Translations under genes and position numbers: made by a program
In this document: positions 1-64,000 of the stretch, in pieces
Position numbering within the stretch: position 1 is the first letter of the stretch
Layout: each line of letters starts with the position of its first letter
DNA from: Gilliamella bombi
GTDB lineage: Bacteria; Pseudomonadota; Gammaproteobacteria; Enterobacterales; Orbaceae
Reading direction: 5' to 3'
DNA: 64,000 nucleotides
Assembly: GCF_900103255.1 (NCBI RefSeq)
Contig: NZ_FMWS01000037.1
Location: 1 to 64,000 of the forward strand
The notes under the pieces: model-generated
What the model was told of the DNA's origin: nothing
Seen by the model: the letters and a program-made list of their open reading frames with translations, nothing else
Databases searched by the model: none

Positions 1-440
1 AAAATAAAAAATCCAATAAAATCAATAGTCTACCTGAGATATTTTAGAGCAAGAAACACGCTTATAGCACCATAATATTAATAAGTTTGCCTTATCAGAG
101 CGCCAAAATATGCCGATAATGAAGTAAAGCTAGCACGCCAAATTGGGCTGTTGGGCGTGTTTGTGTTTTAGATGTTATCAGCAATATTAATCATTCCACC
201 AAAGGTTAAAATGCCTGAAATCTGACATCATATTTTAATTAAAAAATTCACCTACTTTTATAACTGAATCATTTCTATCTTTATGTTTCTTTAAATTTAT
301 TTACATTTCTTTACAAAAAAGTCCGCCAAAAAACTAGCCAATTTTTTTTTTAACGACTATACTCTTATTGCTATAGAAAAATAAGCAAACAATCAAAAAA
401 ATACAAATAAAACAAAGTATTACTTGACAGGTGGAACGAA
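1..440. other. Upstream region of adhesin 1, similar to the flank after the CRISPR array
   Basis: I see no gene here. The first 40 bases resemble the sequence that begins near 61979, just past the CRISPR array, and similarity resumes near 300-440 (the 'aactagcca' block, an 'aaacaatcaaa' block, then 'acttgac'). The stretch is therefore the paralogous copy of the promoter region of the second adhesin. It is strongly AT-rich and ends with a Shine-Dalgarno-like AGGTGG seven bases before the ATG at 441. Whether a CRISPR array also lies to the left cannot be seen. Confidence 0.5.
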
Positions 441-2050
441 ATGCATTATCATTTTAGGCACAAGGCACAAGGCACAAGCACTGGCAAACCTATGTCTTAA
501 ATTTATCAAATAATCCTATTCGACGAGTTTTTACACGAAACTTATTTATATCTTCGAAATTATCTCTCGAATTATTATCGAAATTATTCACAAAACTATC
601 TTTAAAAATCCCATTGGCATTAGCGCCATTGTTGTTATTGCTGTACTCATTAGAATCGCAGGCATTATCGGCCACAACTTCTGAGCGCATTCACGGTACT
701 GCGCCTTATTTAACCTTTGATGGCGGTGCAACCCATGCCGATTCAATTAGTCCCTTATTATCAGTAACATTGCCCGGAAACAAAATTATTACTGTATCAA
801 ATGATAGCTCAAGTATGGAAAATCCATTAGTGTTAGATAAACTTTCGGCCACTTTTGCAGATATTAAGACATTAGTACCTCATGGAGATTATCCAGAGGT
901 ATTGGCAGATAAAGTGATTGATGACAATGGTTATTGGAAGGATGATGATGGCGATACACTTCATCGTGTCAATTCAAGTAAATTAAAAATTAAATGGGAA
1001 AATATAGAAGGGCAAGATATTACTGATTATGTGAAGCACCATGCCAATAGCTTACTCAATGGGTGTGATGCACCTTATAAATTGACGTTAGAAGTTGGGG
1101 ATATGAGTATTGAAACAGAATATGGCATACCATCTCAAGGAGGGCATTTTACGGGAGGAAGACATACCTATTTCATTTATCCGAAGGTGGATAAACCTAA
1201 GTTTTGTTACGCAAAACCAAATTTAGAGTTTGATTTTCACTCGGGTAAAATCCCTTATGATGGAGCGATTTCATCTATTAACGCAGGTAATGGTGAGTGG
1301 AATAAGCACAGGGGATTTTATGCTTATAATCCAGCGAATCCTGGGGCAAATTTTCCAACCACAGGCTCTCATAATTTATTTTTTTACTTGAGCGTTGCAG
1401 GAATGAAAGCACAAGAATTTATTAATACGAATGGTGATACAATTTCCAAAGGAGGCGTAACGCTCAAATTGCATAGGGAAAATAGTTCTCCTACTGGTTT
1501 AGTCAAAATTACCTTAACTGGCCCAAGTTTAGAAAATCCCGGGGCTTTTACACCTTCGACATTTTATTGGCGAGATGAAAGTAATCAACCATTATATAGT
1601 TTTAAGCTTGAGCGTTGGTATGTAGCTAAAAAAGGTGGTGGTGCTGGTGGGTATCAAAATGCAGTAGCATTTTGTAATAATTTTAATGGTGGTGGGTATC
1701 GGATAATAAAAGTACTTGATTTTACTAATGGAAGGGCTAGTAAAGTCAACTGGCAAATAGGTATAGTTGAACCGTTTTATCTGAGAAAAATTAGTTATAA
1801 AGCAAATGGTTATTGGATGGGGGGATTACTTAGTGAATGGGGTCGTATGACACAGCTTTACTATAAAGACAGTGATTGGGAATATTTTCGTGTTGGCGAT
1901 CCTGCTTGGGGAGATTCTAGAGCCGCTTATTGGACTTCAGATGATCAAAATCGTTGGAGATATAACTATGTTGTAGAGGCCAATACTGGTGGTGTTGGTG
2001 ATAGAGATCATTCGGATCAAGATTATAGAGTAGCCTGCGTTACACCTTAG
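441..2050 (+). CDS. Adhesion-domain (DUF823-like) secreted protein, out of frame at a 7-bp repeat tract
   Basis: Uninterrupted coding runs from about 458 to 2050 and ends in the family's typical VACV terminus. The usual gene call would start at a TTG at 614, in the middle of the hydrophobic signal segment and without a ribosome-binding site. The better start is the ATG at 441 (AGGTGG before it), but its frame hits TAA at 498-500. One more copy of the 7-bp repeat at 457-477, or only one copy, joins the two frames and gives a long N-terminus (MHYHFRH...HWQTYVLNLS), then a Leu-rich signal segment cleaved after about QALSA. The mature part has a variable N-terminal half and a C-terminal adhesion domain with NFPTTG, a SEWG motif and paired cysteines, as in passenger tips of invasin/ZirU-like proteins. 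It lacks a beta-barrel or an anchor. The family call is from memory of its motifs. As sequenced, the gene should be OFF. Confidence 0.7.
457..477 (+). repeat. Three tandem GGCACAA units (putative phase-variation tract)
   Basis: Three perfect copies of GGCACAA lie 16 bases after the ATG at 441. Each unit shifts the frame by one base. With three copies the ATG frame stops at 498-500. With one, four or seven copies it runs into the adhesin frame, which is open from 458 through the signal peptide. The second adhesin has a tract at the same codon position but with GACACCA units. Confidence 0.75.
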
Positions 2051-2092
2051 TTTGCAGCTACCATCTAAAACACGTCTAATCATGGTTATTTA

Positions 2093-2119
2093 GGCAAGAA
2101 AAAACTAAATTTTTTGCCG
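2093..2119 (+). terminator. Possible terminator after adhesin 1
   Basis: GGCAA-g-AAAA pairs with TTTTTTGCC across a short loop, 40 bases after the adhesin stop. The rest of the gap 2051-2391 is AT-rich. It has a TATAAT at 2349-2354 that could be the -10 of proC, without a convincing -35. Confidence 0.35.
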
Positions 2120-2391
2120 AGATAGCCAATAAAATGTACATTGATGTAGACTAAGAACTAATGTGGTTGCTAATTAGTTTTTAAGCAATATGCCAGTAAA
2201 TACTACTTTTCTTATTTAAAAAGTAAAATGTATAACAAATATTGAGCACACACTTTAATAGAAATTAACCTTAGATTTAAAATATTTATAAAAATAATTA
2301 ACAATAAACTATATTGTTAAAAAGTGGGTTTTGTATCAAAAAATATTCTATAATTGTGAAAAAGCATTGATATTAAAAAGGTGGTAAATAA

Positions 2392-3201
2392 ATGGAACAA
2401 AAAATTGGTTTTATTGGTTTAGGTAACATGGGGAATGCCATATTGCAAGGTATTTTGGGCAGTAATATTGTGCCGGGAACCCAAATTTATGTTTATGATC
2501 ATCATCCAGAAAAAGGTCAAGTTCTTAATCAAACTTATTCAGTAAATAATCTTGATTCAGCGAGAGATGTTGCTCGAGAAGCCGATATAGTTTTTGTTGC
2601 GGTTAAGCCTAATGTGATTGTTGATGTACTTGTTGATATTCAAAAAGAATTAAAGAAAAATACCATCGTTATTTCAATTGCGGCAGGTGTTACCATTAAA
2701 ACAATTGCCAAATGCGTGGGTTATGAGCAAAAAATTATACGAGTTATGCCTAACACACCAGCCCTTGTTAATGCCGCTATGTGTTCAATTACCCCTAATA
2801 CCGAAATTACCGATGAAGAATTGTCTATTGTTCAACAATTGTTAAATTGTATTGGTGAAACGGAAGTTGTTCCTGAAGATTTAATTGACGCAGTTATTGG
2901 TGCAAGTGGATCTTCCCCCGCTTTTGTGTTTATGTTTATTGAAGCATTAGCTGATGGTGCGGTTAAAGGCGGATTATCAAGAAAACAAGCTTACAAGTTT
3001 GCTGCCCAAGCAGTTTTGGGATCGGCAAAACTACTATTAGATACAGGTAAACATCCAGGGGAGTTAAAAGATATGGTCTGCTCACCTGCGGGTACAACCA
3101 TTGAGGGTGTGCAACTACTTGAAGCCAAAGGATTTAGGTCAGCAGTTATTGATGCAGTGGAAGCAACGATAAAAAAATCTCAAATGATGGCAAAAGATTA
3201 A
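2392..3201 (+). CDS. proC: Pyrroline-5-carboxylate reductase
   Basis: ProC catalyses the last step of proline synthesis, the NAD(P)H-dependent reduction of 1-pyrroline-5-carboxylate to proline, in the cytosol. The 269-residue protein has the normal family length. It opens with the Rossmann motif IGFIGLGNMGNAI and has the dinucleotide-domain segments VFVAVKP and RVMPNTPA. The C-terminal helical domain carries the GASGSSPAF and SPAGTTIEG signatures that build the active site at the dimer interface. The ATG has a GGTGG ribosome-binding site nine bases upstream. It appears monocistronic; the next gene starts 300 bases later. Confidence 0.95.
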   Translation: MEQKIGFIGLGNMGNAILQGILGSNIVPGTQIYVYDHHPEKGQVLNQTYSVNNLDSARDVAREADIVFVAVKPNVIVDVLVDIQKELKKNTIVISIAAGVTIKTIAKCVGYEQKIIRVMPNTPALVNAAMCSITPNTEITDEELSIVQQLLNCIGETEVVPEDLIDAVIGASGSSPAFVFMFIEALADGAVKGGLSRKQAYKFAAQAVLGSAKLLLDTGKHPGELKDMVCSPAGTTIEGVQLLEAKGFRSAVIDAVEATIKKSQMMAKD

Positions 3202-3504
3202 TGTTATAAAATTCATAATGTTATATCTTTAAATTAGCGTTATGAATTATTTTTACTGATATAATAGGTAATCTTTTAAAAAGATTGCTTGCATTAGTAA
3301 ACTAATTATGAGTAAATAGAAACAAGCATACGACATGCGGATTTATTTTGTAACATTTCGATATATGTAGTTTGTAGTTTACTATAGCTTAGAGATTAGT
3401 TTTCTTTAGTATATTCTTCTTAGTGTTAATAAGTAATCTAGGTTTTATGTTTTTGAATATAGTCCTTTAAGGGCTAAAGTTAATTTATTTATAGGAAGAT
3501 TATT
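3202..3504 (+). promoter_or_regulatory. Long leader of the cold-shock gene
   Basis: About 300 bases separate proC from the cold-shock gene without an open frame. csp genes usually have a long structured 5' UTR that refolds at low temperature, and the space allows one. I do not recognise a defined cold box. A GGAAG ribosome-binding site precedes the ATG at 3505. Confidence 0.35.
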
Positions 3505-3714
3505 ATGTCTAAGAAAACTGGTCAAGTAAAATGGTTCAACGAAAGTAAAGGTTTTGGTTTCATTTCCCCCGCTGATGGTAGCAAAGATGTATTTGTACAT
3601 TTCTCTGCAATTTCTGGCGATGGATTCAAAACATTAGGTGAAGGTCAACAAGTAGAATTTTCAATTCAAGACAGCCCTCGTGGTCCTTCTGCTGCTGATG
3701 TTATTGTAATCTAA
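3505..3714 (+). CDS. Cold-shock protein (CspA family)
   Basis: This 69-residue single cold-shock domain is an RNA chaperone that melts secondary structure in mRNA. Both RNA-binding motifs are intact: RNP1 as KGFGFI and RNP2 as VFVHFS. The length and the C-terminal VIVI fit CspC/CspE-type paralogues as well as CspA, so no single symbol is assigned. It stands alone, with a long leader before it and a hairpin terminator directly after. Confidence 0.93.
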
Positions 3715-3724
3715 GTCTTTTATT

Positions 3725-3755
3725 ATCTTATCAGCATTTGCTGGTAAGATTTATA
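3725..3755 (+). terminator. Terminator of the cold-shock gene
   Basis: An 11-bp stem (ATCTTATCAGC with GCTGGTAAGAT, one G-T pair) closes a 4-base loop ten bases after the stop codon. A T/A-rich tail follows. Confidence 0.7.
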
Positions 3756-3863
3756 TATTTCCATCCTAAAATTCTTCGCTACATCCTAGCTATTTTATAA
3801 TATTCAAATTATTTTTTATAGATTATCAATGAAATGTAATAAAGGATAAAAATTAGTATTTTT

Positions 3864-4134
3864 ATGGCGCCTTTAGGCATTTTTTCAGTAACTATGACTG
3901 ATTTATCTGAAGTTTGTAAAAAGTTTTTATAAAATTGATACTTTACTCAAAACTAGCCCTGATGATTTAGCAATTAAATAACAAACTGACATAATCAAAC
4001 AAAGCTTAGAATATAATAAACAATAAATTTCTGCACCACCAGTCGATAATCAAGAAGTGGACTGTAAACTAGTTATTGGTTCACATTGACATGTTGAAGC
4101 TTCACTCCCCCCTAAAAAAATAGGTATTTTATAA
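3864..4134 (+). pseudogene. Possible degraded small gene
   Basis: The gap 3756-4140 has no intact gene. An ATG at 3864 opens a 22-codon frame (MAPLGIFSVTMTDLSEVCKK...). After a one-base shift a protein-like frame continues (LLKTSPDDLAIK, then QTDIIKQSLEYNKQ, then SAPPVDNQEVDCKLVIGSH) to 4134, broken by two TAA and one TGA. The composition looks like former coding sequence. I do not recognise the family, and chance similarity to coding sequence is possible. Confidence 0.3.
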
Positions 4135-4140
4135 GGTGCC

Positions 4141-4623
4141 TTATTTGTTATTATGTCGAAAATCCCAAGGAGCTATTGGATGTTTATCTTTCCATAGTCC
4201 TTTTTTATTTTGTTTTGCTCTAGTCTCTAATTTTACCATTATTTTGTTATTAGCTACTCCTTTATAACGGTATGCCCAAGCATAACCTTTTTCGACCATT
4301 TTGGCATTGATATTAACTTTATTTAAAAAAATAGTACCTAAGGTTCTTTTATAGATATCTTTTTTGTTTTCTTTAACAAAAACATTTTTACCAGCAATGA
4401 GTGAAGCTAAATATTTCCGTGATACATTACCATAGGCTTGTTTACTTTCAGGCGCATCGATATCAAGCAAACGAACACGGATTTTTTGTTTTTTGATAGT
4501 TAAGATATCAACTGTATCGCCATCAATTACTTTGACAACTTTACCATTGAAATCAGCATAAACTAGTGTGTTTGATAAAAAAAATAAAATAATACAAATT
4601 AATAAAGGTTTTAAACGATTCAT
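4141..4623 (-). CDS. Secreted thermonuclease-like protein (SNase domain)
   Basis: This is a small staphylococcal-nuclease-type protein that probably degrades DNA or RNA in the periplasm or outside the cell. The start is set at the ATG at 4623, because the following residues (MNRLKPLLICIILFFL) form a proper signal peptide ending near VYA; a longer in-frame extension to 4662 is unlikely. The SNase core shows KVIDGDTVDI and the RVRLLDIDAPES block that carries the catalytic Arg and metal-binding Asp residues, and later the GYAWAYR and KKGLW segments typical of the family. It ends 5 bases after the possible pseudogene and stands apart from fabA. The physiological substrate is unknown. Confidence 0.85.
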   Translation of the reverse strand: MNRLKPLLICIILFFLSNTLVYADFNGKVVKVIDGDTVDILTIKKQKIRVRLLDIDAPESKQAYGNVSRKYLASLIAGKNVFVKENKKDIYKRTLGTIFLNKVNINAKMVEKGYAWAYRYKGVANNKIMVKLETRAKQNKKGLWKDKHPIAPWDFRHNNK

Positions 4624-4759
4624 TATAAATAAAAAAGTATAAAAATTTGTAGCATTATACATGATTATTCATGCTATAACTAAATATGGATTTAATAAAA
4701 AAGAGATGATGTCAACCTTACTTGTATTTAATAAGGCTGACAGAATGAGTAGCTTTAAA

Positions 4760-5281
4760 TTAAAAAGCGTTGGTATCTTGGAATAGACCTACTTTTAAAT
4801 CAGATGCTTGATAAATAAGCTTACCATCAACAAAAACTTCACCATCACCGATACCCATAATTAATTTGCGATTAATAACACGTTTGAAATGGATTTTATA
4901 GGTTACTTTTTTATTGGTTGGTAGTACTTGGCCAGTAAATTTTACCTCACCAACACCTAAAGCGCGGCCTTTCCCTTTACCACCAATCCAACCTAAATAA
5001 AATCCAACTAATTGCCACATAGCATCAAGTCCTAGGCAACCAGGCATAACTGGATCGTTTTTAAAATGACATTTAAAAAACCATAAATCGGGATTAATAT
5101 CAAGTTCAGCTTCAACAAAACCTTTGCCAAAGTTGCCACCGTTTTCATTCATTTCGATAATACGATCCATCATTAACATTAAATCAGATGGTAATGGTGG
5201 TCCATCATGACCAAATAATTCATTATTGCCTGATTTAATCAGATCTGCTTTATCGTACGATGATTTACGTTCAAATGTCAT
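4760..5281 (-). CDS. fabA: 3-hydroxydecanoyl-ACP dehydratase/isomerase
   Basis: FabA dehydrates beta-hydroxyacyl-ACP and isomerises the C10 trans-2 intermediate to cis-3, the branch point for unsaturated fatty acids. The protein has 173 residues, close to the E. coli enzyme. The catalytic His (H72, in [12 protein letters not shown]) and the active-site Asp (D86, in LGLDAMWQL) are both present, so the hot-dog fold should be active. The gene sits 117 bases downstream of the lonH/ycbZ gene on the same strand, the enterobacterial neighbourhood. A 12-bp palindrome (AGTTAGCTAACT, 5332-5343) lies in the spacer upstream of fabA; a regulatory role there is a guess. Confidence 0.96.
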
Positions 5282-5398
5282 AAAAAAACCTTTTATTTAA
5301 TGTAAATTAAAACATGTTTTGAAAAATTGAAAGTTAGCTAACTCTCTTTTTCTATTTCGTAATTAATAAAATTTTGAACCAAAGTTTATTTGGTATTA

Positions 5399-7171
5399 TT
5401 ACTTTTTGCAATATTTTTGCCATCTACTTAACCAACTATCTTGTTTTTTGTCCTGCAACAATACTGCTTGCATACGTGCATGAATCAATTGGTAAAGATT
5501 AATGCTATCTTTATCTTTATAAGGAATACCTGTTAGTAGGTAAAGCGCATCAGCAACATGTTCAACAGACCATATTGAAAACTTTCCTTGATCGATTGCT
5601 TCAATAACATCATCATTTAAACTTAAATGGCGTTGATTGGTGGCTGGTATGATCACTCCTTGTTGACCTGTTAAGCCTTGTTGTTTACAAACAGCAAAAA
5701 ATCCTTCAATTTTTTCGTTCACTCCACCAATTGATTGGACATGACCAAATTGATCTACTGAACCAGTAACAGCCAATTGTTGATCAATAGGTTGTTGTGA
5801 TAAAGCGCTAATGATTGCACAAAGCCCCGCAAGTGAAGCGCTGTCACCATCAATTTCACTGTAAGATTGTTCAAACACTAAAGAAGTTGAAAAAGGTAAT
5901 TGATGATTGATAGCAAATTCAGACATAATAAATGCCTGCATTATCATCATTCCTTTTGAGTGAATATTACCAGCTAATTCTGTTTTGCGTTCTATATCAA
6001 TTATCTCTCCATCACCAAAATGAATAAGACAACTTAGACGAGTGGGTTCACCAATCGCTTTTGGATATCCAGGGTATTCAATGACTGATAAGCCATTTAT
6101 TTGACCAACAACTTGCTCTTTAGTATTAATCATTATTTGATTACTAAATATCTCCTCATGTAGCCTTTCTTGCAAATAATTTTCATGCCATGATTTTTGC
6201 TTTATAGCAGAAGTGATGGCTGATTCATCGATTACATTATTTTGCATAAAGTGTGTAGCATTAACTAATAGCGAATTAATCCAATCTACTGAAAGAGGAA
6301 GGTAATGTTGATCACCTGTATAGCGAGTAGCCTCTTTGTAAATTTTTGCTAAAGCTAAGGTATCAATATTGGGTAATTGTTGTTTGTTCGCAATAAAATT
6401 TAAATAATTAATCCATTGTTCGATTTGTTCTGGCGATTTGACCTGCAATTCATTTTCAAATTCAGTATAAATAGAAGTTGAATAAAATTCAGGTTCAAAA
6501 TCTTGTAATTCTGCTAAACTTAATCTATCCCCAACTAAAATGATTCGTAAATCAAGTGGCATAGGAGGAATAGACAAAGGTAAAGGATGAGATTCGTCAG
6601 CTGAAACCCATTCAAACTCTTGCTTTATTACCATTTGTTTTAGTTTAGACCATAACAATGGTTGGCTAAGTAGTGAGCGAAGGCCTAAAATTAAAATGCC
6701 GCCATTAGCACGATGAACAAGTCCAGCTTGTAATTTTATAGGGCTATTTTCAGGTTGTCTAACACAACCAAATAGTTTTTCACTATCAACAGAAGATGCA
6801 AATAAACAATTGTCTTGAGCTGCAAAATTATCTTGTTTGCTCTTTGCATTGGCCAGCGTAATTTTACTTTCGCTAAAAAAATAACTATAGCCTAATGAAG
6901 GTGAATATAAATCAGATTTAATGGCTTGTCTTAGTAAATCAAAAAAAAGCTCGCTTTCAGGTGCTTTAAGCAACATAAAACGTGGGCTATAACATACTCT
7001 TTTGGGTGGGCATAACAGTGCTAAGGCTGAGGCCACACGTGGTTGCCACATGAGTAAATGTTCTGATTTTTCTGATGCTAATGATATTGAATTATTAGTT
7101 TTGTTTCTAAGTTCAGAAATATAGGATAAATCAGGCTGGATCTGTTTTGCGTTGAGTTGTTTAATTGCCAA
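5399..7171 (-). CDS. ycbZ: Lon-family protease (YcbZ/LonH type)
   Basis: This 590-residue protein matches the E. coli YcbZ (LonH) family in length and place, directly upstream of fabA. The C-terminal Lon proteolytic domain has the Ser in DGDSASLAG (about residue 440) and a Lys in the GGVNEKIEG block (about residue 484), the Ser-Lys dyad. The N-terminal part is a divergent AAA-like region (RANGGILILGL; LRIILVGD) with no clear Walker A motif, as expected for this branch. The substrate is not well established. It runs leftwards and is divergent from yejM. Confidence 0.88.
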   Translation of the reverse strand: MAIKQLNAKQIQPDLSYISELRNKTNNSISLASEKSEHLLMWQPRVASALALLCPPKRVCYSPRFMLLKAPESELFFDLLRQAIKSDLYSPSLGYSYFFSESKITLANAKSKQDNFAAQDNCLFASSVDSEKLFGCVRQPENSPIKLQAGLVHRANGGILILGLRSLLSQPLLWSKLKQMVIKQEFEWVSADESHPLPLSIPPMPLDLRIILVGDRLSLAELQDFEPEFYSTSIYTEFENELQVKSPEQIEQWINYLNFIANKQQLPNIDTLALAKIYKEATRYTGDQHYLPLSVDWINSLLVNATHFMQNNVIDESAITSAIKQKSWHENYLQERLHEEIFSNQIMINTKEQVVGQINGLSVIEYPGYPKAIGEPTRLSCLIHFGDGEIIDIERKTELAGNIHSKGMMIMQAFIMSEFAINHQLPFSTSLVFEQSYSEIDGDSASLAGLCAIISALSQQPIDQQLAVTGSVDQFGHVQSIGGVNEKIEGFFAVCKQQGLTGQQGVIIPATNQRHLSLNDDVIEAIDQGKFSIWSVEHVADALYLLTGIPYKDKDSINLYQLIHARMQAVLLQDKKQDSWLSRWQKYCKK

Positions 7172-7360
7172 AGTTTTTATCTTTTTGTTAACTTATTTCA
7201 TTTTGAAATTATAACAAGTATCCGATGTATCGCCAACAGATTACCAAAATCTTTATGGTAGCAAATAAAAAATTTACAGAAAGATTTTTTAAAATCAGGT
7301 AAACTAAAACATAATTTATTGTTTATTCATCTTAATAATCACCATTAGCAACGACTTAAT

Positions 7361-9133
7361 ATGCTCAAAATCAAAAATACTTACTTCAAAGACTATCGTG
7401 CCTCACAAATTGTTAGTTGGGGGCATTGGTTTACGTTGTTTAATATTTTTGTTGTAATTTTACTAGGTAGTCAATATTTATTTATTGCAGATTGGCCTCG
7501 TACTTTTATGGGGCGATTTTATGCAATTATTAGTGCAATCGGACATTTCAGCTATTTGACCTTTATTGCTTATTTGATTCTGCTTTTTCCGTTAAGTTTT
7601 TTCATTCATTCATCTCGATGGCAAAGGATAATTGCAACGGTTTTTGCAACAGTAGGTCTTTCATTACTAATTATTGATATTGAAGTTTTTTCGCATTTTA
7701 GAATGCACCTTAATTTGTCTATTTGGCAATTATTTTCATCGCAAAAAGTCACTTATTTAAGTACGGTATTTATTGCTATTCCGTTTATTTTGTTGATTGA
7801 AATTTTATTTTCGGTATGGAGCTGGAAAAAATTACGTAGTTTAAGTAAACGTAAACGTTATGCAAAGCCCGTAGTAATTCTTTTTATTCTTTGTTTTGTT
7901 ACCTCACATTTGATTCATATTTGGGCTGATGCTAATTTTTATCGACCAATTACTATGCAGCGTTCAAGCCTACCTCTTTCTTATCCTTTAACTGCTCGCC
8001 ATTTTCTTGAGCGCTATGGCTTTATTAAAGAAAATGATTATCGTGATCGTGTTGCTCAAGAAGGGAATCCTTTTGCGATGGCAATTGAATATCCGTTGGG
8101 AAATATTGTTTATAATCAAAAGCCAATAAAAAATAATGTGTTAATGATTGTTATTGAAGGGTGGAATACTAATTTATTAACTCAACATATGCCGTGGTTA
8201 AATGAATTTTCTCAAGATAATATTTTCTTTGCTAATCATTATGGTGCAAGTAATCAGTCCTATTTAAATGACTTTTCATTGTTTTATGGATTAGATCCTA
8301 ACTACTATAATAGTATCCTTGTTGGACATAAACCGTCTGTATTGCTTGATGTCGTTACAAAACAGCACTACAACTTAGGTCTATTTTCGGAAGATGGTTT
8401 TGCTGAGCCTTTATATCGTTCAGCTTTGTTATCTAATTTTTCAATACCACAACCTAAAAAACAATCTAATAAACAAATAACAGAAAACTGGAGGACTTGG
8501 CATGAAGAACAAAATAGCCTTGCTAATCATGCACCTTTGTTTTCTATAATCCAATATTCATTGGGTAATAAAAATAAAAAAATCACGATATCTGATCTTC
8601 AATCAGAAGCTAAAAGGCTAGATCAATACATTGAATCATTAATTGCCTATTTAAAATTATCTAATGCCTATGATGATACGATTATTGTTATTACTGGTTC
8701 GAATGATATTAAAATTGATGAGGTGAAAAAAGTAGCATCACGCAATACAAGTAGTGATTTTAAGAGAGAATCATTAAAAGTACCATTGATTATATCATGG
8801 CCGAATAAAGGAAGTGCTCAAATAACAGAAGCAACTTCGCAAACTGATATTATGCTTACATTAATGCAAGACGCATTTTATGTTACTACGCCACCTCAAC
8901 AATACAGTCAAGGTAAAAACCTATTTACTCAAAAGCCTAGACAATGGCTAGTTGCTGGTGATGAAAATACTATAGCAGCACTTTATGATGATAAAACGGT
9001 TGTTTTAGATGCTTTTGGTCGTTCTAAAATTTATGATATTAATGGTAAATTGCAAAAAGAAGAAAAAATTAGCTTACCCATCTTTTTGCAAATCGTTACT
9101 GAAAATCGCCGTTTTATGGTTGTCGATAATTAA
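7361..9133 (+). CDS. yejM: Inner-membrane LPS-regulating protein YejM/PbgA/LapC
   Basis: YejM senses lipid A and controls LpxC proteolysis through LapB, setting LPS output. The 590-residue protein has the family plan: about five N-terminal transmembrane helices (residues 15-190), a linker rich in basic residues, then a periplasmic sulfatase/alkaline-phosphatase-like fold. That fold starts with VLMIVIEGWNTN, where the usual sulfatase nucleophile context is altered, consistent with a non-enzymatic domain. In E. coli it is essential. It is divergent from the Lon-family gene and ends 39 bases before the convergent lipA. Confidence 0.93.
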   Translation: MLKIKNTYFKDYRASQIVSWGHWFTLFNIFVVILLGSQYLFIADWPRTFMGRFYAIISAIGHFSYLTFIAYLILLFPLSFFIHSSRWQRIIATVFATVGLSLLIIDIEVFSHFRMHLNLSIWQLFSSQKVTYLSTVFIAIPFILLIEILFSVWSWKKLRSLSKRKRYAKPVVILFILCFVTSHLIHIWADANFYRPITMQRSSLPLSYPLTARHFLERYGFIKENDYRDRVAQEGNPFAMAIEYPLGNIVYNQKPIKNNVLMIVIEGWNTNLLTQHMPWLNEFSQDNIFFANHYGASNQSYLNDFSLFYGLDPNYYNSILVGHKPSVLLDVVTKQHYNLGLFSEDGFAEPLYRSALLSNFSIPQPKKQSNKQITENWRTWHEEQNSLANHAPLFSIIQYSLGNKNKKITISDLQSEAKRLDQYIESLIAYLKLSNAYDDTIIVITGSNDIKIDEVKKVASRNTSSDFKRESLKVPLIISWPNKGSAQITEATSQTDIMLTLMQDAFYVTTPPQQYSQGKNLFTQKPRQWLVAGDENTIAALYDDKTVVLDAFGRSKIYDINGKLQKEEKISLPIFLQIVTENRRFMVVDN

Positions 9134-9172
9134 TTTAGCTTTTGAGTAGAATTATAAAAAGGGGGGTGAAGA

Positions 9173-10132
9173 TTACTTCACCTCTTTGCCCATTGCTTGT
9201 AAATCAGCATGATAAGATGAACGTACAAATGGTCCACAAGCTGCATGTGTGAATCCCATGTCTAATGCCGTTTGCTTTAATTCTTCAAATTCTTGTGGCG
9301 AAACATAACGTTCAACGGGTAAATGATATTTACTTGGTTGTAAATATTGACCAAGCGTCAACATAGTAACACCATGGCTGCGTAAATCTTTTAACACTTG
9401 AATTAATTCTTGATTTGTTTCGCCAAGTCCTACCATTAAGCCAGATTTTGTAGGAATTTCAGGATGTCGTTCTTTAAATGCTGCCAGTAATTTAAGTGAT
9501 CCTTCATAGTTAGCACCAGGTCGAATCCTTTTATATAAGCGAGGTATATTTTCTAAATTATGATTAAATACATCGGGAGGATTATCACTTAAGACATCAA
9601 TTGCTTCATCAATACAACCACGAAAATCAGGAGTTAATGTTTCAACCTTTATATTTGGATTTAATTCTCTGATTTCTCGAGTACAATTAGCAAAATGGCT
9701 AGCTCCACCATCTTTTAAATCATCCCTATCAACCGAGGTAATAACAACATAGCGTAATTTCATTTCTTGAATGGTTTGCGCTAGCTTAATGGGTTCTTTA
9801 CTATCTGGTGGTAATGGTCTACCATGAGCTACATCACAAAATGGGCAACGGCGGGTACAAATATCACCTAAAATCATAAAAGTAGCCGTGCCATGATTAA
9901 AACATTCAGCTAAGTTAGGGCAAGATGCTTCTTCACAGACTGAATGTAATCCATGTTTGCGCATTGTGTTTTTAATATGTGCTATATTATCAGAGTGAGC
10001 AGATAATTTAATTCGCATCCATTCAGGTTTTTTTAGCGGTGCGACATCTTCTAATGTTACAGTTGGAATTAAGCGCGTCTTTTCGGCATCACGATATTTC
10101 GAACTTCTGATTATTGTTTCATTATTTTGCAT
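9173..10132 (-). CDS. lipA: Lipoyl synthase
   Basis: LipA is a radical SAM enzyme that inserts two sulfurs into octanoyl groups on the E2 and H proteins. The 319-residue protein carries both cluster motifs: the auxiliary set [12 protein letters not shown] and the radical-SAM set CTRRCPFC. The C-terminal RSSYHA holds the Ser ligand of the auxiliary cluster. It follows lipB by ten bases, and both lie next to the divergently transcribed pyruvate dehydrogenase operon, whose E2 (two lipoyl domains) is their substrate. Confidence 0.97.
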
Positions 10133-10142
10133 AATTGGTATC

Positions 10143-10763
10143 TTATCTTTGAGGTAACTGCTTAATAAAATTATTAGTTAATAGTTGTTTTATCTCTTTA
10201 CGGTCAATTTGAGAGACATATTCTTTTAGTTGCGTCATTTGTAATCCAGCATAGCCACAAGGGTTAATGTTATTAAAAGGGGAAAGATCCATATCAACAT
10301 TGAATGCAAGTCCATGTAAAGTGCAGCCACGACTGATATGCAAACCAAGTGAACAAATTTTCTTTTCGTTAATATATACTCCTGGTGCATCAGACTTTGC
10401 ATTAGCTATAATACCATAATGGAGCAATGTTTGAATGACACTATTTTCTAAATAACTAACTACATCTCGGATACCTATCTTAAGTCTTTTTAAATCAAAT
10501 AAAATATACATGATTTGTTGACCTGGAGCATGGTAAGTAATTTGACCACCGCGATCGGTCTGAATAACAGGGATATTTGTCTGATTTAATAAATGTTCTG
10601 CTTTACCAACTTTACCTTGGGTAAATACCGGTTCATGCTCGACTAACCAGATTTCATCAAGAGAATGCTCATTGCGTTGTTTGGTAAAGTCATGCATAGC
10701 TTGATAGGTATACACATATGGTTTAATTTTTAAGTCTTTGATTATGACATTATTAATGATCAT
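10143..10763 (-). CDS. lipB: Octanoyl-ACP:protein octanoyltransferase
   Basis: LipB moves octanoate from ACP to the lipoyl-domain lysine, the step before LipA. The active-site Cys lies in NPCGYAGLQ and the partner Lys in KKICSLGLH. The substrate-site segments [25 protein letters not shown] and LHGLAFNVD are complete. The ATG at 10763 is used as start; an in-frame TTG seven codons earlier is possible but has no clear ribosome-binding site. It forms an operon with lipA. Confidence 0.95.
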
Positions 10764-11140
10764 AGTTTTTTCTGTTGTCTTCAAGTAATATTATCGAAAT
10801 TTTTACAAGTATATAACAGATTTTGTAATAACTTGACAACTTGTAGTTATTCTAAGCATAGCTGTTAGGAATAATATTTAAATTTATTATTAAGTAAAAT
10901 TTAGTTATTTATCAGATAAATACCATTTATTTTATTATTAGTATTGAAATAGTTGATTAATTTGATAGGAATTAACATTCTTTTCAAAGCGGCAGTTTGC
11001 TTTACTTTTTTTTTTTAAATGGCAGACTGATATTAATGAAGCTCCGTAATGCAGAGTTTAAGCTTTCTTTTATTACGTTTTGTAATGTAATTGAGAATAG
11101 CAAATAATGCATTTTTCTAAACAAAAAAAGAGGTTTTTAT
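10764..11140. promoter_or_regulatory. Divergent promoter region lipB / aceE
   Basis: About 375 AT-rich bases separate the divergent lipBA and aceEF-lpd operons, with no gene. No pdhR-like regulator is present. A TTGACA at 10833-10838 could be a -35 element, but I see no good -10 at the right distance. An imperfect inverted repeat AAAGC...GCTTT (10986-11003) and a T10 run follow. The ribosome-binding site of aceE is an AGAGG seven bases before the ATG. Confidence 0.35.
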
Positions 11141-13807
11141 ATGTCGGACATGCAAATGAATGATGTCGATCCCATTGAAACACAAGATTGGCTCAAAAGT
11201 GTTGAGTCTATTATTCGAGAAGAAGGAATCGAACGTGCACAGTATATTATTGAACAAATAGTTAATAAGGCGAGAGATGGGGGTGTTCCAGTACTTTTTG
11301 GATCTTCAACAAGTAATTATGTCAATACTATTCCAGTAGAAGAGCAACCTACTTATCCTGGCGATTGGGAAATAGAAAGACGTATTCGTTCAATTGTCCG
11401 TTGGAATGCAATTATGATGGTGTTACGAGCTTCAAAGAAAGATTTAGAGCTTGGTGGACATATGGCATCGTTCCAATCTGCAGCTACTTTTTATGAAGTC
11501 TGTTTTAACCACTTTTTCCGTGCTCGTAATGAAAAAGATGGCGGTGATTTAATTTACTTCCAAGGGCACATCTCACCAGGTATTTATTCTCGAGCCTTTA
11601 TTGAAGGACGTTTAACCGAAGAGCAATTAGATAATTTCCGTCAAGAAGTTCATGGTAAAGGTTTACCATCATACCCTCATCCTAAATTGCTTCCAGAATT
11701 TTGGCAATTTCCAACAGTATCGATGGGGCTTGGTCCTGTTAATGCCATTTATCAAGCACGTTTCTTAAAATATTTAGAAAATCGTGGGTTGAAAGATACT
11801 TCTGAACAAACTGTCTATGCTTTCTTAGGTGATGGTGAGATGGATGAACCAGAATCAAAAGGTGCAATTACCGTTGCAACACGAGAAAAACTAGATAATT
11901 TAGTTTTTGTTATCAACTGTAATTTACAACGTTTAGATGGTCCAGTAACGGGTAATGGCAAAATTATCAATGAACTAGAAGGTGTATTTGCTGGTGCTGG
12001 TTGGAACGTAATTAAAGTTCTTTGGGGTGACCGTTGGGATAAACTTCTCCAAAAAGATAAATCTGGTAAGTTAATTCGACTAATGAATGAAACACTTGAT
12101 GGTGATTATCAAACATTAAAATCAAAAGACGGTGCTTATGTTCGCGAGCATTTCTTTGGTAAATACCCTGAAACTGCTGAATTAGTTAAAGATATGTCTG
12201 ATGAAGAAATCTTTAGATTAAACCGTGGTGGTCAAGATCCTGCTAAAATGTTTGCAGCATTCCAACGAGCAAAAGAAACTAAAGATCGCCCAACTGTTAT
12301 TCTTGCTCACACCATAAAAGGTTATGGTATGGGGGCTGCTGCTGAAGCAAAAAATATCGCTCACCAAGTGAAAAAAATGAATATGGATGGCGTGCGTCAT
12401 GTTCGCGATTTCTTCAATATTCCAGTGACAGATGAAGCACTTGAAAAATTACCATACATCAAATTTGAGGAACACACGCCAGAATACAAATACATTCATG
12501 AGCGTCGTGAAGCGTTACATGGTTATGTACCATCTAGATTAACTCATTTTTCAGGAACTGTTTCAATTCCTCCATTAAGTGAATTTGCGTCATTACTTGA
12601 AGCTCAATCGAAAGAAATATCAACCACTATAGCATTTGTCCGTGCGCTTAATATTATGCTTAAGGATAAAGAACTTGCTCCACGTTTAGTACCGATTCTA
12701 GCTGATGAAGCACGTACTTTTGGTATGGAAGGTTTATTCCGTCAAATTGGTATTTATAATCCACACGGTCAACAATATACACCACAAGATAAAGAACAAG
12801 TGGCTTATTATCGTGAAGATGAGAAAGGTCAAATTCTTCAAGAAGGAATTAATGAATGTGGTGCAACGGCTTCTTGGATTGCTGCGGCCACTTCATATAG
12901 CACAAATGATTTTCCAATGATTCCATTCTACATTTACTATTCAATGTTTGGATTCCAACGTATTGGTGATCTAATGTGGGCAGCAGGTGATCAACAAGCA
13001 CGTGGATTTATGATTGGTGGAACCTCTGGTCGTACAACGCTAAATGGTGAAGGTCTACAACACCAAGATGGTCACAGTCACATTCAAGCATTAACCATCC
13101 CTAACTGTATATCATATGATCCTGCTTATGCTTATGAAGTTGCAGTAATCATGCAAGACGGTTTACGTCGCATGTATGGTGAGCAAGAAAACGTTTACTA
13201 CTACATTACAACTCTCAATGAAAACTACGCACAACCAGCAATGCCAGAAGGTGCAGAAGAGGGCATTCGACGAGGTATTTATAAACTAGATACCGTTGAG
13301 GGTCAAAAAGGCAAACCGACTGTTCAGTTACTAGGTTCAGGCTCTATTTTACGCCATGTTCGTGAAGCGGCTGAAATCTTAGCTAAAAATTATGGTATTA
13401 GCTCAGAAGTTTATAGCGTAACATCATTTACTGAACTGGCTCGTGATGGTCAAGATTGTGAACGATATAATATGTTGCATCCAAGTGAAACACCAAAAGT
13501 GCCTTATGTTGCACAAATTATGAATAACAATCCAGCGGTGGTTTCAACTGATTATATGAAATTGTTTGCTGAGCAAATTCGTGGATTTGTACCTGCTGAA
13601 AGTTATCGAGTACTCGGTACTGACGGTTTCGGTCGCAGTGATAGCCGTGAAAATTTACGTCATCACTTTGAAGTCGATGCATCTTATGTTGTGGTTGCAG
13701 CATTGGGTGAACTTGCTAAACGTGGTGATATTGAAGTTAGCGTTGTTGAAGATGCGATCAAAAAATTCGAAATCAATGCCGATAAACTTAATCCACGAAT
13801 TGCATAA
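11141..13807 (+). CDS. aceE: Pyruvate dehydrogenase E1 component (homodimeric)
   Basis: AceE is the thiamine-diphosphate-dependent E1 that decarboxylates pyruvate and reductively acetylates the lipoyl arms of AceF. At 888 residues it is nearly the same length as the E. coli enzyme (887). The ThDP/Mg motif is clear (GDGEMDEPESKGA followed by VINCN), as are the active-site segments QGHISPG and LQHQDGHSH. It is the first gene of aceE-aceF-lpd, with 12 bases to aceF. Confidence 0.97.
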   Translation: MSDMQMNDVDPIETQDWLKSVESIIREEGIERAQYIIEQIVNKARDGGVPVLFGSSTSNYVNTIPVEEQPTYPGDWEIERRIRSIVRWNAIMMVLRASKKDLELGGHMASFQSAATFYEVCFNHFFRARNEKDGGDLIYFQGHISPGIYSRAFIEGRLTEEQLDNFRQEVHGKGLPSYPHPKLLPEFWQFPTVSMGLGPVNAIYQARFLKYLENRGLKDTSEQTVYAFLGDGEMDEPESKGAITVATREKLDNLVFVINCNLQRLDGPVTGNGKIINELEGVFAGAGWNVIKVLWGDRWDKLLQKDKSGKLIRLMNETLDGDYQTLKSKDGAYVREHFFGKYPETAELVKDMSDEEIFRLNRGGQDPAKMFAAFQRAKETKDRPTVILAHTIKGYGMGAAAEAKNIAHQVKKMNMDGVRHVRDFFNIPVTDEALEKLPYIKFEEHTPEYKYIHERREALHGYVPSRLTHFSGTVSIPPLSEFASLLEAQSKEISTTIAFVRALNIMLKDKELAPRLVPILADEARTFGMEGLFRQIGIYNPHGQQYTPQDKEQVAYYREDEKGQILQEGINECGATASWIAAATSYSTNDFPMIPFYIYYSMFGFQRIGDLMWAAGDQQARGFMIGGTSGRTTLNGEGLQHQDGHSHIQALTIPNCISYDPAYAYEVAVIMQDGLRRMYGEQENVYYYITTLNENYAQPAMPEGAEEGIRRGIYKLDTVEGQKGKPTVQLLGSGSILRHVREAAEILAKNYGISSEVYSVTSFTELARDGQDCERYNMLHPSETPKVPYVAQIMNNNPAVVSTDYMKLFAEQIRGFVPAESYRVLGTDGFGRSDSRENLRHHFEVDASYVVVAALGELAKRGDIEVSVVEDAIKKFEINADKLNPRIA

Positions 13808-13819
13808 GAGGTTATTATA

Positions 13820-15415
13820 ATGAGTATTCAAATCAAATTACCTGATATCGGTGGTGACGAAGTAGAAGTAACCGAAATTCTGGTTAAAATAGGTGATAAA
13901 GTTGAAGCTGATCAGTCAATTATGACAGTTGAAGGTGATAAAGCATCAATGGAAATCCCTGCACCACAGGCTGGTATTGTTAAATCTATTTCTGTAAAAA
14001 TTGGCGATAAAGTCAAAACAGGCGTTGACATTATGGTCTTTGATGGGCAAGGTGGCGAAACTGCTGCTCCAGCTCCAGCTACAGCACAAGAAGCACCAAA
14101 AGTTGAAGTAACGCCAACTGCAACTAGCCAAATTGTAGATGTAAAAGTTCCAGATATTGGTGGTGATGAAGTCGAAGTAACGGAAATTTTGGTAAAAGTA
14201 GGTGATACTATATCTGTTGATGATTCATTAATTACCGTTGAGGGTGATAAAGCCTCAATGGAAGTACCAGCAACCATTGCTGGTACGGTTAAAAGTATCA
14301 CGATAAAAGTGGGTGATAAAGTGAAAACAGGTTCCAAAATCATGGAATTTGAAACCACATCTAGTGCAGCTCCAGTTACTCAAGCAGCTCCAGCTGCCGC
14401 AGCGCCTGTTGCTGAAAAAGCAGCACCTGAGCCAACGCCAGCACCAGTTGCTGCAAAATCAGCGCCTGCTTCATCAAGCAATGAGTTTGTTGAAAACGAT
14501 GCTTATGCTCATGCAACACCATCTGTACGTCGTTTAGCACGTGAATTTGGGGTAAATTTAGCAAAAGTTACTGCTACAGGTCCTAAAAACCGTATTTTAC
14601 GTGAAGACATTCAAACTTACGTAAAAAATGCTGTTAAACAAATTGAAAGTGGCGCTACAGGTGGTGCATTACCTGGTCTATTACCATGGCCTAAAGTTGA
14701 TTTTAGCAAATTTGGTGAAGTTGAAAGTTTACCATTAACTAAAATTCAAAAAGTATCAGGTGCAAATTTACACCGTAACTGGGTAATGATTCCGCATGTG
14801 ACAGAATTTGATGAAACAGATATTACTGATTTAGAAGCATTCCGTAAGCAACAAAATGCAGAAGCAGAAAAGAAAAAACTTGATCTTAAGATCACGCCAC
14901 TTGTGTTTATCATGAAAGCGGTAGCAAGTGCATTAACAGCGTATCCACGCTTTAATAGCTCATTATCTGAAGATGCCCAAACCTTAATTATCAAAAAATA
15001 CATTAATATTGGCGTTGCTGTCGATACACCAAATGGTCTTGTAGTACCAGTATTTAAAGATGTTGATAAAAAGGGTATTGTTGAACTTTCTCGTGAGCTT
15101 GCGGCAATTTCTAAAAAGGCACGTGAAGGTAAATTGACAGGTAGCGATATGCAAGGTGGATGTTTCACTATTTCTAGCCTTGGTGGCATTGGTACAACCT
15201 CGTTTACACCAATTGTTAATGCGCCAGAAGTTGGTATTTTAGGTGTATCTCGCTCTAGCATGAAACCAGTTTGGAATGGCAAAGAGTTTACACCACGGCT
15301 AATGTTGCCATTATCATTATCATTCGATCACCGAGTTATTGATGGTGCTGATGGTGCACGCTTCTTAAGCCATATTGTTAACGTCTTATCCGACTTACGT
15401 CGTTTAGTGATGTAA
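13820..15415 (+). CDS. aceF: Pyruvate dehydrogenase E2, dihydrolipoamide acetyltransferase
   Basis: AceF forms the 24-mer core of the pyruvate dehydrogenase complex and transfers acetyl groups to CoA. There are two N-terminal lipoyl domains (about residues 1-75 and 108-182), each with the lipoylated Lys in EGDKASME. An Ala/Pro-rich linker follows, then the peripheral subunit-binding domain ([14 protein letters not shown]) and the catalytic domain with the active-site His and Asp in [13 protein letters not shown]. coli has three lipoyl domains; two, as here, occur in other gammaproteobacteria. A 16-base gap leads to lpd. Confidence 0.97.
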
Positions 15416-15431
15416 TTAAGGAGATCAAATT

Positions 15432-16856
15432 ATGAGTCAAGATGTTAAAACACAAGTTGTGGTTTTAGGAGCAGGACCAGCGGGTTATTCCGCTGCGTTC
15501 CGTGCTGCCGACCTTGGACTAGAAGTTACCCTTGTTGAACGTTATTCAACACTTGGTGGTGTTTGTTTAAATGTAGGCTGTATTCCATCAAAAGCATTAC
15601 TTCATGTTGCTAAAGTAATGGATGAAGCAAAATCATTAACCGAACATGGTATCCATTTTGGTACACCTAGACTTGAATTAGACAAAGTGCGTGGCTGGAA
15701 AGAAAAAGTAATTAGTCAACTGACTAATGGACTAGCTGGTATGGCCAAAATGCGCAAAGTCAATGTTATTCAAGGTGAAGCACAGTTTACTGGTAGTCAT
15801 ACAATGGAGGTAACTTCATCAAAAGGAATCACTAAGATCACCTTTGATAATGCAATTATTGCAGCGGGCTCTCGTCCAATCAAGTTGCCTTTTATTCCAC
15901 ATGATGATCCTCGTATTTGGGATTCTACAGATGCCTTAGCCTTAACCACCATTCCTAAAAAATTATTATTGATGGGTGGCGGAATTATAGGTCTTGAAAT
16001 GGGGACTGTATACCATGCACTTGGTTCAGAAGTCGATGTAGTTGAAATGTTTGATCAAGTGATTCCGGCTGCTGATAAAGATGTAATTAAAGTCTTTACT
16101 AAACAGATCCAAAAGAAATTCACTTTACGATTGGAAACTAAAGTTACTACCGTTGAAGCAAAACATGATGCAATTTATGTTACCATGGAAAAGAAAGACG
16201 GCAGCACCGAAACTCATACTTATGATGCGGTATTAGTGGCTATTGGTCGTACACCAAATGGTAAGTTAATTAGTGCGGAAAAAGCAGGCGTTAATGTTAC
16301 TGACCGTGGATTTATCGAAGTCGATAAACAGATGCGTACCAATGTTCCGCATATCTATGCAATTGGAGATATTGTTGGTCAACCAATGCTTGCGCACAAA
16401 GGCGTACACGAAGGTCATGTGGCAGCAGAAGTAATTGCAGGTAAAAAACACTTCTTTGATCCAAAAACCATTCCTTCTATCGCTTATACTGAACCTGAAG
16501 TTGCTTGGGTTGGTTTAACTGAAAAAGAAGCGAAAGAGAAAGGTATTGATTATGAAGTATCAATCTTCCCATGGGCAGCTTCAGGACGAGCTATTGCTTC
16601 TGATTGCTCTGAAGGGATGACAAAACTGATCTTCAATAAAGCAGATAATCGCCTATTAGGTGGTGCGGTTGTTGGTGCAAATGGTGGTGAATTACTTGGT
16701 GAAATCACCTTAGCTGTCGAAATGGGTTGTGATGCCGAAGATATCGCATTAACAATTCATGCTCACCCAACATTGCATGAATCAATTGGCTTAGCCTCTG
16801 AAATTTATGAAGGCTCTGTCACTGATTTACCAAATGCTAAAGCGAAGAAGAAATAG
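15432..16856 (+). CDS. lpd: Dihydrolipoamide dehydrogenase (E3)
   Basis: Lpd reoxidises dihydrolipoamide with FAD and NAD+, serving the pyruvate and other 2-oxoacid dehydrogenases. The 474-residue protein matches the E. coli length. It has the FAD-binding GAGPAGYSAA, the redox disulfide GGVCLNVGCIPSK, the NAD-binding GGGIIGLEMG, a second FAD segment IYAIGDI and the catalytic His/Glu pair in HAHPTLHES. An AAGGAG ribosome-binding site precedes the ATG. It is the last gene of the operon, with a strong terminator 30 bases on. Confidence 0.97.
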   Translation: MSQDVKTQVVVLGAGPAGYSAAFRAADLGLEVTLVERYSTLGGVCLNVGCIPSKALLHVAKVMDEAKSLTEHGIHFGTPRLELDKVRGWKEKVISQLTNGLAGMAKMRKVNVIQGEAQFTGSHTMEVTSSKGITKITFDNAIIAAGSRPIKLPFIPHDDPRIWDSTDALALTTIPKKLLLMGGGIIGLEMGTVYHALGSEVDVVEMFDQVIPAADKDVIKVFTKQIQKKFTLRLETKVTTVEAKHDAIYVTMEKKDGSTETHTYDAVLVAIGRTPNGKLISAEKAGVNVTDRGFIEVDKQMRTNVPHIYAIGDIVGQPMLAHKGVHEGHVAAEVIAGKKHFFDPKTIPSIAYTEPEVAWVGLTEKEAKEKGIDYEVSIFPWAASGRAIASDCSEGMTKLIFNKADNRLLGGAVVGANGGELLGEITLAVEMGCDAEDIALTIHAHPTLHESIGLASEIYEGSVTDLPNAKAKKK

Positions 16857-16885
16857 TAATAAAAGGTCATTTATATACTTAATAG

Positions 16886-16925
16886 AATGCCGTTAGCTCA
16901 AACTAACGGCATTTTTATTTTTTAT
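16886..16925 (+). terminator. Rho-independent terminator of aceEF-lpd
   Basis: A perfect 10-bp stem (ATGCCGTTAG with CTAACGGCAT) with a 6-base loop is followed by TTTTATTTTTT. Two further copies, at 17875-17912 and 18856-18893, mark the ends of the tandem duplication. Confidence 0.9.
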
Positions 16926-17234
16926 AAGATAATTTTTGTCAAAAAGTTTCAGGTAACTATACGTTTCAGTAAAAAATGAATCAAATAACTAAGTATTGAT
17001 CTTAATGAAAACGAGAGATAAATAAGTTATATATCTTTGATAACTTTGGTAAACGTCAATACCCTAGTATTGGTTATTAACAGGTGTCTTTATATTATTA
17101 AAAAGATTACAATACTTAGGATTTTATTCAGATGATTTAGATGATTTATCTAAGATAAATTTGTCTGTAAGTATATTAAGAGATTTTTCAAAAAAACGAT
17201 ACCAATCAAAATAAATTGAAAAAATGAGGTTAAT

Positions 17235-17591
17235 ATGAACACACAGGAAATACAAACAAAATACGGCATTATTTATGCACGAAATGCATTGATATTATCT
17301 GACGTTAAATTAGAATGTATACCATTCACTTTGATGGTCAATACATCATTATCACTAGCAGGCTGTAAGCCAAAAATCTTAAATGTTCCAGAAGTTAAAG
17401 TTACATTTATTTTTAGTGATATTGATAGCTTATCTATTTATCTAATAGATGAATACCCTTATGAAAAATATTCAAAATCTAGTTTTGATTTAGTAGATGA
17501 AGTTCATAAAAAAGGCAAGCAACGCGTAATTCTTAGTACTTATGATCATATTTTTGATGTTATTGGCAGATATAAAATTGAATATGATTAA
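17235..17591 (+). CDS. Hypothetical 118-aa protein, copy 1
   Basis: I do not recognise this family. The product is soluble, without signal peptide or membrane helix, and predicted to be rich in beta strands (VKVTFIFSD, RVILSTYDHIF, YKIEYD). A GAGG ribosome-binding site lies close to the ATG. A small single-domain protein in tandem near-identical copies beside a defence island suggests an orphan immunity protein or an antitoxin-like factor, but that is a guess from context. Copy 2 lies 981 bases downstream. The two proteins differ at four positions, all in the first 55 residues; the last 60 codons look identical in DNA. Confidence 0.7.
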   Translation: MNTQEIQTKYGIIYARNALILSDVKLECIPFTLMVNTSLSLAGCKPKILNVPEVKVTFIFSDIDSLSIYLIDEYPYEKYSKSSFDLVDEVHKKGKQRVILSTYDHIFDVIGRYKIEYD

Positions 17592-17771
17592 TTGATAGAA
17601 GAAATACCAACATAAACCTATCTATTGTTGGTTGTTGACAGCCTAAAAATACTCAGTAAGTATTGGTAATAGAAATTATTATAAATAAAATTCATAAAAC
17701 ACGGTTCTATCTTTCAGCCTTTGATTAAATAGCTTGGAATTTTGATTCACAAAGTATTAAACAATATTTGG

Positions 17772-17870
17772 ATGTTGGTAACAGAATTTGATATGTTAAA
17801 ACTGAATGTTTTTGCTGATCAAAATTTAATATTTGAACACACCTTTCCTGTTGCATCCTTATTTACTTAA
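17772..17870 (+). CDS. Small ORF or gene remnant within duplication unit 1
   Basis: A 32-codon frame (MLVTEFDMLKLNVFADQNL...) ends five bases before the copied terminator. It is kept open in both units; the two visible changes are Q to E and T to A. There is no clear ribosome-binding site. It may be the C-terminal end of a lost gene or mere chance. The rest of 17592-18215 is AT-rich and has no other frame. Confidence 0.25.
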   Translation: MLVTEFDMLKLNVFADQNLIFEHTFPVASLFT

Positions 17871-18215
17871 TAAAATGCCGTTAGCTTAAACTAACGGCAT
17901 TTTTATTTTTTTATAAGATAATTTTTGTCAAAAAGTTTCAGGTAACTATACGTTTCAGTAAAAAATGAATTAAATAACTAAGTGTTGATCTTAATGAAAA
18001 CGAGAGATAAATAAGTTATATATCATTGATAACTTTCGTAAACGTCAATACCCTAGTATTGGTTATTAACAGATGTCTTTATATTATTAAAAAGATTAGA
18101 ATACTTAGGATTTTATTCAGATGATTTATCGCAGATAAATTTGTCTGTAAATATATAAAAAGATTTTTCAGAAAAACAATACCCATTAATAATAAATTGA
18201 AAAAATGAGGTTTAT

Positions 18216-18572
18216 ATGAATACACAGGAAATACAAACAAAATACGGCATTATTTATACACGCAATGCATTGATATTATCTGACGTTAAATTAGAATGTA
18301 TACCATTCACTTTGATGGTCAATACATCATTATCATTAGCAGGCTGTAAGCCAGAAATCCTAGATGCTCCAGAAGTTAAAGTTACATTTATTTTTAGTGA
18401 TATTGATAGCTTATCTATTTATCTAATAGATGAATACCCTTATGAAAAATATTCAAAATCTAGTTTTGATTTAGTAGATGAAGTTCATAAAAAAGGCAAG
18501 CAACGCGTAATTCTTAGTACTTATGATCATATTTTTGATGTTATTGGCAGATATAAAATTGAATATGATTAA
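18216..18572 (+). CDS. Hypothetical 118-aa protein, copy 2
   Basis: This is the second copy of the unknown 118-residue protein. Against copy 1 the visible changes are A15T, K47E, N50D and V51A, with a few silent changes in the same 5' half. The 3' half is identical, which points to gene conversion or a very recent duplication. It has the same GAGG ribosome-binding site. It ends about 410 bases before the convergent type III restriction gene; the gap holds the second small ORF, the third terminator copy and the partial third unit. Confidence 0.7.
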   Translation: MNTQEIQTKYGIIYTRNALILSDVKLECIPFTLMVNTSLSLAGCKPEILDAPEVKVTFIFSDIDSLSIYLIDEYPYEKYSKSSFDLVDEVHKKGKQRVILSTYDHIFDVIGRYKIEYD

Positions 18573-18752
18573 TTGATAGAAGCAATACCAACATAAACCT
18601 ATCTATTGTTGGTTGTTGACAGCCTAAAAATACTCAGTAATCATTGGTAATAGAAATTATTATAAATAAAATTCATAAAACACGGTTCTATCTTTCTGCC
18701 TTTGATTAAATAGCTTGGAATATTGATTCACACAGTATTAAACAATATTTGG

Positions 18753-18851
18753 ATGTTGGTAACAGAATTTGATATGTTAAAACTGAATGTTTTTGCTGAT
18801 GAAAATTTAATATTTGAACACGCCTTTCCTGTTGCATCCTTATTTACTTAA
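18753..18851 (+). CDS. Small ORF or gene remnant within duplication unit 2
   Basis: This is the 32-codon counterpart of 17772-17870, at the same place before the terminator copy. Conservation of the frame over 99 bases between near-identical copies is weak evidence for coding. Confidence 0.2.
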   Translation: MLVTEFDMLKLNVFADENLIFEHAFPVASLFT

Positions 18852-18984
18852 TAAAATGCCGTTAGCTTAAACTAACGGCATTTTTATTTTTTTATAAGAC
18901 AATTTTTGTCAAAAAGTTTCAGGTAACTATACGTTTCAGTAAAAAATAAATTATCTATAACTATATTTTTAAATGAAAGTAATT

Positions 18985-21900
18985 TTATAATGAATTCATT
19001 ATATTCATCAGGCTTTGATAACTATCAACATCATGATAGCGTACCTTACTAGTCGAAAGTTCGTTAAAAAGCTTTTTCGCGCACGAAATTTTTGCTTGTT
19101 CAATTGGTCTTAAATTTAAACTATCCATAGTACCTTTGGTTTCAGCAATAAAAAAGATATGCTTTACTTTCCCAACATGAAAAGCAATTGCCCAATCGGG
19201 TGAATAATTACCAACAGGTGTTGGAATATGAAAACCTTTTGGTAATTTTGCATATACGCACACTTCTTCTGCCGTATCAAGATCTTCAACAAATTTCCGT
19301 TCAATACTTTTTTCGGCTAGACCATCGGTAAATACATAATTTTGAATTGCTTTTTTCGCTAAAAACGCTTTATCGTAACTTTGTAAACTTTTTTCCTGAG
19401 TGAAAATAGTACTGTCATATTTGCCTGAAGTTTTATTGTATGTAATATGTTCTATAATTGTAGTTGCTTTTTGTTCTTTAATTAATTTAATAATTTTAGC
19501 AATAAATTCTTCTGGATTATCCTTGAACATATCTAGTTTTTTTGTATCTAACCCCTTTAATATGGCCACTACTGTTTTGCGGGTTAATGTGGTTTCTTGC
19601 GCAATCTGACCAATCAAGTCGTATTTTATTGGTTTAAAATAAGCATGTTCCAAAGTGGTAGTCTTTGTTTCTTGAGTTTTAAACGCATCATTTTGATAGA
19701 TACTTTGTGTCGTTATCTGCTCTTTAAGTTGACCGACAGCCGTAATGTATTGTAGCTGCGAGACAAATAACTTATCGTTGATATGAGCAATTGCTTTGTT
19801 GATTAATTCATCACTATCAAAGTCAACAGTATAGGCATATTGCTGATTAATTTGCTGCCATAATGCTTGGAATTCGGCTTTATCAAAATTCTCATTAAGT
19901 GGATTATCTTTAATCTTTGTTTCATGACCATCGGTAAACATGGCGTCTAACTCGCTATCATTATAAATAGTCTGAATTAGGCGATGAATTCCGTCACCCA
20001 TTGGTTGTAATTCATCTGGTAATGGTGCCACTGAGTTCATTACAACATCGTTGCGGTATTTATCGGTTATTTTACGCTCGATATCAACATAGCCATGACT
20101 AATTAAATAAAATTCAATTTTATCAGCTACTGCTTTATCGATAATGGTTGATACACCATTAACTTCTACATATTTACCGAAAAAGTACTCACTGGTGGCA
20201 ACAGTTGGTCGATCATAAATGACTGTTTTTATGTCGGCTTGAAGATCATTAACAAAGTTTCTATAACTTTCACTAGCGATAACGGTTAACATGTTGATAT
20301 CGTGGACTTGTTCGCCGCAGCTTTCAATATCCATACGATTACCATCTTGATTAACACATAAACGAAGACCACGACCAACTTCTTGCCGTTTAGCTGTTTG
20401 GTTATCGGAGTGTTTTAGTGTACAAATCTGGAAAACATTGGGATTATCCCAACCTTCACGTAGTGCTGAGTGCGAAAAGATAAATCGAGTGGGCTCATCA
20501 AAGCTTAACAGTTGTTCTTTATTTTTAAGAATCAGGTCGTAAGCTGAAATATCATCTGAAGATTCGCTACCTCGTTTTAATTGGCTATCAATACTTTTGC
20601 CAGTTTTTTTATCAATGCTAAAGTAACCTTTATGTACTTGGCTTGCATCATTACACTTATTTTTTAAATATTGTTGATAAGGTGTGTTGCTGGCTTGGTC
20701 TAAGTATTGTTGCAAAATCGTTAGGTATTCTTGTTCAAATATTTGTCCATATTCGCCCAATATTTCGTTATTGTTTTCATCATATTGGCGGTATTTAGCT
20801 ACTTCATCAATAAAAAATAATGATAGTGATTTAACGCCCATATTGAACAATTTTTCTTCTTTGTCAAAGTGAGATAATATGGTTTCTCTAATTTGAATGC
20901 GGCGCATATTTTCTTCAGAAATATCACCTATCACTTCACCGGTTTTAATTGAAACACCATTGGTAAAAGTGACTATTCCAGTCAAAGGATTGATCTCAGA
21001 TACTGTATATCCCTTGTATTGCTGCATCTGTTTTGAAACAGAATAAAGATTATCACCCTCAGTAAAATGGCGAATTTCACGTTTGATACCATTCTTATGA
21101 TTTATTTCTAGCTCAATATTTGCCAGTGGTGGTTTTTTACTGGATAAGACGATTTGTTCAAGATACAAGTAGCTATCAGTACCTCTTAGATTTTTAACTT
21201 CAAAACCCTTTACTTCAATTTTTTTAACTAGCCGTTTATTGTATGCATCAAGTGCATCAAGTACATAAATTAGATTATTCTGTTTTTTATGGGTAGCAGA
21301 ATAATTTAATGAAAATAATGGATTAAAATTTTTTAAGGCTTTTTGCGTGACTTCACCACCCATTTTTTGTGGCTCATCCAAAATAATAATGGGATTATTA
21401 GCGGCTATAACATCAATCGGCCGGCGCGACGCAAACTCATCGCGTTTTGAGTAAATAATTCGTGCCTCTTTATTTTTGCCGTCTTCTTTTAGCGAGGACG
21501 CAAAAGCTTGAGTGTTAATGATCATAACATTAATGCCCGAATTGGCAGCAAAACTATCTAATAAAGTTAAATTTTTACTGTCATAGACAAAAAAGCGAGC
21601 CTTTTGACCATAATGCTCCATAAAATGGTCTGAGGTTATTTCAAAGGTTTTTTTTACTCCCTCTCGAATGGCAATAGAGGGTACCACAACAATAAACTTG
21701 CTCCAGCCATAATGCTTGTTCAGTTCAAACATGGTTTTGAGGTAAACATAGGTTTTACCAGTACCGGTTTCCATTTCAATATCAAGACTACACCGACCTA
21801 AGTTTTTAATTAAATCAGCCGACTGTTTGATATTGTTTATATTTTGTATTTTTTTAATATTAGCGAGTAACTCGTTATCGGTTAACGAAATAATTTCATT

Positions 21901-22098
21901 TTTAAAACCAATATCGATTGCGCTATCATCTGATGTATAACTTGAAGCCGTTTCATAACTCATTTCTGCCTGAGTAGGTGCATTGCCTAAATCACGCACA
22001 TAACGCAGGCTATTTTGATAACCTTGCCCGTTAAAAACTTGAACTACTGCATTTACTGCATCGGTTTGATATTGTTGAATTTTAAAATTAAATTTCAT
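18985..22098 (-). CDS. Type III restriction endonuclease, Res subunit
   Basis: Res is the helicase-nuclease subunit of a type III system; with Mod it translocates or diffuses from an unmethylated site and cuts DNA. The 1037-residue protein has an SF2 helicase core: Walker A METGTGKT (about residue 111), motif II LDEPQ (about 243), a motif VI region GRGLRLCVNQ. A C-terminal PD-(D/E)xK nuclease is visible as SPDWAIAF...FIAETKG (about 970-990). It is the last gene of a four-gene operon, and its ATG overlaps the Mod stop (TAATG). It ends opposite the duplicated 118-aa genes. Confidence 0.9.
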   Translation of the reverse strand: MKFNFKIQQYQTDAVNAVVQVFNGQGYQNSLRYVRDLGNAPTQAEMSYETASSYTSDDSAIDIGFKNEIISLTDNELLANIKKIQNINNIKQSADLIKNLGRCSLDIEMETGTGKTYVYLKTMFELNKHYGWSKFIVVVPSIAIREGVKKTFEITSDHFMEHYGQKARFFVYDSKNLTLLDSFAANSGINVMIINTQAFASSLKEDGKNKEARIIYSKRDEFASRRPIDVIAANNPIIILDEPQKMGGEVTQKALKNFNPLFSLNYSATHKKQNNLIYVLDALDAYNKRLVKKIEVKGFEVKNLRGTDSYLYLEQIVLSSKKPPLANIELEINHKNGIKREIRHFTEGDNLYSVSKQMQQYKGYTVSEINPLTGIVTFTNGVSIKTGEVIGDISEENMRRIQIRETILSHFDKEEKLFNMGVKSLSLFFIDEVAKYRQYDENNNEILGEYGQIFEQEYLTILQQYLDQASNTPYQQYLKNKCNDASQVHKGYFSIDKKTGKSIDSQLKRGSESSDDISAYDLILKNKEQLLSFDEPTRFIFSHSALREGWDNPNVFQICTLKHSDNQTAKRQEVGRGLRLCVNQDGNRMDIESCGEQVHDINMLTVIASESYRNFVNDLQADIKTVIYDRPTVATSEYFFGKYVEVNGVSTIIDKAVADKIEFYLISHGYVDIERKITDKYRNDVVMNSVAPLPDELQPMGDGIHRLIQTIYNDSELDAMFTDGHETKIKDNPLNENFDKAEFQALWQQINQQYAYTVDFDSDELINKAIAHINDKLFVSQLQYITAVGQLKEQITTQSIYQNDAFKTQETKTTTLEHAYFKPIKYDLIGQIAQETTLTRKTVVAILKGLDTKKLDMFKDNPEEFIAKIIKLIKEQKATTIIEHITYNKTSGKYDSTIFTQEKSLQSYDKAFLAKKAIQNYVFTDGLAEKSIERKFVEDLDTAEEVCVYAKLPKGFHIPTPVGNYSPDWAIAFHVGKVKHIFFIAETKGTMDSLNLRPIEQAKISCAKKLFNELSTSKVRYHDVDSYQSLMNIMNSL

Positions 22099-24035
22099 TA
22101 CAACACCTTCCTCTTGGTTTCAGGGCTGTAGGTAGTAAAAATTTGTTCAAAATTGGTGGCAACACTATCATTTTCCATTGAGCTATCACGCATAACAAAA
22201 TAGTAAGGTTTTTGTTTGGCAATAGCCGTGATGACCTCTTCATTAATGTCTGTATCAAAACAAGCCATTAAAAAGTTATCCGCTACGTTAAACACTGTTT
22301 TACCGGCAATAGTGGTTTGTTTAATATCACTGGAAAGTAATACACCCAAATCCAGCATAACTTGGAACAATAAATCTTCCGCCGTTCTATCGGTTTTGAT
22401 ATTGTCAATCAGGGCGTCAAGAAGATCGGTATTATACTCAGCAGGGTTGTAATAAACCTCTTTCATATTACTGCTATCGCACTTTAAGACGCGAAAGCCT
22501 TTATCAAATTTAGCCTGTGGATTTTCTTGAGCAATTTTATTGCCTGCCCGGCGAATGCGCTCTTTACCAATTTCGCAGATATTAGTCGCTTTCTTTTGTT
22601 TTTGTAAAAACTCAACAGCAAATTTATTGTTTCTTTCCGAAATATCTTCGGGCATCTGTACCAATATATATCTAGCTGACTTATTTTGTTTTACATTATA
22701 ATCCATTACCGCAGCAGCGGTTGTTGCCGAACCAGAGAAGAAGTCCATGATAATAGGAGATTCTTGTTTATATAAAGTTGCTTGTAATAAAATTTGAATT
22801 AATTTTTCAGGTTTCGGAGTATCAAATATATCTCCACCAAATAAATGTCTAATTTGAGCTAAACCATCTTCATTGGTTTCACATGAATAAGAATTAGGAG
22901 ATAAAACATTTTTCATTTTTTTTATTTCACCACCTAATTTTATATGATTGGGCCTAAAAGGGGCTTTACTAATAACGATTTTTTCTTGATTTTGTACAAT
23001 TTCATCGATTTTGCTTTGTGAATAGCGCCACTCACCCTCCAAAATTATCTCGGTTATATTTTTATAATTTTCAACAATTACCCTATTTAATAATTTAGTA
23101 ACAATATTTCCTTCAGACATATCTTGAGGTTCAAAAATTTGTTCTTTAATTGAAAAATCAACCGAGAATGGAGGTAAAGTTATGGTTGAACGACTATTTC
23201 CTGCATTGTTTATAGGGTATTTTTTTCCCTCTGTTGTTTTTTCAATTGAAAATGGGACGGTTAGCTCGGATTGTTTAGCATAACAAAGCACGTAGTCAAA
23301 AATTTTTCCAACGTTTCTATGTAAAAATGACGGTTTCTTTTTCTTCTCCCATATAAATTCTGCGATAAAATTTTTTTCCCCAAAAATTTCATTACATAAT
23401 TTCCTAGCATTGTAATTTTCGTTATCATCAAGAGTGATAAAAATGATCCCATTTTTTTTTAAAATATCTTTAGCAATTTTTAATCTTGGATACATCATGT
23501 TTAACCAATCGGTATGAAAACGACCATTACTTTCTATATTTTGGATTAATCTATTCCCATTTAGATCATATTGATTGCTATGACCTATATATTCAGCATA
23601 GCTTTGGATGAAATTATCCAAATACATAAAATCATGTCCAGTATTGTAAGGGGGATCAATAAATATTAAATCAACTTTATCGAGATAAGTTTCCTGCAAT
23701 AGTTTCAATACCTCAAGATTATCACCTTCAATATATAAATTTTCGGTATCATCAAAATCAACACTTTCTTCACGACAAGGTCGTAAAGTTTTGGCTATGG
23801 GCGCATTAGCAAGTAGAATCGATTTCTTTTTATCTGGCCAAGTAAATTGGTAACGTTCTTCTCGACCTTCAACAATCACTGATGAAAGTTCTTGTTTGAG
23901 CAAATCAAAGTCGATGGCGTATTCCACTTCACCTTGTTGGTTTTTGCGTTCAGTAATACAGTTCGGGAATTGTGCACCGATTTTTTTGATATTTTCATCC
24001 ACTTTATTGAGTGAATGCATCTTTAATTTATCCAT
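22098..24035 (-). CDS. Type III DNA methyltransferase, Mod subunit
   Basis: Mod recognises the site and methylates it, probably at adenine N6, and is needed for cutting too. The 645-residue protein has DPPYNTG (motif IV, about residue 127) before FFSGSATTAAAV (motif I, about 433), the beta-class order typical of Mod. The region between them is the expected place of the target recognition domain. The flanking genes are translationally coupled (TAAATG from the DUF4391 gene, TAATG to res). Many mod genes are phase-variable through 5' repeats; I see no such repeat here. Confidence 0.9.
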   Translation of the reverse strand: MDKLKMHSLNKVDENIKKIGAQFPNCITERKNQQGEVEYAIDFDLLKQELSSVIVEGREERYQFTWPDKKKSILLANAPIAKTLRPCREESVDFDDTENLYIEGDNLEVLKLLQETYLDKVDLIFIDPPYNTGHDFMYLDNFIQSYAEYIGHSNQYDLNGNRLIQNIESNGRFHTDWLNMMYPRLKIAKDILKKNGIIFITLDDNENYNARKLCNEIFGEKNFIAEFIWEKKKKPSFLHRNVGKIFDYVLCYAKQSELTVPFSIEKTTEGKKYPINNAGNSRSTITLPPFSVDFSIKEQIFEPQDMSEGNIVTKLLNRVIVENYKNITEIILEGEWRYSQSKIDEIVQNQEKIVISKAPFRPNHIKLGGEIKKMKNVLSPNSYSCETNEDGLAQIRHLFGGDIFDTPKPEKLIQILLQATLYKQESPIIMDFFSGSATTAAAVMDYNVKQNKSARYILVQMPEDISERNNKFAVEFLQKQKKATNICEIGKERIRRAGNKIAQENPQAKFDKGFRVLKCDSSNMKEVYYNPAEYNTDLLDALIDNIKTDRTAEDLLFQVMLDLGVLLSSDIKQTTIAGKTVFNVADNFLMACFDTDINEEVITAIAKQKPYYFVMRDSSMENDSVATNFEQIFTTYSPETKRKVL

Positions 24036-24641
24036 TTAAGAATCCTTTAACTCTTGTTTCAATTGGTTAATTTTTTGCACCAATTCAAATACTTTTTTAG
24101 GCTGTAGCTCTTTTCTTGCTTGCTTTTCAAGACGTGCAATATTTAAAATCAGTTTTTGTCTTTTATCGGCAATGATAATCTGCTGCTCAAGGCTATTGCC
24201 TTGCTCAATATTGAATTTGCCGACTTGTTGAATGATGTTTTGCCAGACATTATCAAGGTTTAATCCTTTTAATTCAATGTGTAATTCTTCTTTAGCTTGC
24301 CAATCACTTTGTATCAATTTATGTTGAAAAACGGCCAATTTAGCCTGCTTAGCATATTGCAAAATAAATAGTATATTTTGCGGTATTAGTTTGGATAATA
24401 AAACAAGGCTTGTTTCATTAAAATTGATTTTTTTTAGTTGTACCAATGCCACAAAAAAAGCATTAATGTTATTTCCTGCTGCGAGATTTATCTTTGCTGC
24501 GGAAACCTCGTTAACAAGGGTTATTTTAGCTATATCCGCATCGACTTTTTCTTTCGTAGCATTGTTCAGTTGAAACTTTGCATAGATTGTTTTTTTAGCT
24601 AACTGGTGATTTATTTCTGTCGTTTTGGGCAAACCAAGCAT
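24036..24641 (-). CDS. DUF4391 domain protein of the defence operon
   Basis: This 201-residue protein resembles the DUF4391 family, which travels with helicase and methyltransferase genes in defence loci; its biochemical role is not known to me. It starts MLGLPKTTEINHQLAKKTIY, has a central region with Lys- and Leu-rich helices and ends in a probable coiled coil (KVFELVQKINQLKQELKDS). There is no enzyme motif. Its start overlaps the helicase stop (TAATG), so it is made with the helicase. A scaffold or adaptor role between helicase and Mod/Res is plausible but unproven. The family call is from memory. Confidence 0.7.
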   Translation of the reverse strand: MLGLPKTTEINHQLAKKTIYAKFQLNNATKEKVDADIAKITLVNEVSAAKINLAAGNNINAFFVALVQLKKINFNETSLVLLSKLIPQNILFILQYAKQAKLAVFQHKLIQSDWQAKEELHIELKGLNLDNVWQNIIQQVGKFNIEQGNSLEQQIIIADKRQKLILNIARLEKQARKELQPKKVFELVQKINQLKQELKDS

Positions 24642-27600
24642 TATGCTACCTTATTTTCTGATTCACTGACAACTAAAAAACAGATTAATTCAAAGTCATC
24701 TAGACCTTTTATACTATCGGTAACAAAACTAACTGAGTTACCGCTTAAAAAATTATCAATATCACTGTGTTTTTTTACTTCAATAATTGAATTTATGGCA
24801 TCACCAAGTCGTTGTGAAAAATGAGTCATATTACTGCCATCGGCTGTGATTTTGTTAAATTGCTGATACAATTTTGCAATGGGTTCTGTTTTGCCTTTGC
24901 AAAGTAAGCGTATTTTATCAAGTAATTGTTTTGGTGATAAATGATCACAAATAACTTCGCCATTATTAGCTACATACACCATGTAAAACGGATGAAGTCG
25001 ATTTTGATTATTAATATTAATGCTGTTTGCCCGATTTTTTAATATATAAATAACTCCTGCGGGTATATCTGGTGAAGCTGGCACAACTGCATGTAATCCA
25101 TACGGTGTTTTATCAAGCTCAGGATGGTTTTTGATATACTCTAGCAAATCAAGTCTAAATTCATTTAAACCTAAATCCATAATTGATATACTGTTAGTGA
25201 TATCTTCAATATCAACCACTTCGTCTTGTAAGCGTTTGAGCTGTGCTTTACGATAGGCTAAATCGGATTTTTCTTCTTCACTTAAAATATTGTCATCACC
25301 TGTTGCAGTCATGTCGACAATTTTCATGCGAGTTTCTACCTTAGCTTTTAGATCAATATATTCATCTAAAGTAACATCAGGCCAAAAGTTAACTAGCTGA
25401 ATCGACTGATTTTTGCTGCCTATGCGATCAATACGTCCAAACCGCTGAATAATTCGTACCGGATTCCAATGTATATCGTAATTAATTAAATAATCACAAT
25501 CTTGTAAGTTTTGCCCTTCAGAGATGCAATCGGTTGCAATTAATATATCAATCTCATGAGTGTTATTCGGCATTAACAAGTGTTTATCTTTTGATTTGGG
25601 TGAAAAGCAGGTTAAAACAGTGTTTAAATCACAATGCAATTTAGGTACAGTAGATCTTCCGTCAACCGAACCTGTTATCATTGCGGTATGTAGGGAAAAG
25701 TTATTTTGTACATACTGGCTAACGTGATCAAACAAATAACTTGCTGTATCGGCAAAAGCGGTAAATATAATCACTTTTTTATTATTGTTATTAATGGGGT
25801 TTAGTTGCTTATTTTTAATAATAGTAAGTAAATTTTGTAATTTAATATCATGTTTTGCGGTGATATCACTTATCATATGAGTTAATAATGATAAGATTTC
25901 ATAATCTTTAGTAAGATAGTGTTTCCATGAAAGATAATCCATATCGGCTAAGGCAATTTTTACTTTTTTGCCAAATGTAAATAACTGATCATTATTATGT
26001 TCATCTTCATCAAGATCATTGAAATTAGTAATATCGGTAAGCTCTATTTCTTTTTTTATACTTTGATTATAAGATTCAATAGTAGCTATTGTTTGCTGAA
26101 TAAAGTTTTTTATACGTTCTAATGTATGATTAAATGAGAATACCGAGCTTTCGAGTCGTTTCATCAAGTTGATTGCCATTAAACGACGAATTCCTTGTTC
26201 TCGATTAGCTTGGGTAAATCCTACATTAATTGTGTTGTCCTCATATATTTCTGCATACTTTTCCATTTTACTTTGTAAGATAAAGTGGGTAGGGGTATAA
26301 ATTGATAGATTCAGTAGCATTAGTTGTTCGAAAATTTCGTTATAACTTATTGCATTAGCTAAATCCGTTAGTTTAGGTCTTACTGAAATAGGCTTGAGCC
26401 TGGTTGGAAAAGTACCTATATCGGCGGTATCGTAATATTTTTGAATGTGTTTGCGTGAACGAGCAATCGTAACAGAATCCAATACTTCGAAAAAGTCAAA
26501 ATCCAACATCCGTAATAGGCTTTCTGTTGTTCTTTCAGTTGTATCTTGTTTACTCCAAATGTTAAATGCTTTTTGTGCATTCTTAAAAATCTCATCCAAT
26601 GAACGATGAGTATTGAGATTTTCATCAATATGACTGGTTTTTCCTTCGTAAGCAAGGGCTAATTGATTTTTTAAATCATTGAAACGATTATTAACAGGTG
26701 TTGCGGAAAGCATCAATACTTTAGTTTTGACTCCTTTTCGGATCACTTGATTAAGTAATTTTGAATATCGATTTTCTTTTTCATTTTCGTTGTCTTTGCT
26801 TGATAATTTGCCACCATTACGGAAATTATGTGATTCATCAATCACTACAAGGTCGTAATTATTCCAATGAATTCGATCTAAATCTATACCATTTGATTTA
26901 CCACAAGAGCGATTAAGGTCGGTATGAAAAAGCACATCATACCGTAATCGATCTTCAGCGATGGGGTTATTAATGTAATTTGCTTTGTAAGTGTTCCAGT
27001 TATTGTTCAGTTTTTTAGGGCATAAAACGAGCACAGACTTATTTCGGTTTTCATAATATTTAATTACTGATAAAGCAGTAAATGTTTTACCCAGCCCAAC
27101 ACTGTCAGCTAAAATACAGCCATTATATTTTTCAAGTTTATTGATGATTGCTAAGGCTGCATCTTTTTGAAAGTTGAATAGCATATTCCAGATTTTGCTA
27201 TTTTTGAATCCAGTAGCTTCGTTGGGCAATACATCTTCTGAAATATCTTCAAGAAATTCATTAAAAATATTATAGAGGATAACAAAATAGATAAACTCAG
27301 GTGAATTTTCATTGTAGGCGCTGGCAATATTGTCGATAACAATATTGGTTACATCCTGAAGTTTAGTTTTATCTTGCCAAAGTTCATTAAAAATGGAAAG
27401 AAATTTAATTGAATCTGGAGAAGGAATCTTTTGTACTATGTTGTAAGCATTGTTTCCTCGTTCACAGCCTAGATCAATAGTTGTAAATCCATTGATTGGT
27501 ATATAAGCATTATCGTCTACATGTATGAATCCAGCCATATTTTCATTAGTGATGTTGGATTTAAATGTAACCTTTTGTCTAATCCAATCAGCACATTCTT

Positions 27601-27904
27601 TAGCAATCGCTTTTTGTGTTAATTCGTTACGAAGTTTAATTTCAAATTCGGTACCATAAAGGCTACGTTCTCGATTAAGGCGTGGTATGTAGAATTCTCT
27701 TTGTGCTTTTGGGGTTTGCTCGGTTATAAAGGTTGGCGAAGTAAAGATGAAACGGAGTTCATCTATATTTTTCAACTCTTTTTTGAGTTTTTCAAAAGCA
27801 AAAAATGAAAAGCATGCGGCAACGATTGCTAATTTACTCCCTTGCTTTATTTCGCCTGATAGATCTTCTTGGAGCGTTTTCGTTATGTTATCTATGATTC
27901 CCAT
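24641..27904 (-). CDS. PLD-like N-terminal domain fused to SNF2-type helicase
   Basis: This 1087-residue protein is the first gene of the four-gene operon. Its N-terminal 200 residues (GSKLAIVAACFSFFAFEKL, RFIFTSPTF, FEIKLRNELTQKAIAKECADWI) match the phospholipase-D-like domain found at the front of many defence helicases; I see no full HKD motif, so it may bind or sense rather than cut. The SNF2 core has Walker A DSVGLGKT (about 270), motif II VIDESHNFRN (about 350) and motifs V/VI ATDCISEGQNLQ...QRFGRIDRIG (about 800-825). Such ATPases move along duplex DNA. Gene context suggests it helps detect or process invading DNA for the Mod/Res pair. Confidence 0.85.
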   Translation of the reverse strand: MGIIDNITKTLQEDLSGEIKQGSKLAIVAACFSFFAFEKLKKELKNIDELRFIFTSPTFITEQTPKAQREFYIPRLNRERSLYGTEFEIKLRNELTQKAIAKECADWIRQKVTFKSNITNENMAGFIHVDDNAYIPINGFTTIDLGCERGNNAYNIVQKIPSPDSIKFLSIFNELWQDKTKLQDVTNIVIDNIASAYNENSPEFIYFVILYNIFNEFLEDISEDVLPNEATGFKNSKIWNMLFNFQKDAALAIINKLEKYNGCILADSVGLGKTFTALSVIKYYENRNKSVLVLCPKKLNNNWNTYKANYINNPIAEDRLRYDVLFHTDLNRSCGKSNGIDLDRIHWNNYDLVVIDESHNFRNGGKLSSKDNENEKENRYSKLLNQVIRKGVKTKVLMLSATPVNNRFNDLKNQLALAYEGKTSHIDENLNTHRSLDEIFKNAQKAFNIWSKQDTTERTTESLLRMLDFDFFEVLDSVTIARSRKHIQKYYDTADIGTFPTRLKPISVRPKLTDLANAISYNEIFEQLMLLNLSIYTPTHFILQSKMEKYAEIYEDNTINVGFTQANREQGIRRLMAINLMKRLESSVFSFNHTLERIKNFIQQTIATIESYNQSIKKEIELTDITNFNDLDEDEHNNDQLFTFGKKVKIALADMDYLSWKHYLTKDYEILSLLTHMISDITAKHDIKLQNLLTIIKNKQLNPINNNNKKVIIFTAFADTASYLFDHVSQYVQNNFSLHTAMITGSVDGRSTVPKLHCDLNTVLTCFSPKSKDKHLLMPNNTHEIDILIATDCISEGQNLQDCDYLINYDIHWNPVRIIQRFGRIDRIGSKNQSIQLVNFWPDVTLDEYIDLKAKVETRMKIVDMTATGDDNILSEEEKSDLAYRKAQLKRLQDEVVDIEDITNSISIMDLGLNEFRLDLLEYIKNHPELDKTPYGLHAVVPASPDIPAGVIYILKNRANSININNQNRLHPFYMVYVANNGEVICDHLSPKQLLDKIRLLCKGKTEPIAKLYQQFNKITADGSNMTHFSQRLGDAINSIIEVKKHSDIDNFLSGNSVSFVTDSIKGLDDFELICFLVVSESENKVA

Positions 27905-28487
27905 TGTTTTATTTTCTCTGCGATATTATCTGTACTAATGCTAACTTCCCTTATTTTAAATTAGCTTCTACAAAAAAGTATTGTCATTGGTGATTAACTA
28001 TAGCGCAATTTATTGTGATATTTTTATTATTGTAAAAATGTAAATTATTGTCTAGAAATGTTTTTATCTATTTTTTGCTAAAAAGTATGGTTGTTGATAG
28101 TGGCTAAAAATTGGAAAAAATTTACTGATATAAATAAAAATCATAAGCGAATATCTCATGGTCAAAAAAAGTTAGTGTTAAGTTTAAATAATAATTAATT
28201 ATCTTTTAACTCTTTCTAAAAAATACACTCACAAGTAGAAAATTTTTTATGATCAAAATAGAATTTAAATATGAAAAAATGATAGTGCAAAAAATAACCT
28301 AATATTAAGTTTCTAATATATTGGTTATTTACATATAATATTTCATTTATTCAATCGATTTGCTATACATTATTTATGTAATTATGCGATATATACCTGA
28401 TAACTAGCTCAAACTGTATTTTAAAAGTGATTAAGTATATAATGCCCCACAAATTTAATTAATTTATATCATCTAATATATATTTTT
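27905..28487. other. Intergenic region between the defence operon and prfA
   Basis: This very AT-rich 583-base stretch has no convincing gene. It should hold the divergent promoters of the defence operon and prfA. A hairpin lies at 28293-28329. prfA has no clear Shine-Dalgarno sequence. Confidence 0.4.
28293..28329. terminator. Hairpin, possible terminator
   Basis: AATAACC...GGTTATT closes a longer, nearly paired stem (TAATATTA with TAATATATT). The loop is about 6 bases and a T-rich stretch follows on the plus strand. No gene directly upstream needs it, so it may be a relic at the edge of the inserted island. Confidence 0.3.
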
Positions 28488-29573
28488 ATGAAATCTTCAA
28501 TTATCAACAAATTAGAAATGCTACAAGAGCGTTATGAAGAAGTTCAAGCATTATTGTCTGATGCTTCGGTTATTGCGGATCAAAATCGCTTTCGCACTTT
28601 ATCTAAAGAATATTCGCAATTAACAGGGGTGGTTAAGTGTTTTTCTGATTGGAAGCAAACACAAGAGGATATCGACACAGCTAAAATGATGCTATCTGAT
28701 CCTGAAATGAGTGAAATGGCACAAGAGGAGTTAAACGAAGCATTAAGTCGAGTTGAAGAACAAGAAAAGCAACTACAAGTTTTACTATTACCTAAAGATC
28801 CTAATGATGACTATAATTGTTTTGTCGAAGTTAGAGCAGGAACGGGGGGTGATGAAGCGGCTATTTTTGCAGGTGATTTAGCCCGAATGTATACAAGATT
28901 TGCCGAGTCGCACAGTTGGCGTGTTGAGATTATGAGTGCAAATGATGGTGAACATGGTGGCTATAAAGAAGTTATTATGTTAGTGAGTGGGGATGGTGTT
29001 TATGGCCATTTGAAATTCGAATCGGGTGGACACCGAGTTCAACGTGTGCCAGAAACAGAATCTCAAGGTCGTATTCATACCTCTGCTTGTACTGTTGCTG
29101 TTTTACCGGAAGTTCCTGAAGCAGAAATGCCTGAAATCAACCCCGCTGATTTAAAAATTGATACCTATCGTTCATCTGGCGCAGGTGGTCAGCATGTTAA
29201 TACAACAGATTCTGCTATTCGTATTACCCACATTCCTACGGGCATCGTTGTTGAATGTCAAGATGAGCGATCGCAACATAAAAACAGAGCCAAAGCAATG
29301 TCAGTTTTAGCCGCAAGAATTCAAGATGCAGAACTACGTAAGCGCCAACAAGAAGAGGCTTCAACACGTCGAAATCTATTAGGTTCAGGCGATCGTTCAG
29401 ATAGAATCAGAACATATAATTATCCACAAGGTCGAGTAACCGATCATCGAATTAATTTAACGCTTTACCGTTTAGACGAAGTCATGGAAGGAAAATTAGA
29501 GATGCTAATCGATCCGATTGTGCAGGAATATCAGGCCGATCAACTAGCAGCTTTATCGGAACAAGATGAATGA
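28488..29573 (+). CDS. prfA: Peptide chain release factor 1
   Basis: RF1 ends translation at UAA and UAG. The 361-residue protein has the GGQ motif in [15 protein letters not shown] and the stop-codon-reading region with a PxT-like segment ([13 protein letters not shown]). The GGQ glutamine is the target of PrmC, encoded next with a 4-base overlap (ATGA). In most relatives hemA lies upstream of prfA; here the type III island lies there instead. Confidence 0.97.
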
Positions 29574-30406
29574 CATACTTACAATGGCTTAAAAGTGCAT
29601 CTCAAACCTTAACAGATAGTGAAAGCCCAAAGCGAGATGCTGAAATTTTACTGAGTTTTGTTACGCAAAAAACGCGGACATTTTTAATGGCGTTCAGTGA
29701 AACATTGCTAACTGATGATGAATTGATTGCTTTATCTGAATGTTTAGAACGCAGGAAAAATGGTGAGCCTATCGCTTATATAACTGGCGAAAAAGAGTTT
29801 TGGTCTTTAAAGTTTAATGTTTCTAATGCCACTTTAATACCTAGACCAGATACCGAAAAATTAGTTGAATTAGGTTTAGAGTACCTTCCTAAAGTTCCTT
29901 GTGAAGTATTGGATCTTGGCACGGGAACAGGCGCGATAGTTATTGCAATGGCAACCGAACGTCAAGACTGTTTATTTACCGCAATTGAAAAAAATAAAGA
30001 TGCCCTAATCTTAGCTCAAAAAAATGCTGCTCAAATCGGGGTGAATAATGTTTATTTTTTACAAGGTGATTGGTACAAACCAATAAAGAATAGAAAGTTT
30101 TCAATGATTGTCAGTAACCCTCCTTATATTGAGCCAACAGACATCCACTTATCCCAAGGCGATGTACGCTACGAACCAAGAAGCGCATTGGTTTCTGAAG
30201 ATGATGGTTTAGCTGATATTAAACTAATTGTACAAGGTGCAACTAAGCACTTAAACCAATATGGGTGGTTACTAATAGAACATGGTTGGAAACAAGGCGA
30301 GGCAGTGCAAACTGTTTTTAAACAACACGGATATCAATTAGTAGAAACCTTCACCGACTACAGTGGTAATGATAGAGTTACCCTTGGTCGCTGGTTTAAA
30401 CCTTAA
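29570..30406 (+). CDS. prmC: Release-factor glutamine N5-methyltransferase
   Basis: PrmC (HemK) methylates the GGQ glutamine of RF1 and RF2. The 278-residue protein has an N-terminal five-helix domain, the SAM motif [11 protein letters not shown] and the catalytic NPPYIE motif that holds the target glutamine. The start overlaps the prfA stop. The following kdsA gene begins 14 bases later, so prfA-prmC-kdsA are probably one transcript. Confidence 0.96.
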
Positions 30407-30410
30407 CTAG

Positions 30411-31277
<867 letters not shown>

Positions 31278-31350
31278 GAGTTTAATTATTTAGCTACGAT
31301 TAAAAAAACGTTATTTATTATAAGGTAAACGGTATTTTTAGCATATTAAT

Positions 31351-31384
31351 AAAAAAGAGAAACCAAATGTGATTTCTCTTTTTT
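31351..31384 (+). terminator. Terminator after kdsA
   Basis: AAAAAAGAGAAA pairs with TTTCTCTTTTTT over a short loop and ends in a T-run, about 75 bases after the kdsA stop. Confidence 0.75.
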
Positions 31385-32079
31385 ATTTGGTTATGTGGTC
31401 ATTTTACGTTATTAATCTTTAGAAATTACTTACTTTTTAATTTTCAATTTTTCAACCACAGTAATAAATATACATAAAAAATGCCATATCCTAAATCATA
31501 GGTAGCGTGTTGATATTATAAATAAAATTGGTGATAGACTAAATATTGACACCAAACGTTCATTTAGAACATATTCATTAGCATCTTCCAAAATCGTCAT
31601 AACACATTAAATAGTGTGACTTTAATGATTAATACTAACGTAATTTTGTACGTGGGTTGTCCATTTACAATGGGATATTTATACAAAGGTTTATATTTTT
31701 GGTGATATTTTTGTAAAAAATATTCAGGATTCTATACCGTCATAAGTTTAAAAAACTCTAAAAAAAGTCCGTCATATTATTTTTTACAATAAAAAAAGTT
31801 GTGACTTTTATCTAAAAATTAGCATAAAAATCGATCTTTTTAGTGATTATGATCACGATTTAGAGTGTTTAATTTGCTAGATAAAATATGTTTATGCATT
31901 ATAAAAATACATATTTACCTCATATCTGAATTTAAATATACCACCTAAACATGTCACCTAAATATAGTTTAGGAGTTAAATATTTAAAATAAAAATTAAT
32001 TTTAATTTACCTATAAATCACATTTTTATAGTTTATTGTAAGTTAAACAGCATAAATTTATCATTTTAGGAAAACCAAT
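31385..32079 (+). promoter_or_regulatory. Long upstream region of chiP
   Basis: Nearly 700 AT-rich bases precede chiP without an open frame. A CRP-like site lies at 31842-31857 (annotated separately), and a repeated CACCTAAA(T/C) block at about 31940-31965 is followed by 'tagtttagg'. In enterobacteria this region carries CRP and NagC sites and a long leader bound by the sRNA ChiX. I cannot identify a NagC or ChiX site with confidence. Confidence 0.4.
31842..31857 (+). promoter_or_regulatory. Putative CRP binding site upstream of chiP
   Basis: AGTGATTATGATCACG is a near-palindrome (GTGAT, 4 bases, ATCAC) that fits TGTGA-N6-TCACA except at the two outer bases. It suggests catabolite control of chitobiose use. 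It lies about 220 bases before the chiP ATG, so a long leader or a second role is implied. Confidence 0.6.
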
Positions 32080-33495
32080 ATGAATACCTATAATGCACAA
32101 ATAAAACCTCGTCCATTTAATCATTTAACTAAATTGATTTTATCCTTATCTATTTTAAGTAGTGCCGTTCCTGTTTATGCTACCTACGAAAACCATTTTG
32201 TCGATGATTCTTCATTAACTGGTAATGTCTTTTTTTGGAATCGAGATCGTGAACGCAAAGATATTGATACACATAAGTATGAAAAAAACCTAAGACATAC
32301 TTCATTCAATACTAATTTGGATTTTAAATCAGGCTATATTGCCGATAGATTGGCTATTGAACTCGGTGGTTATGGCGCTTGGGAAGTCAGTAATGGCGGT
32401 AATGGACACCCAAATGAAATAGGATTTAGTGGTGCTCATACCCGTTGGGATGAGGATTGGAAGAAAGATGTCAGTGGACTTAGTTTTTATAAAGCACAAG
32501 CAAATTTTAAAATTGACGAATTATTTTGGGTAAAAGCAGGTTATATTCAGCCATCAGGACAAACATTACTTGCGCCACATTGGAGTTTATTACCGGGTAC
32601 TTATCGTGGGTTTGAGATAGGTTCAACGCTTGATTTTGATAGCGCTGGAGCATTGTCGATGTCATATATGTGGAGTGATAAATATAAAGCACCTTGGTAT
32701 AAACGGCTTTATGAATTTAAACAGTGGGGAAAAGGTAAAAAAATTGATTATTTACATTCTGCCGGTTTGAAGTATGACTTTAAAAATGACTTAGTATTAG
32801 AAAGTGCATTTGGACAAGCACAAAATTATATGAACCAATTTTTTGGTAAAGTATCTTATAAAATGGAAGTATTTGATAATCCTATGATTATGAGCTACCA
32901 ATTTTATGGCGCTAAAGATCAATCTCATAAAGGTACAGATGTATATGATGGCTTAGCGTGGTTGCAAGCAGCAACATTAGGCTATCAAGTTGGTGCTATA
33001 GGTCTACGATTTGAAGGCGTTTCGGTTAAAGCTGATGGAGAACAGGGATTCTTTTTACAACGTATGACACCTGATTATGCTTCATCAAATGGTCGTTTAG
33101 ATATATGGTGGAATTCTCGCTCAGACTTCAATGCTAATGGTGAAAAAGCCCTGTTTGCTGAAGTGACTTATGATTTAAGTCACTTATCTCATTATTTAGC
33201 GGGTTGGAAAACAGGTGCGTCTTATGCCTATGGTTGGGATGCAAAACCTAGCACTAATCGTCAATACAATCAAAAACAGCGTTTGATTGAATCTGCATAT
33301 AACTTTGATTTAGGTTATACCGTGCAAGAAAGTTGGGCAAAAGATACAACCTTCCAATTGCACTATACCAAATATAATAACCATTCAAATATACCGAGCT
33401 GGGGTGGTGGATACGGTAATATCTTCCAAGATGAACGGGACATTAAATTTATTGTTACAATTCCATTCACTGTTTTTAGTGCTAAACAAAAATAG
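32080..33495 (+). CDS. chiP: Chitoporin, OprD-like outer-membrane channel
   Basis: ChiP is an outer-membrane channel for chitooligosaccharides. The 471-residue protein is close to the E. coli ChiP/YbfM length (468). It has a signal peptide (LILSLSILSSAVPVYA), alternating amphipathic beta strands rich in Tyr, Trp and Gly, blocks like WVKAGYIQPSGQTLLAPHWS and LLPGTYRGFEIG, and a C-terminal strand ending IPFTVF. A GGA ribosome-binding site is in place. It is followed after 9 bases by the periplasmic chitobiase gene, giving a chiP-chb operon for uptake and cleavage. Confidence 0.9.
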   Translation: MNTYNAQIKPRPFNHLTKLILSLSILSSAVPVYATYENHFVDDSSLTGNVFFWNRDRERKDIDTHKYEKNLRHTSFNTNLDFKSGYIADRLAIELGGYGAWEVSNGGNGHPNEIGFSGAHTRWDEDWKKDVSGLSFYKAQANFKIDELFWVKAGYIQPSGQTLLAPHWSLLPGTYRGFEIGSTLDFDSAGALSMSYMWSDKYKAPWYKRLYEFKQWGKGKKIDYLHSAGLKYDFKNDLVLESAFGQAQNYMNQFFGKVSYKMEVFDNPMIMSYQFYGAKDQSHKGTDVYDGLAWLQAATLGYQVGAIGLRFEGVSVKADGEQGFFLQRMTPDYASSNGRLDIWWNSRSDFNANGEKALFAEVTYDLSHLSHYLAGWKTGASYAYGWDAKPSTNRQYNQKQRLIESAYNFDLGYTVQESWAKDTTFQLHYTKYNNHSNIPSWGGGYGNIFQDERDIKFIVTIPFTVFSAKQK

Positions 33496-33504
33496 GTAAA
33501 AAAG

Positions 33505-36183
33505 ATGAAAAAGATTAAGGCAACGATATTAGCAACTTCAATCCTTTCTTTGTTAAATATATGTGCGATTCAATCAGTGCATGCTTCTCAACAAATTGCT
33601 GATTTGATTAGTTCTCAACTTAATGTTAAATATGAAGTCGTCGACAATCAAGCAAACGCAAATGGCGTTAACTGTTCAGCTTTAGGTGCTGATTGGGCTT
33701 CTTGTAATAACGTAATGATTTCACTTAAAAATACTGGAACAGCCATTAATAATAAAGATTGGGCTATCTATTTTGATAATATCAGAATGATTCTAGCTGT
33801 AGACAATGATCAGTTTAAAATCACCCATATTACAGGTGATTTACATAAGCTCGAGCCAACAGAAAAGTTCACTGGTTTTCCTGCTAATACAACGGTGAAT
33901 ATTCCAATTATTGGGGAATATTGGATTGTAAGTGAAAGTGATGTTATGCCACGTTGGTATGTAACTTCAAGTGATGCTAAACCCAAAATTATTGCTAACA
34001 CTAACACGGATTCTGACAATTTATCGGCATTTGTTGCACCAATAAAACAACAATGGAAAAGAACGGCTGATGATCACAATATTTTAATGACGCCTGCTAA
34101 CCGTTTTGAATATAACGCCGATATTAATAAATTATCTGAATCATCGTTACGAGGGCAAATTCTACCAACACCAAGCAAACTTACAATAGGTAAAGAGGAT
34201 GTTACGATTGATCAGCAAGGCGTTAATTTAATTCTTGATGGTTTAAATCAAGATAGTTTAGCTATTCTAAAGGCACAATTTAAAGCATTAAACATAGCTG
34301 TGACAGAAAAAGGTTATCAAATAAAAGCAACGATTGATCCTAAACAATTCGAACAAGGAAAAGTAGGATCATATCAATTAGATATTAAAAATGATAAGAC
34401 ATTAATCACCGCTTATGATGAAGCAGGGATTTTTTATGCCATTCAATCCATTTTATCTATCATTCCCGTAAATCATTCAAATTCAATACCAATGCTAAAT
34501 ACTATTGATTCGCCACGTTTTGTTTATCGAGGAATTATGCTTGATATTGGGCGTAATTTTAAATCTAAACAAGCCATATTAAGTTTATTAGATCAAATGG
34601 CAAAATATAAAATGAATAAATTTCATTTTCACTTAAGTGACGATGAAGGTTGGCGAATTCAAATTCCTGGATTACCTGAGCTAACCGATATCGGTAGTAA
34701 ACGCTGTCACGATCTCACGGAGCAAAATTGTTTATTACCACAATTAGGTTCTGGACCTGATAGTAATACAAGTGGATCAGGATTTTTAAGTCGTAATGAT
34801 TACATTGAAATTGTCAAATATGCAAAAGCACGCTTTATCGAGGTTATTCCTGAAATCGATATGCCTGCACATGCCAGAGCAGCAATAGTATCAATGGAAG
34901 CACGTTATAAACGCCTAATGAATGAAGGAAAAGAGCAACAAGCTAATGAGTATCGTTTAGTTGATCCAACCGATACATCCAATACCACAACGGTACAATT
35001 TTATAATCGCTTAAGCTATTTGAATCCTTGTCTTGATTCATCTAAACGCTTTGTTAATAAAGTTATCGATGAAATCGCAAAAATGCATATTGAAGCAGGG
35101 CAACCGCTTAATACTTGGCATTTTGGTGGTGATGAAGCTAAAAATATCCGTTTAGGTGCAGGTTATCAAGATCTGCAAGCAAAAGAAAAAACTAATATTA
35201 AAGGTACTATTGATCAAAGTATTGAAGATCATCCATGGGCTAAATCACAAGCTTGTCAAACTTTTGTGAGAAAAGGCGAAGTGAAAGATATTGAACATCT
35301 ACCAAGCTATTTTGCCCAACAAGTCAGCACCATTATTAAAGAGCATGGCATCAATCATATGCAAGCATGGCAAGATGGCATGAAACATGCCGAAAATGCC
35401 AAATCTTTTGTGGTTGATAAAGTCACAGTTAACTTTTGGGACACATTATATTGGGGGGGATTTGATTCAGTTAATGAATGGACAAATAAAGGTTATCAAG
35501 TAATTATCTCTAATCCAGACTATGTTTATTTAGATATGCCATATGAAGTGAATCCAAAAGAAAGTGGTTACTATTGGGCAACACGTTTTAATGATGAGCG
35601 TAAAATATTTAGCTTTGCACCGAATAATTTACCTCAGAATGCTGAAACTTCGGTTGACCGAGATGGTAATCCATTTACAGCTAAAGGTACTATGAACTGG
35701 TCAGGTGCTTATGGGCTATCAGCACAAATTTGGACTGAAGATATCCGTAGTGATAACAAAATGCAATATATGGCTTTTCCTCGTTTACTAGCGGTTGCTG
35801 AAAGGGCTTGGCATCAAGCTGATTGGGAAATGGCTTATCAAAAAGATCGCCAATATCAACAAGGTGAAACACATTATGTAGATAGCAAAGCGTTACATGA
35901 TGATTGGAATCGCTTTGCTAATTTACTTGGACAAAGAGAGCTAGCTAAACTTGATCTTGCGGGTATAAATTATAGATTACCTATCCCTGGTGCAAAAATT
36001 GTAAATGGTAAATTAAACGCCAATATTGCCTTTCCTGGGTTGAACATTGAATATTCAACCGATAACGGAAAAAATTGGAAATGTTATAATGATCCAGTTG
36101 CTATTAATAAAGATAACACTATCTCTATTCGTAGTATTTCATCAGATCAAAAAAGAACAAGTCGTATAGAAAAGCTAAATTAA
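33505..36183 (+). CDS. chb: Chitobiase / beta-N-acetylhexosaminidase (GH20)
   Basis: Chb hydrolyses diacetylchitobiose and similar beta-GlcNAc ends to N-acetylglucosamine in the periplasm. The 892-residue protein matches Serratia chitobiase (about 885). It has a signal peptide (ending about HAS), an N-terminal carbohydrate-binding domain with a disulfide pair (about 30-190), the GH20b domain, and a GH20 barrel starting near FVYRGIMLDIGRNF. FHFHLSDDEGWRI and the catalytic Asp-Glu pair in HFGGDEAKN (D543-E544) are intact. An Ig-like C-terminal domain ends the protein. It is co-transcribed with chiP. Confidence 0.93.
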   Translation: MKKIKATILATSILSLLNICAIQSVHASQQIADLISSQLNVKYEVVDNQANANGVNCSALGADWASCNNVMISLKNTGTAINNKDWAIYFDNIRMILAVDNDQFKITHITGDLHKLEPTEKFTGFPANTTVNIPIIGEYWIVSESDVMPRWYVTSSDAKPKIIANTNTDSDNLSAFVAPIKQQWKRTADDHNILMTPANRFEYNADINKLSESSLRGQILPTPSKLTIGKEDVTIDQQGVNLILDGLNQDSLAILKAQFKALNIAVTEKGYQIKATIDPKQFEQGKVGSYQLDIKNDKTLITAYDEAGIFYAIQSILSIIPVNHSNSIPMLNTIDSPRFVYRGIMLDIGRNFKSKQAILSLLDQMAKYKMNKFHFHLSDDEGWRIQIPGLPELTDIGSKRCHDLTEQNCLLPQLGSGPDSNTSGSGFLSRNDYIEIVKYAKARFIEVIPEIDMPAHARAAIVSMEARYKRLMNEGKEQQANEYRLVDPTDTSNTTTVQFYNRLSYLNPCLDSSKRFVNKVIDEIAKMHIEAGQPLNTWHFGGDEAKNIRLGAGYQDLQAKEKTNIKGTIDQSIEDHPWAKSQACQTFVRKGEVKDIEHLPSYFAQQVSTIIKEHGINHMQAWQDGMKHAENAKSFVVDKVTVNFWDTLYWGGFDSVNEWTNKGYQVIISNPDYVYLDMPYEVNPKESGYYWATRFNDERKIFSFAPNNLPQNAETSVDRDGNPFTAKGTMNWSGAYGLSAQIWTEDIRSDNKMQYMAFPRLLAVAERAWHQADWEMAYQKDRQYQQGETHYVDSKALHDDWNRFANLLGQRELAKLDLAGINYRLPIPGAKIVNGKLNANIAFPGLNIEYSTDNGKNWKCYNDPVAINKDNTISIRSISSDQKRTSRIEKLN

Positions 36184-36199
36184 GCTTTAAAACACTAAT

Positions 36200-36226
36200 A
36201 TTCTTATCCGTTTATCGGATAAGAAT
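36200..36226. terminator. Hairpin between convergent chb and rraB
   Basis: A perfect 11-bp inverted repeat (ATTCTTATCCG with CGGATAAGAAT) with a 5-base loop sits between the two convergent genes. There is no long T-run, but it is well placed as a bidirectional terminator. Confidence 0.6.
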
Positions 36227-36254
36227 AAAGCCTAAGAAAGGGAGTTGATGATAT

Positions 36255-36650
36255 TTAATGAAGCGTTTCCATTAGCTCCATTTCGTCAAAATCGTCATCA
36301 TTCCCATCTTCAAAATAAGTGCCCCAACCATCATAATTGACGTCAAATTGAGTAGTAAGTGTGATGATTTCTGCAATTTGTGCATTTATTATTTCGGCAT
36401 TGAGTGGGCTTTCGGTAACAATATCAAAAGCGATAACAACATTGCCTACATCGTCAATATCTTCATCGGGATCGGTTGCTTCATAGCCTAATTTATAGGC
36501 TTCTACTGCCACTTTTTCTAATTTATCAAAATGTTGTGATGAAATGTGATGCTCAATGATATAAAGTGCATGAGGATCGCTACCATCTTCTAGTAGTTCC
36601 TCAATAATTGCGCTAGTATCTTGTTGAGCAAGGCGAATTTGATCTTTCAT
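36255..36650 (-). CDS. rraB: Regulator of RNase E activity B
   Basis: RraB binds the C-terminal scaffold of RNase E and changes the set of transcripts it degrades. The family is easy to see in IEELLEDGSDPHALYIIEHH, EAYKLGYEATDPDE and QFDVNYDGWGTYFED, with the typical acidic tail. The start is set at the ATG at 36650, which gives 131 residues (E. coli has 138) and an AAGG ribosome-binding site. An in-frame extension to 36788 would overlap the divergent rnm gene and has no counterpart in the family. Confidence 0.95.
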   Translation of the reverse strand: MKDQIRLAQQDTSAIIEELLEDGSDPHALYIIEHHISSQHFDKLEKVAVEAYKLGYEATDPDEDIDDVGNVVIAFDIVTESPLNAEIINAQIAEIITLTTQFDVNYDGWGTYFEDGNDDDFDEMELMETLH

Positions 36651-36720
36651 AATATACCTTTTAGTGGTCATGCAAATTGTGTGGTATATTACACGTTTCA
36701 AAATAATTTTCGAGAAAAAA

Positions 36721-37554
36721 ATGATCGTTGATTTACATTCACATACTACGGCATCGGATGGTCTTTTAACACCTAGCGATCTTGTCAAAAGAGCTGTGGA
36801 TAACCAAATTGCTATTTTGGCTATTACCGATCATGACACCGTTAAAGGTTTACCTGAAGCTCAAAAAACGATTGCTAACGAAAATTTACCTATTAAATTA
36901 GCTTGTGGTGTTGAAATATCAACTTCTTGGAAAAACAACGAAATCCATATTGTTGGGTTAAATATTGATATTGCACATCCTGAGTTAACAGCACTGCTAT
37001 CATCACAAGAACAAGGAAGAATCGAGCGAGCGTTGGCTATAAGCCATAAATTAGCTAAAGTTAGTATTGAAAACGCTTATCAACAAGCACAACAATTTGC
37101 AAAAGGAGACATTGTTTCGCGTGCTCATTTTGCAAGATTTTTAGTTGCTAACGGCTATGTTAAAGACATTAAACGGGCCTTTAAAACGTACTTAGGAAAA
37201 GGTGGTTATGCTTATGTACCTGCAACATGGTGTAGTATTTCAGATGCAGTTAATGCCATTCATGCGGCAAGAGGGCAAGCAGTACTTGCGCATCCAAGTC
37301 GCTATGATCTAACTTTAACTAAATTGAAATTATTAATAAGTGAGTTTAAATCTAGTGGTGGTGATGCAATTGAAGTTTCACAAAGCAGGCAAACGCAAGA
37401 TGATTTACAAAAGTTAGCTAAATTAGCCAATGAATTTGAACTATTGGCATCACAAGGATCGGATTTTCATGGTGTTGACACCTATTTAGATTTAGGGAAA
37501 ACAACCCCACTACCCGGTAGTGTTATACCAATTTGGCATAATTGGAAACTCTAA
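36721..37554 (+). CDS. rnm: 5'-3' exoribonuclease / 3',5'-nucleotide phosphatase (PHP)
   Basis: This is the RNase AM (YciV/TrpH) family, PHP metal enzymes that mature the 5' ends of rRNAs and attack 3',5'-bisphosphonucleotides. Metal-binding motifs are visible: DLHSHTTASDG at the N-terminus, ITDHDT, CGVEIST, LAHPSRYD and SDFHG. The start at 36721 places the PHP motif at residue 4 as in the family; an upstream in-frame ATG at 36664 is disfavoured. The order rnm-yciO-rluB is as in E. coli. Confidence 0.92.
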   Translation: MIVDLHSHTTASDGLLTPSDLVKRAVDNQIAILAITDHDTVKGLPEAQKTIANENLPIKLACGVEISTSWKNNEIHIVGLNIDIAHPELTALLSSQEQGRIERALAISHKLAKVSIENAYQQAQQFAKGDIVSRAHFARFLVANGYVKDIKRAFKTYLGKGGYAYVPATWCSISDAVNAIHAARGQAVLAHPSRYDLTLTKLKLLISEFKSSGGDAIEVSQSRQTQDDLQKLAKLANEFELLASQGSDFHGVDTYLDLGKTTPLPGSVIPIWHNWKL

Positions 37555-37663
37555 ATAAATCTGGTTTAAAATCGATTTATATTCGTGCTTCACTATAAGG
37601 TTAACGATATAAAATTTAATCATGCAAATCTGATTAACAATAATATTGATATAGAAGAAAATT

Positions 37664-38284
37664 ATGAGTCAAACTTTTTATATTCATCCAGATAATCCGC
37701 AAACTCGATTATTAAATCAAGTTGTCAACATATTAAATGATGGTGGTGTTATAGCTTTTCCGACCGATTCAGGATATTCACTGGGTTGTTTACTAGACAA
37801 TAAATCGGGTGTTGATCGAATTTGTCAAATTCGTCAACTTGATAAAAATCACAATTTTACCTTGATGTGCCGTGATCTTTCTGAACTATCTAGTTATGCT
37901 TTTGTAGATAACACAACTTTTCGGTTACTAAAAAATAATACCCCAGGTAAATATGTTTTTATTTTACAGGCAAGTAAAGAAGTACCTCGTCGATTGATGA
38001 ATGAAAAACGCAAAACAATTGGACTAAGAATTCCTGATAATAAAATTGATTTAGCGTTGCTCGAATTATTAGGGCAGCCATTAATGACTGCGACATTAAT
38101 TTTACCTAATGATGACCAAGCGCAATCCGATCCCGACGAAATAGAAGATAAAATAGGTTATCAGCTTGATGCGATTGTGCACGGTGGTTATATAGGTCAA
38201 CAACCTACCAGCGTAATTGACTTGACTAATGACTATCCAACAGTTATTCGCAAAGGAAGTGGAGACACTAAGCCATTCGAATAA
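37664..38284 (+). CDS. yciO: YciO family, Sua5/YrdC-like protein
   Basis: The protein belongs to the YrdC/Sua5 fold, related to threonylcarbamoyl-AMP synthases that start t6A synthesis on tRNA. The 206 residues match E. coli YciO. Visible blocks are VIAFPTDSGYSLGCLLDN, CQIRQLDKNHNFTLMC and TIGLRIPDN. YciO is usually a paralogue with lower or unclear activity next to the true TsaC, so the enzymatic role is inferred. It lies between rnm and rluB. Confidence 0.92.
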   Translation: MSQTFYIHPDNPQTRLLNQVVNILNDGGVIAFPTDSGYSLGCLLDNKSGVDRICQIRQLDKNHNFTLMCRDLSELSSYAFVDNTTFRLLKNNTPGKYVFILQASKEVPRRLMNEKRKTIGLRIPDNKIDLALLELLGQPLMTATLILPNDDQAQSDPDEIEDKIGYQLDAIVHGGYIGQQPTSVIDLTNDYPTVIRKGSGDTKPFE

Positions 38285-38364
38285 ATGTTCATTTTTTATT
38301 GTTAATATATCGACAATATAGTTAATAGAAAATTGATACCTGAGAAGGTAACAGCGAGGATTTT

Positions 38365-39369
38365 ATGAAAAATAGCAAATCAGCATTCCCACAACTTGGC
38401 AAAAAGACAAATAGCGTTAAAGCAAAGGAAAAGCAACTCTACGAAAAACCAAAAACCTCAAGAGTACCAGCTATTACACGCAAAACATCGGCATATGATA
38501 ATACTGAAAAACTCCAAAAAGTATTAGCTAATTTAGGTAATGGATCACGCCGAGAGATTGAAGCAATGATTGTGGACGGTAAAATCAGTGTAGATGGTAA
38601 AATTGCCTCATTAGGCGATCGAGTTGATGTAAATGCAAACCCTAAAATTCGTATCAATGGACATTTAGTTCAGCTTAGAAGTAAAGAAAAAGAAGTTTGT
38701 CGAGTACTAGCTTACTACAAACCAGAAGGTGAAATTTGTTCACGCAATGATCCGCAAGGACGGGCAACTGTTTTTGAACGTTTACCTAGATTAAAAAATG
38801 CACGTTGGGTGAACATTGGCAGACTTGATATCAATACATCGGGTTTATTATTATTCACAACTGATGGTGAATTAGCTAATCGATTAATGCATCCACGGCA
38901 CGAGATTGAGCGTGAATATGCAGTGCGAGTATTTGGTAATGTGACTGATCAACAAATTAACCAACTTCGTAAAGGGGTGCAACTAGAAGATGGCCCAGCC
39001 TCATTTCAATCAATTAAAGCACAAGGTGGTGATGGAATTAACCAATGGTTTAATGTAGTTATAACAGAAGGCCGTAATCGGGAAGTTCGTAGAATGTGGG
39101 AAGCTATTGATGTGCAAGTTAGTCGATTGCTACGCATTCGCTATGGCAATATCACTTTACCCAAAGGATTATCACGCGGAACTTGGCTAGAACTTGGTAT
39201 TGACTCAGTCAATTACTTACGTGAACTAGTCGGTTTGCCACCTGAATCTAAAAGTTTCACCACAAGTTCTTCTTCTGACAAAAGAATAGTAAGACCTAAA
39301 CGAGTCAAACTTAATCAACAGATTAAAACAACACGGCAAAGAGTAACTCAAAAAGCAACTCGAAAATAA
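38365..39369 (+). CDS. rluB: 23S rRNA pseudouridine(2605) synthase
   Basis: RluB makes pseudouridine 2605 in 23S rRNA. It has a basic N-terminal extension, an S4 RNA-binding domain (KLQKVLANLGNGSRREIE) and a RsuA-type catalytic domain with the active Asp in GRLDINTSGLLLFT. A Lys/Arg-rich tail ends the 334-residue protein, as in E. coli. The GNGRNREVRR-like segment here reads TEGRNREVRRMWEA. It is the last gene of the cluster. Confidence 0.95.
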   Translation: MKNSKSAFPQLGKKTNSVKAKEKQLYEKPKTSRVPAITRKTSAYDNTEKLQKVLANLGNGSRREIEAMIVDGKISVDGKIASLGDRVDVNANPKIRINGHLVQLRSKEKEVCRVLAYYKPEGEICSRNDPQGRATVFERLPRLKNARWVNIGRLDINTSGLLLFTTDGELANRLMHPRHEIEREYAVRVFGNVTDQQINQLRKGVQLEDGPASFQSIKAQGGDGINQWFNVVITEGRNREVRRMWEAIDVQVSRLLRIRYGNITLPKGLSRGTWLELGIDSVNYLRELVGLPPESKSFTTSSSSDKRIVRPKRVKLNQQIKTTRQRVTQKATRK

Positions 39370-39380
39370 CCTTTATCCTG

Positions 39381-39407
39381 CCCTTAAATAGTTTAGTTAT
39401 TTAAGGG
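39381..39407 (+). terminator. Hairpin after rluB
   Basis: A perfect 10-bp stem (CCCTTAAATA with TATTTAAGGG) with a 7-base loop lies 12 bases after the stop. There is no good T-run after it. Confidence 0.5.
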
Positions 39408-39640
39408 TACCAGTATAAAATATAATTCACACCTTTCCTATTTCAAATAAACTGACTTGTCACCCAATAATAATGAGTAACTAGTTAATCAATTTTTAGC
39501 AAAAAAAGTTAATAAATTAGAACTAATTTATAATAGACTCACCAACTAGCTTATTAATCAAGCTATATTTAAACAGTTTTCATCTTAATAACAAGATGAA
39601 CAAGCAAAAAAATAAACTAAAATGAATTGAAAGGAAAATT

Positions 39641-41029
39641 ATGCGTATAATTATAGCTGTTTTTTTTATGTTCTTATTAGCCGCTTGTCATACACGTACA
39701 GCAGAAGAAGCTTATAAAGAAGGAAAATATTTAGAAAGCATCAACTTATTGGCGGATAGTATTGAGGATAAGGGTACTGCAAAATTAGGTCAAAAAGACG
39801 TACAACGACTACAAAATATCGTCAATAACGTTATGCAACATTATGAAACAACTTTATCAAATGCCAATAATCAGGATTATGCCAAACGAATAGAATGCTA
39901 CCAAAATTTATTAGCAATGAAACTGCGATTAAGTGATCGCTTTTATAGCCAAGAAATCAGTTTTTTTGATAATAAATATGATTTTACTAAATTACAAGAG
40001 AGTATCGCAAAAGAGTACTATGACTATGGTAATTCAATCACAGGAACCGATAGTAAAAGTTATAGAATAAAAGCCGATTTATACAAAAAAGGATTTGAGC
40101 AATACAACTATAAAAACATTGAAAGTTTGTATAACAATGCAAATAAAAAATATATGCAACTTGCTGCTAAAGATTATTATGACCAAGGAAAAATGTTAGC
40201 ACAGCAAGGTAATTATAAAGCTGCTGCGGATGCATTTAATAATGCCTCGGAAGTATATCAGCCTCTTGGCAAGTACAAAGATAGTGACAAACTTTCTATT
40301 GAGAATGATAGAAAACACTGTACTCAACAAGCAGAAAATGCTTATGAACAAGCACAACAATTAGCCAGAACAGCAACACGTCGTTATCAATTTCGAGAAG
40401 TTGCCCAATATTACGCTTCAGCTGCTTCGGCTTATCGCCAATACGGAGCGTTTCGCGATGCAGATTTCCAAGCAGATAAATATAAAAGAGAAGGGAAAAT
40501 AAAAGTTTATTATAATTCTTCAGAATTAAAATCTTATGTAACAGATCTATTAAGTAAAGACTTTATAGAATTTGTTATCTACCAACCAGGACAAGCAGAT
40601 GTCACGATCCGTGTAACGACAAATGTTGAATTTTCTGATCTTGGTAAATCAGTTAACAATGAAACCAAAACCGAAAAAATATTTGATAAATTTATTGAAT
40701 TCGCTGACGAAAACGGTAATAAAAAGCAAGTTAAAACCTATAAAGATCAGCAGTTTAATTTACAAACTGTGACTCACAGCAATAAATTAACCTTAACCAC
40801 TGAAATTGAGGCTCATGGAATCTATAGTTACAGTAAATCATTTAACATTGTACAAACGTCAGCAAAACATGATTATATCTACTCTGGCAATGTGCCATCA
40901 AATTTACATAATTACAGTAAAGGAACATTGCAAACCAAAGATAGCTTGCTTCGAGCGGCAAAAGAACAGCAATTAACAGAATTAAAAGTATATATTGAAG
41001 ATATGGTTCGGGATTTATCATATCTATAA
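39641..41029 (+). CDS. Lipoprotein with TPR-like helical repeats, function unknown
   Basis: I do not recognise this gene. The first 16 residues form a lipoprotein signal with the lipobox LLAAC (Cys16). The middle (about 20-280) is helical and rich in Tyr, Ala and Gln, with repeated patterns such as YYDQGKMLAQQGNYKAAADAFNNASEVYQ that look like TPR or Sel1-like repeats. The C-terminal third is predicted to be beta-rich. A GGAAA ribosome-binding site is present. The residue after Cys is His, so outer-membrane sorting is likely. It may be a scaffold in the envelope. It stands alone, with a strong hairpin after it. Confidence 0.75.
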   Translation: MRIIIAVFFMFLLAACHTRTAEEAYKEGKYLESINLLADSIEDKGTAKLGQKDVQRLQNIVNNVMQHYETTLSNANNQDYAKRIECYQNLLAMKLRLSDRFYSQEISFFDNKYDFTKLQESIAKEYYDYGNSITGTDSKSYRIKADLYKKGFEQYNYKNIESLYNNANKKYMQLAAKDYYDQGKMLAQQGNYKAAADAFNNASEVYQPLGKYKDSDKLSIENDRKHCTQQAENAYEQAQQLARTATRRYQFREVAQYYASAASAYRQYGAFRDADFQADKYKREGKIKVYYNSSELKSYVTDLLSKDFIEFVIYQPGQADVTIRVTTNVEFSDLGKSVNNETKTEKIFDKFIEFADENGNKKQVKTYKDQQFNLQTVTHSNKLTLTTEIEAHGIYSYSKSFNIVQTSAKHDYIYSGNVPSNLHNYSKGTLQTKDSLLRAAKEQQLTELKVYIEDMVRDLSYL

Positions 41030-41525
41030 TTACTATAAATGTCATAACTAAAATTTAACTAAATAAAGACTACTTACTCATTGGTGCTCATTTTTATAAA
41101 TGAGTGTCCAATGAGTAAATTGAATGTTTTTATTTATTTGCGGAGTTGATTTAATTCGTCCAGTATAAAGAAGTACGGGCTAGATTAGAGCATATCTAGT
41201 CAAAAATTAAAAATGTGTTTGTTTGGGGCAGCGTTGGTTAGTAAACACTGTTTTCGGCTAAATGAAACTTGAATCCTTGTTGATGCATGATTTCTCGCAA
41301 TGTTTATAGTATTAATTACTGTAAACAACACTAGAAATTCCTACAATTAAAAAGTTGCTATATCAGTACTAAATTTCATCTAAAATAAAACGACGTTTGG
41401 TTTATCAGAACATCAACTCCATACTTTTTCAATTCAATTATTGAAGTGATAACTAAAATAGTTGTTTTATCAAATTCATGATAAAATATGGTTTCTTTTA
41501 AAAACTTTACAAAAAAATTAATACG
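41030..41525. other. Intergenic region between two lipoprotein genes
   Basis: There is no intact gene in these 496 bases. A long hairpin lies at 41074-41118. On the minus strand, about 41205-41305, a short frame (IMHQQGFKFHLAENSVY, stop, PTLPQTNTF) looks faintly like a decayed gene, but I cannot name it. The last 120 bases should hold the promoter of the next gene. Confidence 0.3.
41074..41118 (+). terminator. Nested hairpin, probable terminator
   Basis: TTACTCATTGG pairs perfectly with CCAATGAGTAA, and inside it CTCATTT pairs with AAATGAG around a 4-base loop. A T5 run follows after eleven bases. It lies 45 bases past the stop of the TPR lipoprotein gene. Confidence 0.6.
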
Positions 41526-42461
41526 ATGAAAAAAATAAAATATTCTTTGTTGCTAGTTTGCAGCATAACATTGGTCGGTTGTTTTGGTTCAGATACCACT
41601 TCGTCTAGCTCTGTTGATCGTATGATTGATAATCCAACACCAAATGAAATAAAAGTGATTATTGATGGAAATGAATTAACCATTCCAGCAAAATCAAGTG
41701 TGAATTATACATTTGAATACGGTAAGCATACACTGTCTTACGGTAATCAATCATTAAATTTTATAGCTAAACCTTCAACAACTAATAGTTCAGGATTAAT
41801 TAATCCTACTCAAAGTAATTATTATTTATTAACAACTTTCTATACAACTTCAAATGTGAGTGATGAAACTTACGATAAGTTGATAGCTAAATATTTAAAT
41901 TCAGTTCCAGTAATTATTAAAGGTGAACAGCAAGAGCTTGAACTACCAGTTAAAGTTATTAATGATGTTTTTATTGAGCGTCAAAAAGATTTTTGGGATT
42001 ATTCAGTAGATGAACCTTATCCAGATGAAGTAACTTTACGAGGGAAAGGGCAATTTCAATCTCGAAAAATCAAATTATTCCGAGAAGATGGCTTTATTGA
42101 AGCTTTAAAAGCAGAAGGGCTTAATGAAAAAGTTGATTTTATAAATGAACATCCTAAATTTTCTGAGCTTAAAAAATATACTATACCAAATATTCAGCTA
42201 GATGCTATTACTTGTAAGAAAGGTCGCGAATTTGTTGAAACGCAGTTAAATGATTGGAATAAGCTTTTTACTCTGACAGGTAAAGATTTGGCCTTGTTAT
42301 ACAAACAGTTAACATCGTCTGAAACTTTTCACACGAAACATGCCATCATAACAGAATGTACGAAAGCAGGAGATTCAAATCAAAGCTATCAGTTCGCTAC
42401 AAGAGAACTTGAGGGGGCATTCGATGAAACTAATCAACTTAATTTTTTTATTACTCAATAA
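41526..42461 (+). CDS. Lipoprotein of unknown function
   Basis: I do not recognise this 311-residue protein. It begins with a lipoprotein signal whose lipobox is LVGC (Cys19), followed by a Ser/Thr-rich stretch (SDTTSSSSVD), as in surface or periplasmic lipoproteins. A small beta domain follows (EIKVIIDGNELTIPAKSSVNYTF), and a more helical, charged C-terminal half. Two Cys near the end (TCKKGREF and TECTKAGD) may form a disulfide. It is not clearly related to the preceding lipoprotein, although the neighbourhood suggests both act at the envelope. Confidence 0.7.
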   Translation: MKKIKYSLLLVCSITLVGCFGSDTTSSSSVDRMIDNPTPNEIKVIIDGNELTIPAKSSVNYTFEYGKHTLSYGNQSLNFIAKPSTTNSSGLINPTQSNYYLLTTFYTTSNVSDETYDKLIAKYLNSVPVIIKGEQQELELPVKVINDVFIERQKDFWDYSVDEPYPDEVTLRGKGQFQSRKIKLFREDGFIEALKAEGLNEKVDFINEHPKFSELKKYTIPNIQLDAITCKKGREFVETQLNDWNKLFTLTGKDLALLYKQLTSSETFHTKHAIITECTKAGDSNQSYQFATRELEGAFDETNQLNFFITQ

Positions 42462-42522
42462 ACTAATTTAAGTAAAGGTAAATGTTTAACCGAATCGGTA
42501 ATAGTTACATCTTCTTTATAAT

Positions 42523-42568
42523 ATAAGCGCCATATCTTTCGTCAGTGATAAGGCGTTAGTTTTGTTTT
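42523..42568 (+). terminator. Terminator after the second lipoprotein gene
   Basis: TAAGCGCCATATC pairs, with one bulge and one mismatch, with GATAAGGCGTTA, followed by GTTTTGTTTT. It isolates the TPP riboswitch transcript from the upstream gene. Confidence 0.55.
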
Positions 42569-42685
42569 CATGTATATTCTTTATAGCCATTTTTTAAAGC
42601 TTCATAAATAAAGTGAGTTGTTCCTACATTAAATTTTTATCACTTTTGATGTTTACAATCTTCATACTAACCTCTAAACTAATTG

Positions 42686-42776
42686 ATGTTCTCAACGGGG
42701 TGCCCTAAAGGGCTGAGAATGTTAGATAGGATAACATAACCCGCCGAACCTGAACTGGATCATGCCAGCGGAGGGA
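42686..42776 (+). promoter_or_regulatory. TPP riboswitch (THI element)
   Basis: The classic THI-box landmarks occur in order: CGGGGTGCCC, the AAGGGCTGAGA block, a variable stem, ACCCGCCGAACCTGAACTGGA and the closing CATGCCAGCGGAGGGA. It lies 58 bases before the thiB ATG. In gammaproteobacteria such elements lower expression of thiamine transport genes when TPP is abundant; here the short spacing suggests control of translation start. Confidence 0.96.
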
Positions 42777-42834
42777 TTTGAGTTATTGCACTTGCTCAAG
42801 CCTTTTGTCTTTTATTTGCTATTTTGGAGGCAAA

Positions 42835-43830
42835 ATGTTTTGTAAAAAATTGTTATTATCTTTGGTATTTTCGGTACCTTTTATGGCAAATGCTGCCAAC
42901 GTAAAACCAACCTTAACTGTTTATAGTTATAATTCCTTTATTTCAGAATGGGGACCAGGAAAAGCAATTGAGAAAGGGTTTGAAGCACAGTGTAACTGTG
43001 AACTTGAGATTGTTACATTAGGCGATGGAGTAGCGGTTTTAAATCGAATGCGACTTGAAGGTGATAGAACTAATGCCGATGTAATTTTAGGATTAGATAA
43101 CAATCTTTTAGAACAGGCAAAACAAGCCAAAATAGTTATACCTCATCAAATCAATAAACCAGATAATTTAAATACCAACTGGTGGGATAGTGATTTTATG
43201 CCCTATGATTTTGGTTATTTCGCTTTTATTTATGATCAACAAAAAATCAGTAATCCACCACACAGCATGCATGAGTTAGTAGATAATAAAGTCAACTGGA
43301 AAATTATCTATCAAGACCCACGAACCAGCACTCCTGGGTTAGGTTTATTATTTTGGGTGAAAAATATATATGGTGATGATGCCGCATCTGCATGGCAGAA
43401 AATAGCAAAAAATACTGTGACAGTGACCAAAGGCTGGGGTGAAGCTTATGGCCTATTTTTAAAAGGCGAAGCTGATTTTGTGCTTAGTTATAGCACTTCG
43501 CCAGTTGCACATATTATGAATGATAATGATCATCGTTATGCTGCTGCTATTTTTGACGAAGGGCATTATCGCCAAGTCGAAGTTGCGGGTATTACTAAGT
43601 ATAGTCAGCATCCCGAATTGGCACGTGCTTTTTTACAATATTTATTAACGCCTGATGTACAACGTCAATTTGCTGAAAAAAATTTCATGTATCCGATTAT
43701 TAATATAACGTTGCCTGAAGCTTTTCAGCAAATTAAACCAGTCAATAAAGCACTCGAGTTTGATGCTAAGCAAGTTAAAAATAATCAAAAGAGCTGGGTG
43801 CGTGAATGGAAATCCACCATTAGTAAATAG
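42835..43830 (+). CDS. thiB: Thiamine/TPP periplasmic binding protein
   Basis: ThiB (TbpA) captures thiamine, TMP or TPP for the ABC importer. The ATG at 42835 is chosen because a TTGGAGG ribosome-binding site lies 5 bases upstream and a signal peptide (LLLSLVFSVPFMANA) follows at once; an earlier in-frame start at 42778 would read into the riboswitch edge. The mature protein shows VYSYNSFISEWGPG, CNCELEIV, WGEAYGLFLKGEADFVLSYSTSP, typical of the family. It is the first gene of thiBPQ. Confidence 0.94.
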   Translation: MFCKKLLLSLVFSVPFMANAANVKPTLTVYSYNSFISEWGPGKAIEKGFEAQCNCELEIVTLGDGVAVLNRMRLEGDRTNADVILGLDNNLLEQAKQAKIVIPHQINKPDNLNTNWWDSDFMPYDFGYFAFIYDQQKISNPPHSMHELVDNKVNWKIIYQDPRTSTPGLGLLFWVKNIYGDDAASAWQKIAKNTVTVTKGWGEAYGLFLKGEADFVLSYSTSPVAHIMNDNDHRYAAAIFDEGHYRQVEVAGITKYSQHPELARAFLQYLLTPDVQRQFAEKNFMYPIINITLPEAFQQIKPVNKALEFDAKQVKNNQKSWVREWKSTISK

Positions 43831-43844
43831 TTTTATTCAGTATA

Positions 43845-45422
43845 ATGTTGAAATTAAGAACGTTAATCCCCGGCATTAGTGCTGCAAGCTTGATTTTAGT
43901 TGTATTAGGTTCAGCACTATTTGCGCTTTGTTTAGTTGCTTTTGAGTCTAATAATTTAACTGTCTATTTTGATAGTTATTTATTACATGTTATTTGGATA
44001 ACAATATTTCAAGCAACGTTATCAACATTGCTATCTGTGTTATTGGCAATATTGATGGCTAAAGCCCTATCGATAGTCAATTTTTGGGGTAAAAATCTAT
44101 TGCTACGCATTATGCCTATCACCTTTATATTTCCTACGTTGGTTGTGGTAACGGGGTTATTATCTGTTTATGGGCAACATGGTTTATTAGCGTCGTTTTG
44201 TCATTATTTAGGTTTGCCTTTTGTGATATCCATTTATGGTTTAAAAGGTATTTTATTGGCACATATATTTCTTAATTTCCCTTATGCTTGTTGCTTGTTT
44301 TATCAAACCTTAAATAGTGTACCAGTCGAACACAAACAATTAGCTGCTCAATTGAATTTTTCGAGTTTTACTTATTTTAAATTGGTGGAATGGCCACTAT
44401 TGCGTCGACAGTTGCTACCTATGGCATCGCTAATCTTTATGCTTTGTTTTTCTAGTTTTGCTATTGTATTGGCTCTAGGTGGTGGACCTAAATATACCAC
44501 ACTTGAAGTTGCCATTTATCAATCCATCCGTGAATTTGATTTGATACAAGCCGTGCTTTTAGCATGTTTGCAGTTGGTTTGTTGTGCTTTTTTTATGGGG
44601 TTGATGCAAAAGTTTAATTATAGCTATAAATTTAACACTAAATATGTTAAGCAAAGTTATCGTTTACCTGTTTCGTTTAGCTTAATTTTGTCGAGTTTTG
44701 TTATTATTGTTATTGGTGCATTATTTATTTTGCTACCCATCATAACTATATTAATAAAAGGTATTTATTTTTTTCAGTGGTCATTTTTTTCAGTGGCCTT
44801 TCAACGTGCAGTTATGTTTTCTTTACTAATTGCTTTTGGGTCAGCCAGTATTGCTATGCTACTAGCTTTATTATTACTCTATACAAACAGCCGATTATTG
44901 ATTTATCGGCAAATAAATTGGAGTAATCGATTAATGTTAATTGGATCGCTGATATTAATTATTCCAAGCATGGTGCTGGCGTCAGGTCTGTTTTTACTGT
45001 TATTTTCGTACGCTTATAGTTCGGTCTTTGTTTGTGTTTTGACGATGCTTTGTAACAGTTTAATGGCACTGCCATTTATATTAAAAAACCTTGCTGCACC
45101 AATGTATGATGTTACATCTCGCTATTGGCACTTAAGCCAGTCACTTAATATTACTGGTTTTTGGCATTTTTATTTAATTGAATATAAAGCACTAAAAAAG
45201 TTAATTATCCAAAGTTTTGCCTTTTCAGCAATATTATCATTGGGTGATTTTGGTATTATTGCGTTATTTGGTGGCCAGTCAGTCACAACGTTACCTTATT
45301 ATTTATATGAGCAAATATCGTATTATCATTATCATGAAAGTGCCGTAACGGCTGCATTATTGCTAATATTATCTTTTAGTTTACTGGTTGTGATAGATTA
45401 TGATCGAACTGAATCAAATTAA
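43845..45422 (+). CDS. thiP: Thiamine ABC transporter permease
   Basis: ThiP is the inner-membrane channel of the importer. The 525-residue protein is about the E. coli length and has some 12 hydrophobic helices in two halves, each with a binding-protein-dependent permease loop that contacts ThiQ (for example AAQLNFSSFTYFKLVEWPLLRR and SQSLNITGFWHFYLIEY, the EAA-like motifs). It starts 14 bases after thiB and its end overlaps thiQ by 23 bases, which indicates coupled translation. Confidence 0.94.
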   Translation: MLKLRTLIPGISAASLILVVLGSALFALCLVAFESNNLTVYFDSYLLHVIWITIFQATLSTLLSVLLAILMAKALSIVNFWGKNLLLRIMPITFIFPTLVVVTGLLSVYGQHGLLASFCHYLGLPFVISIYGLKGILLAHIFLNFPYACCLFYQTLNSVPVEHKQLAAQLNFSSFTYFKLVEWPLLRRQLLPMASLIFMLCFSSFAIVLALGGGPKYTTLEVAIYQSIREFDLIQAVLLACLQLVCCAFFMGLMQKFNYSYKFNTKYVKQSYRLPVSFSLILSSFVIIVIGALFILLPIITILIKGIYFFQWSFFSVAFQRAVMFSLLIAFGSASIAMLLALLLLYTNSRLLIYRQINWSNRLMLIGSLILIIPSMVLASGLFLLLFSYAYSSVFVCVLTMLCNSLMALPFILKNLAAPMYDVTSRYWHLSQSLNITGFWHFYLIEYKALKKLIIQSFAFSAILSLGDFGIIALFGGQSVTTLPYYLYEQISYYHYHESAVTAALLLILSFSLLVVIDYDRTESN

Positions 45423-46110
45423 TTGTCAATATGATAATTTTAAAATGCATTTTGATATCAAAATTACTGCAAAAGAAAAGGTGGTTATTGTTGGGCCAAG
45501 TGGTGCAGGTAAAAGCTCATTGTTAAGCTTGATTGCTGGATTTATTTCACCAAATTCTGGGCAAATTTTACTTAATCATCAAAATATGACTCACACTCAA
45601 CCAGGAAAGCGGCCTGTTTCGATTTTATTTCAACATAATAATTTATTTGATCATTTAAATGTTGAACAAAATATTGGCTTAGGCATAAAGCCTTGTTTAA
45701 AACTAAATACATCGGAACGCCAAACAATAGATGATATGTTAGCTAAAGTTGGTTTAACTGGTTTTAATAATCGTTATCCCGAACAACTTTCAGGTGGTCA
45801 GAGTCAACGTGTTGCGTTAGCTCGTTGTTTAATTCAACGTCGACCTATTTTATTGTTAGATGAGCCATTTTCAGCTCTCGATCAAGCATTACGCTTTGAG
45901 ATGTTAGCATTAGTTGATCAAATTTGCGATGAGCTCGATTTGACATTAATGATGGTCTCACACAATCTTAATGATTCGCTTAGTTATTTTTCTCGTTGTT
46001 TGGTGGTGGATAATGGACAGATCGTTTTTTATGGTTTACCAAACCAATTAAACCAACCTGAAAATAATCACATTGCAAAGATATTGGGTTTAAATATCTC
46101 AAAAAATTAA
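45400..46110 (+). CDS. thiQ: Thiamine ABC transporter ATPase
   Basis: ThiQ powers thiamine import. The 236-residue protein has Walker A GPSGAGKSS, the Q-loop FQHNNLFDHL, signature LSGGQSQR, Walker B ILLLDEPFSALD and the H-loop MVSHN. The ATG lies inside thiP. It is the last gene of the riboswitch-controlled operon. Confidence 0.95.
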   Translation: MIELNQINCQYDNFKMHFDIKITAKEKVVIVGPSGAGKSSLLSLIAGFISPNSGQILLNHQNMTHTQPGKRPVSILFQHNNLFDHLNVEQNIGLGIKPCLKLNTSERQTIDDMLAKVGLTGFNNRYPEQLSGGQSQRVALARCLIQRRPILLLDEPFSALDQALRFEMLALVDQICDELDLTLMMVSHNLNDSLSYFSRCLVVDNGQIVFYGLPNQLNQPENNHIAKILGLNISKN

Positions 46111-46227
46111 TAGTTTAGCATTTAATAATTTATATATTTAAATTTAGATATTTAAAGCTTAAGGTTTTATTAATCTACCAAGCATATATTGCATTTTATG
46201 ATCAATAACAAAGCAAATTAAATATCT

Positions 46228-47934
46228 ATGCTAAACATAAAAGCAACCAACAAATTTAGCTGGTCAGCACTTATCTTTAATATTTTATTTTTTACTTATT
46301 TTTCTAGTGCATTACAGTTATATATTTTTCTTTCGGGGCATTCCAATGCAATTGGACTTCGCGATTCAATTATCTATAGTTTGATTTGGCTTATTCCTGT
46401 TTTGATTTTTCCTGATTATACAAGAAAGATTGCGACTATATTTGGGCTTATTGTCGGCTGTTTGTCTTTGGTTTCTGTCGGTTATTTTGTGATTTATCGA
46501 CAAGAATTTTCGCAAAGTGTATTTTTTGTTATGGCAGAATCAAATTATAGTGAATCGAGCGAATTTGTTCAGCAGTATTTTAGTATTAAATTAGTTATAG
46601 TATTGATTATTTATAGTTTAATGGGTGTTTATCTTTGGAGTAAAGTCAGACCTGTTTATATTAAAACTTCTACTAAATGGATTGTATCACTATTAATAGC
46701 TATTTATGCCATAATGCCTGTGTTTATTAGTGTGATAATAAAAAAATCATCTATTGAAAAAGCCGGAACTCATTTACTAACGCGTATGGAAACAACTGTG
46801 CCATGGCAACTTATTAATAGCTATTTAGCTTATCGATCTCAACTTAAAAATATGGAAGATATTTTAAATCATTTAGACACTTTACCTCCTGTTGAAAATT
46901 TAAAAGATGCTAACGGTAATACGCCTAGGACGTTGGTGTTAGTCATTGGTGAATCAACAACACGTAATAGGATGAGTATTTATGGTTATGGTCGAAATAC
47001 CACACCTCAAATTGAGCAGTTTAAAAAAGATAATGCTGATTTTGTTGTATTTAACGATGTGGTTTCATCAAGACCTTATACTATCGAAATTTTGCAACAA
47101 GCGTTAACTTTTGCTGATGAGAAGCATCCCGATTTATACCTTAAAACTCCTTCATTAATAAATCTTATGAAGCAAGCAGGGTATAAAACATTTTGGATCA
47201 CTAACCAGCAGACCATGACCAAGCGTAATACCATGTTGACTATGTTTTCTAAACAAGCCGATGAACAGTTTTATATGAATAACGATCGTAATCAAAGTTC
47301 AAGACAATATGATGAATCGGTATTTGATCCTTTCAAAAAAGTGCTAGCTGACAACGCTGAAAAGAAATTTGTTGTTATCCATCTGCTCGGAACACATATG
47401 AAATACGAGTTCCGTTACCCAAAAGACGGTAAGTATGACCGTTTTAAAGATAAGGAAAGTATTCCATATCCTCTCGATGACGATAAAGTAGATGTATATA
47501 ATAGTTATGATAATGCAATAAGTTATAACGATTATGTCACAACAACACTGTTTAATATCTTCAAAAACAGTAAAGAAAATGGTTTTATGTTATATTTTTC
47601 AGATCATGGTGAAGATGTTTATCAAACGCCACCGCATAATGTGTTAGGGCGAAACGAGAAGGCACCAACTAAAACTATGTATACTGTGCCATTTATGCTT
47701 TGGCAATCGCCAACATGGGTGGCAACGCATCCTAATAACTATCAAGCTTATGTAGATCGAAAATTTAGTACACAAGATTTGATTCATACTTGGTCTAATT
47801 TAGCTGGGTTAAGTTATAACTTATATGTTCCTGAAAAAAGTATTGTTAATCCTAATTTTCATGAATCGATTCGTTGGATTGGCGATCCTTATGACAAAAA
47901 TGGTTTAATTGATTTTGATAAATTAACTAAGTAA
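46228..47934 (+). CDS. cptA: Phosphoethanolamine transferase CptA/EptC type
   Basis: CptA adds phosphoethanolamine to heptose of the LPS inner core. The 568-residue protein closely follows E. coli CptA (577). It has five N-terminal membrane helices (about 15-175) and a periplasmic sulfatase domain with the nucleophile Thr in VIGESTTRNRMSIYGY. EILQQALTFADEKHPDLY, WITNQQTMT.RNTML, VIHLLGTHMKY and YFSDHGEDVY supply the zinc site and substrate site. The modification usually helps against cationic peptides and supports envelope stability. It stands alone between thiQ and dinB. Confidence 0.92.
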   Translation: MLNIKATNKFSWSALIFNILFFTYFSSALQLYIFLSGHSNAIGLRDSIIYSLIWLIPVLIFPDYTRKIATIFGLIVGCLSLVSVGYFVIYRQEFSQSVFFVMAESNYSESSEFVQQYFSIKLVIVLIIYSLMGVYLWSKVRPVYIKTSTKWIVSLLIAIYAIMPVFISVIIKKSSIEKAGTHLLTRMETTVPWQLINSYLAYRSQLKNMEDILNHLDTLPPVENLKDANGNTPRTLVLVIGESTTRNRMSIYGYGRNTTPQIEQFKKDNADFVVFNDVVSSRPYTIEILQQALTFADEKHPDLYLKTPSLINLMKQAGYKTFWITNQQTMTKRNTMLTMFSKQADEQFYMNNDRNQSSRQYDESVFDPFKKVLADNAEKKFVVIHLLGTHMKYEFRYPKDGKYDRFKDKESIPYPLDDDKVDVYNSYDNAISYNDYVTTTLFNIFKNSKENGFMLYFSDHGEDVYQTPPHNVLGRNEKAPTKTMYTVPFMLWQSPTWVATHPNNYQAYVDRKFSTQDLIHTWSNLAGLSYNLYVPEKSIVNPNFHESIRWIGDPYDKNGLIDFDKLTK

Positions 47935-47973
47935 TTCACTTAGGTTGTTTACACAAATATTTAAGGTATAATA

Positions 47974-47989
47974 TTGTATATTTATACAG
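47974..47989 (+). promoter_or_regulatory. LexA (SOS) box upstream of dinB
   Basis: TTGTATATTTATACAG matches the LexA consensus CTGTATATATATACAG at all but two positions. It ends 27 bases before the ATG of dinB, so LexA would block the promoter or the start of transcription. Confidence 0.8.
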
Positions 47990-48016
47990 TTATATTTGAG
48001 TATTGTGAAACCCTCT

Positions 48017-49072
48017 ATGCGAAAAATTATTCATGTCGATATGGATTGTTTTTATGCCGCCGTTGAAATGAGAGACAATCCCCGTTATCGCAATATGCCT
48101 ATTGCGGTAGGGGGCGATCCTCGTAAACGTGGCGTGGTTGCGACTGCCAATTATTTAGCTCGTCAGTATGGTATACACAGTGCTATGTCAATGGCTCAAG
48201 CTATAAAACTTTGTCCTAACCTTAAAATTATAGCGGGTAGGCATGCAGTTTATAAAGAAGTCTCCAAACAGATCCACCAAATATTTAAACGATATACTGA
48301 ATCTATTGAGGCTTTATCACTCGACGAAGCTTACCTTGATGTAACTGATTGCAAACTTTGTTATGGTTCAGCGACTTTAATTGCTCAAGATATCCGTCAG
48401 GCAATTTACAAGGAACTTGAGTTAACTGCATCGGCAGGTGTTGCTCCACTTAAGTTTCTTGCCAAAATAGCCTCTGATATGAATAAACCTAATGGTCAAT
48501 ATGTAATAACACCAGATAACGTTGATAGTTTTATAGAGCAGTTACCGTTAAAAAAAATCCCAGGTGTGGGTAAGGTCACGGAAAAAAAATTAGCCCAATT
48601 GGGGCTATTTACATGCAATGATATTGTTAATTATGATGTAACTAAATTAATTACCCAATTCGGTAAATTTGGAAGAATACTATATGAGCGATGCCAAGGT
48701 ATTGATGATCGTGAAGTGTGTAATGACAGGCAACGTAAATCGGTAGGGGTAGAGCGTACTTTAACTGATGATATTCATAGTTGGGAAGAGTGTTTATTGC
48801 AGTTCGATCCATTATTTGATGAAATGGAAAAACGGTTAAGCAAAGTTCGTGCTGATTTATCGATTGCTCGGCAAGGCGTAAAATTTAAGTTTGACGATTT
48901 TCAGCTAACTACACAAGAACATGTTTGGTCTAAATTGGATAAAGCTGATTTAATTGAGCAAGCGCATAAAGTTTGGTTAGAACGGCGTAATGGGCGTGGA
49001 GTTCGGTTAATTGGTTTTCATGTAACGTTAATCGATCCGCAAGTTGAAAAGCAGTTGATTTTTCAGTTTTAG
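48017..49072 (+). CDS. dinB: DNA polymerase IV
   Basis: Pol IV is a Y-family polymerase for translesion synthesis, induced by SOS. The ATG at 48017 gives 351 residues, the E. coli length, and an identical opening (MRKIIHVDMDCFYAAVEM); TTG or GTG starts seven or four codons earlier are possible. Catalytic acidic residues are in DMDCF and SLDEAYLDVTD, the steric-gate residue is in CFYAA, and the helix-hairpin-helix KIPGVGKVTEKKL is present. The C-terminal beta-clamp motif reads QLIFQF. Confidence 0.96.
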   Translation: MRKIIHVDMDCFYAAVEMRDNPRYRNMPIAVGGDPRKRGVVATANYLARQYGIHSAMSMAQAIKLCPNLKIIAGRHAVYKEVSKQIHQIFKRYTESIEALSLDEAYLDVTDCKLCYGSATLIAQDIRQAIYKELELTASAGVAPLKFLAKIASDMNKPNGQYVITPDNVDSFIEQLPLKKIPGVGKVTEKKLAQLGLFTCNDIVNYDVTKLITQFGKFGRILYERCQGIDDREVCNDRQRKSVGVERTLTDDIHSWEECLLQFDPLFDEMEKRLSKVRADLSIARQGVKFKFDDFQLTTQEHVWSKLDKADLIEQAHKVWLERRNGRGVRLIGFHVTLIDPQVEKQLIFQF

Positions 49073-49090
49073 CCCTTTTAACCATAAAAA

Positions 49091-49123
49091 TGAGGATGCA
49101 GGCAAAGCCTTCAAACATCCTCA
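49091..49123 (-). terminator. Terminator of the beta-glucoside operon, shared with dinB
   Basis: TGAGGATG pairs with CATCCTCA and an inner AGGC/GCCT stem strengthens it. Read on the minus strand it is followed by TTTTTAT, so it is best for the leftward operon, but it may also stop dinB transcripts. Confidence 0.65.
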
Positions 49124-49150
49124 TAACAAATGATAGCTAGCTAATAATGA

Positions 49151-50590
<1,440 letters not shown>

Positions 50591-50600
50591 TTATTCCTTG

Positions 50601-52472
50601 TTATTGCTTAATGTTAAATATGATATCATCAACTGTTACTTGTGTTTTATCGGTTAATGAAATTTGTTGATACTGATCGGTATTAACAATAATAATTGGA
50701 GTAATTAATGGATAACCTGCTTGCTTAATTGCCTCAGGATTGAAGCTGATTAGCAAATCACCTTTTTTTACTTTTTGATGTAATTCAACATGATATTCAA
50801 ACTCATTGTTAGTTAAATTAACTGTATCAATCCCCACGTGAATTAGCAATTCGACGCCATTATCTAATGTTAACCCAATGGCATGTTTAGAATTTTCAAA
50901 TACTGCAGTTACCTCGCCATCAAAAGGTGCATAAACGTGATTATCAGTAGGTTCAATTGCAATCCCTTCTCCCATGAGTTTTTGTGAAAAAGCAGGATCG
51001 GGCACTTCGCTTAGTGGTAATGCTTTACCTGTCATTGGGCTTGTAATTTCAACCTCATCTAGTAATATTTTTGGTGTATCATCTTTAGTGTTAGCTATAT
51101 CTTGTTTTGTTTCACCTGTGCCAAATATTTGGATTAAAATTACAGGCCCAATTAATGCAATTGCTGAACCAATTGCTACACCAAAAAACGAACTCATATT
51201 ATCGGGTTTAATGGCATTGACAATGGTTAGTGGGCCTGGTAGTGCCGCATAAGTATAGTAATAAGGTGTAAAGAATCCAGCAACAATACCACCTAAAGAT
51301 GCGCAGATACATCCATAAATAAATGGCTTTTTAAAGCGTAAATTTACACCATAAATAGCGGGTTCAGTGATACCAAATAAACCAGTGATAAATGCAGATA
51401 ATGAAACACCTTTCATCTCTTGTGTTTTAGTTTTTATATAAAAACCTAGTGCAGCACCCACTTGACCAATTACGGCAATAGTTTGGAATGCTTGGAAAGA
51501 ATCTTGCCCATATTGATTGATATTTTCGGTGATGACAGGTGTTATTCCCCAATGTACACCAAAAATAACCAATACTTGCCATACAGCACCAATCAACCCA
51601 CCCGCAATGTAAGGCGCAAGATTAACTACCCAATTATAACCATTGGCAATATAGTGAGCTGCGTTTGCAGTTATTGGTCCTATAGCAATGAGAGTTGATG
51701 GCACCATAATCACTAAACAGATTAAAGGCATTAAAAGAGGTTTGATAATACTATGTAATCGTGGTTCCAAAAATCGCTCTAAATACGACAGTAACCACAC
51801 CAAAAAAAGTGGCGGCAGTACGGTTGAGTTATAAAGCGTTTCTGATAATACAATACCAAATAAATCGATTTCTGCCCCTTCTTTGATTAATTCTGCCAAT
51901 TTAGTCCAAGTGGGAGAAAGTAATGCGGCACAACAAGCCACTGCAATGTAAATATTACAACGAAAATGTTGTGAAGCAGTAATAGCAATAAAAATTGGAA
52001 GAAAGAAAAAAGGTGCCCAAGAAATAAAGTCAAAAATTTTATAAGTGCTAGTTGATTCCACTTTAGGAAAGCCTAATTTAATTAAAATTAAGATCCCTTG
52101 TAAAATCCCCGAAGCGGCTAAAACATAAACAAACGGCGCAAAAACAGCTGACATCGTTGCAATAACACGATTTAAAATATTCGCTTTATCGTTATTGGTT
52201 ACTTTATTATCAGTATTAATCAGTTGAGTAAAGGCGTTATAAACTTTATCAACATGTGTACCAATAACCACTTGGATTTGACCACCTTTTTCAACAACGG
52301 TAATCACGCCTGGTAATTTAGAAATGTTTTCTTTTGCATGATCTGGTGTATGTTGGGTAACAAGGCGAAGGCGTGTTGCACAGCGAGAAACGGTAACAAT
52401 ATTTTTCTCACCACCTAGCTCATTTAAAATATCAACAGCTAACTTGTTATAATCTCTAATTTTTGATGACAT
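50601..52472 (-). CDS. PTS beta-glucoside transporter EIIBCA
   Basis: This membrane transporter takes up and phosphorylates beta-glucosides. Three PTS domains follow one another. EIIB carries its phospho-Cys in VSRCATRLRL. The EIIC membrane domain (about 105-460) has about ten helices and shows FGVHWGITPV and GITEPAIYGV. EIIA carries the active His in LLIHVGIDTVNL. The ATG at 52472 is used (AAGGAG ribosome-binding site; 623 residues); a start at 52493 is less likely. BglF, AscF and related proteins share this layout. The operon has no BglG-type antiterminator; a GntR gene stands divergently. Confidence 0.93.
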   Translation of the reverse strand: MSSKIRDYNKLAVDILNELGGEKNIVTVSRCATRLRLVTQHTPDHAKENISKLPGVITVVEKGGQIQVVIGTHVDKVYNAFTQLINTDNKVTNNDKANILNRVIATMSAVFAPFVYVLAASGILQGILILIKLGFPKVESTSTYKIFDFISWAPFFFLPIFIAITASQHFRCNIYIAVACCAALLSPTWTKLAELIKEGAEIDLFGIVLSETLYNSTVLPPLFLVWLLSYLERFLEPRLHSIIKPLLMPLICLVIMVPSTLIAIGPITANAAHYIANGYNWVVNLAPYIAGGLIGAVWQVLVIFGVHWGITPVITENINQYGQDSFQAFQTIAVIGQVGAALGFYIKTKTQEMKGVSLSAFITGLFGITEPAIYGVNLRFKKPFIYGCICASLGGIVAGFFTPYYYTYAALPGPLTIVNAIKPDNMSSFFGVAIGSAIALIGPVILIQIFGTGETKQDIANTKDDTPKILLDEVEITSPMTGKALPLSEVPDPAFSQKLMGEGIAIEPTDNHVYAPFDGEVTAVFENSKHAIGLTLDNGVELLIHVGIDTVNLTNNEFEYHVELHQKVKKGDLLISFNPEAIKQAGYPLITPIIIVNTDQYQQISLTDKTQVTVDDIIFNIKQ

Positions 52473-52524
52473 CCATAAACTCCTTAAAAGCAATTCAGTA
52501 AGATTATTTTATAGACAATTTCAA

Positions 52525-52542
52525 AATTGTTAATTAACAATT
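52525..52542. promoter_or_regulatory. Perfect 18-bp palindrome, candidate operator
   Basis: AATTGTTAATTAACAATT is an exact palindrome between the divergent PTS operon and the GntR gene. Its position, next to a CRP-like site, makes it a candidate operator for the GntR/UTRA regulator. The binding itself is inferred; GntR/UTRA sites in other species are shorter, often GT-N-TA-N-AC type. Confidence 0.5.
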
Positions 52543-52550
52543 ATATTGTT

Positions 52551-52566
52551 TGTGATCTAGATCGTG
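52551..52566 (-). promoter_or_regulatory. CRP binding site of the beta-glucoside operon
   Basis: TGTGATCTAGATCGTG matches the CRP consensus TGTGATCTAGATCACA at 13 of 16 positions, with a perfect left half. It lies about 80 bases upstream of the PTS start, which fits catabolite activation of the leftward operon. Confidence 0.75.
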
Positions 52567-52649
52567 TTTTTATATTATTTAATTTAAAACTAAAAATAAG
52601 CTGTATAAAATACTACTTCAATTATTGATTAAATTAATAACATAAACAC

Positions 52650-53353
52650 ATGGTTAAATATCAAGAAGTTGCAAAAAAATCAAACAGATGATTTATCAAA
52701 AACAACTGTCCAAAGGCACTCAGCTTGCTAATATTGACGGGTTAATTACTCAATATCAGGTCAGTCGTAGTACAATTGTTAAAGCGCTTAATTGTCTTGA
52801 GCGGCAGGGCGTTATTTATCAAGTGCAAGGTAGTGGTATTTTTGTTCGTGAACGTAAAAAAAGAGGCTATCTCAATTTTTTGCAAAGTCATGGTTTTACT
52901 GTCGATCTAGAAGATGTTTATGGTTCTTCGACAGTACTTAATGTTGATATCATCAAGCCCAGTGCAAAAGTTAAAGAAAATCTACAATGTGATGATAACG
53001 AAGAAGTCTATTTTGTTAAAAGATTGCGCTATGTTGAAGATAAATTATATGGCTTAGAACAGTCATATTACCGTAAAAAGTTAATTTGTTATTTAAATAA
53101 AGAAATTGTAGAAAACTCAATTTTTAATTACATTCAGGAAAATTATAATCTTAATATTGGTTTTTCTGATAAATATTTACAGGTAATAAAACTTGATGAA
53201 AAAATGGCGCCATGTTTAGGATTGCAACCTGGTGAACCTGCACTTTGTGTTGAAGAAATATTTTACACCTCATCAGGTGAACCTTTTGATTTTTCAAAAA
53301 TCATTTATCATTACGAAAATGCAAGATTTTGTATACAAAATCACTCAAAGTAA
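52650..53353 (+). CDS. GntR/UTRA transcription regulator, frameshifted in an A7 tract
   Basis: The product should be a GntR-family repressor with a UTRA sugar-phosphate sensor domain, likely controlling the divergent beta-glucoside operon. The unbroken frame from 52688 lacks the first winged-helix residues. The missing part (MVKYQEVAKK) lies in another frame from the ATG at 52650. One extra A in the A7 run at 52673-52679 joins them and restores the usual GntR start (AKKIKQMIYQKQLSKGTQL). The HTH (LITQYQVSRSTIVKALNCLERQG) and UTRA domain (about 80-230) are intact. The shift may be a real mutation, transcriptional slippage or an assembly error. Without it, an N-terminally short protein could still be made from 52688, but helix 1 would be damaged. 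Confidence 0.75.
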
Positions 53354-53438
53354 GTTTGAATGATGAATTATTAGGAAGATGAATAAGAAATCGATCATTC
53401 AACTTCCTTTAATTATTAGCAAATTTAACTGTTAACAA

Positions 53439-56400
53439 TTAAATTTCACCACCAACACCTTTAAACTTTTCAACCAATGCGGCGATCTTTTCAAAGACTC
53501 GGTTCTTTTTAATTAAATATTGAGGATTCAGTGGGCTCATTTTTGGTAAAATCTCGTTCAACTCTGTGCCGTTTTCGGTTGCATATTTTCGCTTTAATGA
53601 TGAGGCAATATAGCGTTTTGTTACCGCTTCATTTAAATTTTCCTCTTCAATTAAGGAATTAAGCTCTACCTGTAACTCTTGCTGTGCATACAAGAAAAAC
53701 GCATCAATAATCGAGGCTTTATCTGGAATAGCATCAAGATCAGTTTGTTTTATAAACTCTACAACTAGCTCTTCTTTAGCTCGATTTTCTAAGCTTGATC
53801 GAATTAATCGCTTAGCATCTTCGACAATGTCCTGTTTGGTTTTTTCTTGTTTATTTTGTTCATAAATTAACTCAAGAATATAATCCAGATTGATCTCTTG
53901 CGATTTTAATAGATCAATTTCGAAAACCACATCATCCCAGTCAAATCTTTGCTGATCTTGTTGATTGGCTTCTTTTTCTCGGCGTAGCCAATCACGAATA
54001 TCATTATAAGTTGAACGATAATTTTGAATTGTGCGGTCAGTCGGTAGTTTAACTGCTTGCATTTTTTGCAGATCTTCATCAGTCACATAATGCTTATTTT
54101 TAAACGCTAAAACTGCCTGCGCATCTGTCATATCTAATTGTTGGAAATCCTTTAATGCAACAAATTCATCATAATTTTGTAATATATTGTCAGCACGTAA
54201 GTACTCACCAAATAATTTAACAAACTCTTTTTTATCTTTTTCTTTGATAATTTCATCAGGGCGTGGGAACTTTTCTTGTAACTCGGCAACGATGGCTAGA
54301 TAGCCATTGTGGAAATTACCTGAATCTTTATCAGTAAACCCTTCCATGTATTCCTTAAAGCTTTTTTCTAACACTACTTCATGAGTATTACTTTTACCAA
54401 ATGTTTTTATTGCATCAATGGTCGCTTGTTCTAAATCACGAAACGCCACAATATTACCAAAGGTTTTGGTGGCATTATAAATACGATTGGTGCGTGAAAA
54501 GGCTTGAATTAACCCATGATACCGTAAATTTTTATCAACAAATAAAGTATTAAGCGTTGGCGCATCAAAGCCAGTTAAAAACATACCAACCACAATTAAT
54601 AAATCAATTTCTTTATTTTTTACTTTTAAAGACAAATCGCGATAATAGTTCTGAAACTGCTCACTGCTGACATCATAGTTTGACTTAAATTCCTGATTAT
54701 AGTCATCAATAGCCATTGCTAAAAACTCTTTAGCACTTTGATTTAAGGCATCTATTTCAAAACTTTCATCGGCAAAATTACCTTGTGCATCTTGTTCTTC
54801 ATTAGCAGAATAAGAAAATATCGTGGCTATTTTTAACGGCTGATTTGCACCTTCTTGTAATTTTTTGAATGATTCATAATAGAGTTTAGCCGCATCTACA
54901 CTACTCACTGCAAACATGGCATTGAACCCTTTACTTTTGCCCATTAATCGGTGGGTTTTTTGTTTAAAATTATTCAGAATATATTGTGTGATTTGCTCAA
55001 TACGGTTTGGGTGGAGCAATGCTTTTTTATTTTCAGCAGCGCTGAGTTTTTCAAGATTTTGTTCTTGCTCTATCGATTTAAAATTAGGACGCACATCATT
55101 ATAGTCAACTTTAAATTTTAGTACCTTTTCGTCACGAATTGCATCGGTTAATACATAAGCGTGCAGTTCACGACCAAAAACATCCGCTGTAGTTTGCGTT
55201 CCGATTGCGTTAGTATGCATAATCGGCGTACCAGTAAAACCAAATTGGTAATATTTTTTAAATTTTCGCTTTAAGTTTTTTTGAGCTTCGCCAAACTGGG
55301 AGCGGTGTGCTTCGTCAAAAATAAATACAACGTGTTTATCATAGATCGCTAAGTTATCGTCGCTTTTGATCAAGTTATTAAGTTTTTGAATGGTAGTAAC
55401 AATAATTTTATTATCGGTTTTCTCAATATTGCGCTTAAGCCCTGCGGTACTATTTGAACCATTCACACTATCTTTTGAAAATTTTTGATACTCTTTCATG
55501 GTTTGATAATCCAGATCTTTACGATCCACCACAAAAAAAACTTTATCAATAAATTCTAATTCGGTTGCAAGGCGTGCCGTTTTGAAACTGGTTAATGTTT
55601 TGCCAGAACCTGTTGTGTGCCAAATAAAGCCACCACTTTGTAAGCTACTCCACTTTTTGGCATGATAAGCGCTAATGATTTTCCATAATATGCGCTCGGT
55701 GGCGGCGATTTGGTAAGGGCGCATAATTAACAATGTGTCATTCACATCAAGCACCGAATAAGTCAATAACACATTTAACAGCGTTCGGCTAGCAAAAAAG
55801 GTTGCGGTAAAGTCTTTTAGATCTTTTATCGGCTCGTTTTTAACATTCGCCCAATTCATTGTAAAATCAAAGCTATTTTTGTCACGTTTAGTCGTGTTAG
55901 CAAAATAGCGCGTATCGGTACCATTTGATATAACAAACAGTTGTAAATATTTAAATAGTGAATTGTCTTGATTAAAGCTCTCTTTACTATAGCGATGCAC
56001 TTGATTAAAGGCTTCACGAATAGCAATACCACGTTTTTTTAGTTCAACTTGAACAAGCGGCAAGCCATTAACTAAAATCGTCACATCATAACGATTTGCA
56101 TAATTACCTGTTTGCTGAAATTGATGGATAACTTGTAATTTATTATTAGTAACCTCTTTTTTATCTAACAACTTGATATTTTGAATATGGCCGTCATCAA
56201 AAACAAAATCGTAAATATGATCGTGGTGGATTTTGCGACTTTTATCGATCATTGATTCATTGGGTTTATCCAAATACTCTAATACAAAACGTTGCCATTC
56301 ATCATCCGTAAATTGCATTTTGTTTAGTGTTTGCAACTGCTCACGAATATTGGCTAATAACTTTTCATGTGTATTTAAATTCGGTAAGTATTCATAACCT

Positions 56401-56540
56401 TGTCGAGCTAAATCATGAATAAATTCATTTTCTAAATCCGTTTCAGTCTGATAAACAGCAGCCGATTCTTCAAGTTTGTTGTAGTTATCTAAAATAATAT
56501 AGCTATTGGTTTCGGCGATGGGGGTTGTATAAGTCGTCAT
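53439..56540 (-). CDS. hsdR: Type IC restriction enzyme, HsdR subunit
   Basis: HsdR is the motor and nuclease of a type I system; with HsdM and HsdS it translocates DNA and cuts far from the site. The 1033-residue protein has a RecB-like nuclease ([21 protein letters not shown], about 148-170, PD-ExK), Walker [10 protein letters not shown] (about 309), motif [11 protein letters not shown] (about 408) and motif VI-like [10 protein letters not shown]. Length and sequence are close to EcoR124-type HsdR, so family IC. It is the last gene of hsdM-hsdS-prrC-hsdR; 12 bases separate it from prrC. A GGA ribosome-binding site is present. Confidence 0.93.
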
Positions 56541-56552
56541 AGTCTATTCCAG

Positions 56553-57653
56553 CTATTTAAAATTATAATTTTCGAGCAAATGATTAAGTAAAAAGGCAAC
56601 AATCTGCTTTTCAGGCTCGGAAGGTTCAGGGGGCATTTCATTGGATAATTTTGAATGACTTGTAAAATTGATAATTCGTGTTAAATAAACTTGTTTATCG
56701 TCAGGCAATAATTCTGACCATTGCGGATAGCCTAAAAAACCAGCGGTTTTTTCATATAAGTTACGTAATAGGGTAAAATGATATTTTTCAATTTTTTGTT
56801 CGCGAATGGCTTGTTGTAAAATATCTTTTAAATAAAGATGATAAGAAAAACAGTGATTTGAATCGCCTTTTTTATCTTCTAATGCAAATTTACCGTCCTC
56901 AAATCGTCTTAAAATATAACCATTTTTTAAACCTAATTCATTATAAAGCACATTATAAAACAGCGGGTTATGGGTCGTAATAATAAATTTAATATCAGAT
57001 TCACAGGATTTGATTAATTGGGCAATATCTACCGCCAATTGGATAAGGTGATTTTCGTCCAATGAACTGACGGGATCATCAATAAAAATATAGCGTAAAT
57101 GGTCAAATTCATTAGTCGAGCGTTCGCTTTTGTCAGTAATATTGCGCTCTGCAATAACTAAGTTAATCAGCGTGAAAAAAAGACTCCAAATTAAATTGTT
57201 TTCTTCTCCTTTAGAGATTTTAATATTATCAATACGCTGATCATTATCGCCTGCTAGCGAAAAAGTAATAGCAGAAAAATCCTTATTGAAATGCGGCAGT
57301 AATCTTTGATGAGTATAGGATTGAAAGTAACGAACAATATTTTGGTCTTGTCCTTGGTCTTTTAAAATCCAGTCAGTAAATGAGTTAGGTTGAATGATTA
57401 ATTGATGTTCACCCTCTTGGTGTTTATCATTATCCCAAGCAAATAAATCTTCAGTAAAAGCGTTATAGTAAAGGATTTTGTGCCTTGTTAAGGCTGCATT
57501 ATTTTCTTTATCGTCTTTATGCTGCGATATAATTAAATTCTTAAATGTTTGAGATAAACGTGTTTTACCCGTACCGTTAAAGGCATAGATTAATTGGGTT
57601 TTTTTATCATTTTTATCCAGCTTTTCAGCAATATTCCTTAATGTGGTATTCAT
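56553..57653 (-). CDS. prrC: PrrC-type anticodon nuclease
   Basis: PrrC stays silent while bound to the type IC complex and cuts tRNA-Lys at the anticodon loop when a phage inhibitor disturbs that complex. The 366-residue protein has an ABC-type ATPase part: Walker A AFNGTGKT (24-31), KILYYNAFTEDLF, signature-like SKGEENN and Walker B YIFIDDPVSSLDENH. The C-terminal part has KKGDSN, near the tRNA-contacting region of E. coli PrrC. R297, E301 and H333 are spaced exactly as the catalytic Arg320-Glu324-His356 triad (4 then 32 residues). The gene lies between hsdS and hsdR, as in the E. coli prr locus. The identity rests on remembered sequence and the motif spacing. Confidence 0.88.
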   Translation of the reverse strand: MNTTLRNIAEKLDKNDKKTQLIYAFNGTGKTRLSQTFKNLIISQHKDDKENNAALTRHKILYYNAFTEDLFAWDNDKHQEGEHQLIIQPNSFTDWILKDQGQDQNIVRYFQSYTHQRLLPHFNKDFSAITFSLAGDNDQRIDNIKISKGEENNLIWSLFFTLINLVIAERNITDKSERSTNEFDHLRYIFIDDPVSSLDENHLIQLAVDIAQLIKSCESDIKFIITTHNPLFYNVLYNELGLKNGYILRRFEDGKFALEDKKGDSNHCFSYHLYLKDILQQAIREQKIEKYHFTLLRNLYEKTAGFLGYPQWSELLPDDKQVYLTRIINFTSHSKLSNEMPPEPSEPEKQIVAFLLNHLLENYNFK

Positions 57654-57673
57654 CTTTTTATAACTCTATCTTA

Positions 57674-58846
57674 TTATTCTTGCACTTTCGGAAAGTCTAA
57701 TAACAAATTCCGATAATACTCATATTGTTTTTGACGTAATTCAATTTCACGTGGTAAACCCTCTGTAATGGAATTTGTTAGCGCATCGAATTTGTCTAGG
57801 ATTTCGACAATACGGGCTTGTTCCTTGAGTGGGGGAATTGGGATTTTAAACTGCTTTACTTTTACATCTGAAATTGAAGGATATGCAGTACCACTTTGGT
57901 TTTCATTAACATAATTATTAAATCGTGTAGATGAAATATTGTAGTAAATCCATTTAGGTAGAATATAATTACGATTTGCTCTTAAAACACAATAGCCTGT
58001 GCTTGCAATGTTCTCCGAAAACTCTTTCTCTATTAATGTGAATCTTTGCAGTGTTGGACGAGTCGTTGCAAAAATAACATCATTTTCTTCAACAATTTTT
58101 TGTGCTCTACTTGGTGCATTTATAGCTGTTATTTCAGTTGTTCCAATAATTGATTTAGTTTCACGACTAACAGAGGTTAAATCAATATATTTGTAAGCAC
58201 GATCTGTTTCTTTCCATTTTATATTGCTTGTTGGTAAAGTTATATTTTCTAAAGCCTTCCACTCAACTTCATCCTCTTTAAAACTCAATAATTTATCCCG
58301 ATAATAGTTGTATTGTTTTTTCCGTGTAGTAAGCTCTGCTGTGAGCTCTGCTGTGAGCTCTGCTGTGAGAGCTGTGAATGTGTCCAAAATACAGACTATT
58401 GCAGTTTGAACGTGTAGAGTGGGGATAGGGATCTGAAATTGTTCAAGCATTGGTTTTCTGATTGAAATAGAGGTAGCGCCAACACATTTAGTCAAAATAT
58501 ATTGTTTAAATTTATCACACATTAAATAATATAAATATTTTGTATTTAGTTTATTTGAAAATACATGAATTCTGTATGCTCTTTGATGTAATGCATACTT
58601 CCCCTCAATATAATGGAAAATATCGCCAATGCCACCTTCTCCTGGAATGACTATTGCGGTTTCATCAAACTGAAATTTTTTTGATTTTAATATGTTTTTG
58701 GAACGAACATAAAATGGATATTGTCCATGTTCATCTTCATCCTGTCTATTTGCATTACCTGTTCCAACTTCTGCCACTTCCCCCAGCGTCTTCCACTCAA
58801 CCTCAACACCTTTTAATAACTCAGTTATATTATTACGCATAATCAT
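57674..58846 (-). CDS. hsdS: Type IC specificity subunit HsdS
   Basis: HsdS sets the bipartite DNA target. The 390-residue protein has two target recognition domains (about 1-150 and 200-345), each followed by a conserved helical region ([13 protein letters not shown] in the middle; [13 protein letters not shown] at the end). Before the central helix is a [16 protein letters not shown] stretch, three TAEL units encoded by 12-bp repeats. In the EcoR124/EcoR124II pair, two or three such units set the recognition spacer to 6 or 7 bases. The start overlaps the hsdM stop (ATGA). Target sequence cannot be read from this. Confidence 0.92.
58331..58366 (-). repeat. Three 12-bp repeats in hsdS (TAEL units)
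   Basis: Three copies of the 12-mer GAGCTCTGCTGT (plus-strand reading; the first copy has A for G) encode the TAEL repeats between the two halves of HsdS. Loss or gain of one unit by recombination keeps the frame and changes the distance between the two recognition domains. Confidence 0.9.
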
Positions 58847-60408
58847 CCCTCAATCTCCGCCACAATTGCGTCAATTTGGGATCGTAAGCTATCAATTTTA
58901 GCTACGGTATCTTTTATTTCAGCATTAATCTGGGTGATATCAATCACTTCACGGGTATCTTCGGCTTCAACATACGAACTGACTGATAAATTATAGTCAT
59001 TTTGCGCAATGGTTTGATTATCAACTGATTTAGCAAAATATTCGATATCTTGCTTGCTAGCAAATACTTGCATAATTTCTTGAATATGTTCATCAGTGAG
59101 CACATTATTATTGGTCTCTTTTTTAAACAGTTTACTAGCATCAATAAATTGTGTTGTTTTGACGGTTTTATTTTTGGCAAGCACCAAAATATTAACCGCA
59201 ATCGATGTGCCATAAAATAAGTTTGGTGCGAGCGAGATTACGGTTTCAACAAAATCATTATCCACCAAATATTTGCGAATTTTTTGTTCCGCACCACCTC
59301 GATAAAATATCCCCGGAAAGGTAACAATTGCAGCTCGCCCACACTCGGACAGGTAACTTAGTGCATGCATAATAAAGGCAAAATCGGCTTTGGATTTTGG
59401 TGCTAGCACGCCAGCAGGTGCATAGCGGTCATCATTGATTAAGGTTGGATCATCACTACCAATCCATTTAATTGAATAAGGTGGATTAGAAACGATTGCA
59501 TCAAATGGCTTTTCGTCGCCAAATTTTGGATTAAGTAGCGTGTCCCCTAAAGCAATTTCAAATTTATCATAGTTGATATTGTGTAAAAACATATTCATTC
59601 GAGCAAGGTTATAGGTAGTATGATTGATTTCTTGACCGAAGAACCCATCCTCAATAATATGTTCGTCAAACTGTTTTTTCGCTTGTAACAATAAAGAGCC
59701 TGATCCTGCCGCTGGATCATAGATTTTATTGACCTTTTTTTGATTATGTAAGGCTAATTGCGAGATCAGCTTGGACACATTCGGTGGCGTAAAAAACTCG
59801 CCTCCTGATTTACCAGCATTCGAGGCATAATTAGAAATCAAATACTCATAAGCATCGCCAAACAGATCGATTTGATTGTCTGCAAAATCACCAAAATCCA
59901 GTTCGGCCACACCATTAAGTACTGCCGCTAACCGTTTGTTTTTATCGGCAACTGTATTACCTAATCGGTTACTGGTAGTATCAAAATCGGCAAATAATCC
60001 TTTAATATCGCTTTCTGAAGGGTAACCATTGGCTGAGCTTTCAATCGCATTAAAAATATTTGCCAAGTCAGTATTTAAACTTGGATTGGTATTAGCTTCA
60101 GCTACAATTTTACAAAATAATTGGCTAGGATAAATAAAATAGCCTTTGGTTTTTATTGCGTCTTTTTTTATTTCATCGATAATGACATCGTCGGATAATG
60201 TGCTGTAATCGATACTCTCATCGCCACCTTCAATATAATTGGCAAAATTCTCACTAATAAAGCGATAAAACAAAGAACCAAGTACATATTGTTTAAAATC
60301 CCAACCATCGACAGCTCCACGGACTTCGTCGGCAATTTTCCAAATTTGTCGTTGTAGTTGATCGCGTTGTTGCGTTTCGGTAATTGATTTAGCGTTACTA
60401 GATGTCAT
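58843..60408 (-). CDS. hsdM: Type IC modification subunit HsdM
   Basis: HsdM methylates adenine N6 as part of M2S1, and the R2M2S1 complex restricts. The protein is nearly as long as EcoR124 HsdM (about 520). It has the N-terminal helical domain ([22 protein letters not shown]), SAM motif [12 protein letters not shown] (about 231) and motif IV NPPYS (about 306). The ATG at 60408 is used; an in-frame TTG three codons earlier is closer to a GGA and could be the real start. It heads the four-gene leftward operon. Confidence 0.93.
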
Positions 60409-60417
60409 ATTTTTCAA

Positions 60418-60768
60418 AATTCCTAAATAAAAAATAGGTGCTGCCTAATTAGAAAGTAACTGATTTTTACTTTCATATTAGTCATTTTATAGCTACCTGT
60501 TATAGGTGTTATAGCATAGCTGATTTGTTGTTATTTTTCCATCTGGGGTGTTTATTAAAAACTCAGCCAATGGGTATTTTGAACTTTAAGGTTGGGAAAT
60601 CTTAAAAAATAACAAAGCAACAAAATCTAAAAACAAAACCCTTTTTTTAGCTATATTTTAAAAGTCAATAAAATCAATAAATTAAATTTATCTCTAAAAA
60701 AAGGGTTTTTAAAACCTAAATACCTATTTGCCTTTTTACATACTATATTGATAGTATATTAGCTTCTA
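60418..60768 (+). promoter_or_regulatory. CRISPR leader and divergent hsd promoter region
   Basis: This AT-rich stretch lies between hsdM (leftward) and the first repeat. In type I-F arrays of this repeat orientation the leader precedes the GTTCACTGCC end, so transcription and new spacer entry are expected from here. It has a perfect 16-bp inverted repeat (60635-60650 with 60694-60709) and an IHF-like site in the loop. The half next to hsdM must hold the promoter of the restriction operon. Confidence 0.65.
60635..60709. repeat. 16-bp perfect inverted repeat around an IHF-like site in the CRISPR leader
   Basis: AAAACCCTTTTTTTAG at 60635-60650 is the exact reverse complement of 60694-60709. 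The 43-base loop holds AATCAATAAATTA (60672-60684), which fits the IHF consensus WATCAANNNNTTR. It ends 59 bases before the first repeat. IHF bends the leader for spacer integration in I-E and I-F systems; a role for the inverted repeat is not known to me. Confidence 0.6.
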
Positions 60769-61937
60769 GTTCACTGCCGTGTAGGCAGTTTAGAAAACCG
60801 AGCATCAATCATGACAAAACAATTCAAAAGTTCACTGCCGTGTAGGCAGTTTAGAAAATTCAAAGTCATAATCATAGTACACCAATTCGGTTCACTGCCG
60901 TGTAGGCAGTTTAGAAATTTAACTGACACTGTTGACGTTGTTCCCGCTGGTTCACTGCCGTGTAGGCAGTTTAGAAAAGTTGTTTTACCAGTTTTGTTAT
61001 AGTCATCAAGTTCACTGCCGTGTAGGCAGTTTAGAAACTATCGCTTTTGCTTGGGCATTACACGAAACTGTTCACTGCCGTGTAGGCAGTTTAGAAATGT
61101 TTCAGAAAGGTATTCCATCTCTTTTTCAGGTTCACTGCCGTGTAGGCAGTTTAGAAAAGATTGACATGGCATTTTTCCAAGCTGATGAAGTTCACTGCCG
61201 TGTAGGCAGTTTAGAAATCAGTTAAACACCAGTAGCTTTTTTCTATTTGGTTCACTGCCGTGTAGGCAGTTTAGAAAGTGGCCGATTATTTAGAATCAAA
61301 ATGCTCGGAGTTCACTGCCGTGTAGGCAGTTTAGAAAATCAATACAGCGGCTAGAAAAGACTACCAAACGTTCACTGCCGTGTAGGCAGTTTAGAAATAT
61401 TTGATCTCTGATAGCTGAAAAAGCTTTACGTTCACTGCCGTGTAGGCAGTTTAGAAACTATGATCGGCTGGGTATGTCCATATGTTGCCGTTCACTGCCG
61501 TGTAGGCAGTTTAGAAAACCATATGGAGATTTAACTAGTGAACATAATGGTTCACTGCCGTGTAGGCAGTTTAGAAATGCGGCTAAAAAAGCTATTAATG
61601 CGCTAGCTCGTTCACTGCCGTGTAGGCAGTTTAGAAAGATGATTTAACTTCTTTTCCTTTTCTTGAGTGGTTCACTGCCGTGTAGGCAGTTTAGAAACAA
61701 CGTCTAGCGTTCTATCATCAGCCCAATAAGTTCACTGCCGTGTAGGCAGTTTAGAAATCTAATTGTTATTGATGTTACTAAACCTCCAGGTTCACTGCCG
61801 TGTAGGCAGTTTAGAAACACCCGGTAAAGAAATTGCCATTCACATTAGCGTTCACTGCCGTGTAGGCAGTTTAGAAAGTTATAATCATCTTCAGCCATTC
61901 CGCACATCAGTTCACTGCCGTGTAGGCGGTATTTTGT
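60769..61937 (+). CRISPR. Type I-F CRISPR array, 20 repeats and 19 spacers
   Basis: The 28-base repeat begins GTTCACTGCCGTGTAGGCAG and ends TTTAGAAA; its CTGCC/GGCAG stem with a 5-base loop is the Cas6f type. Repeats start at 60769, then every 60 bases from 60830 to 61910. Spacers are 32 bases; the first, next to the leader, is 33. Nineteen repeats are identical. The last (61910-61937) differs in its 3' third, as usual at the distal end. All spacers look different and none matches this window by eye. There is no cas gene in the window; the first 2 kb to the right holds an adhesin instead. Confidence 0.97.
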
Positions 61938-62309
61938 ATAAAAAATAGAAATTTCTGTATAACTGGTTGATTTTAATGAAAATAAAAAATTAAATAAAAT
62001 CAATACGCTACCTAAACGATTTTATGGGCGTAATACATCCCATAACATGGTAAGGATTATATGTTCATTGGTTGTTAGGTAATTCACTAATTCCTTGGTT
62101 TAGAAATTATCACCAATATTCATTATTTCCACAAAAGTTAAGACTTACAAAACCTAACACCGTATTCTAATTAAAAAATTGCATAAAAAACTAGCCAAGT
62201 TTTTTTAAAATGGCTATGCTTTAACCTCCTTAAAGGAATAGTTTATTAAACAATCAAATAAATATAAAAATTAAAATAAATCATTAATTTACTTGACGGG
62301 TGAACCGTA
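61938..62309 (+). other. Region between the CRISPR array and adhesin 2
   Basis: No gene is seen. From about 61979 the sequence resembles 1-440 of this window (AT-rich start, 'aactagcca' block, 'aaacaatcaaa' block, 'acttgac' then a GGGTGA ribosome-binding site). It should contain the promoter of the second adhesin. Confidence 0.5.
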
Positions 62310-63415
62310 ATGCATTATCATTTTAGACACCAGACACCAGACACCAGCACTGGCAAACCTATGTCTTAAATTTATCAGATAAACACACTAGTTGGATTTT
62401 TAACCCCGCCACGTTTATATCTTCAAAGTTATTTTTCAAATTATTATCAAAATTATTCCGAAAAGTTCCGTTAGTATTGGTATTGTTATTATTGTCTTCT
62501 TTATGGAATGTACAGGCGAATGGCAAAAAGGTTCGAACGGGTAATCGTAGTGATGCAATAATGCTACAACTGTCGCAGCCAGTTATCAATTATGTAAGAC
62601 CGAATCTAATTTTGGGTAAAGATAAATACGCAGGCCTAGCTGACATATGGAATCCTAAGAAGGGCTTTTTAGTTCAATCAATCAATCCTGAATCATACAA
62701 TTTAAATTTCCCGACTACAGGAGCGCATAATTTATATTTTGATTTACTTATAACAGGAATAGATGTGAGAGACTTGACATGGGAACCGGTCACGCATGAG
62801 GGAATTACAGCAACAGTGACAAATGATGTAGTTTGTGACAGTTGGATTCCTTATGAGGATTGTAAAGAGTGGGTAGCACGTGTTAAGTTAACAGGTCCAG
62901 TGGCAAGATATCGATGGGACAATCCTAAACCTAGTGTAGTTAAGCCAAGATTACCGCAAACGTTTGAGTTAGTGGGTAGAGATATATATGGCGTTGAGGT
63001 AGTAAAATATGGATTTGTGTTGAAGCAGTGGTTCATCCATCGGGGTGATAAGAGCTTGTATTATGATATGTTAATATGGTGTCATAATATAGGCTACCAT
63101 ATGCCAAGGGTCAGAGATTTAACCAACGCGGTTAATGTTAACGGAGGTCTTCTTCCTCCTGTTGTAGGTGCTAGCCCATCTTCACCATATAATAATTACA
63201 TGCGTCATATTGATGCCGGCTTTTTTTCCGAGTGGGGCGTCGTGGACTTCTACAAAGGTGCCGACTTTGGCTTCAACTACCACTTGTCGAGCGAGGATGA
63301 AAATGATAAGAATACTTCCTTCATGTACGTTGTGGACTCGGCCTATGGCGATATTAGGACGGGCAGCTCAATGGGCAGCTTTTATGTTGTTTGCGTCTCG
63401 GACCTCAGACCTTAG
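62310..63415 (+). CDS. Adhesion-domain (DUF823-like) secreted protein 2, out of frame at a 7-bp repeat tract
   Basis: This is the paralogue of the gene at 441-2050. The open frame runs from 62327 to the stop at 63415. A simple call would start at a TTG at 62477 within the signal peptide. The ATG at 62310 (GGGTGA upstream) reads MHYHFRHQTP and stops at 62367-62369. One more 7-bp unit, or one unit in all, joins it to the frame with HWQTYVLNLS, a Leu-rich signal segment and a cleavage site near VQA. The mature protein is one adhesion domain: IWNPKKGFLVQS, NFPTTGAHNLYFDL, GITATVT, LPQTFELVGRDIYGVEVVKYGFVLKQWF, FFSEWG and a final VVCVSDLRP. There is no membrane anchor. It matches the family better than copy 1 does. 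Confidence 0.7.
62326..62346 (+). repeat. Three tandem GACACCA units (putative phase-variation tract)
   Basis: Three perfect GACACCA copies lie 16 bases after the ATG at 62310, at the same codon position as GGCACAA in adhesin 1. The two units differ at two of seven bases, and all three copies within each locus agree. Four copies or one copy give an open frame into the adhesin. Confidence 0.75.
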
Positions 63416-63493
63416 TCCTTATTTCCTAGTCCTTAGGTCGCCGAGGCCAATATTTAGAAATTCCTATTTTGATACTTTAACTATCATAAAATT

Positions 63494-63521
63494 GTTTACC
63501 GCCGTGTAGGCAGTTTAGAAA
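63494..63521 (+). repeat. Solitary degenerate type I-F CRISPR repeat
   Basis: These 28 bases match the array repeat except at positions 4 (C to T) and 7 (T to C), so one pair of the stem is lost. It is 78 bases after the adhesin 2 stop and in the same orientation as the array. No second repeat follows at a spacer's distance within the window. The surrounding gap 63416-63765 has no gene. Confidence 0.9.
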
Positions 63522-63636
63522 TATATAAAGATATGTCAGGGAGAGTTAGTGCTTCATGAAGTCTTTTTGTATTACAAACGGTTGAATGAATGGCCGTAAT
63601 ACGTTTATTCAAATTGATAATAATTTTCTTTATGAT

Positions 63637-63682
63637 ATTAACGCCATATCACTTGTTGTTGATACGGCGTTAATTTTATTTT
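63637..63682 (+). terminator. Strong hairpin terminator
   Basis: ATTAACGCCATATCA pairs with TGATACGGCGTTAAT (one G-T pair) around an 8-base loop, followed by TTTATTTTATG. It would stop transcripts coming from the adhesin or the lone repeat. Confidence 0.75.
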
Positions 63683-63765
63683 ATGAAAGTTTATTACAGT
63701 AGTTTAACTGACTATTTCCTATAACCAACAATTGATTCCTACACATCATATTAGTTGATTGATCA

Positions 63766-63981
63766 TTATTTTGCCATTTTTGGGGTATCTATCTGCTTTA
63801 CTAATGTAAAATCTATAGCTAATAATTTTTCTAATCGTGCAAGTATCCAATTATAACGATCTTTTAATGCATCTTCATGCCATTGTTGATTAAATGTTTT
63901 TTGATTAAAATCATCTAATACTTTTTGAGAAAGGCGAAATGCAGTCGTGTTATTAGTATGATTACCCTGATATACGATCAT
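63766..63981 (-). CDS. C-terminal part or small protein of unknown function
   Basis: A 71-codon frame runs leftward from an ATG at 63981, and the same frame stays open to the window edge (NPFNV before the Met), so it may be the end of a longer gene. The sequence (VYQGNHTNNTTAFRLSQKVL, ALKDRYNWILARLEKLL) is soluble and partly helical. I do not recognise it. Confidence 0.4.
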   Translation of the reverse strand: MIVYQGNHTNNTTAFRLSQKVLDDFNQKTFNQQWHEDALKDRYNWILARLEKLLAIDFTLVKQIDTPKMAK

Positions 63982-64000
63982 TTTGACATTGAAAGGATTA

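Follow-up and report, generated by a model that had tools for sequence, protein, structure and literature searches.

A prr-type locus of Gilliamella bombi with a predicted latent anticodon nuclease, and its relatives in bee-gut bacteria

Does the restriction operon found in a Gilliamella genome carry its own tRNA nuclease, and would that nuclease guard restriction as in Escherichia coli? The window analysed here, a stretch of 64,000 nucleotides from Gilliamella bombi, had been read in an earlier note as containing a type IC hsdM-hsdS-prrC-hsdR locus from a likely insect gut symbiont. The host assignment agrees with our analysis, as the genome is congeneric with records named Gilliamella. The gene order was likewise confirmed by profile matches and by four tandem frames on the minus strand, which form an intact operon between 53439 and 60417:

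58843..60417, minus strand: hsdM, type IC methyltransferase subunit, 524 aa (TIGR00497, 4.3e-197; EcoR124II M, 906 bits)
57674..58846, minus strand: hsdS, specificity subunit with two recognition domains, 390 aa (Methylase_S, 3.1e-41)
58331..58366, minus strand: three TAEL repeats in the HsdS central helix, residues 161-172
56553..57653, minus strand: prrC, predicted latent anticodon nuclease, 366 aa (PADLOC PrrC model; E. coli alignment)
53439..56540, minus strand: hsdR, type IC restriction and translocation subunit, 1033 aa (TIGR00348, 1.7e-193; EcoR124 HsdR, 1608 bits)
52688..53353, plus strand: GntR-family regulator bordering the insertion site, a landmark outside the system

The hsdM frame opens with TTG, the alternative in-frame ATG at 60408 being the start used previously, and overlaps hsdS by 4 bp. 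Given that both HsdM and HsdR are EcoR124-like, the enzyme was assigned to type IC, in line with the original reading. A role for the number of TAEL repeats in HsdS has been described (PMC3874165, excerpt). Promoter matches were not in excess (31 versus 34.0 in shuffles), and no phage record matched the CRISPR array adjoining the locus. Terminator matches numbered 8, in excess of the 4.6 found in shuffles (sd 2.1).

The identity of the third gene was addressed by profile search and alignment. Its 366-aa product matched the PADLOC PrrC model at 8e-141 and shares 59% identity with an E. coli "anticodon nuclease" of 396 aa, the difference in length lying mainly in a 16-residue stretch near the N-terminus that is absent from the window protein. 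This E. coli protein was our comparison reference, the prototype being represented by its published residue numbers alone (D222, D287, R320, E324 and H356; PMC2610378 and PMC3014915, excerpts); because it carries all five residues at the prototype numbers, we consider it a fair stand-in. The NCBIfam profiles gave no match to the prrC product, no PDB chain matched it by sequence at E 0.01, and the profile search against PDB chains returned none better than 0.23. The pairwise alignment that the earlier note had asked for placed its proposed Arg-Glu-His triad exactly on that of E. coli, with spacings of 4 and 32 residues in both proteins:

56763..56765, minus strand: codon of R297, triad residue aligned with R320
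56751..56753, minus strand: codon of E301, triad residue aligned with E324
56655..56657, minus strand: codon of H333, triad residue aligned with H356
56862..56864, minus strand: codon of D264, aligned with D287
57561..57581, minus strand: PrrC Walker A motif, FNGTGKT, residues 25-31

The ATPase motifs that had been claimed are also present: E. coli positions 45-47, 171-172, 222 and 251 are kept, and the Walker A motif, signature, Walker B/D-loop and linchpin histidine were all found. A structure model showed a Rad50/SMC-like head, with the listed fold matches covering residues 1-267. PrrC has been assigned to the HEPN superfamily (PMC3710099, excerpt); in our HEPN fold comparison the listed matches stop at residue 267 and barely cover the nuclease domain. 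The third gene is, as judged from profile and alignment, PrrC. Searches of phage records with this protein gave no match, and two IMG/VR contigs matched it at 56 and 60%.

A full prr locus in a likely insect gut symbiont had been considered notable; having such a locus is not notable in itself, as PrrC relatives are widespread, with 395 confirmed stretches. The best 80 of these 395, chosen by likeness to the window PrrC, were kept, and the conservation counts thus describe the nearer relatives. Within this set together with the window, the catalytic triad is invariant in 81/81 aligned proteins, and the order M-S-C-R on one strand was observed in 75 of the 80 loci; contig ends interrupt the remaining 5.

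The locus therefore belongs to the known prr type, the mechanism of which is textbook, and we estimate a probability of about 85% that it operates as a prr-type two-layer defence composed of HsdMSR and latent PrrC. One hallmark of PrrC is that it is silenced by its linked Hsd proteins and activated by Stp (or dTTP) together with GTP and unmodified DNA. Latency, activation, tRNA-Lys cleavage and the resulting abortive infection, or altruistic arrest, are here inferred from E. coli PrrC. By this analogy, HsdM, HsdS and HsdR would assemble into a type IC enzyme, marking self DNA by methylation and cleaving incoming DNA that lacks the mark, while PrrC would be carried on the HsdMSR complex in a latent state. 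Once a phage product or some other insult puts the restriction enzyme out of action on unmodified DNA, the ABC-ATPase head of PrrC may free the C-terminal nuclease, which would cut tRNA-Lys(UUU) beside the wobble base, halting translation and containing the phage along with its host.

Whether the host offers the expected substrate bears on a different reading, in which a PrrC-type nuclease now cuts a tRNA other than tRNA-Lys, or cuts at a different position, the mechanism being otherwise equal. Substrates are expected to vary as the recognition stretch differs among PrrC homologues (PMC3014915, excerpt), and only 12 of 20 positions in residues 284-303 are identical to E. coli PrrC. The anticodon stem of the host tRNA-Lys(UUU), moreover, is richer in G-C than that of E. 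coli, and inhibition of PrrC by stable anticodon stems has been reported (PMC3014915, excerpt). Against this, the anticodon loop of the same tRNA is identical to that of E. coli (Rfam, ARAGORN), and in the alignment built on the best 80 of 395 relatives K284, D287, N289 and Y294 are invariant and GDSN occurs in 79/82 rows. The tRNA-Lys recognition stretch 284-294 itself (KKGDSNHCFSY versus KYGDSNKSFSY) keeps D287, a residue that contacts the wobble base in E. coli PrrC (PMC3014915, excerpt). We consider a shifted substrate quite improbable. The host also encodes the wobble-modification proteins MnmA and MnmE, and a tRNA-Lys(CUU), which may escape cleavage. A 17-nt pattern of the E. coli-type anticodon stem-loop picked up tRNA-Lys(CUU) alone, at 2 mismatches, and its reversal, used as a control, gave 1 match too. 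As for a trigger, T4 Stp matched 791 of 50,697 phage records, the names among the matches listed being mostly enterobacterial, and we know of no Stp-bearing phage of this host.

Distribution within the genus speaks to two further readings. PrrC might chiefly stabilise its own locus, as a toxin silenced by its restriction partner that makes hsd loss harmful, with phage exclusion secondary. This is consistent with the finding that PrrC without hsd genes was encountered neither among the best 80 of 395 loci, of which 75 are complete and 5 truncated, nor among 8 same-genus loci, whereas hsdMSR without prrC occurs in three same-genus genomes; however, a set selected by likeness to PrrC may miss orphan PrrCs. 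The locus is also patchy, being carried by 8 of 35 genus genomes, and prrC-less sites include two that are empty and four with HsdR-like fragments, so that the locus appears to be lost readily, which argues against a strong stabilising effect. We regard this reading as unlikely. The persistence of hsdMSR alone in those three genomes indicates that prrC is dispensable, and would also suit a prrC carried along without activity in an ordinary type IC system, as would the faster evolution of prrC (dN/dS 0.09-0.28 over 12 comparisons) relative to hsdR (0.04-0.06). No clear prrC remnant was found in the hsdS-hsdR gap of genome G003. Yet none of the 8/8 same-genus or 6/6 Snodgrassella copies has an internal stop, the catalytic residues are invariant in the window and the best 80 of 395 relatives, and the ratios, which lie well below 1, indicate that prrC is under purifying selection. 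These open frames and ratios make a dead passenger very improbable indeed, and a functional two-layer defence is the reading that we retain.

Relatives outside the genus place the locus in a wider setting. The closest PrrC relatives among the best 80 of 395, at 81-93% identity, come from Gilliamella, Snodgrassella and the bacteroidete Apibacter, and this bee-gut clade forms one side of a branch with an SH-aLRT of 99 in a quick tree (84 rows, SH-aLRT support only, some long branches flagged). A GyrB control, compared from Snodgrassella only, gave 52-62%. HsdS recognition domains are 97% identical between Apibacter and Snodgrassella and up to 92% between Gilliamella and Snodgrassella. The prr loci of Apibacter mensalis R-53146 and Gilliamella intestini share the operon of the window, with PrrC 90% identical, and differ from it in their HsdS and in an additional RhuM-like gene that separates hsdM from hsdS; outside hsdS the two are 95-98% identical in DNA. 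The Apibacter copy has arsC-like repeats at its bounds. Contamination is an unlikely source of this copy: the other genes on its contig, which is 192,664 bases long, appear bacteroidete; the identity of its chassis bins to G. intestini is 81-100%, not uniformly 100%; and it has the bounding repeats just named. The names RhuM-like, RtcB, arsC-like and DUF262-like are by our own reading or from papers. Bombus hosts are given for Snodgrassella WF3-3, Nev4-2 and App4-8 (PMC9239279, excerpt) and for Apibacter mensalis (PMC5913662, excerpt), and App6-5 is termed a bumble-bee strain (PMC5090037); other bee-gut labels derive from genus name or general background, and that of locus L086 only from a GyrB 93% identical to Snodgrassella. 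An earlier publication already describes how one restriction system was transferred between Apibacter and Gilliamella (PMC5913662, excerpt). From these sequence comparisons, the bee-gut clade has moved across class and phylum boundaries, keeping PrrC, HsdM and HsdR while HsdS recognition domains were apparently exchanged. We tentatively suggest, as a possibility short of even odds, that bee-gut Gammaproteobacteria, Betaproteobacteria and Bacteroidota have the prr locus in common as an immune module that can be exchanged: one PrrC-HsdM-HsdR chassis would be retained and HsdS domains traded from a common pool, so that unrelated community members would alter their restriction specificity by recombining, with the dormant tRNA nuclease guarding every version and making loss of the restriction enzyme costly.

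The locus adds a natural setting, partly in culture, in which a tRNA-nuclease restriction system has passed class and phylum boundaries inside a single gut habitat. The contrast between a near-constant chassis and differing recognition domains allows direct tests of PrrC latency under HsdS exchange and of whether PrrC aids the persistence of the locus. Phages of this host, which lies outside the enterobacteria, may also be searched for Stp-like peptides and tRNA repair.

Among known systems, RloC resembles the window PrrC in joining an ABC-ATPase to an R-x3-E...H nuclease (PMC2610378, excerpt), but carries a zinc-hook coiled-coil insert and is seldom linked to R-M genes. Identity with RloC was rejected, as the gene lies inside the hsd operon, its 366-aa product has two cysteines and zero CxxC, and the model lacks long paired helices inside the head. 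EcoR124I/II give full-length HsdR and HsdM matches to the window and have TAEL repeats in common with it; unlike the window locus, EcoR124I is without an anticodon nuclease (PMC3014915, excerpt). A chromosomal E. coli locus of the prr type is 59% identical in PrrC, 78% in HsdM, 70% in HsdR and 34% in HsdS. The E. coli prr locus, EcoprrI with PrrC, differs in its less GC-rich tRNA-Lys stem, and equals the window in gene order, type IC subunits, ABC-ATPase motifs, triad spacing and the D287 motif, as well as in the three TAEL repeats reported for EcoprrI (PMC3874165, excerpt).

Family profile searches identified the four genes of the operon, which lie as follows (below, G numbers denote genomes of the same family and L numbers extracted loci).

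58843-60417, minus strand, hsdM
57674-58846, minus strand, hsdS
56553-57653, minus strand, prrC
53439-56540, minus strand, hsdR

The hsdM and hsdS frames share 4 bp, and gaps of 20 bp and 12 bp separate hsdS from prrC and prrC from hsdR, respectively. The coordinates in the earlier note were correct apart from the start of hsdM, for which an alternative, possible TTG lies 9 bp upstream.

The 366-aa window PrrC matched the PADLOC PrrC model (8e-141, residues 3-366) and shared 59% identity with an E. coli protein of 396 aa, annotated as 'anticodon nuclease', which carries D222, D287, R320, E324 and H356 at the prototype's published positions (passages of PMC2610378 and PMC3014915). The earlier note had claimed the PrrC triad; a misalignment was looked for and none was found, the window's R297, E301 and H333 lying opposite R320, E324 and H356 of the E. 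coli protein. In the same alignment, D264 corresponds to D287. The triad, D287 and N289 were invariant across 81 aligned proteins (the window's and the best 80 of 395 confirmed relatives), while position 288 is Ser in 79 of them and Ala in the other 2. In the predicted PrrC model (mean pLDDT 79.3), residues 1-267 aligned with the heads of Rad50 and SMC proteins, the best match reaching Z 12.9 with an rmsd of 3.8 over 213 residues; the nuclease domain was barely covered, and no PDB chain matched the window PrrC by sequence. The partner enzyme is of type IC: EcoR124 HsdR was matched along the whole of HsdR (1608 bits), HsdM matched EcoR124II M (906 bits), and HsdS contains three TAEL repeats, the number reported for EcoprrI in part of PMC3874165. 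Given the family match, the identity to the E. coli protein and the aligned triad, the identification as a prr-type locus is correct, and ordinary in kind.

The presence of a full prr locus had also been put forward as notable. In itself, such a locus is not rare: 395 stretches encoding a PrrC relative were found in GTDB species genomes, tblastn detected PrrC in 113 of 72,556 plasmid records, and of 5,426 E. coli genomes searched with blastn, 21 had similar DNA. PrrC was present in 8 of 44 family genomes, including the window's, all 8 within the 35 same-genus genomes. Among the best 80 of the 395, identity to the window PrrC was 89-93% in seven Gilliamella loci, 90% in Apibacter mensalis (strain R-53146, Bacteroidota) and 81-83% in five Snodgrassella-type Neisseriaceae loci, and at most 65% in all others. 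When 84 PrrC proteins were placed in a tree, a single branch (SH-aLRT 99, stem 0.45) separated those 13 and the window from the rest. Apart from HsdS, the prr proteins of Snodgrassella were 81-90% identical to the window's and those of Apibacter 90-95%, whereas Snodgrassella GyrB, the control, was 62% identical to that of the window's genome and 52% to that of Apibacter (main piece). Judged by these identities, prr proteins so much closer than the control call for transfer across class and phylum. The locus was patchy within genera: 6 of 14 Snodgrassella genomes carried the close form (82-84% identity), as did one of the 9 from Apibacter (90%); two other Apibacter genomes encoded a 37-38% relative and one gave a marginal 54-residue match.

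The added interest is ecological, in that one nuclease-guarded restriction chassis spans phyla in bee guts, with recognition domains that seem to be traded. In a literature search largely confined to open-access papers, we found no paper on PrrC in Gilliamella or anticodon nuclease in Snodgrassella, and none that treated horizontal gene transfer and restriction-modification in both Apibacter and Snodgrassella. An analysis of 75 Snodgrassella genomes reported 57 transfer events involving Snodgrassella, the word 'restriction' being absent from the main text as available in PMC9239279. A putative RtcB-like RNA ligase gene, which could in principle mend cut tRNA, lies upstream of hsdM in three of the five Snodgrassella-type loci (L083:2139-3365, L084:2109-3332 and L087:2348-3571).

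The Apibacter and G. intestini loci shared 97.7% DNA identity across the 2607 bases of hsdM plus a RhuM-like gene; for prrC and hsdR, 4368 bases, the figure was 95.4%, with several 250-base bins at 99-100% and variable hsdS bins down to 53-76%. The Apibacter locus is flanked by two 439-bp direct repeats, 92% identical, each with a putative arsC-like gene, a layout resembling what is reportedly termed 'insertion with long target duplication'. Kwong and colleagues described an R-53146 restriction-modification system sharing 97% protein identity with a G. apicola system (PMC5913662); this is probably the present prr locus, their passage giving neither gene names nor PrrC. The putative RhuM-like gene occupies the hsdM-hsdS gap of G. 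intestini and Apibacter (L079:4798-5799 and L081:4759-5763), with a fragment in Lep-s35 (L082:5613-5738); PrrC-RhuM neighbourhoods are noted in part of PMC3710099.

While PrrC, HsdM and HsdR are 89-98% identical within Gilliamella and Apibacter, HsdS shared 37-68% identity with the window's in 12 bee-clade copies, a thirteenth being cut by a contig end. We compared the domains of 15 HsdS proteins (13 with prrC, 2 without) using borders set by a motif rule, which failed for the uncultured Neisseriaceae and G029 copies, so that midpoints were used and the values for these copies are approximate. Two Snodgrassella strains share the first HsdS domain of Apibacter at 97% identity, and domains paired between Gilliamella and Snodgrassella reached 92%. 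Between Apibacter and Snodgrassella DNA, one 250-base bin reached 98%, with hsdM, prrC and hsdR bins at 68-90%. The Lep-s35 first domain resembled the G. intestini second domain (94%), and the uncultured Neisseriaceae first domain the G. bombicola second domain (92%, approximate, from a midpoint border). As far as domain identities indicate, HsdS domains change place as well, and like movement has been described in Helicobacter pylori and two other species (part of PMC3077401). Snodgrassella WF3-3 and Nev4-2 have identical first domains (142 aa), yet two and three TAEL repeats. The HsdS encoded at L082:5814-6974 has two recognition domains that share 93% identity, and its target is accordingly predicted to be a split palindrome.

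A GntR regulator gene adjoins seven of the eight Gilliamella loci, the contig of the other stopping short of this position, and pyrE lies 12.5 kb further on in the window's genome. We surveyed 20 prrC-less sites (18 plus L041 and L044), with seven further prrC-less genomes of the genus outside this count. In two, GntR and pyrE stood just 80-84 bp apart; one (G003) had hsdMSR, one (G007) ran off its contig, and four had HsdR-like fragments (G005, 54 aa, 91%; G021, 80 aa, 74%; and weakly G004, 49 aa, 65%, and G013, 34-39%). The locus was probably lost more than once. Against the window and with L085 excluded, dN/dS for prrC was 0.13-0.28 across the eight loci compared from Gilliamella and Apibacter and 0.09-0.10 across the four from Snodgrassella, and for hsdR 0.04-0.06 in 11 of 12 loci, one being saturated; these ratios indicate that prrC is faster-evolving than hsdR, yet constrained.

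A CRISPR array adjoins hsdM (window 60769-61937), its 28-nt repeat recurring some 20 times with a period of 60 bp. No cas gene was found beside it within the window, and the array had no match in phage records. A lone repeat copy lies near 63494-63521, and a type I-F Csy3 gene elsewhere in the window's genome (G000:C77). A 312-aa frame at 62477-63415, plus strand, had no match in Pfam, NCBIfam or PADLOC. The GntR-pyrE site holds a putative 594-aa DUF262-like gene in three Gilliamella genomes (window 63766 onward, L012:11766-13550; L044:10727-12511; L213). At this site in G021, a frame of a repeated eight-residue unit beside the hsdR fragment (L044:9948-10262) looks like a second, different CRISPR-type array.

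By homology with the E. coli PrrC system, the type IC enzyme would restrict, PrrC would be silent while on this enzyme, and PrrC would be freed to cut tRNA-Lys once the enzyme is inactivated on unmodified DNA. The parts list alone is observed here; latency, activation and tRNA-Lys cutting are most likely as in E. coli PrrC. Two findings fit a dependence of PrrC on its hsd partner. First, prrC occurred without hsd genes in none of the 80 named loci and in none of the 8 same-genus loci; of the 80, 75 were complete and contig ends truncated 5, and as the best 80 of 395, chosen for likeness to the window PrrC, they would miss more distant orphan copies. Second, hsdMSR exists without prrC in G003, G028 and G029. 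T4 Stp, the phage peptide activating E. coli PrrC, was taken from the T4 record; with E values of up to 10 allowed, it matched 791 of 50,697 phage records, the names listed being mostly enterobacterial. Weak matches to its first 18-19 residues (phage records H73-H82, E 0.02-0.5), in enterobacterial phages of 38-50 kb, are possibly Stp-like peptides beyond T4-type phages.

ARAGORN, run on 30 of the 42 Rfam tRNA matches, identified among those 30 a host tRNA-Lys(UUU) gene in two copies and a single tRNA-Lys(CUU) gene. The host encodes MnmA and MnmE, the makers of the modified wobble base read by PrrC. The tRNA-Lys(CUU) stem equals the E. coli tRNA-Lys stem, the stems of both tRNA-Lys(UUU) genes being GC-richer (L156, L157 and L173). 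The anticodon loop CTTTTAA is common to host tRNA-Lys(UUU) and E. coli, whereas the host stem is richer in G-C. Compared with an E. coli chromosomal prr-type locus, identity is 78% for HsdM, 70% for HsdR, 59% for PrrC and 34% for HsdS.
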